Source: Nitrospiraceae bacterium | GTDB taxonomy: Bacteria > Nitrospirota > Nitrospiria > Nitrospirales > UBA2166 | DNA: 29,191 nt | Direction: 5' to 3' | Assembly: GCA_002726235.1 (NCBI GenBank) | Contig: PBSN01000006.1 | Span: forward strand, 14,660-43,850 | Shown here: piece by piece, positions 1-29,191 of the stretch | How the letters are laid out: each line of letters begins with the position of its first letter | Position numbering within the stretch: position 1 is the stretch's first letter | The notes under the pieces: model-generated | What the model was told of the DNA's origin: nothing | The model's input: the letters and a program-made list of their open reading frames with translations, nothing else | The model's database searches: none | Program-made: the position numbers and the translations under genes

Positions 1-1
1 C

Positions 2-325
2 GATATCATTCGGTCAGTCAAGCACGGCTTGTACGCTGTCTCGTTTGGAGGAGGACAGGTTGATATTACCAACGGCATGTTTGTGTTTTCCGCAAGCGAG
101 GCCTATCTGATTGAAGATGGAAAAGTCACGAAACCAGTGAAGGACGCAACACTCATCGGCAATGGACCCGAGGTCCTCACCAGAGTTTCGATGGTCGGAA
201 ACGATCTGCGCCTTGATGACGGGATTGGAACCTGTGGCAAAGATGGCCAATCCGTGCCTGTCGGCGTGGGATCGCCCACGATTAAAGTCGACGGCATGAC
301 CATCGGAGGGACAAATCAGGCATGA
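2..325 (+). CDS. tldD: TldD metalloprotease, C-terminal fragment (5' end outside window)
   Basis: The frame is open from base 2, so this is the last 107 codons of a gene that begins upstream of the window. The fragment carries the C-terminal domain typical of TldD: an [18 protein letters not shown] segment, then [17 protein letters not shown] and the closing [16 protein letters not shown]. TldD forms a heterodimer with PmbA/TldE. In characterised systems the pair is a cytoplasmic metalloprotease that trims peptides such as microcin B17 precursors and CcdA. The TldD metal-binding helix lies upstream and cannot be checked here. The stop codon overlaps the start of the next gene (ATGA), so the two are probably translationally coupled. 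The partner being next door makes the assignment secure. Confidence 0.93.
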
Positions 326-1665
326 AAACCATCGACCACAACCTCGCCGAAGAGATTTTAAAGAAAGCAAAGTCCTATGGTGCAACCGACGGCGACGTGG
401 TATTTGCCGAAGGAAATACTGCCACGGTCCGTGTTCGCCAAGCTGCCATTGAAACCCTATCCAAAGCACGAGAGAAGCGCTTGGGATTACGTATTTTCGT
501 CGGAAAGCGCTCGGCGGTAAGTTCAACATCTGACCTTTCGTCTGATGCGTTGGATCGTTTTATTCAGGATACGTGTGCCTTGGCTACAGCTGTAGTCGAA
601 GATCCGGATTCTGGACTACCCGCAGATGATACCTTGGCACAAGATCTTCCCAACCTCAGCATTCATGATGATTCGGAATGTACTATGGACGATCACATTG
701 ACCAGGCAGAGCGAGCTGAGGCAGTGATCTTTCCATTCGACACGCGCATTACCAACTCGGAAGGGGCGGAGTTTAATTCTGGAAAAGGACGGAGCCTCTA
801 TGCCAACAGCCGAGGTTTTTTCGGTGAATATACCAGTTCAAGCTATTCCCTCTCGGTTTCACCCATTGCCAGTGAGCATGGAAAAATGCAGAGGGATTCA
901 TGGTACACCGTCCATCGGATGATTGCAGGGCTTGAAGCTCCCGAAGCGGTGGGAACCGAAGCAGCTCGGCGTGCGATTCGTCGCCTAGGCGCGCGAAAAC
1001 TCCAGACACAATCCTCACCCATCGTGTTCGACCCCGAATCAGCAAGCTCCTTATTAGGGATATTGAGCGGAGCAGTGTCTGGCTCATCCCTCTACCGCGA
1101 CGCATCATACCTCAAAGACAAACTTGGAGAAAAAGTCGCGCCGGAATGGATGACCATTTACGATGATGGTCGCATGCCAGGGGGACTAGGATCTCGCCCC
1201 TATGATGGAGAGGGGTTACCAACACGTCGCACGACAGTCGTCGATAGAGGAGTCCTCAGCAGCTATCTTCTCGACACCTACTCTGCACGCAAGCTACAAC
1301 TCACATCAACCGGGAATGCCTCACGAGGCATTGGAAGTGGCCCAAGCGTCGGCGCCACTAACTTCTATGCAGTCGCCGGGGAGCATACCCCTGAGACGAT
1401 CATACGATCCATAAAACACGGCTTCTATGTCACCGATATGATGGGATTCGGAGTGAACATGGTCACGGGAGATTTTTCTCGCGGCGCAATCGGAATCTGG
1501 ATTGAAAATGGAGAATTGACGTACGCCGTCGATGAGGTCACTATTGCCGGGAATTTACGTGACATGTTTCTCAATATCGAAATGCTAGGCAACGACCTGA
1601 CCTTCCGTGGATCTGTATCCTGCCCCACCATGAAGATCAGTGAAATGATGATCGCTGGAGAATAG
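322..1665 (+). CDS. pmbA: PmbA/TldE-family protease subunit
   Basis: This 447-residue protein has the normal length and layout of PmbA/TldE, the non-metal partner of TldD. Family segments include [17 protein letters not shown] near residue 55, [18 protein letters not shown] near 160, and [20 protein letters not shown] near 315. The tail [22 protein letters not shown], followed by MLGNDL, mirrors the end of TldD. No HEXXH-like metal site is visible, as expected for the E subunit. The ATG overlaps the tldD stop by 4 nt. The pair probably processes ribosomally made peptides or clears misfolded ones in the cytoplasm; the substrate cannot be inferred here. The dienelactone hydrolase gene follows after 10 nt and is probably co-transcribed. 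Confidence 0.93.
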
Positions 1666-1675
1666 GAGAGGGGGT

Positions 1676-2398
1676 ATGACGGAAAAATTCACAGCCCAAC
1701 AAGTGAAGGACTCCACCGTTCAATATCAAGGTGATGGCGTGACCATCACCGCCTATCTGGTGAAACCTCAAGGTGTGAGTAACGCTCCAAGCATCATTGT
1801 CATTCAAGAGTGGTGGGGACTGAACGACCATATCAAAGATATTGCGCGGCGTTTAGCAAGGTGTGGGTATATTGCCATTGCTCCAGATTTGTATTCTCGG
1901 CTCGGCAATCCCATCACGACCGATGCAGACGAAGCTGGGCGACTGATGACCGCATTACAACAAGAGGACGGGTTGAAAGACTTGAATGCGACTATCGCCT
2001 ATTTGAAAACTGTTCCGGAAGTCGATGCATCGCGAATCGGCACAATGGGCTTTTGCATGGGCGGTTCATATGCTCTTATCCTTCCCACCATCAATGCAAG
2101 CATCAAAGCAGCAGTGTCCTTCTACGGGCAAGTCCCCGACCCAGACACTCCACTTCAAAAGCTACACGCACCAGTTCTCTATATCTACGGAGAAGACGAC
2201 GGATGGATCACCCATGACCATGTCGATCGGCTTCGCGGAGCCCTCCACGCATATGGAAAAACTGGCGAGGCTAAAACCTATCCGAAAGCACCACACGCAT
2301 TCTTCAATGATACGAGACCCGATGTCTACAAGTCAGAAGAAGCTGCCGACGCGTGGAACCGCACGCTTGCCTTTTTCAGCCAGCATCTTGGGCACTAA
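1676..2398 (+). CDS. Dienelactone hydrolase family protein
   Basis: This 240-residue cytoplasmic alpha/beta hydrolase has the dienelactone hydrolase fold. The nucleophile motif GFCMGGSY places Cys at residue 127. The acidic residue lies in YGEDDGW (D174 or D175), and the catalytic His is in PHAFFND (H207). The N-terminal EWWGLNDHI segment (about 45-53) and APDLY (69-73) are also typical. Characterised members open dienelactones in chlorocatechol degradation, but most genomic members act on unknown esters or lactones, and no catechol pathway genes are nearby. The ATG follows a purine-rich ribosome site (ggagaggggg) and lies 10 nt after pmbA, so it is probably the last gene of the tldD-pmbA operon. 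Substrate is unknown. Confidence 0.9.
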   Translation: MTEKFTAQQVKDSTVQYQGDGVTITAYLVKPQGVSNAPSIIVIQEWWGLNDHIKDIARRLARCGYIAIAPDLYSRLGNPITTDADEAGRLMTALQQEDGLKDLNATIAYLKTVPEVDASRIGTMGFCMGGSYALILPTINASIKAAVSFYGQVPDPDTPLQKLHAPVLYIYGEDDGWITHDHVDRLRGALHAYGKTGEAKTYPKAPHAFFNDTRPDVYKSEEAADAWNRTLAFFSQHLGH

Positions 2399-2843
2399 AC
2401 ACCCCACCCAAGCAAGGTGGCTTCTACCGTATCATGAGGCAATCAGTCGAACTCGCGAACGCCGAAAACCAAGCCGTTGAATACGCTCTGAGTGAGCCAA
2501 CAAATACCCGCTTTCTAGCAGATACTCACACAGCCCGCCAGATTCGTCCTCATGTTGCTCCAAGGCTCAGCGAACAAGCGTACGATTCGCCTCCTCGCCT
2601 GCTGTGGTCTTACTGAACGGCCTGTTGCACTATCCTGCATGAGGACATGAGAATAGACCGCAAGCTCCCTTCTAACCAAAAACGCTTTTCAAAAGTCGGC
2701 ACGAGGTCTTGTATTTCCTCCACACGCTCACATAGAGTATGTATATGTAAGGGCAGGCGTACTGTGTTCGAACGCAGATAAACGTATGGCGTCTCACCTC
2801 AGAACAGACGTCTCAAAGGCACACTGCTCGACAATGGCTGACA
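2399..2843. other. Intergenic region with a degenerate repeat, no gene seen
   Basis: These 445 bases separate the hydrolase gene from the PH-domain gene. Short open frames exist but none has a convincing ribosome site or protein-like sequence. A small CCACC/GGTGG inverted repeat (2404-2420) follows the hydrolase stop; it lacks a good T-run, so it is at best a weak terminator. A copy of a degenerate intergenic repeat lies at 2580-2638. I see no clear promoter, although an AT-rich stretch near 2735-2748 could hold one for the downstream gene. Confidence 0.5.
2580..2638. repeat. Degenerate intergenic repeat, copy 1
   Basis: This stretch shares a common order of blocks with 3591-3651: GTACG, then CG, TCCTCG, TGCTG, a CTG.AC.GC block, and finally AC..T.CTGC. 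Similarity over about 60 bases is well above chance by eye but was not scored. Two further relatives lie at 15592-15648 and 22019-22080. All copies are outside genes. Confidence 0.5.
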
Positions 2844-3533
2844 ATGCATTGCGAAAAATGTAAGACCACGGTTCCTCTGAAATCGCGATTTTGTCTAGAG
2901 TGTGGACATAAACTTTCTAGACTTCCACACACAACTCCTTTAACCGTTTCATCAGTTCCAACGCTTTGGGCAGGACGCCCCGCGATCCGCTCATTCGAAG
3001 GAACATTCTTTCTCGCAATTTCCCTTCTCCTCTCTGGACCCACCATGTATGGGTTAGCCCACGTTGCCCCGTTTTCAGGATGGATTGGCAAGATCCAAAC
3101 CTATATCGACCCCGTGTGGAGTACTGTTGCGGATATATTGCGTCTCACCGAGCGTATTCCACATATCTCGCTGATTACAATTCTCGCCACCTTACTTTTC
3201 ATCCTGTCATGTGCATTGTTCGTTAAGGCGTGGGTGTGGTCTCAGCAAATACGGTATCGCCTCACACCGGAATATCTGATCGTTATGCATGGATTTCTCA
3301 CGAGAACCCAAAAGCAACTCTTCATCGTAACCATCATAGAGATGACATTAAAACGGTCGTTTCTCGATCGTCTCGTCGGCGTTGGAACGATTGATATAGA
3401 CACCTCAGATCCTTCATTTGAACATGTCTCTGTCCAAGGGATTTCGTCTCCCACCAATGTCCTTGATACCTTCTACCGCGTCTGGCAGGATGCAATAACT
3501 CAATCGTCATCGACGACTCCGGACGAAGAATGA
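2844..3533 (+). CDS. Zinc-ribbon and PH-like (DUF304/bPH2) membrane protein
   Basis: The 229-residue product starts with a zinc ribbon: Cys at 3, 6, 17 and 20 (CEKC and CLECGHK). Two hydrophobic helices follow (about 55-75 and 105-133), then a C-terminal bacterial PH-like domain of the YdbS/DUF304 type. That domain is recognised by YRLTPEYLIVMHGFL, the LFIVTIIEMTLKRSFLDRLVGVG helix-strand segment, and IDIDTSDPS. Proteins of this type sit in the inner membrane with the ribbon and PH-like domain in the cytoplasm; their function is mostly unknown. No strong ribosome site precedes the ATG, so the start rests on the Cys-rich N-terminus beginning right after it. Degenerate repeats lie on both sides of the gene. 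Confidence 0.75.
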   Translation: MHCEKCKTTVPLKSRFCLECGHKLSRLPHTTPLTVSSVPTLWAGRPAIRSFEGTFFLAISLLLSGPTMYGLAHVAPFSGWIGKIQTYIDPVWSTVADILRLTERIPHISLITILATLLFILSCALFVKAWVWSQQIRYRLTPEYLIVMHGFLTRTQKQLFIVTIIEMTLKRSFLDRLVGVGTIDIDTSDPSFEHVSVQGISSPTNVLDTFYRVWQDAITQSSSTTPDEE

Positions 3534-3590
3534 TGCTGAAATAGTCCACCAGTAGCGTTCTCACTTCACACCAGAGCTCAACAGGCAAGA

Positions 3591-3651
3591 GTACGTATTT
3601 CGCTTCCTCGTTTGCTGCAACCTCCCTGGACAGCTAGTTTCGACATTCTGC
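3591..3651. repeat. Degenerate intergenic repeat, copy 2
   Basis: This copy aligns with 2580-2638 in block order: GTACG, TTCCTCG, TGCTG, CTGGACAGC and ACATTCTGC. It sits between the PH-domain gene and the 3' end of the convergent uracil-DNA glycosylase gene. Function is unknown. It may be a REP- or MITE-like element or part of a bidirectional terminator region. Confidence 0.5.
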
Positions 3652-3722
3652 TCAACCCATCGCGCGCACTGGCAACAACGATTGGTGATGGGGGTAGTCC
3701 TAATGACCAATGCTCGAACGCA

Positions 3723-4412
3723 TTATGTGCTTCCAAGTAGTGACCGCGCAGTGGCGAAGACGTCATTGAACATGGAATATGTGAGTTTTCCCGTCTGGGT
3801 GTTCTGCTGAGACGGATGGTAAGACGACATGAGCGTGACACCCCACGACAACCTGACGACCACACCGTGCGAAAATTGTGGTTTGGGAGACGGGACAGAA
3901 CGGCCCACAGCCTGACAGGCTTTGAGGTAATGATCGAAGGCAAATTTTCCAAGCACAACGACCACACGTACAGACCGGAGCAATGCAATTTCCTCAATGA
4001 GGTAGGGTCGGCACAACGCAAACTCTTCTGGCAACGGCTTGTTTCCCGGCGGCGCACAACGGACAACTGCCGTAATGTAGCAATTCGTCAGATGCAGACC
4101 ATCATTTTTTCTGACGGATACGGCCTGGGTACAAAACGCATTGTCATACAAAACCTGATAGAGCAACTCCCCACTTCGATCTCCCGTAAATGCCCGACCA
4201 GTCCGATTTGATCCGTGTGCGCCTGGGGCCAAGCCCACAATCAAGAGTTGCGCCTGCGGATCACCAAACCCATGCACTGGCTTTCCCCAATACGATTCAT
4301 GTAGAAAACGACGAACTTTTGTCGCCGCGACGGTCTCCCTGTGAGCGACAAGACGAGGACATCTCCGACAGGAAATGACAGCCTTACGAAGTTGAACGGC
4401 CCGCTTCAACAT
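3723..4412 (-). CDS. Uracil-DNA glycosylase, family 5 (UdgB type, Fe-S)
   Basis: This 229-residue enzyme removes uracil, and in characterised relatives also hypoxanthine, from damaged DNA to start base excision repair. Motif 1 is GLAPGAHGSNRTGRAFTGD (about 60-78). It has Ala rather than the catalytic Glu or Asp of other families, as expected for family 5. Motif 2 is HPSQQNTQTGKLT (199-211). Four cysteines at 15, 18, 119 and 134 (CRRC, RCAPPG, LCRPY) match the 4Fe-4S ligands. It lies 81 nt downstream of the ABC permease on the same strand and may be read with it, though no function links them. The ribosome site before the ATG is weak. Confidence 0.9.
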   Translation of the reverse strand: MLKRAVQLRKAVISCRRCPRLVAHRETVAATKVRRFLHESYWGKPVHGFGDPQAQLLIVGLAPGAHGSNRTGRAFTGDRSGELLYQVLYDNAFCTQAVSVRKNDGLHLTNCYITAVVRCAPPGNKPLPEEFALCRPYLIEEIALLRSVRVVVVLGKFAFDHYLKACQAVGRSVPSPKPQFSHGVVVRLSWGVTLMSSYHPSQQNTQTGKLTYSMFNDVFATARSLLGST

Positions 4413-4493
4413 CTTGTTAGATGAATATTACGAGACGTAGGTCTGAATCGTCGACTTCGCCGAGGTAGGGGTACGTCTGAAAACGCGGATGGG

Positions 4494-5267
4494 CTATCCC
4501 ATGTTCCGCTTGAACACGCCAACGCTTCCATACAAACACAGCGCGTCAAATACGATCATGACAAGAACGACTTTGACGAGCGGCACGATAGCCCATCCAA
4601 CCAAAATGAGGCTTCGAATGGCCTCAACCGCATACGTCATGGGATTGAAATGCGCGAGAAATGCCATCCAGGCGGGCATGGCTGAAAATGGCACGAGCGC
4701 CGTACTCAAAAATATAGCTGGCAAGGAGAGAAATCCAAGCGCGGAAAAGAAATCGCCATGTGATTTGACGGCAAAAGCCATAGCCATGGAAATAGCCGTA
4801 AGGCCAACGCCAAATAAAAGTCCGATCAGAACTGCTCCAATCACACCGCCAAACCCAGTGACAGGATGCACGCCAAACAAATACGCAACCAACAAGATGA
4901 ACAACACTTGCAACGACGTAATACCCATGACGAAAATGAATCGACTTATAATGATAGAGGACCGTGCGATCGGAGTCGTCAACATACGCTCCAAGAACCC
5001 GTTTTCCTTATCAAAGAGCAGGTCAACCCCTCCGGCAAGCCCATTGTTAAGAACCGTCATCACCACCACGCCAGCGGCGAGGAAACTCATGTAGTTGGGC
5101 GCTTGAATATCTTGAATTTCCGTGGCTCGCTGAAATAAACTTCCAAATAAAATCAGCCAAAATAGCATGGGCTGCGCCAAGGTAAACAACAAACTAAACC
5201 GCTCACGGCTTAACCGTTTGATCCACCTCATCGTTAACGCCCAAATTTCCTGAATGTAGTTGTTCAT
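4494..5267 (-). CDS. ABC-2 type transporter permease
   Basis: The 257-residue protein has about six membrane-spanning segments. A cytoplasmic N-terminus leads into the first helix (LLFTLAQPMLFWLILFGSLF). The ABC-2 core segment MLTTPIARSSIIISRF precedes helix 3, and a helix ending in FLSTALVPFSAMPAW is followed by AHFNPMTYAVEAIRSL. These are hallmarks of DrrB/NodJ-like exporter permeases. Its start overlaps the stop of the ATPase gene upstream (ATGA), so the two form a coupled exporter. The substrate is unknown; relatives export lipids, polysaccharides, drugs or proteins. In Gram-negative bacteria such pairs often work with periplasmic partners, none of which is visible here. Confidence 0.9.
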   Translation of the reverse strand: MNNYIQEIWALTMRWIKRLSRERFSLLFTLAQPMLFWLILFGSLFQRATEIQDIQAPNYMSFLAAGVVVMTVLNNGLAGGVDLLFDKENGFLERMLTTPIARSSIIISRFIFVMGITSLQVLFILLVAYLFGVHPVTGFGGVIGAVLIGLLFGVGLTAISMAMAFAVKSHGDFFSALGFLSLPAIFLSTALVPFSAMPAWMAFLAHFNPMTYAVEAIRSLILVGWAIVPLVKVVLVMIVFDALCLYGSVGVFKRNMG

Positions 5268-6256
5268 TCGTTCTCGTGCGCTGTATCGCTGTGCATCCGG
5301 TGTCCAGTATGAGCAACAAACACATCATCAAGGCATGGCCGGTGATAATCGATAGATTCGACGCGATGGCCTACGGTCATCACCGACTGGAGAACTGGTG
5401 AAAGCGCCCTCTCAGGAGTCTCAATGAAAATTTGGAGACATGTACCATTCGCATTCACTTTACGAACATCTGGCAACGCCTTCAAAGCGGTCGTCAGCTC
5501 ATCCAGCGAGCGCTCATGTTCTCCAATGGTCACTGAAATCAAGGCGCCGCCAAGATTGGCCTTCAGCTCTGCAGGTGCCCCAATCACACGAATACGCCCT
5601 CCATCCATCACCGCAATGCGATCACAAAGCTGGTCGGCTTCATCGAGATAATTGGTGGTCATGACAACAGTGATGCCGCGTTTTTTGAGGTCTCGAACGT
5701 GCTCCCAAATACGAAAACGGCTCTCAACATCCAAGCCCAGTGTAGGCTCATCGAGAAAGAGAACCTTCGGGTTTGGAATGAGGCCACACGCGATGTCAAG
5801 TTTACGCTTCATACCACCGGAGTAATTCCTCGCCGGATGATCCGCCTGCTCTTCAAGGTTCACCAGCTTCAGAATTTCGTCAATACGTCGATCAGTATCA
5901 TGTTTGGGCAAGTGGTAGAGGGAACTCAGCAGCAACAGATGCTCACGGCCAGTCAAAAATCGGTCGATCGCCCTTTCTTGTGGCACATAGCCGATCATCT
6001 GGCGAACGGTCGTCGGATCGTCTACGATATCATGTCCGTGAATCTTGGCCGTGCCAGAGGTGGGCTTCAGAATGGTGATGAGAATCCGAGTGGTGGTGGT
6101 TTTTCCAGCCCCATTTGGCCCGAGCAAACCAAAGATTTCCCCAGCCTTGATCTGAAAGGAGATGTCAGATATGGCATCGACCTTATCATACCGTTTGGTA
6201 AGCCCAACCACCTCAATCGCGGTAGACCCATCAGGAACCTGTTGCGTCACACACAC
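5264..6256 (-). CDS. ABC transporter ATP-binding protein (DrrA-like)
   Basis: This 330-residue ATPase energises the neighbouring ABC-2 permease. All core motifs are visible: Walker A GPNGAGKTT (46-54), Q-loop YVPQE (Q93), signature YSGGMKRK (145-152), Walker B VLFLDEPT (165-172, catalytic E170) and D-loop LGLD. The H-switch position reads TTNYLDEAD, with Asn202 where His is usual; some DrrA-type ATPases also deviate here. After residue 235 a DrrA-like C-terminal domain follows. The reading frame begins with GTG just inside a CACACA-rich tract and the ribosome site is weak, so the true start may be a few codons downstream. It is divergent from the sthA-like gene across 160 bp. Confidence 0.9.
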   Translation of the reverse strand: MCVTQQVPDGSTAIEVVGLTKRYDKVDAISDISFQIKAGEIFGLLGPNGAGKTTTTRILITILKPTSGTAKIHGHDIVDDPTTVRQMIGYVPQERAIDRFLTGREHLLLLSSLYHLPKHDTDRRIDEILKLVNLEEQADHPARNYSGGMKRKLDIACGLIPNPKVLFLDEPTLGLDVESRFRIWEHVRDLKKRGITVVMTTNYLDEADQLCDRIAVMDGGRIRVIGAPAELKANLGGALISVTIGEHERSLDELTTALKALPDVRKVNANGTCLQIFIETPERALSPVLQSVMTVGHRVESIDYHRPCLDDVFVAHTGHRMHSDTAHENE

Positions 6257-6416
6257 ACCATATGTCTTACGATAGGGTTACAAAAGATGCACGAAATCCG
6301 GCTGCACCTTAGCGGAAGGTATCAGATATTGTCAATTGCAGGTGTTGTAGGTTTGCTTTAGACTCGACCGAGTTGCGAATGTACAAAATACCTTCCCACA
6401 TTACGAGGTAACTCAC

Positions 6417-7835
6417 GTGGCCCATTACGATCTTATCGTCATCGGATCAGGCCCAGGCGGACAAAAGGCAGCTGTTCAAGCGGCAAAACTGCGCAAGCAT
6501 GTACTGATCATAGAGCGCACCTCGGTTTCGGTCGGTGGTATCTGCACCCATACCGGCACCATCCCCAGCAAAGCCATGCGGGAAGCCATACTCTATCTCT
6601 CAGGATTTCGGCTTCGCGGAATCTACGGCAAGAGCTATCGCGTCAAACAACACATCACCATGAAAGACCTCCTCTTTCGCGGCAAACAAGTGATCCGGAA
6701 AGAAATTCACGTCATTCAGGATCAAATGTCCAGAAACCACGTGGAACTCATGTTCGGCCTCGCAACCTTCGTATCCCCCCATCGCATCAAAGTGAGTTCC
6801 GCCGATGAACTCCATGAACATACCGCCGGTACGTTTATAATCGCGACAGGATCGACACCGGCACGTCCCTCAGATATCCCGTTTGACGACACGACCATTA
6901 TCGATAGTGATGGTCTCCTACACATAGAGAGAATTCCCACGGCCATGATGATTGTCGGTGCCGGTGTCATTGGATGCGAGTACGCCTGCATGCTCGCTGC
7001 GCTCGGGGTCAAAGTGACGCTAGTCGATGCCCGACCAAGATTACTAGATTTTATTGACGCCGAAATTATCGAAGCACTCCAGTATCAGATGCGCCAAATG
7101 CGGATTTCACTCCGGCTTGGCGAGGCCGTCGATCGCGTTGAACGAGATGCGGATGGGACGATCATTGCTCATTTAAAAAGTGGCAAGCAAATCGCTTCCC
7201 CATTCCTTCTCTACTCTGTCGGAAGATTAGGTGCAACGGCAGAACTCAATTTGCCGCACATCGGCATCAAACCCGATGCCCGAGGACGATTGAAAGTGAA
7301 TGCCCATTACCAAACCACCCTTCCACATATCTATGCCGTTGGCGACGTGATCGGATTTCCAAGCCTCGCCTCCACATCCATGGAGCAAGGGCGTCTCGCG
7401 TCATGTTACGCCTTTAACGAGAAAGCAAATGCTATTCCGGAACAGCTCCTTCCACACGGCATCTATACGATCCCGGAAATCTCGGTGATCGGGCCAACCG
7501 AGGAGCAACTGACGAGAGACGAGGTCCCCTATGAAATCGGCGTGGCGAGGTATCGCGAAATTGCTCGCGGGCAAATTATGGGTAACGAAGAGGGCATGCT
7601 GAAATTGGTGTTTCACCTCAATACCCGCAAACTGCTTGCCGTATACGTCATCGGTGAGGGAGCAACCGAGTTAATTCATATCGGCCAAGCCATGATGGCG
7701 TTTGAGGGAACGATAGACGCGTTGGTCACAACTGTGTTCAACTACCCTACGTTAGCCGAATGCTATAAAGTCGCGGCATTGGATGGAATAAATCGGTTGC
7801 CTAACCACCTGAAATGCACGACAGAGCCAACCTAA
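6417..7835 (+). CDS. sthA: Soluble pyridine nucleotide transhydrogenase-like flavoprotein (SthA type)
   Basis: The 472-residue protein belongs to the two-dinucleotide-binding flavoprotein family. The FAD site is GSGPGGQKAA (10-19), and a second Rossmann motif GAGVIGCEYACMLAALG lies near 180. FAD is closed by YAVGDVIGFPSLAS near 305. At the usual redox disulfide it has VGGICTHTGTIPSK, with only one Cys (C43) and Thr in place of the second. The C-terminus has FNYPTLAECYKVAALDG rather than the His-Glu pair of lipoamide dehydrogenases. Both features match SthA, which moves hydride between NADPH and NAD+. Start is GTG with a gagg ribosome site about 9 nt upstream. The next gene starts inside its last 22 nt. 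Confidence 0.87.
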   Translation: MAHYDLIVIGSGPGGQKAAVQAAKLRKHVLIIERTSVSVGGICTHTGTIPSKAMREAILYLSGFRLRGIYGKSYRVKQHITMKDLLFRGKQVIRKEIHVIQDQMSRNHVELMFGLATFVSPHRIKVSSADELHEHTAGTFIIATGSTPARPSDIPFDDTTIIDSDGLLHIERIPTAMMIVGAGVIGCEYACMLAALGVKVTLVDARPRLLDFIDAEIIEALQYQMRQMRISLRLGEAVDRVERDADGTIIAHLKSGKQIASPFLLYSVGRLGATAELNLPHIGIKPDARGRLKVNAHYQTTLPHIYAVGDVIGFPSLASTSMEQGRLASCYAFNEKANAIPEQLLPHGIYTIPEISVIGPTEEQLTRDEVPYEIGVARYREIARGQIMGNEEGMLKLVFHLNTRKLLAVYVIGEGATELIHIGQAMMAFEGTIDALVTTVFNYPTLAECYKVAALDGINRLPNHLKCTTEPT

Positions 7836-9130
7836 TAACCGTTGTTTTCGTCTTTACGATCCTGATCTCGACAGGGTGTGGAAACAGTAATAGCGGCCCC
7901 GCTCTTACAACATCCGACGTAAACGCCATTCCAACCAGTGCGCTAGCAGACGCGGCACAGGCAAGTTCTGGCCTGACGAAAACAGTGGAATCCGTGTTGA
8001 ACCAACTTCGCGGGGTCTACCTCTTTCCCGACGCTATCCCTGAAAATACAAGCGAGTTTGAAACAGTCGAAATGCTCCTTGCTTCCCTTGATGATCCATT
8101 CAGCAAGGTGATTGATGAGTTCTCCGATACCATCGATACGTTCTTCGGCGAGTTCCGCGGAATCGGCGTGCAAATTCAGCAAATCGACGACATTACCTTC
8201 TTTCCAGTGGTGTTTCCAACACAACCGGCTGCAGTCGCCGGCGTTCGAGCTAATGACATCCTTCTTGGGATTGATAGCGAATGGGTTGAAGGGAAAACCA
8301 TCCCTGAGATCGTAGAAATGCTTCAACGCGACATCGAAGAACCCGTCCACCTCCGCATACAACGAGATGATGAGATAGTCACTCTCTCCCCAATTTTCAG
8401 CGAATTCCAACGAAGTTCCGTATTCACCACCGCAATCACGGAGCAGATTGCGTATGTTGGGGTCTTTACCTTCTTGCAGCGCAGTTCCCATCCCGAGGGA
8501 ACAGACGGGGAAATCAGCGATTTTCTGATCAGAGACTCCTCACCCGTCATCATCATGGATTTTCGGGATAACCTTGGAGGCACCCTGGAAGACTCTATTC
8601 AAACTGCAGATCTCTTCGTGGAAAGTGGAACGCTCATTGAACTTTTTGACCTCGACCACACCGATAGACGATCTGCAATACCGGGCGACCCCGGTGAGGG
8701 ACGTACCGTTGTGCTACTGCAAAACGGACACTCCGCAAGTGCATCAGAAATCGTTATCGCGAGCCTCCGAGACAACCTCAGCTCCCACATCATTGGCACG
8801 CGATCATTTGGGAAAGCCGTATCCCAAAGTTTCTTTCGCTTTACCGATGATCCGGGAGGACTGCAGCTCGTCACTGGTGGAATTCGCAGTCCCAGCGGTG
8901 AAAGCTATAACGAGATTGGCATTGAGCCAGACCAAGTCGTAGCATTTGTTCTTGATCCCGAGAGCTTCAGTGACTCCCAACTCGATGCCGCAATTGCCTT
9001 TGCAATGACGCTCCTTGATCTTAATCCTGATGAACCAATCCAGCCATCTGCACTTGAACAAATCAAAGCCTTCCGCCAAACTCTCGACACCGGAGGCTCA
9101 CCCATCCTCCTAGACTATATCGAACAGTAA
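7814..9130 (+). CDS. S41 family C-terminal processing peptidase, probable lipoprotein
   Basis: The 438-residue protein has a hydrophobic N-terminus ending in a probable lipoprotein site (LISTGC, C22). The -3 residue is Ser rather than Leu, so lipidation is likely but not certain. A PDZ domain spans about 112-195 (FRGIGVQI, then AGVRANDILLGID). The S41 catalytic domain follows, with FRDNLGG at 250-256, NGHSASASE holding S309, and GTRSFGKAVSQ holding K334. The 25-residue spacing of this Ser-Lys pair matches CtpA/Tsp. It probably trims C-termini of envelope proteins in the periplasm. The start lies within the end of the sthA-like gene, indicating coupling, and the polymerase IV gene follows after 8 nt. 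Confidence 0.88.
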   Translation: MHDRANLITVVFVFTILISTGCGNSNSGPALTTSDVNAIPTSALADAAQASSGLTKTVESVLNQLRGVYLFPDAIPENTSEFETVEMLLASLDDPFSKVIDEFSDTIDTFFGEFRGIGVQIQQIDDITFFPVVFPTQPAAVAGVRANDILLGIDSEWVEGKTIPEIVEMLQRDIEEPVHLRIQRDDEIVTLSPIFSEFQRSSVFTTAITEQIAYVGVFTFLQRSSHPEGTDGEISDFLIRDSSPVIIMDFRDNLGGTLEDSIQTADLFVESGTLIELFDLDHTDRRSAIPGDPGEGRTVVLLQNGHSASASEIVIASLRDNLSSHIIGTRSFGKAVSQSFFRFTDDPGGLQLVTGGIRSPSGESYNEIGIEPDQVVAFVLDPESFSDSQLDAAIAFAMTLLDLNPDEPIQPSALEQIKAFRQTLDTGGSPILLDYIEQ

Positions 9131-9138
9131 GCGCTCTA

Positions 9139-10365
9139 ATGATGTCGTCTCGTTGGATCATTCATATTGATATGGACGCATTCTACGCCGCCATCGAACA
9201 ACACGATCATCCCCAGTACCGTGGAAAACCGGTTATCGTCGGAGCCGATCCGCAAAAAGGCAAAGGACGTGGGGTCGTCTCCGCCGCGTCTTATGAGGCG
9301 CGAACATGTGGCATTCATTCGGCCATGCCAATCCGACACGCATTTCAGCGATGTCCGCAGGGCATCTTCCTCCCAGTGCGAATGCCTCGATATCGGGAAA
9401 GCTCTGATCATATTTTTTCGATCTTGCAGCGATATACCAATCTCGTGGAATCCCTCAGTCTTGATGAGGCCTTCCTCGACGTCACAGGAAGCGTTCGACT
9501 GCATGGCTCCGCCCAAAAGATTGGGCGGCAGATTCAGCAGGAGATTCAGAACGCAGAGGGGCTCACTGCATCAGTCGGCATTGCATCGAATAAATTTGTG
9601 GCCAAAGTTGCATCTGACCTGAAAAAGCCACATGGCTTCGTCATCGTCCCATCTGGAACAGAAGCAGACTTTCTCAAGAACTTACCCATCGAACGACTCT
9701 GGGGAGCAGGCCCAAAAACGGCTATACAACTCCGCCGACTTGGATGTAGCACAATTGGAGATGTCGCTAAATACTCACCACATATGTTGATGAAGATATT
9801 CGGAACGCATGGTCGTCATTTGCAGGAACACGCCCAAGGCATTGATGGGCATGCAGTCATCCCAGAAGAGCCGGCCAAATCCATGGGTGCGGAAACGACC
9901 TTTGACGAAGATACTCGCGATATCATGATTATCCACGCCACCCTCCTTCAACTCGCAGAACAGGTTGCACGGCGTCTTCGACGGGCAGGAGTGCGGAGCC
10001 AGACAGTTACGCTGAAATTTCGAGACGAATCATTTCAAACCATCACCCGCACATCATCAGCCGCTGCTGCGACAAATCAATCTTCAGACCTGTACCAGCG
10101 TTCTCTTTCACTCTTGAAACGTATTCCACACTCGAAAAAGAAAGTACGCCTTCTGGGGATTACTGCCTCGAAGCTCTCCCCCGCAAAAAAACCTGGAGAC
10201 CAATTATCGCTATTCGCGCCACACCCAGAGAAGGCCCAACAACTCACCACTGTCTTGGATACAATTCAGGAAAAGTTCGGAACGAATGCGATTTCGCGGG
10301 CAAGCGTACTCACTACAAAGACGAATCGGATTACTGGTCACCGGCAGAAGAATCGGAAACGGTAG
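9139..10365 (+). CDS. dinB: DNA polymerase IV (Y-family translesion polymerase)
   Basis: This 408-residue protein has the full DinB layout. The palm metal ligands are D11 in HIDMDAFY and D109-E110 in SLDEAFLDVTG, with Tyr16 as probable steric gate. The fingers segment GVVSAASYEAR is at 45-55, a helix-hairpin-helix region is near 185-215, and a little-finger domain follows. Near the end, QLSLF (355-359) is a clear sliding-clamp-binding motif. The enzyme copies past damaged template bases. Two in-frame ATGs open the gene; either may be used. The gene is 8 nt after the S41 peptidase, and its last 35 nt overlap the end of the ferritin-like gene on the other strand. No LexA-like operator was recognised. 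Confidence 0.95.
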   Translation: MMSSRWIIHIDMDAFYAAIEQHDHPQYRGKPVIVGADPQKGKGRGVVSAASYEARTCGIHSAMPIRHAFQRCPQGIFLPVRMPRYRESSDHIFSILQRYTNLVESLSLDEAFLDVTGSVRLHGSAQKIGRQIQQEIQNAEGLTASVGIASNKFVAKVASDLKKPHGFVIVPSGTEADFLKNLPIERLWGAGPKTAIQLRRLGCSTIGDVAKYSPHMLMKIFGTHGRHLQEHAQGIDGHAVIPEEPAKSMGAETTFDEDTRDIMIIHATLLQLAEQVARRLRRAGVRSQTVTLKFRDESFQTITRTSSAAAATNQSSDLYQRSLSLLKRIPHSKKKVRLLGITASKLSPAKKPGDQLSLFAPHPEKAQQLTTVLDTIQEKFGTNAISRASVLTTKTNRITGHRQKNRKR

Positions 10366-10849
10366 GAGTTGCTCGCACAATGCCTCTGCGACGAAGCATA
10401 CCAACAAATTCAGCGTTGTGATCCGGATGCTTCTGTAGGGCAAGCACTTCGACCGCCATAGCCTCAAAAGACATTTTCCCCAAAGACTGCCGCAAATCCT
10501 CGATCATTTTGTCATCCCCTTCCTCAATCTGGAGACAAGCCTGGAGAGCCTCATCAAGCGTCAATGATTCGGTTTCGATACGCCGGCTAAGTGTCTGCAA
10601 TTGAGCAAGCAACATGTGTTGTCTCTGTTCCATCGCAGGATCGACTTCAGTATATGCCTCGGGCTTGGTCTGAATCAGAGCCAGTTGACGTTTCAGAACA
10701 TCGGCATGTTCGGACTCCTCCACGGCAAGTTTTGAAAACACGCGAGAAGCTTCCGGATCATCACCAAACTTCTGATGAAGCTTAAAGAAGGCCCCCCCGG
10801 TGAGCGTCTCAATCTCTATGGCTTTGGTGACGAGCTCTTTAAGATCCAT
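10331..10849 (-). CDS. Ferritin-like (rubrerythrin-type) domain protein
   Basis: I start this gene at the internal ATG giving MDLKELVTKAIEIET (172 residues), because the family pattern begins there and the 29 codons upstream look non-coding. An aaggaag ribosome site is about 12 nt upstream. The first helix pair has candidate di-iron ligands E12 or E14 and EESEH (E45, H48), as in rubrerythrin. The second pair has QIEEGD near 108 but no second obvious ExxH, so metal binding may be partial. There is no rubredoxin domain. A role in peroxide or iron handling is plausible but unproven. Its 3' end overlaps dinB tail-to-tail by 35 nt, so antisense interference is possible. Confidence 0.72.
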   Translation of the reverse strand: MDLKELVTKAIEIETLTGGAFFKLHQKFGDDPEASRVFSKLAVEESEHADVLKRQLALIQTKPEAYTEVDPAMEQRQHMLLAQLQTLSRRIETESLTLDEALQACLQIEEGDDKMIEDLRQSLGKMSFEAMAVEVLALQKHPDHNAEFVGMLRRRGIVRATPTVSDSSAGDQ

Positions 10850-11441
10850 GTACGTCGCTTGCTTCCTTGTAGGTAGATAGGCGAGTGTCACCCTGACCGT
10901 AGCACCGTCAGAACATTCGCACAAGCGCACAACCATGTATTACTACTTTCAGCGCTACCATGATTTCAGCCATTGCACAGCCCATTCTCTCCCAGTAAAC
11001 TGCTAGAAACTCAAGATTTACCCACGTTGCATCCGCATGACAGCACGCAACCTATCAGGATGAACAAAACTGTAACAAACTACTCATTTATGCTTTCCTG
11101 TCAGCACCTCGAATGTTCCTTGGCATCAATTGTGCTGTCTCTAAACAGGCATCGAGGATGCACATGGTTTACAGTATTTTCATAATGCGTCACGTCCGCT
11201 TGCAGTAGGATAGTTTGCTTGACATATCTGGAGCAATAATCTATATATTCAGATCAACTGTCATTTTTTTGGCGTTGTCGCGTTGCAATGACATTATATC
11301 CCTTCCACTTGATGCGAAGTGTTCAGCATAAAGCTGAAAAACAAGACAGCTAGCGGGTTACCTTGGCACAATACTTCTGGTGAATGTATCGTGCATAACG
11401 GTCACCTCATTACAATACAATTAGAGCGGAGGAAACCTAAG
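10850..11441. other. Intergenic region with promoter and long leader of the P460 gene
   Basis: These 592 bases separate the divergent ferritin-like and P460 lipoprotein genes. I see no convincing gene. On the plus strand a sigma70-type promoter is at 11219-11247, predicting a start near 11254 and an untranslated leader of about 190 nt. Within the leader TTCAGC-ATAAA-GCTGAA (11322-11338) can form a small hairpin followed by five A residues. An open frame from 11319 runs into the P460 gene, but the ATG at 11442 is better supported. No known riboswitch was recognised. Confidence 0.55.
11219..11247 (+). promoter_or_regulatory. Sigma70-type promoter of the P460 lipoprotein gene
   Basis: A perfect TTGACA (11219-11224) is followed after 17 nt by TATATA (11242-11247). 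This is close to consensus in an AT-rich setting and is the best promoter in the window. It points at the triple-P460 lipoprotein gene, so that gene is probably well expressed under the housekeeping sigma factor. No activator site was identified. Confidence 0.65.
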
Positions 11442-13070
11442 ATGGATAGATCAACACCTTTCGTGCTCAGTCACAAATGGCTGGCACTCACTGTAGTTGG
11501 CGTAGCCTTTACACTCACTATGGGTTGCGGTGACAGTGACAGTGACACAACTACCCCGGAGACAGGCACAGCAACCCAAGCGACAGCCGAGCAACCTGCG
11601 GAGTTCGTAGCTGCACTAGGTGATTTTACCGACTACCGTTACTGGCGGACGCTTGATTATAGCACGGGCTATACGAATCCATACCTTGTCGACAAACACA
11701 TGGCAGCTGATAACGCCTACTCTCGGCGCGTATGGATTAACGAGCCCGGAGCGAGATCGCGAGAAGCCGGAGAAGCCTCCTATCCGCTAGGAACAGTCAT
11801 TGTCAAGGAAACGTTTACTTGGGACGAGAGCGGAAACAAGCAATTCGCTGCCATGGGTGGAGTGTTGGGCATGGTAAAGCGCGGTGGAAATTTCAACAAG
11901 GATGGGGAGCATTGGGAATGGTTCATGCTAGCCTCAGACCCTGCAACTAGTGCCCTTGAAGAAATCAAGGACCGTGGCGGAGCCTCTCTCATGGATGGCA
12001 TGTGTAACAGCTGTCACGCAAGCGCGAACGCCCAGACTGAGGGCTCAGACATGGTATTTGCGCACCCCTCAGACATTGAGGTCACGGACGGATTTTTCGC
12101 CGATTACGCCACATGGTCGGTCATACAAAATACTCCGGAAAACCACGTCCTGTTGAGCATGGCGCACAAAAGCGCAGACCCGGACACCATACGCACAGTC
12201 TACAAGAAGCAGCTCCAGGCCAACCCGAAACACACCCCTGACACATACAACGTAATCGCGGACGTGTACCCGATTGGGACGGCCATTCTGAAGACGGTCG
12301 CAGACGCGACTGGTGCCATTATCGAGATCACGGCCATGGTCAAGCGCGCCCCGGCCTTTAACGAAGATCACGGTGGCTGGGAATGGTTTATGCTTGATCC
12401 AGCTACAGCCGGTGTTATGCCAGAAATGCGAGGAGCAGGCTTGGGCAACAATATGTGCAACACATGCCATATTGCGGCCACGGGACCCTCTGGCCTGAAT
12501 GGCGTTGACTACGTGTTTAAACACCCGAATGACCCATTCGTCAATATGGGAGAACCCGTAGTACCAGAAGTTGCACCGGAACCAGCAGCCGCAGAAGAAA
12601 CGGTAGCGGTAGCAGAACCAGTAGCCGCAGAAGAACCGGCAGCGGCAACGAGCAATTTAGGCCCAGCCGCATTTAAGGCTGACTTTGCAACATCTCCGGA
12701 ATTCTACACCAACATGATTGCACTGAATTCTAGTAACCCTCCCTCTCCCCACAATGCGGTCAAAATCTGGTACTCGATAAACATGCAGGAAATGGCTGCA
12801 GCTGGCAGTACGGGACCGTGGCCTGAGGGAACCACGTCCATTAAACAGGTGGATATGGCGCCAGCAGATGGAGTCATCGACGAAATTGTTGTGATGATTA
12901 AGATGGCTGCTGGATACGATACAGCAAACGGCGACTGGTACTACGAGGCGCGCGATGCAAATGGCACCCTCTTGACCGACGAAGCCAAAGCGCCTGGAAA
13001 GAATGCCATGTGCATCGGCTGTCACGCTGCAAATTCAAAAGATTACTTGGCAGGCCTAGATCTACGCTAA
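11442..13070 (+). CDS. Lipoprotein with three tandem cytochrome P460-like haem domains
   Basis: The ATG at 11442 follows a strong gcggagga ribosome site and opens directly into a signal sequence ending LTMGC (C29, probable lipidation). Three repeats of one domain follow. Haem sites are CNSCH (188-192), CNTCH (339-343) and CIGCH (524-528). Each repeat has a (Y/W)P.GT strand with a Lys (K122, K284, K468), a second Lys (K146, K301, K487) and a W-rich strand (HWEWFML, GWEWFML, DWYYEA) before CXXCH. Repeats 1 and 2 end in DMVF and DYVF. This matches the cytochrome P460 family, whose members oxidise hydroxylamine or bind NO; known ones are single-domain. A Pro/Ala/Glu linker (about 371-402) separates repeats 2 and 3. 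Probably periplasm-facing; catalysis versus electron transfer is open. Confidence 0.85.
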   Translation: MDRSTPFVLSHKWLALTVVGVAFTLTMGCGDSDSDTTTPETGTATQATAEQPAEFVAALGDFTDYRYWRTLDYSTGYTNPYLVDKHMAADNAYSRRVWINEPGARSREAGEASYPLGTVIVKETFTWDESGNKQFAAMGGVLGMVKRGGNFNKDGEHWEWFMLASDPATSALEEIKDRGGASLMDGMCNSCHASANAQTEGSDMVFAHPSDIEVTDGFFADYATWSVIQNTPENHVLLSMAHKSADPDTIRTVYKKQLQANPKHTPDTYNVIADVYPIGTAILKTVADATGAIIEITAMVKRAPAFNEDHGGWEWFMLDPATAGVMPEMRGAGLGNNMCNTCHIAATGPSGLNGVDYVFKHPNDPFVNMGEPVVPEVAPEPAAAEETVAVAEPVAAEEPAAATSNLGPAAFKADFATSPEFYTNMIALNSSNPPSPHNAVKIWYSINMQEMAAAGSTGPWPEGTTSIKQVDMAPADGVIDEIVVMIKMAAGYDTANGDWYYEARDANGTLLTDEAKAPGKNAMCIGCHAANSKDYLAGLDLR

Positions 13071-13078
13071 TTTAATAA

Positions 13079-13111
13079 GGGAATAGTTCCCTATAAAGGG
13101 GAACTATTCCC
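13079..13111. repeat. Perfect 13-bp hairpin between P460 and haem-barrel genes
   Basis: GGGAATAGTTCCC (13079-13091) is separated by 7 nt from its exact reverse complement (13099-13111). It starts 8 nt after the P460 stop codon and ends 16 nt before the ATG of the next gene. No T-run follows on the plus strand, so it is not a classic terminator for the upstream gene. It is more likely an mRNA-stabilising or processing element, a partial attenuator or a protein-binding site. Each arm is itself nearly palindromic (GGGAA..TTCCC). Confidence 0.8.
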
Positions 13112-13127
13112 TGTAAAATAGGTGTCA

Positions 13128-14264
13128 ATGCGCCGCACGTTGCTTGTTCACATTGTACTTCTGGGGTTGTTCCTATTTCTATGGGCCGAGGTCGCCTCGG
13201 CCGTTCCCCGCTTTTCCATGCGAACCGGCCTGTCGTGCAACGCATGTCACGTGAATCCAAGTGGGGGGGGAATGCGCACCGAGCATGGAAGCTTGTACGG
13301 GCGTATGAACCTCCCCCTCAACCCCACCATGCGAGCCAAGGGCGAGAAATTCAGCCCGAAAATTACCAAACACCTCACCGTGGGGTCAGATCTCCGCGTA
13401 ATGGGGTTCTCTGATAATCGGCACAATCTCAGTTTCTTCCCAATGCAGGCGGACCTCTATATTTCCGCCCAACTGACCGACAAAGTCCTGCTCTACCACG
13501 ATCAAAGCCTGCTTTCCAGCGAGATTGAAACCTTTGGTCTCGCTCAAATCCTACCGTTCTCAGGCTACGTCAAGGCAGGAAAGTTTGTTCCAGCATTCGG
13601 ATGGAAGCATGATAATCATACGGCCTTTACGCGCGGAGGGAATTCGAGTTCGCGAGAAGTCGGGCAAGTAACCCGCGGCACAGGGTTCAGTCGGGATGAT
13701 AAAGATACTGGCGTCGAGGTTGGATTCTATCCAGGACAAGCCTCCATTCAATTGGCCGTCCTGAATGGACAAAGAGGAGGCATCCCGTTTGATAACAATC
13801 AGGGTAAAGCCTATGTCGCGCGAGCAGATTACTTTATTCTCAACTTCGAGCATCTGAAGACAAACGTCGGAGGATCGTTCTATCACAACGATGCGGAGAC
13901 CTTTGAACGACAGATCTATGCCGGCCATGCCGGAATCAACCTGTGGAAATTAACGTATCTCGGCGAATATGACTGGAATGAGCTATCGCGAGACACCACG
14001 CCACGCGTAAAAAGTACGGCGCAATATCACGAGCTTAGCTTTCTTCCTGTCCAAGGGATTGATCTGAAGGGGATATATGAACACATAGATCCAGATCGTA
14101 ATATCGATCGTGATGAGCTCTCCAGAATTGGAGCAGGGATAGAATTTTTCCCCTTACCTCATAATGAAATTCGTCTCGAATACCGTCATACCACGGGGCA
14201 TAAGGAAATCAACCCTGATGCCGGGTTAGATGAAGTCTTTCTCATGTACCATTTTTATTTTTAA
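13128..14264 (+). CDS. Outer-membrane beta-barrel with N-terminal c-type haem motif
   Basis: I choose ATG 13128 (378 residues) over an in-frame GTG 6 nt earlier because aggtg lies at good distance. A signal peptide ends near ASA-VPRF (residue 25). Immediately after is CNACH (37-41) in RTGLSCNACHVNPSGGGMR, a one-haem site. The rest is a string of alternating amphipathic strands, for example KVLLYHDQSLLS, GYVKAGKFVPAFGWKHDNH, EIRLEYRHTTG and the final FLMYHFYF. The C-terminal Phe is the usual BAM insertion signal. Fused haem-porins such as Cyc2 of iron oxidisers have this order, though the haem surroundings differ. It probably carries electrons, or plugs its own channel, at the outer membrane. 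Its position behind the triple-P460 lipoprotein suggests joint function. Confidence 0.78.
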   Translation: MRRTLLVHIVLLGLFLFLWAEVASAVPRFSMRTGLSCNACHVNPSGGGMRTEHGSLYGRMNLPLNPTMRAKGEKFSPKITKHLTVGSDLRVMGFSDNRHNLSFFPMQADLYISAQLTDKVLLYHDQSLLSSEIETFGLAQILPFSGYVKAGKFVPAFGWKHDNHTAFTRGGNSSSREVGQVTRGTGFSRDDKDTGVEVGFYPGQASIQLAVLNGQRGGIPFDNNQGKAYVARADYFILNFEHLKTNVGGSFYHNDAETFERQIYAGHAGINLWKLTYLGEYDWNELSRDTTPRVKSTAQYHELSFLPVQGIDLKGIYEHIDPDRNIDRDELSRIGAGIEFFPLPHNEIRLEYRHTTGHKEINPDAGLDEVFLMYHFYF

Positions 14265-14555
14265 TTCCACTGCGTTCCGCAAGAAAATACTCCCGCACGC
14301 CCACTTGTTCAGACAGTTTTCCTGACCATCCCCCAATGTGCTATACCTTGCACCCCCAGCCATACGTCTGCGCAGTCACTCCTAGAGGACGCTAGCATTC
14401 CAGACCTGCAGGATACAAAAAAAATGGGGGGTCCCATCCCGAACTTTCCACAGAGAAGCCCTAACCGAGCAAAAATCCAAGGACGTGCAAAACCGCACGG
14501 GAAGAGGTCGAACATGAGGGAAATACAGCTGAAAGGCTTGTTTCAATACCCAATG
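14265..14555. other. Convergent intergenic region
   Basis: These 291 bases separate the haem-barrel gene (plus) from the anti-sigma gene (minus). The only structure I support is a minus-strand terminator candidate at 14417-14437. No plus-strand terminator with a T-run is visible after the barrel gene. A CGTGC/GCACG mini-hairpin lies near 14484-14499. Confidence 0.4.
14417..14437 (-). terminator. Candidate Rho-independent terminator of the sigma/anti-sigma operon
   Basis: Read on the minus strand, an ATGGG-ACCC-CCCAT hairpin is followed directly by a run of T residues (the eight A residues at 14417-14424 on the plus strand). The stem is only 5 bp. It is GC-rich at its centre and lies about 120 nt past the anti-sigma stop codon, a plausible distance. 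Confidence 0.5.
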
Positions 14556-14837
14556 CTAGCGCGCTTGATCAAGTGCCTCCCGACACCTATTCAATGCGGC
14601 ATTCAATTCGTCCTTCACAGCGGGAGGAAGAGGTTTGGCAGGTTGCTTTTTGACGAGTTCGATAGTTGTGATGAATGTGTCCACAAAGGCCTGGCAAGGA
14701 GGACAATTTCCGTTATGGGTTTGAATGGCTTCACACAATTCTTCTGAGAGTTCCCCATCTACGTACTCGGAGAGGAACGCAAAGATCTCTTTGCAAGTCA
14801 TCTTGGACGCAATACTCTTCGCCTTAGAATCAGGCAT
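14556..14837 (-). CDS. Zinc-finger anti-sigma factor (zf-HC2 type)
   Basis: Starting at the ATG that gives MPDSKAK, the product has 93 residues. It contains the anti-sigma zinc-finger pattern: an early MTCKEIFAFLSEYVDGEL helix, then HNGNCPPC (HxxxCxxC). There is no membrane segment, so this is a soluble, ZAS-type regulator that could respond to redox or metal state through its Cys/His site. A ggggaggt ribosome site lies inside the sigma gene. The ATG overlaps the sigma stop codon by 8 nt (ATGCCTGA), so the two proteins are probably made in fixed ratio. It most likely binds and silences the sigma factor encoded just upstream. A longer 109-codon frame exists but its extra N-terminus lies within sigma coding sequence. 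Confidence 0.85.
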   Translation of the reverse strand: MPDSKAKSIASKMTCKEIFAFLSEYVDGELSEELCEAIQTHNGNCPPCQAFVDTFITTIELVKKQPAKPLPPAVKDELNAALNRCREALDQAR

Positions 14838-15435
14838 GCGAACGAACCTCCCCCTGACAGTAGAGGTGAAGATGTTTTCGCGCAAAAAGGCGTGCGCGAT
14901 GCAGTCGCGACTTCACGGCAGAAACAGAAGCCCCGATGATCTTCCCCGTTTCCTCTGCACTAAAACCCTCGACATCTCGCAATAACAGCACCATTCTGAG
15001 GTCTGACGGAAGAAGATGTATGGTCTCATCTAACACCCCTTGCAATTCCTTATTCAGCAATTCATCGATGGGCGTCCGGTGCCAATCAACAACACTCAAT
15101 GTTTTACGTTCATCCTCCCCAAGTGCCAGTTCATCAAGCGAGAATATTTCACGGGGGGAAAACTTACTCTTTCGTCGCATCCTCATACACGCATGTTTAG
15201 CAATCTGAAAGAGCCAGACAGAGAACTTCGCCTCAGCACGGAACGCATCCATACCCTTGAATGCCGCGACAAACGTCTCTTGCAACATATCCTGGGCGTC
15301 ATCAGTATTCCCACACATGCGGAGTCCCATGGAATAGAGACGCCCAACGTATCGAGAGACCAGTTCCTCAAAAACATCGTGCTGCCCCTGTTGAAATCGC
15401 GTCACCAGCTCGTTGTCTTGCAACTTGTCCAGCAT
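14830..15435 (-). CDS. ECF-family RNA polymerase sigma factor
   Basis: This 201-residue protein (207 from an alternative ATG at 15453) has the two ECF domains. Region 2 holds NTDDAQDMLQETFVAAFKGMDAF and the F-S-V-W-L-F-Q-I-A segment. Region 4 holds LLLRDVEGFSAEETGKIIG, then SVSAVKSRLHRARLFARK, the -35 recognition helix-turn-helix. I prefer ATG 15435 because aagg lies 5 nt upstream, whereas the 15453 ATG has agga almost touching it. It forms an operon with its anti-sigma factor. The visible upstream promoter looks sigma70-like rather than an autoregulated ECF promoter. Target genes are unknown. The gene converges on the haem-barrel gene and does not read into it. Confidence 0.92.
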   Translation of the reverse strand: MLDKLQDNELVTRFQQGQHDVFEELVSRYVGRLYSMGLRMCGNTDDAQDMLQETFVAAFKGMDAFRAEAKFSVWLFQIAKHACMRMRRKSKFSPREIFSLDELALGEDERKTLSVVDWHRTPIDELLNKELQGVLDETIHLLPSDLRMVLLLRDVEGFSAEETGKIIGASVSAVKSRLHRARLFARKHLHLYCQGEVRSHA

Positions 15436-15479
15436 CGCACCCTTGCCTTGCATATCCTGAGGTTGAACGAAAACGCGCT

Positions 15480-15509
15480 ATTCTAGACATTAGGGTTCTT
15501 CCATGACAA
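15480..15509 (-). promoter_or_regulatory. Sigma70-type promoter with overlapping inverted repeat
   Basis: On the minus strand TTGTCA (15509-15504) is followed after 18 nt by TAGAAT (15485-15480), both 5/6 matches, placing the start about 20-40 nt before the sigma ATG. A CCATG-ACAAG-CATGG inverted repeat (15501-15515) covers the -35 box and could be an operator. A second degenerate intergenic repeat family member lies upstream at 15592-15648. Confidence 0.5.
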
Positions 15510-15591
15510 GCATGGATATCACTACTCAGATCACTCCACTTTTACCCCATACCGGCGTGGCTACGGCACTCAGATCCTCTCATATTTTCAA

Positions 15592-15648
15592 ATACGCTCT
15601 GGACTGCGTTCCTCGCGCCTTGGTCTGGCCAATATTACAACCACCTGC
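15592..15648. repeat. Degenerate intergenic repeat, copy 3
   Basis: This segment shares ATACGCTC, CT.CG.TCCTCGCGCCT and a following GG/GTC block with 22019-22080. Its CGTTCCTCG...CTGC order also recalls copies 1 and 2. It lies between the promoter of the sigma gene and the unknown secreted protein gene. Confidence 0.5.
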
Positions 15649-15685
15649 ATAGTTACATGTGAGGCATAAACTGACACGCGACACC

Positions 15686-16210
15686 TTACTTCACATCAAT
15701 TGCCATGACGAGAAAATCAACGCCGAGAGTTCGACCATGATGAGGCTCGGTATAGGTTCCGTCATAGTAATACCACTGGTGGGGAGTCATCTCCCCGAGT
15801 TCGGAGGGAAGTGGCGGTAATTTCTTGGCATTAAGCCCACTCGCAACAAATGTCTCGGGGTTGAGAAAATACAGCACATCTTCGGTTGTATTCTCTGGTG
15901 TGTGCGAAAAATGAACCATATTACGCTGTGATACCCCGTCTAACATACAAAACTGTTTAGTTTTGTGTGAGAGATCAATAGCCATCAGCCCAGACCCTGG
16001 CAACAGTAAATTCGCAATGGCGTTGACCTCTGCACGAGCCGATCCGGTCACGACATCAATAGGCTCAGGCTGCTCCTCAGCGGCTTTCGATCCTTCTTCG
16101 CCTCCCTTAAGAAAGTCGAAAACACCAGCGGCAAGAGCCGTCTCCAGTGGCAACACCAACACCATGAATATACTCATCATGGCGAACATAAGTTTTGCTT
16201 CCTTCATCAC
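15686..16210 (-). CDS. Secreted protein of unknown function
   Basis: I do not recognise this 174-residue protein. It opens with a clear signal peptide (MFAMMSIFMVLVLPLETALA, cleavage near ALA-AG). The mature part has a low-complexity Gly/Glu/Lys stretch. Further on are GSARAEVNAIANLLLPGSGL, LSHKTKQFCMLDG, an NPETFVASGLNAKKLPPLPSELG segment and a striking HQWYYYDGTYTEPHHGRTLG near 143-162 rich in Tyr and His. One Cys (in QFCML) is present in the mature part. A strong ggagg ribosome site precedes both GTG 16210 and ATG 16207. It lies 114 nt downstream of the methyltransferase gene, on the same strand. A periplasmic or surface role is inferred; the His/Tyr cluster might bind metal. Confidence 0.7.
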   Translation of the reverse strand: MMKEAKLMFAMMSIFMVLVLPLETALAAGVFDFLKGGEEGSKAAEEQPEPIDVVTGSARAEVNAIANLLLPGSGLMAIDLSHKTKQFCMLDGVSQRNMVHFSHTPENTTEDVLYFLNPETFVASGLNAKKLPPLPSELGEMTPHQWYYYDGTYTEPHHGRTLGVDFLVMAIDVK

Positions 16211-16324
16211 GAAAACCTCCTTCCTGACATCTCAGGTTGACCATTCTGTACAGCTCGCAATACAGACTGAGCAACATTCCACCACGTTCTCAGGATTTGA
16301 GTCAATGCAATTAAGTGTGCATGA

Positions 16325-16954
16325 TCACAACTTAATGGATGAAACGAGTTGATTGAGCCACTTGATTGGGAAAAACATCGACACAGTTTCCTGGTACCGC
16401 CGGTAAGGAACCCCAAACATCACAACCAGTTTTCGTTCTTCGAAATACGTCCCTATAAACAGATACACGGTCAGGACAGCATTAGTGACAAGCGTCACGA
16501 CAGACACGTCTCGGGCCCACAGAAAAAGCAGCAACGCAAGGTACCACGGATGCCGTACTACGCGATGAATGCCGGAGATAGTCAAGACTGGTGAGGACGT
16601 ATCACAAGATCCAGCACGATAAGCTGCAATTTGCCGAATACCTAAAAACTCACGCCCATCATATCCACGCATACCCAGTGCGAAAAATAGGATACCGAGA
16701 GCCCAACACAGATATTGAATCAGAGTGTACGGCCATACCCATTGTAATATCGGGGAAACATGTATGGAAACGGAAAACCAGAGAATTGGGATCAACCCAA
16801 CGATGCTCACCACATTGTAGGTGAGGCGATAATACGCCGCCGCAACACCCCAGCATTGCTTGATCCAGTTCGCAACGGAGGGCGCAGCCAAGACACTGTG
16901 CACAGTACCATACCCAGCCCAGCACAACCCGAGCGTAACAAGATCTGACCACAT
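16325..16954 (-). CDS. Membrane methyltransferase of the ICMT/PEMT (NnrU-like) superfamily
   Basis: The 209-residue protein has about five hydrophobic segments. It ends with the signature of isoprenylcysteine/phospholipid methyltransferases: GIHRVVRHPWYLALLLFLWA, then FIGTYFEERKLVVMFG and YRRYQETVSMFFP. The RHPxY and EE..L parts form the S-adenosylmethionine pocket in this superfamily. The N-terminus (GYGTVHSVLAAPSV) resembles NnrU-like and methanethiol-methyltransferase-like members. The acceptor is unknown; lipids, thiols and prenyl-cysteine are all possible. Its ATG overlaps the stop of the zinc-ribbon gene by one base (TGATG), implying translational coupling. Confidence 0.8.
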   Translation of the reverse strand: MWSDLVTLGLCWAGYGTVHSVLAAPSVANWIKQCWGVAAAYYRLTYNVVSIVGLIPILWFSVSIHVSPILQWVWPYTLIQYLCWALGILFFALGMRGYDGREFLGIRQIAAYRAGSCDTSSPVLTISGIHRVVRHPWYLALLLFLWARDVSVVTLVTNAVLTVYLFIGTYFEERKLVVMFGVPYRRYQETVSMFFPIKWLNQLVSSIKL

Positions 16955-17175
16955 CAGCCACGGTGAGAGACGTTAGGACCCCTCACACGTGTCATAACCC
17001 GCATGGCAGGAGAGGAGGGACGCCGTGGCGAGGTCATGCTCTCGCTTGGCGGCATGTTGGGACAGAAATATCCACAGTTGACACAACGCATCCCATCCAC
17101 TTGATGAACGTCATTATCAATACTTCTATTTTCATCACCTACCATGAGCCCACGGCAACGAACACAACGCAACAT
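16954..17175 (-). CDS. Small CxxC zinc-ribbon protein
   Basis: This 73-residue product begins MLRCVRCRGLMV and carries CxxC pairs at 4/7 and 31/34 plus C38, the layout of a small zinc ribbon. The ATG at 17175 has an excellent ribosome site (ggggaggtgt). Its stop shares a base with the start of the methyltransferase gene. These two facts are the main evidence that it is a real gene. The C-terminal 35 residues are Ser/Pro/Arg-rich and probably disordered. No function is known; it may bind nucleic acid or a protein partner. Confidence 0.65.
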   Translation of the reverse strand: MLRCVRCRGLMVGDENRSIDNDVHQVDGMRCVNCGYFCPNMPPSESMTSPRRPSSPAMRVMTRVRGPNVSHRG

Positions 17176-17695
17176 ACACCTCCCCGTTTGCCTCATAGAA
17201 AACACCTGCCCTACTCACTATGAGCCACTTTTCCGGAAAAGGATTCAGGAGACTTTCCCTCTGAGAGCATGTTTTGTATAAAATTGCAGGGCAGCACGTA
17301 CCAGGAAAGTCACGAAAACGATACGCCAGAGGCAAAACTACGGAATGGAGGAGAATCCTCCCACCCTAGCAGAACGCTGAAAACTGAAGATTAATCCACA
17401 TTGCCCTGTTATACAGGACACCTGACCAACGACACACAAGCTACAAGAGGTTCAAAACGGTCCGTCAAGGAAAGAGTCAATCTATTTTTCGTGAAAGAAC
17501 ACGGGTTGCCTTTAGAACAAAAGAAGAAGATTTTCCTTGCTTGACGGTGAGCTGGATTAAAGCATCAAACCTGCTCATTATGAATGAGAAACAAGGCTGC
17601 CTTTACTGGACATGCTACTGAAAACAGCAACATGTTCCCATCCCGTTACAAAGCGTTATCTAGTCGTGGGCTGATCCTAGGTCAGAAAAAACCTA
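17176..17695. other. Intergenic region upstream of the zinc-ribbon gene
   Basis: These 520 bases lie between the radical SAM stop and the zinc-ribbon start, both on the minus strand. I see no gene with a ribosome site. Small inverted repeats are present: GGAGGA-GAA-TCCTCC at 17347-17361 and CCTGT-TAT-ACAGG near 17403-17415. No terminator with a T-run follows the radical SAM gene. No cobalamin riboswitch consensus was recognised. Confidence 0.45.
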
Positions 17696-19441
17696 TTAGA
17701 CAATTGCAGCTTTTTGTTTGGTGATGTGCGGATGGACACAGGAGTCAGCATGTACCTGCATGAGATCAAGGCTTCCCTCTTCCTGATCGGCAACAGGCGT
17801 CAGAGCGGTGTCAATATATTCTAGCCGAGTTGAAGCATTTTCCACACGACACCGAATACGGTAGACGGTCCAGACGAGGAAAGCCCAGCGCACGCACGTG
17901 GAAGTGACCTGCCACACTCGCCGGGGATAGAAAATGAAGGGGGACTCGAACAACATACCACAACGCCGTTGTTTTCGAACCTTTCGTCTCAAGACGCCCC
18001 ATTCAAGCGGATGAACCTTGTCAATAGTGGTGCTTCCAGAAAACCACAGTAAATGGTACATCAGTTTGTTCATATTTAACCGCTTCGCTGCAGCACGGCG
18101 AAGAACTGTTTCGATATGCTCCAGCGTATAGTATTGGCGCCACGAGGTTTTGTACACTTGGCTCCATTCACCCTCTGACATACAGGAATGAGCAGTGGTG
18201 ACGTGCTCTAAGTCATATTTGTTCATATCAGAATCCATCCAGACACCCTGAGCGGTAAGAGTTTGATGATCTTCAGACCCTGGCAATGGCGTCAGGTAGA
18301 AAAACTCCAACATGTCGATAGGAAGTTCCCGTTTAATGATTTCAATATCTTGGGCAATGGATCCCGGAGTGTCTTGTGGAAACCCAAGAATGTAGCCTGC
18401 TATCGTGGTGCATCCATGATCTTTCCATGCCTGTAGCATCTTTCGATATCCCCAGATTTTGTTCTGCCGCTTTTTTGCCGCAATGAGGGCATCAGGGTTA
18501 ATGCTCTCCAATCCGATAAACACATTCCGGCAACCAGCTCGAGCGGCTTTCTCAATAAATCGAGGGATTTTATGACACTGCGTATCAACCTGTATGGTAA
18601 AGGAGATAGGGAGCCGTTCGTCCTCCCGAAGTACGATCAAACGATCAAGAATGGCCTCCCAATTCTTGTTCCTAGCAAAATCGTCGTCCGTGATGAAAAA
18701 CCGTCTCACCCCCTGCCTAAGGTTGGATCGGATTACTGCCTCAATATCATCGGGCGAACGCCACCGAGACTTACGACCCTGGACATTGATGATGGTGCAA
18801 AAGCTGCATTGGAAAGGGCAACCTCGCCCAGCATCGAAGCTAGACATTCGACCAAACGTCCTGTCAATGATCGTGCGATCTAAAAATGGCGTGGGGGTGC
18901 CCTGTAGACCTGGCAAGTCGTCCATAAAGTTATAGACCTTCTTCAGTCGACCGTGATAGGCATCGCGTACAATAAGGTCAAGGCGGCCTTCCGCCTCTCC
19001 GGCAAAAATGGCAATCCCTTTGTTCAACGCTGCCTGAATATCAACCGGAATATCAGGCAACATGCGAAGACATCCACTAACATGAAATCCCCCAATGACC
19101 ACAGAAATGTCGGCCTGAAGAAAACTCGTTGCCAGATCGACAGCTCGTGGAAACTGGTTGGACTGTACTCCCACGAGCGCTACCATCCCGGCAGCGGCCT
19201 TCTGAACGGTACGAATGATGCTCTTGATCGGCAGAACCGTATTGGTTTCATCGTAGCAGTCAACGACAATGCCAACATCTTTTCCCAAAACCTGACGTCG
19301 AGCACAATCCATCGCCAGACTGTTGAGTGTGGCCAAGGTATTAGATGGAATCGCCGAGCGCACCCACTGAATAACATAGCCATCGTCGTCATAATGCGAT
19401 GGCCTAATTAACACAAGGCGAAATGTGGTTGCGCCTTCCAT
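17696..19441 (-). CDS. B12-binding-domain radical SAM protein
   Basis: The 581-residue enzyme starts at ATG 19441 (gggag 7 nt upstream). Residues 1-165 form a cobalamin-binding-like Rossmann domain with VGVQSNQFPRA and VVIGGFHVSG. The radical SAM core follows with CPFQCSFC (C208, C212, C215 for the 4Fe-4S cluster), ITDDDFARN and FIGLESINPDAL. The first 400 residues match the large family that includes hopanoid, tetrapyrrole and lipid methylases and cyclases. The last 150 residues contain a hydrophobic stretch (VRWAFLVWTVYRIR) and may hold it at the membrane. The reaction is unknown. It lies 62 nt after the TlpA-like gene and is probably the last gene of that operon. Confidence 0.82.
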   Translation of the reverse strand: MEGATTFRLVLIRPSHYDDDGYVIQWVRSAIPSNTLATLNSLAMDCARRQVLGKDVGIVVDCYDETNTVLPIKSIIRTVQKAAAGMVALVGVQSNQFPRAVDLATSFLQADISVVIGGFHVSGCLRMLPDIPVDIQAALNKGIAIFAGEAEGRLDLIVRDAYHGRLKKVYNFMDDLPGLQGTPTPFLDRTIIDRTFGRMSSFDAGRGCPFQCSFCTIINVQGRKSRWRSPDDIEAVIRSNLRQGVRRFFITDDDFARNKNWEAILDRLIVLREDERLPISFTIQVDTQCHKIPRFIEKAARAGCRNVFIGLESINPDALIAAKKRQNKIWGYRKMLQAWKDHGCTTIAGYILGFPQDTPGSIAQDIEIIKRELPIDMLEFFYLTPLPGSEDHQTLTAQGVWMDSDMNKYDLEHVTTAHSCMSEGEWSQVYKTSWRQYYTLEHIETVLRRAAAKRLNMNKLMYHLLWFSGSTTIDKVHPLEWGVLRRKVRKQRRCGMLFESPFIFYPRRVWQVTSTCVRWAFLVWTVYRIRCRVENASTRLEYIDTALTPVADQEEGSLDLMQVHADSCVHPHITKQKAAIV

Positions 19442-19503
19442 GAACAAACTCCCTAAACGTCTCCCACCAGGTATCTGACTGTTATTGTGTGATACGCACC
19501 ATA

Positions 19504-20076
19504 TTAGGTTAGAAGCGCGTTCATGAGACGACGAAAATTTGCGTCTCCTAGGATGCCTCCACCAATATGCATAAGCAGAACATCCCCGTTGCCGTCTAAC
19601 AAGAAAAAGGTCGGAGTCGCACGAACACGAAACTTAGAGGATACTTTGTTATCGGCATCAAATGCGGTGTGGAAACTAAAGGTAGATTGATGCTTTTCAA
19701 CATACTCCACCACAGCATTCTTGTCGTCAGCAAATGCCACGGCCACGATTTGTAGACCCATGGGTTTCGCTTGAATATCAAGCTTGTGAATCCATGGAAG
19801 TTCATCTCGGCAAATTCCACACCATGTGGCCCAAAACATCAGTAAAGTAGGACTGCCCTTCAACCCTTGTTTTGTTAGACGTTCTCCGGTCAAAGTAGTA
19901 AATTGAAACTCTGGACTCGGAGCAGTCATTTCCCCATCGAGCACAGCGGGCTGTTTCGCAAACACTCCATTCGAAAATATGGGTAGAATCAGTAACACGG
20001 TCAGAACTCCAACCCAGAGGGCCAAACACCTACACCCATTTGCCCCAACATGTGAAGAACTCGTATCACAATTCAT
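19504..20076 (-). CDS. TlpA-like periplasmic thioredoxin
   Basis: I start at ATG 20076 (190 residues), since the strong aggaggt site sits 6-7 nt upstream and is too close to the ATG at 20082. An N-terminal hydrophobic helix (about 17-35) exports or anchors it. The thioredoxin domain begins near APSPEFQFTTLTGE. Its active site is WATWCGIC (C86, C89), then the cis-Pro in VRATPTFFLLDG. It is probably a periplasmic disulfide reductase or heme-maturation-type thioredoxin. It directly follows three exported paralogues that each keep one conserved Cys, so it may keep those Cys reduced; that is inference. Confidence 0.88.
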   Translation of the reverse strand: MNCDTSSSHVGANGCRCLALWVGVLTVLLILPIFSNGVFAKQPAVLDGEMTAPSPEFQFTTLTGERLTKQGLKGSPTLLMFWATWCGICRDELPWIHKLDIQAKPMGLQIVAVAFADDKNAVVEYVEKHQSTFSFHTAFDADNKVSSKFRVRATPTFFLLDGNGDVLLMHIGGGILGDANFRRLMNALLT

Positions 20077-20104
20077 GGACATACCTCCTGAGTAATCGCG
20101 TAAT

Positions 20105-20725
20105 TTATAATTCATTTATAGGGTGTGGATGCATAAAATCAGTCACGAATACCGCAACGCCATCAACCAATGGATTAATCTCATACTGCCCGATGGAAGA
20201 AGCTTGGGCAATGGCACCAATTCGTTTCAGCTCCCCCCTGGTCGTTGCATGAGTAAATTCGCAACGTCCCCGCATATCCACGATCCCAAGTCGAATCTCA
20301 ATAACTCCTCCTGCAGGTTGTTCATCCCAAGACAAAATTGAGACATCAAGCGTTAAAACTCCATCCCGCTCACGAGTCTCTGCCTTCGAAACAACACGTG
20401 CAAACAATTGGGTGTCACGTATTTTATTGATAAACGCCTGTTGAAGCTGCTCAAGGAACTCTTCGGACGGCGGAGTTTGCGCTTCAAGTTTCAATGGCGG
20501 AACTTCAAGCGTGTTAAATAACATCGCATAGCGTGATGGCCTAACTTCTGAATTCGGCAATACAGCCGGTTCGCTCGAAGCGCTAGTCAAAGAAGGCTGA
20601 GGCATACTATGGGGCTGAGCCGTTTTCTGCATAATGCCACATGCTGGTAGCATACAAATGGCTATAATTCCGAACAGGCATCGCATCACAAACAACATGT
20701 GTCCACTGTATAGCGCCCTATTCAT
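20105..20725 (-). CDS. Exported lipoprotein, third of three tandem paralogues
   Basis: The product (206 residues from ATG 20725; GTG 20728 or internal ATGs are possible) has a clear lipobox LPAC. After a Pro/Ser-rich linker the conserved domain has TLEVPPL, a long helix EFLEQLQQAFINKI, then LFARVV, LTLDVSILSWDEQPAG and RCEFTHATTRGEL. The same order occurs in the two genes upstream, with one conserved Cys (about C155 here). The layout recalls DUF4410-type envelope lipoproteins, but I cannot confirm the family. Its start overlaps the stop of its neighbour by 8 nt. The TlpA-like gene follows after 28 nt. Confidence 0.72.
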   Translation of the reverse strand: MNRALYSGHMLFVMRCLFGIIAICMLPACGIMQKTAQPHSMPQPSLTSASSEPAVLPNSEVRPSRYAMLFNTLEVPPLKLEAQTPPSEEFLEQLQQAFINKIRDTQLFARVVSKAETRERDGVLTLDVSILSWDEQPAGGVIEIRLGIVDMRGRCEFTHATTRGELKRIGAIAQASSIGQYEINPLVDGVAVFVTDFMHPHPINEL

Positions 20726-21254
20726 CACCGGTCACCGATGAGAGAAAGGCCAACGTCCCTTTGACCAACACGTGATCCGACTGAACAGATCCGGTTTCAA
20801 GCACTTCAGGACCAACCACACCTTTCACAGTTGCCCGGTTAAACGGACACGTCACGATCTTTTGAAAGATGGCCAAGTGGATCGTGAGGATTCCACCACC
20901 TGACGCTCCTATGGCTCCAGATTTGTCCCACGACAACACCGTCCCCTGAATAACCAAGACTCCATCGAGTACATCAGTCGCCGGAACCACGTCTGCAAAC
21001 AGTTTTTTCCTTCTAAACTCCTCAATGACCGTCGCTTGGAGCGATGAGAGAATTGTCGTTGGTGCCTCAACTGCATTGATGAACGATGGGATTTCGAGGG
21101 TAACAAGAGGGTATTTTGGACCTGCCGCTGTTTGAGCCATTCCTGCACTCTGCGCAGAGGCTGTTGCAGGATATATCGCAAGCCCAACGGCACACGATGC
21201 AAACAGAATCATACCAATGGCGAGACATTTGAGCGTCCCAACTATCGCTCGCAT
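20718..21254 (-). CDS. Exported protein, second of three tandem paralogues
   Basis: The 178-residue product has a signal sequence; ATASA-QS (about 30-36) suggests signal peptidase I cleavage, while LFASC (C21) could be a lipobox. The conserved domain has TLEIPSF, ILSSLQATVIEEFRRKKLFADVV, VLVIQGTVLSWDKSGA, a Gly-rich GASGGGILTIHLAIF, then TCPFNRATVKGVVG with the shared Cys (C136). A gaggt ribosome site lies 6 nt before the ATG. It lies between its two paralogues: 81 nt from the first and overlapping the third. Function is unknown. Confidence 0.72.
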   Translation of the reverse strand: MRAIVGTLKCLAIGMILFASCAVGLAIYPATASAQSAGMAQTAAGPKYPLVTLEIPSFINAVEAPTTILSSLQATVIEEFRRKKLFADVVPATDVLDGVLVIQGTVLSWDKSGAIGASGGGILTIHLAIFQKIVTCPFNRATVKGVVGPEVLETGSVQSDHVLVKGTLAFLSSVTGDE

Positions 21255-21335
21255 ATTAACACCTCATCATAATATGTGTACACGGCGATCATCCAGCTCA
21301 CTCAAGACTGATAACGTCAAACAAGCAACCCCAAC

Positions 21336-21872
21336 TCAATTGGACTGATTGTGAATCAGAACATTTTCGACAAACCACCCTGCCCCATCAGCGATGTCAG
21401 CAACACCGTGTTCAATCCTGTTTCCCGATGAATCCACGACCACCTGCCCAGCTCCAGTAGTCTCATTGATTTCGCACCCGAGAAATTTGTCGACCAAAGA
21501 CAATTTCATCTTCATATGACGCGTATTGTCTAAGGCAGCAGAAGCATCTTCCCACACTAACATCGAAATATTGAACACAACGACATTCTCGATCATGTCA
21601 CGTTCGGAAACAACCTGCCAAACCTCTCGTTTCTTGATTTGTTTTTGAATCGCATCGTATAACGCCTCCAGATATGGCTGTGGCGCATTTCCAGTATTCC
21701 TGATAGGAGGCATTTCTAGCACCTTGTATGAAGGTCGTCGATCTTCAATGCAATGAAGAATGTCACCAGGCGCATGCAGAGCAATTGTTGCCTCCCTCTT
21801 GGCCTGCGGCCCTACACAGGACACAAGTGCCAGTCCGAACAGAATAGCAATCGATAGTAAGATATGTCTCAC
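21336..21872 (-). CDS. Exported lipoprotein, first of three tandem paralogues
   Basis: This 178-residue lipoprotein (lipobox LVSC, C19) starts at GTG with aagga 5 nt upstream. It is the most divergent of the trio but keeps the order: VLEMPPI, PYLEALYDAIQKQIKKREVWQVV, VVVFNISMLVWEDAS, MKMKLSLVDKFLGCEINETTGAG with the shared Cys (C133). It also has an extra Cys in ILHCIED. It is the first gene of the minus-strand cluster leading to the TlpA-like and radical SAM genes. Function is unknown. Confidence 0.72.
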   Translation of the reverse strand: MRHILLSIAILFGLALVSCVGPQAKREATIALHAPGDILHCIEDRRPSYKVLEMPPIRNTGNAPQPYLEALYDAIQKQIKKREVWQVVSERDMIENVVVFNISMLVWEDASAALDNTRHMKMKLSLVDKFLGCEINETTGAGQVVVDSSGNRIEHGVADIADGAGWFVENVLIHNQSN

Positions 21873-21904
21873 AGTATCCTTGTTCCCTTCATGTAATCAA
21901 TTCA

Positions 21905-21920
21905 ACCACAGTTATGTGGT
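21905..21920. promoter_or_regulatory. Palindrome ACCACA-GTTA-TGTGGT upstream of the paralogue cluster
   Basis: This perfect 6-bp inverted repeat lies 33 nt before the GTG of the first paralogue. It could be an operator or a leader hairpin. No matching regulator is encoded in the window. Confidence 0.3.
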
Positions 21921-21951
21921 ATGAGCCAAGTATGCGTAAAAGGATTCTGTG

Positions 21952-22080
21952 CTCCTCAGGTTGCTCCTCGTTTGTCTCATAACAACGTCGCTATGGCGAT
22001 CAATCCTCACGTATCCACATACGCTCCGATCTACGCTCCTCGCGCCTCGTCCTGAGCCTCCATTGAAGCAACCTGAGGAG
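21952..22080. repeat. 14-bp inverted repeat pair enclosing a degenerate repeat
   Basis: CTCCTCAGGTTGCT (21952-21965) and its exact reverse complement (22067-22080) enclose about 101 nt. The enclosed part contains ATACGCTCC and CGCTCCTCGCGCCT, shared with 15592-15648. The design resembles a small mobile (MITE-like) element or a structured RNA. No flanking target duplication is obvious. Confidence 0.6.
22019..22080. repeat. Degenerate intergenic repeat, copy 4
   Basis: It shares ATACGCTC, CT.CG.TCCTCGCGCCT and later blocks with 15592-15648. Its right end coincides with the right arm of the 14-bp inverted repeat. Confidence 0.5.
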
Positions 22081-22186
22081 TGACGGATTTAGGACAAAAC
22101 CTTCCCGAGCGCTCATCACCACCGCTGATCAGCAACAACCTCATTCCAATCACCTCCATGAACACTGACACGCCCCCCCAAGCACG

Positions 22187-22216
22187 TTGACAGCTTCTAG
22201 CGATTGGAGATAGGAT
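22187..22216 (+). promoter_or_regulatory. Sigma70-type promoter of the accD cluster
   Basis: TTGACA (22187-22192) is followed after 18 nt by TAGGAT (22211-22216). The expected start near 22223 gives a leader of about 95 nt before the 63-residue peptide gene, which is followed closely by accD. Confidence 0.5.
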
Positions 22217-22318
22217 TCAACTTTTCCCATTGCACAGCTGAGATACGCCGATGTCACAGTTTAACTCACTCTAGAAATTCCAGGAAAAAGCCTCACTATT
22301 AGAAGGAGTTTTTGAGCA

Positions 22319-22510
22319 ATGAATGCAATCCGAACAGCCTACGCCATTACCCTGATTTCTATCGTTGGCCTCATCGGCACATTCTTCGTGAACTGCAGCA
22401 CTCCACAAACATCGAATCCTGGGGAAATCCGCAAACACACCAATGAGAGCTTTGATCGACTCAGCGCTGAAGAGCAGGCGAAGAAACATCGATCAGAATA
22501 CGGTCAATAA
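22319..22510 (+). CDS. Small membrane-anchored peptide (63 aa)
   Basis: The gene has a good ribosome site (aaggag about 9 nt before the ATG). The product has one hydrophobic helix (residues 8-24, AITLISIVGLIGTFFV) followed by NCSTP and a short hydrophilic tail with KHTNESFDRLSAEEQAKKH. Cys26 could be lipidated, but VNC is not a standard lipobox. It lies 12 nt before accD, which itself lacks a ribosome site, so reading through this peptide may help start accD. Function is unknown. Confidence 0.6.
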   Translation: MNAIRTAYAITLISIVGLIGTFFVNCSTPQTSNPGEIRKHTNESFDRLSAEEQAKKHRSEYGQ

Positions 22511-22522
22511 TACTCGTATCGT

Positions 22523-23437
22523 ATGGCCTGGTTCAAAAAACGAAGGAGCGTAGATGACGCTGACACCGGACCGAAGATTGCAGAAGGATTGTGGCTTAAA
22601 TGCACTGTCTGTAGGGAAACGCTCTTTCGAAAAGACTTCGAACGTCATGGTAAGATCTGTCCGAAATGTGACTATCATTTCCCAATCTCTGTGGATGAAC
22701 GCATTAGTCTTCTGCTCGATGACGAAAGTTTCACTGAGTGGAGCAAGGAGTTGCAACCCACAGACATTTTGGGATTTAAAGACACCCATCCATATACCGA
22801 CCGCCTGAAGCGCTCCCAGCAAAAAACTAGCCGCTCCGATGCAATTGTCGTTGGGGAGGGTTCTATCAACGAATACCGAGTCAATCTGAGCATCTTCGAT
22901 TTCTCCTTCATGGGAGGGAGCATGGGAACCGTTGTGGGCGAGAAAATTCTGATTACCGCTGAGGCCTCGTGTGCAACACGAACGCCGTTAATCATCATCT
23001 CAACCTCCGGTGGTGCGAGGATGCAAGAGGGCATATTCTCCCTCATGCAAATGGCAAAAACGGCAGCGGCAATTGGGCGACTCAATGACATGGGGGTCCC
23101 CTTCATCTCTGTTCTCACTGACCCAACGTTTGGCGGCGTGACAGCCAGCTTCGCCATGCTCGGTGATATCATCATCGCGGAACCCAAAGCCCTTATTGGA
23201 TTTGCCGGCCCCCGCGTAATTGAGCAAACCATCAAACAGCGGCTTCCCAAAGGGTTCCAACGCGCTGAATTTCTTCTGGAGCGCGGCATGATCGACATGA
23301 TCGTTCCACGCCGAAACATGAAGGCAACACTGACCACCCTCCTAGGGTTTTTTCAAACCGATAGAACACCATCACAGGTGGGCGAAGATGCCTTGAACAG
23401 TATATTGAAAACGATCCCCAAACGATCCAAAGACTGA
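22523..23437 (+). CDS. accD: Acetyl-CoA carboxylase carboxyltransferase subunit beta
   Basis: The 304-residue protein has the AccD zinc ribbon (C27, C30, C46, C49) and the carboxyltransferase core: FMGGSMGTVVGEKI, ISTSGGARMQEG, TDPTFGGVTASFAMLGDI and GFAGPRVIEQT. With AccA it transfers the carboxyl group from biotin to acetyl-CoA, making malonyl-CoA for fatty acid synthesis. Length is normal. No ribosome site stands before the ATG, and a 63-residue peptide gene ends 12 nt upstream. folC follows after 137 nt; accD-folC neighbours are common in bacteria. Confidence 0.96.
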   Translation: MAWFKKRRSVDDADTGPKIAEGLWLKCTVCRETLFRKDFERHGKICPKCDYHFPISVDERISLLLDDESFTEWSKELQPTDILGFKDTHPYTDRLKRSQQKTSRSDAIVVGEGSINEYRVNLSIFDFSFMGGSMGTVVGEKILITAEASCATRTPLIIISTSGGARMQEGIFSLMQMAKTAAAIGRLNDMGVPFISVLTDPTFGGVTASFAMLGDIIIAEPKALIGFAGPRVIEQTIKQRLPKGFQRAEFLLERGMIDMIVPRRNMKATLTTLLGFFQTDRTPSQVGEDALNSILKTIPKRSKD

Positions 23438-23574
23438 CAGCGCGAGAGTTCATGATACCGCACGACCACTTCTGAACAAGACTGGAATCTGAGAAGGAGC
23501 GAAGGACGCACATTTCGAAGGCATGTGTGCGATGAGCAACGCAGTCAAACCAAAAGAGCATCACGACCGCTAAC

Positions 23575-24867
23575 GTGTCCTACCAATCAGCGCTCCACGC
23601 TCTGTACCAGCTCCAACGTTTTGGCATTAAACTTGGCCTAGACACAACGAAGGCTCTCCTGTCATCCGTTGACAACCCACACCAACACTTCAAAACCGTT
23701 CACATCGCAGGCACTAATGGCAAGGGGTCAACAGCAGCCACTCTTGCATCCATCCTTCTTGCGACGGGACACCAAACGGGCCTGTATACTTCACCGCACC
23801 TCATAGACTTCAGCGAACGCATTCAAACCGACGGGCACCCTATCCCTCATAGGAGGCTCGAAGCGCTGATCGAGCAGGTCACCGCATCGTGTCCCACCAC
23901 AATCACACCAACGTTCTTTGAATTCGCAACGGCAATCGCATTCCTCTATTTTTCCGAGGCCAACATAGACATTGGCATCGTTGAGGTGGGGATGGGCGGA
24001 CGGTTCGATGCCACCAATGTCCTCAAGCCGCTTGTCACCATCATTACCAACGTAGGACTAGATCATCAAAAACATCTCGGCAACACCATCGAAGCCGTTG
24101 CAAAGGAGAAATGCGGCATCATACAACCAAATACTCCAACAGTGGTTGGCAATGTGTCGCCAAAAGCACTCACCGTTATCCAAGAGGTCTGCTCCACACA
24201 ACGGTCTCCCTTAGTTACATTCGGAGTAGATTTCCAAGCCGTTGAGTCTTCGCCAAATCATTTTGACTTTCACGGTCTCAGAAGTTCATATTCCGCCTTA
24301 CGATATTCACTGATGGGGCATCACCAAGTTGAGAATGCTGCCTGTGCACTCGCTGCTGTAGAATGGCTGCGCGACACAGGCATGCCGATCTCAGAAGATG
24401 GTCTCCGGCAGGGCCTCGTTTCCGTCCAGTGGCCCGGGCGTTTAGAATGTGTTGCGAACAATCCAACTGTGTTGCTCGATGGTGCACACAACCCAACTGC
24501 CGCTGAAGCACTCGCTAAATTTCTGGCTGATCACCAGCGAGGACATTCTGGAAATATCATCCTCGTCATTGGCATGCAAAAAGATAAGGATATGAAATCG
24601 TTCTTCACCCCCCTCATCCCATTGGCGAATACCATTGTCTTAACCCGTTCCGCTCACACGCAATCTGCCTCGGCTGAAGAACTCGCCGAACAACTCTCGG
24701 ACAAGCCCCTGCACCTTGTATATACTGCCTCTGCAGCAGAAGCCATGATGAAAGCCCATAACACCGCAACTCACGAAGATACCATCTGCGTAACCGGCTC
24801 TCTCCTGCTAGTCGGAGAGGTCAAGGCCCATCTCAAAGGTTCCTTTTTTTCACCTCTCCGTGGTTAA
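23575..24867 (+). CDS. folC: Folylpolyglutamate synthase / dihydrofolate synthase
   Basis: This 430-residue Mur-ligase-family enzyme adds glutamate to folates and probably makes dihydrofolate from dihydropteroate. The P-loop is GTNGKGST (46-53), followed by TSPHLIDFSERI. GMGGRFDATNV and LDGAHNPTA are also diagnostic. The start is a GTG giving MSYQSALHALYQLQ, which matches the family's beginning; the ribosome site is poor. Its end overlaps the lptD frame by 8 nt. Confidence 0.95.
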   Translation: MSYQSALHALYQLQRFGIKLGLDTTKALLSSVDNPHQHFKTVHIAGTNGKGSTAATLASILLATGHQTGLYTSPHLIDFSERIQTDGHPIPHRRLEALIEQVTASCPTTITPTFFEFATAIAFLYFSEANIDIGIVEVGMGGRFDATNVLKPLVTIITNVGLDHQKHLGNTIEAVAKEKCGIIQPNTPTVVGNVSPKALTVIQEVCSTQRSPLVTFGVDFQAVESSPNHFDFHGLRSSYSALRYSLMGHHQVENAACALAAVEWLRDTGMPISEDGLRQGLVSVQWPGRLECVANNPTVLLDGAHNPTAAEALAKFLADHQRGHSGNIILVIGMQKDKDMKSFFTPLIPLANTIVLTRSAHTQSASAEELAEQLSDKPLHLVYTASAAEAMMKAHNTATHEDTICVTGSLLLVGEVKAHLKGSFFSPLRG

Positions 24868-27220
24868 GGGCCCGTTACGGCATAACATCAGCCAAATGCG
24901 TTTATGGTATTTCGTGACGACTCCTAAGCTTTCTCATCTCAGGTACTTGTTTTTTGCCGCCTTGCTGCTAGGGGCTGTTATATTCCCGCGTTCCGTCGCC
25001 CTCGCTGCAGGTGAAATTATCAGTGAAGAAGAGCCAATCGACATACATGCAGATCGAGTTGAGTATTCACGCACCGAGGATACCTACATCGCAGACGGCA
25101 ACGTTGACGTGGTACAAGGAACGCAACATCTCACATCCGACCACGCAACATTGAATATGCAAGCCGGACTCCTCACTGCCGAAGGAAACGTCAATTACGA
25201 TGATGGTGAACAAACCATGACCGCTGACCGTATTGAACTGAGCATAAAAAGCAAAGCTGGCGTGATGTTCCATGGGACTATTCTAATCCGAGAGTCTCAG
25301 CAGTACGTAACAGGAAAAGTCATCGAACGTATCGATGCAACACACTATCGAATTGAAGAAGGCAGCTACACCGCGTGTATGATCGAAGAGGGCAAGCGGA
25401 CACCGTGGCAATTTAGGGCAAAAGAATTGCGCCTAGATACCGAGGGGCATCTCGTCGCCAAAGGCGCGCAATTCTGCTTAATGGAAGTTCCTGTCGCCTA
25501 CTTGCCAATCGTCAAGCTCCCCGGAAAAAAGAAACGGCAAACCGGGTTTCTTATGCCACTGCCAGGATTCAATGCTGAACAAGGGTACAAGCTTAAGCAA
25601 GGGTTTTTCTGGGCCATCGATCCACACCAGGATGTCGCGGCAACCATAGATCATCGAGGCAATCAAGGTACCGGGGGAGAACTCGAATACCGATATAAAC
25701 TGAGCAAAAATAGTGCAGGCGAACTTCGAACCAACTTCTTTAAAGATACCCGGGAGAATAAAAATCGGCTCGACGTCCAAATGCAACACATGACCCAGTT
25801 CACTAAAAGGCTCCAGGCCACCGTGGATATTGATTTTGTCAATAAACGGGACACACTGCAGGAAATCAGCGACGATGTTGAGGAACGGGTTCAACGACTC
25901 ACCGAGTCTCGTGCGTTTATATCACAACGCTGGGATCACGGATCCGCTTACCTTCTCGGACGATTCAGTCAAGATCTTGCGAACCCCAACGATCCCACAT
26001 CACAATTTCTTCCCGAACTAGGATATCGCCTGCAACCCTATCGCATTCCATCACTTCCCATGTATTTTGGCCTGGAATCGAGTTTAACCAACATTCATCG
26101 GCAAGATGGAACATTACCGTTTTTCGTGGATGGAGCACCAATACAACGATCAAGCCTCGATGCTCGACGCACCGACATATTTCCCAAGCTCTGGTCGACA
26201 TTTCAAGTCACCGATGGGATTTCTCTAACCCCTCAAGTAGGAGTAAGAGAAACGATATACACTAGAGGCGAGAACTCCAGTAATTGGATGGATCGCACCG
26301 TCCCGTACCTGAATGTTGAGGCAGAAGCCACCATGTCTCGCCGTTTTCGACTAGGAAGAGGCCGATCAATCACACATCGACTCACCCCATCGGTAACCTA
26401 TGAATATCTTCCACGCGTCAACCAGAACGATCTCCCTCAATTTGACGATCTTGACTTCGTCTTCCAAAAAAATCTCGTCACCTACTCCGTCGGAAATCGC
26501 TTCTCAACGGTCAAGAAAAGAGGGAAGAAAATACAGCATGTTGACCTGCTATCATTCACCGCGACACAATCTATCCAGATGAACCCCGGAGCGAGGGAAA
26601 AAGCCCGCACTGTCCTTGGCCGCCCAGAGACACTCGAAACCCGCTCGTTCTCAGATGTGCGGATCGAGGCAACCGTAAACCTACCCAAGTTCGTAGAACT
26701 AGACTTTGACGCATTTATCAACCCGAAAACAGGCATGAGTTCCGTATTCGAAACCGATCTTGGTTTGTTCTCAAACGAGTCCTGGTACCTAACAATCGGA
26801 CAACGTTTTACCCGTGCGGGTGATGTCCCAATTCGTGGGGACATGTTTAATCCAATCTCGTTCAACACTACGTTTCGCCAAGAAGAGGACATTCACTTTT
26901 CGACGTTTGAAGGCGGCACGACCCTCCCATTTGGTTTCCGCGCTGTTGCAAAAGCATACTACGATGCCAACCCTTCAGCAGGCACTCCATATTTTCCAGA
27001 GGTTGATTACGGGCTGTTTTATACCAATCCGTGCAGTTGCTGGGGTGCGGGGTTTTTCTATATCCAACGCCCCCAGCGTCTGGGAACGGCATCCGGATCT
27101 GACGCCGAATTTGGATTCATGATCAGCCTCCGAGGCCTCGGTGGAACCGAGAGCACGGTGACACCAAAATTCGTAAGAATGTTTCAGAACCTTGGACTCG
27201 ATCCCCTCAATCTCAAATAA
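24860..27220 (+). CDS. lptD: LPS-assembly outer-membrane protein LptD
   Basis: The 786-residue protein has an N-terminal hydrophobic signal (LRYLFFAALLLGAVIF, cleavage near ALAA-GE). An OstA-like beta-jellyroll follows (IDIHADRVEYSRTEDTYIADG, then DRIELSIKSKAG). The rest is a long beta-barrel beginning around TGFLMPLPGF. LptD, with LptE, inserts lipopolysaccharide into the outer leaflet. Cys173, Cys206, Cys725 and Cys727 are available for disulfides; the C-terminal pair is CSC rather than the adjacent CC of E. coli. The GTG start overlaps folC by 8 nt; an ATG at 24896 is an alternative that still keeps the signal sequence. Confidence 0.93.
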   Translation: MVKGPLRHNISQMRLWYFVTTPKLSHLRYLFFAALLLGAVIFPRSVALAAGEIISEEEPIDIHADRVEYSRTEDTYIADGNVDVVQGTQHLTSDHATLNMQAGLLTAEGNVNYDDGEQTMTADRIELSIKSKAGVMFHGTILIRESQQYVTGKVIERIDATHYRIEEGSYTACMIEEGKRTPWQFRAKELRLDTEGHLVAKGAQFCLMEVPVAYLPIVKLPGKKKRQTGFLMPLPGFNAEQGYKLKQGFFWAIDPHQDVAATIDHRGNQGTGGELEYRYKLSKNSAGELRTNFFKDTRENKNRLDVQMQHMTQFTKRLQATVDIDFVNKRDTLQEISDDVEERVQRLTESRAFISQRWDHGSAYLLGRFSQDLANPNDPTSQFLPELGYRLQPYRIPSLPMYFGLESSLTNIHRQDGTLPFFVDGAPIQRSSLDARRTDIFPKLWSTFQVTDGISLTPQVGVRETIYTRGENSSNWMDRTVPYLNVEAEATMSRRFRLGRGRSITHRLTPSVTYEYLPRVNQNDLPQFDDLDFVFQKNLVTYSVGNRFSTVKKRGKKIQHVDLLSFTATQSIQMNPGAREKARTVLGRPETLETRSFSDVRIEATVNLPKFVELDFDAFINPKTGMSSVFETDLGLFSNESWYLTIGQRFTRAGDVPIRGDMFNPISFNTTFRQEEDIHFSTFEGGTTLPFGFRAVAKAYYDANPSAGTPYFPEVDYGLFYTNPCSCWGAGFFYIQRPQRLGTASGSDAEFGFMISLRGLGGTESTVTPKFVRMFQNLGLDPLNLK

Positions 27221-27320
27221 TGGCGCCGTGGATCCATCACACACCCCCAAGGTCAATTGGACGAAGACAATGTTGGAATGTGACATCGTGCCGGTTTTTC
27301 ATGACAGACCGTAGGCTAAC

Positions 27321-28583
27321 ATGATCAACACACCCATCAGTCGACGAGAATTGTGGCAATGGCTTCTCTCCTCAACCACCCTGAAGCTGATTCCGCCTAC
27401 GACTGCCGGATTGGTTTTTGCTGATAACCTGCTTCACCCACATCGCGGCGATGCATCGGTGTATGACGTGGTACGGCGATACTACGGACATCGCCCCCTA
27501 GTAACAGTTAAAGAGAAGAAGCCGTTGATCAGCATTACCTCTCGGCCACATAACCTTGAGACCCCTCTTCACCACCTGACACACCCCATCACTCCCAACG
27601 ATGTTTTTTTTGTTCGCTCCCGCCTTGCCATCACACCAACTGATGATGCCGAATCCTATCGGCTTTCAATTCACGGCACTGTTGAGCACCCATTGGAACT
27701 CACTCTCAACGATCTTAAAACACAATTCGAACCGGTGAGCATTACCAGCGTGGCACAATGCGCGGGAAATAGCATGGCATTCTTTAATCCACCAGTGTTT
27801 CCTGGCTGGAACCTTACCCACGGATTCATGGGCTGTGCAACATGGACCGGAGTGAGGGTCAGGGATGTCCTCTCAAAAGTTGGCCTCAAGGCGAATGCAC
27901 ATGACGTTGTCTTCAAAGGAGCCGATCGACCGAGCATCGACAAGACACCTCTTGTCGAAAAGAGTTTTCGGTTGACCATCGATCAAACACTGGACGAAGA
28001 TCTCCTCATCGCATATGCCATGAACGGACACCCTCTTCCACGTTGGAATGGCTATCCTGTTCGACTGGCCGCACCAGGGTGGTATGGCACCTATTGGGTC
28101 AAATGGCTTGAGAGTATCACCGTCATTCCAAAGGCATTTGATGGCTTCTGGATGTCCAACGCATATCGAATTCCCGCACACCCTGTTGAGCCATACAAAC
28201 ATCCAGGCGAAACCATTCCTGTCACACGCTGTAACGTAAAATCCGTGATTACCTCACCCCAAGACAATGATCGTGTCAACTCTGTACAGCCTATCGAGAT
28301 CACTGGCGTAGCCTTCGATGCAGGCAACGGCATTCGATCTGTAGACATCTCCGTTGATGGAGGCAGATCCTGGCACAAAGCAAAACTTCATCCAGTCGAC
28401 GGACGGTATGCATGGAACACCTGGTCGTTCATCATCAAACCGAAAACGCCAGGCAAACTTACGATCATGTCCCGCGCAACAAACACCAATGGCGAAACCC
28501 AGCCCATGAAGGCCATCTGGAACCCCGGCGGCTACAAGTACAATGCCATAGACTCCATCGATATTATCGTCCCACCCCGTTAA
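27321..28583 (+). CDS. Periplasmic sulfite oxidase-like molybdoenzyme (SorA/SoxC family)
   Basis: The 420-residue protein has the sulfite oxidase fold. The molybdopterin domain carries VAQCAGNSMAFF, with C147 as the Mo ligand, and later NGHPLPRWNGYPVRLAAPGWYGTYWVKWL. The C-terminal dimer domain has ITGVAFDAGNGIRSVDISVDGGRSWHKA and RATNTNGETQ. An N-terminal SRRELWQWL followed by a hydrophobic stretch looks like a Tat signal, so it probably acts in the periplasm, oxidising sulfite to sulfate or another substrate. No haem domain is fused and no SorB-like cytochrome gene is next to it, so its electron acceptor is elsewhere. The gene is 100 nt after lptD and may have its own promoter. Confidence 0.87.
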   Translation: MINTPISRRELWQWLLSSTTLKLIPPTTAGLVFADNLLHPHRGDASVYDVVRRYYGHRPLVTVKEKKPLISITSRPHNLETPLHHLTHPITPNDVFFVRSRLAITPTDDAESYRLSIHGTVEHPLELTLNDLKTQFEPVSITSVAQCAGNSMAFFNPPVFPGWNLTHGFMGCATWTGVRVRDVLSKVGLKANAHDVVFKGADRPSIDKTPLVEKSFRLTIDQTLDEDLLIAYAMNGHPLPRWNGYPVRLAAPGWYGTYWVKWLESITVIPKAFDGFWMSNAYRIPAHPVEPYKHPGETIPVTRCNVKSVITSPQDNDRVNSVQPIEITGVAFDAGNGIRSVDISVDGGRSWHKAKLHPVDGRYAWNTWSFIIKPKTPGKLTIMSRATNTNGETQPMKAIWNPGGYKYNAIDSIDIIVPPR

Positions 28584-28635
28584 CGCCAGATTCCAACAGG
28601 AAACACTCAGTGATCACTTTCGTTGCCGCACGCCA

Positions 28636-28668
28636 AGGGGAAATAAGGTTTCCTCCCCCATTTCCCCT
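28636..28668. terminator. Hairpin after the sulfite oxidase-like gene
   Basis: AGGGGAAAT (28636-28644) can pair with ATTTCCCCT (28660-28668) around a 15-nt loop, 52 nt past the stop codon. No T-run follows, so Rho-independent termination is doubtful; it may only mark the mRNA end. Confidence 0.35.
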
Positions 28669-28722
28669 CCTCGCCTGAGAAGGGAGAAGACAAGGTGGAC
28701 CTGACACAGAATGATTGACCGC

Positions 28723-28751
28723 TTGCTCAAACATTACCGTGAGTGTATGTT
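28723..28751 (+). promoter_or_regulatory. Possible promoter of tRNA-Leu
   Basis: TTGCTC (28723-28728), a 17-nt spacer and TATGTT (28746-28751) lie 24 nt before the tRNA. The match to consensus is moderate. Confidence 0.35.
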
Positions 28752-28775
28752 CACGGCTTATTGTTTCAGTGGCAT

Positions 28776-28864
28776 GCCGGAGTGGCGGAATTGGCAGACG
28801 CCTGGGACTTAAAATCCCATGGGTGGTAACGCCCGTACGAGTTCGAGCCTCGTCTCCGGCACCA
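28776..28864 (+). tRNA. tRNA-Leu (anticodon UAA)
   Basis: The acceptor arms GCCGGAG and CTCCGGC pair fully, with discriminator A and an encoded CCA (28862-28864). The anticodon stem TGGGA/TCCCA holds the loop CTTAAAA, giving anticodon TAA, which reads UUA and UUG. A long variable arm (about GGGTGGTAACGCCC) identifies a class II tRNA. The T arm is ACGAG-TTCGAGC-CTCGT. Confidence 0.97.
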
Positions 28865-28950
28865 CATTTCCCCCAGTGATCAAGGGGGTAAGTGATTAGC
28901 CATCTGCAGACCGTCCTTCTTAAGGAGAAATTTCTCGCATCCCACTCATT

Positions 28951-28978
28951 TGGATTGTGCAATCGATGGATTGTGCAA
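28951..28978. repeat. Direct repeat TGGATTGTGCAA x2 downstream of tRNA-Leu
   Basis: The 12-bp word occurs at 28951-28962 and 28967-28978 with 4 nt between. It lies 87 nt past the tRNA. It could be a binding site or chance; it is not an extension of the tRNA 3' end, so it is not an attachment site by itself. Confidence 0.6.
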
Positions 28979-29007
28979 CCGGCATGCTAACCGTGCTCTC
29001 CCCACCT

Positions 29008-29191
29008 TCAACACATGGCGGGGTCGAGCACCTTCATCACACCTTCTTCTTTCCACTCAGGATTCGAGGCGTAAATCAGGTCACGGTTCCCAGTCCACCG
29101 CAATCGCCGTACCAGTAACAATCGCATCTTAATGAGCGTTTTTCCTCTGTGATCGAATCGATGGCACGACCAATCAAACGAATGACGATAT
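29008..29191 (-). CDS. Possible 3' end of a gene of unknown function (partial)
   Basis: On the minus strand one frame is open from the window edge to TGA at 29010-29008, giving about 60 codons. The translation ends ...LLLVRRLRWTGNRDLIYASN, PEWKEEGVMKVLDPAMC, which looks protein-like. A 39-residue internal ATG frame also exists (ATG ending MRLLLVRR...). I do not recognise the family. Because it is cut by the window and the opposite strand also has open frames, I rate it only possible. Confidence 0.35.
   Translation of the reverse strand, partial: YRHSFDWSCHRFDHRGKTLIKMRLLLVRRLRWTGNRDLIYASNPEWKEEGVMKVLDPAMC

Follow-up and report, generated by a model that had tools for sequence, protein, structure and literature searches.

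A predicted lipoprotein with three tandem cytochrome P460-like domains and a co-inherited barrel gene in Nitrospirota

Introduction

What could one protein do with three copies of a fold that has been studied one copy at a time? Structurally characterised members of the cytochrome P460 and c′-β family are single-fold subunits, mostly homodimers, and the sequences studied so far are proteobacterial (2025 review, PMC11928373). These single-copy proteins either bind NO or oxidise hydroxylamine. The window analysed here, a 29,191-nucleotide stretch of a Nitrospirota genome, encodes a 542-residue protein. From the letters of the sequence, the original prediction proposed that it carries three P460-like domains (D1, D2 and D3) behind a lipid anchor, acting as a multi-site hydroxylamine or NO enzyme or as a haem wire built from P460 units. 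We asked whether the three domains are genuine, where they came from, which residues line their haem sites and what the neighbouring genes imply for the role of the protein.

Results

Three P460 domains behind a predicted lipid anchor

The gene and its product are laid out as follows (window coordinates).

11442..13070, + strand: predicted triple P460-domain lipoprotein, 542 residues, ATG at 11442 and stop codon ending at 13070; PF16694 4.2e-24 over the whole protein
11442..11528, + strand: predicted signal peptide and lipobox, VGVAFTLTMG-C29 with Gly at +2; PS51257-type pattern in the window and in the sister species
11622..12065, + strand: D1, residues 61–208, with K122, L142, K146 and C188NSCH; PF16694 39.5 bits (8.6e-10)
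12093..12533, + strand: D2, residues 218–364, with K284, T297, K301 and C339NTCH; PF16694 28.4 bits (2.3e-6)
12534..12662, + strand: Pro/Ala/Glu-rich linker, residues 365–407; recognised from sequence, with high dN/dS and a different length in the sister species
12663..13067, + strand: D3, residues 408–542, with K468, V483, K487 and C524IGCH; PF16694 30.7 bits (4.8e-7)

A GGAGG ribosome site lies shortly 5′ of the ATG. Searched whole, the protein matches the PF16694 profile over three stretches, and each repeat, when excised and searched alone as the original prediction had recommended, scores above the Pfam gathering cut-off for this family (27 bits), confirming three tandem P460 domains. The motifs first read by eye are likewise all found at the residues named for them: Y/W-P-x-G-T occurs three times, both lysine columns are in place, and CXXCH begins at 188, 339 and 524.

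The N terminus fits a lipobox pattern of the PROSITE PS51257 type, ending on Cys29. This Cys, with Gly at +2, is present in the window genome and in the sister species; the residue at −3 is Thr, which is permitted, though another residue is more frequent there. By this pattern the 542-residue product is predicted to be a bacterial lipoprotein, in keeping with the anchor first proposed.

AF2 models were built on shallow alignments of 3 to 7 rows; the one for the whole protein is of no use (pLDDT 31, pTM 0.25), and that of repeat 2 is of low confidence (pLDDT 45) and mostly β, where the family fold is a five-stranded antiparallel β-sheet with a CXXCH towards the C terminus. Searching this low-confidence repeat 2 model against the PDB with Foldseek returned cytochrome P460 or c′-β for all of the best 22 matches, and VIA-align 2 returned the same two groups for all of the best 17 (Z 5.6–6.7), the first unrelated row following at Z 4.7. 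Other Pfam matches to the protein are weak, centred on CXXCH and below their own cut-offs. Ordinary cytochrome c helices were thus rejected.

Origin, distribution and selection

PF16694 is carried by 133 of 395 Nitrospirota genomes and, among the Nitrospirota matches listed, an open frame longer than 343 residues occurs only in the genus of the window. Our genome-by-genome survey covered Nitrospirota and Myxococcota; in the latter, a search of 195 genomes recovered two tandem proteins, the didomain P460 lipoproteins L078 (MAG G589) and L093 (G419, contig C1031). When a broader set of genomes was scanned once with one protein as query, the sole matches were the sister species and L008, a single-domain Myxococcota lipoprotein that shares GYDxANGDWYYE and MCIxCH with D3. 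No description of a tandem, triheme or lipoprotein P460 was found in the open-licence literature. The premise that known P460s have one domain therefore stands for the papers searched but not for genomes, where tandem P460 lipoproteins, with at least two in Myxococcota, form a recurrent class.

A 57-domain tree places D1 beside the first domain of L078 (support 99/85) and D2 beside the second (100/98), and the D1 and D2 lineages join (94/85); the duplication that gave D1 and D2 therefore predates the separation of these genes. D3 sits elsewhere, among single-domain Myxococcota lipoproteins (96/91). This bears out the suspicion that the third repeat, behind its Pro/Ala/Glu linker, is the odd one out: it is divergent because it derives from a different P460 branch. 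We infer that the triple protein arose when a D1–D2 didomain was joined through the linker to a D3-type lipoprotein domain; in the alternative order, the Myxococcota form would have dropped D3. The two domains of L093 cluster together, which suggests more than one tandem fusion in the history of P460 domains. A recent internal duplication was considered and rejected, as the domains are only about 20–38% identical to one another and all three occur in the sister species; tblastn gave no match that would indicate a plasmid origin.

The window genome (G000) is a 1.87-Mb Nitrospirota MAG, 91% complete. Its sister species, MAG UBA2166 (NCBI: Nitrospirota, Nitrospirales), encodes an orthologue that is 88% identical and retains all three domains, and the triple protein has no match in two further congeners (G001 and G002). 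Between window and sister species, dN/dS is 0.063 for D1, 0.048 for D2 and 0.025 for D3, against about 0.42 for the linker (residues 367–405). Purifying selection acts strongly on each of the three domains, and D3, the most diverged repeat, is the most constrained between this pair of species.

A nitrite oxidoreductase-type DMSO reductase gave no match above cut-off in the 91%-complete MAG; on this evidence the organism seems not to be a typical Nitrospira nitrite oxidiser. A separate locus (L132:1-6776; contig C13, about 59.0–65.8 kb) encodes an AioA/IdrA-like molybdoenzyme (TIGR02693, 429 bits, above cut-off) with a di-haem CCP_MauG peroxidase on either side, which recalls the layout of iodate-reductase (idrABP1P2) clusters; we recognised no separate Rieske subunit at this locus. 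In the window itself, 16325-16954 on the − strand encodes a relative of MddA-like methanethiol S-methyltransferases (NF045656, 1e-17, below cut-off).

A two-gene module with a predicted barrel

Two features follow the P460 gene directly.

13078..13112, + strand: 15-bp perfect hairpin in the intergenic spacer; fold z-score −6.1
13128..14264, + strand: partner gene, encoding an N-terminal CXXCH and then a predicted outer-membrane β-barrel; weak PF13505 match and sequence

The CXXCH of the partner sits in RTGLSCNACH, and the match of the protein to PF13505 (OMP_b-brl) is weak and below cut-off (0.0013); neither NCBIfam nor the PDB gave a match. Set against Cyc2-type fused cytochrome–porins, the partner has the CXXCH, with the barrel drawn from that weak sub-cut-off PF13505 match only, and we refer to it as a putative cytochrome-porin. 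The hairpin is single copy in the genome, which eliminates a repeated element; it is absent from the operon of the sister species, lacks a T-run and was not called as an intrinsic terminator.

In UBA2166 (L007) the partner ATG follows the P460 stop by 2 nt, a spacing that is a sign of an operon. The pair is found in G000 and G003; in G001 and G002 both genes are cleanly missing together from the corresponding position, where the flanking ferritin-like and anti-sigma genes adjoin (about 165 and 265 bp apart) and the remaining gene order is unchanged to the contig ends. By this joint presence and absence the P460 gene and the barrel gene behave as one two-gene module, lost or gained together; G001 and G002 retain only a barrel paralogue, 61% identical. 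The neighbours of the module are a ferritin-like protein, an ECF sigma factor and a zinc-finger anti-sigma factor, none of them NO-specific.

All four species of the genus retain the barrel paralogue. In G000 its locus (L069:1-8825; contig C8, about 248.0–256.8 kb) adjoins an MnxG-like multicopper oxidase, a fusion of CusF, cytochrome c and periplasmic-binding parts, and a YVTN β-propeller protein; metal oxidation or outer-membrane electron transfer is a possible role for this cluster.

A module of this kind brings the idea of a haem wire into focus, in which the three P460-fold haems and the porin haem would form an outer-membrane electron conduit with no ligand chemistry. Tandem haems in a single lipoprotein and a co-transcribed CXXCH barrel speak for such a conduit, and the residence of the porin paralogue in a multicopper oxidase/cytochrome c cluster is consistent with a redox role for barrels of this type. 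However, the haems of P460 and c′-β proteins are five-coordinate, distorted, ligand-binding and low in potential (about −200 to −424 mV), properties suited to ligand binding (PMC11928373), and the flexible linker ahead of D3 would interrupt a fixed haem chain. We regard a pure wire as unlikely.

Candidate cross-link lysines without a distal carboxylate

The residues that cross-link the haem are Lys70 in NeP460, Lys78 in McP460 and Lys106 in NsP460 (PMC11928373). Profile alignment lays the GTVIVKE of NsP460 (6amg), whose Lys is residue 106, onto the GTxxxK of each repeat, and this match to Lys106 identifies the first lysine column (K122, K284 and K468) as the P460 cross-link column, answering which of the two columns corresponds to the Nitrosomonas residue. 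The second column (K146, K301 and K487) is a conserved Lys four residues past the distal base. At the column of NeP460 Arg44, whose mutation prevents cross-linking (PMC11928373), D1 and D2 retain an Arg.

The base column is occupied in NsP460 by Ala131 (Glu or Gln in solved mutants, the A131E mutant being 6e17), and NeP460 Glu96 aligns to the same column. By sequence alignment, at about 15–20% identity and across loops of varying length, the window domains present Leu142 (D1), Thr297 (D2) and Val483 (D3) here, and no carboxylate; the D1 Leu and D2 Thr recur in the Myxococcota homologues. A Glu stands two residues ahead of the column in D2 (E295) and D3 (E481) and is not conserved in their relatives. 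In the same alignment, 19 of 26 single-domain Nitrospirota P460s (from L009–L038) have the cross-link Lys together with the distal Glu, both residues of the NH2OH-oxidising P460s.

The carboxylate (Glu96/Asp102) is present in both NH2OH-oxidising cytochromes P460 and missing from the inactive ones (PMC11928373, Table 2); NsP460, cross-linked and inactive, has none, nor do any of the c′-β proteins, and in NeP460 the conservative change Glu96Asp already abolishes activity (PMC11928373). With no distal carboxylate in any domain, NH2OH oxidation by the known route is not expected, and from their residues we predict that the three domains are P460-like in cofactor and not competent for that reaction. 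The first of the roles originally offered, a multi-site hydroxylamine enzyme, fares poorly on this evidence. An oxidase that yields NO or N2O, its three cross-linked P460 haems working in parallel or in series, could appeal to the cross-link Lys of every domain, to the Arg of D1 and D2 and to the nearby Glu295 and Glu481; the base column nonetheless lacks a carboxylate in all three domains, against its presence in most of the aligned single-domain Nitrospirota proteins, and even Glu96Asp NeP460 is inactive. A search for the multi-haem HAO family (PF13447) gave no hit, its control likewise being silent, and so does not bear on absence. We consider such an oxidase improbable.

Discussion

Proposed function

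Signalling by the domains, on binding NO or CO, through the adjacent ECF sigma/anti-sigma pair is very improbable, for although those genes adjoin the porin gene and c′-β-type pockets are discussed as NO sensors (PMC10318465), the protein has no signalling domain, and G001 (sigma/anti-sigma and ferritin-like) and G002 (anti-sigma and ferritin-like) keep these genes without the P460–porin pair, which marks them as backbone and not module.

The reading that we favour, and to which we give an even chance of being right, is an outer-membrane-anchored, NsP460-like ligand-binding and redox triheme cytochrome that works with its cytochrome-porin. The protein would be exported and lipid-anchored, and each of its three P460-fold domains would carry one five-coordinate c-haem on its CXXCH; the cross-link Lys is in place in each, so that each haem may be cross-linked. 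Without a distal carboxylate these sites should resemble that of NsP460 and would not oxidise hydroxylamine efficiently; most likely they would bind NO or another small ligand, exchange electrons, or both. The lipobox with Gly at +2 points to the outer membrane as the probable seat, where lipoprotein and co-transcribed cytochrome-porin would constitute a two-gene redox module; a dedicated cytochrome-porin suggests electron exchange at that membrane.

A haem-copper oxidase/NO reductase (PF00115, one family) was not found in the 91%-complete MAG and, speculatively, an envelope NO binder or sink would be useful to such a cell. The stronger proposal, that three cross-linked P460 haems couple nitrogen-oxide ligand chemistry to electron flow through the dedicated cytochrome-porin, we hold to be a long shot. 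If true, it would locate redox chemistry of nitrogen oxides in the cell envelope, beyond the known soluble HAO/P460 systems. Two or three fused copies of the P460 fold occur in Nitrospirota and Myxococcota lipoproteins, the triple form being tied to a putative cytochrome-porin, and these proteins offer a natural test of why the Lys cross-link is kept without the catalytic carboxylate, with three such sites in one protein under strong selection.

Comparison with known systems

The nearest kin of D3 are L008 and L082, Myxococcota P460 lipoproteins of one domain each. L078 has counterparts of D1 and D2 in the same order behind a lipoprotein-like start; it differs in being without D3, and its 8.9-kb contig showed no cytochrome-porin. 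Cytochromes c′-β (McCP-β and TtCP-β) share the predicted fold, the CXXCH and a non-acidic distal pocket with the window domains, but their cross-link column is occupied by Phe or Met; in all three window domains it holds Lys, which places each of them outside a group defined by having no Lys there. NeP460 (Nitrosomonas europaea, 2je3) shares the predicted fold, the CXXCH and the Lys70 column, as well as the Arg44 column with D1 and D2; it differs in having Glu96 and oxidising NH2OH, where the window domains have Leu, Thr and Val. NsP460 (Nitrosomonas sp. AL212) has a single, unfused domain, is described as a homodimer and has a longer loop from Lys to base than D2 and D3; alignment reveals no counterpart of its capping Phe in the window domains. 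It nevertheless has in common with them the predicted fold family, the CXXCH, the Lys column and the missing distal carboxylate.
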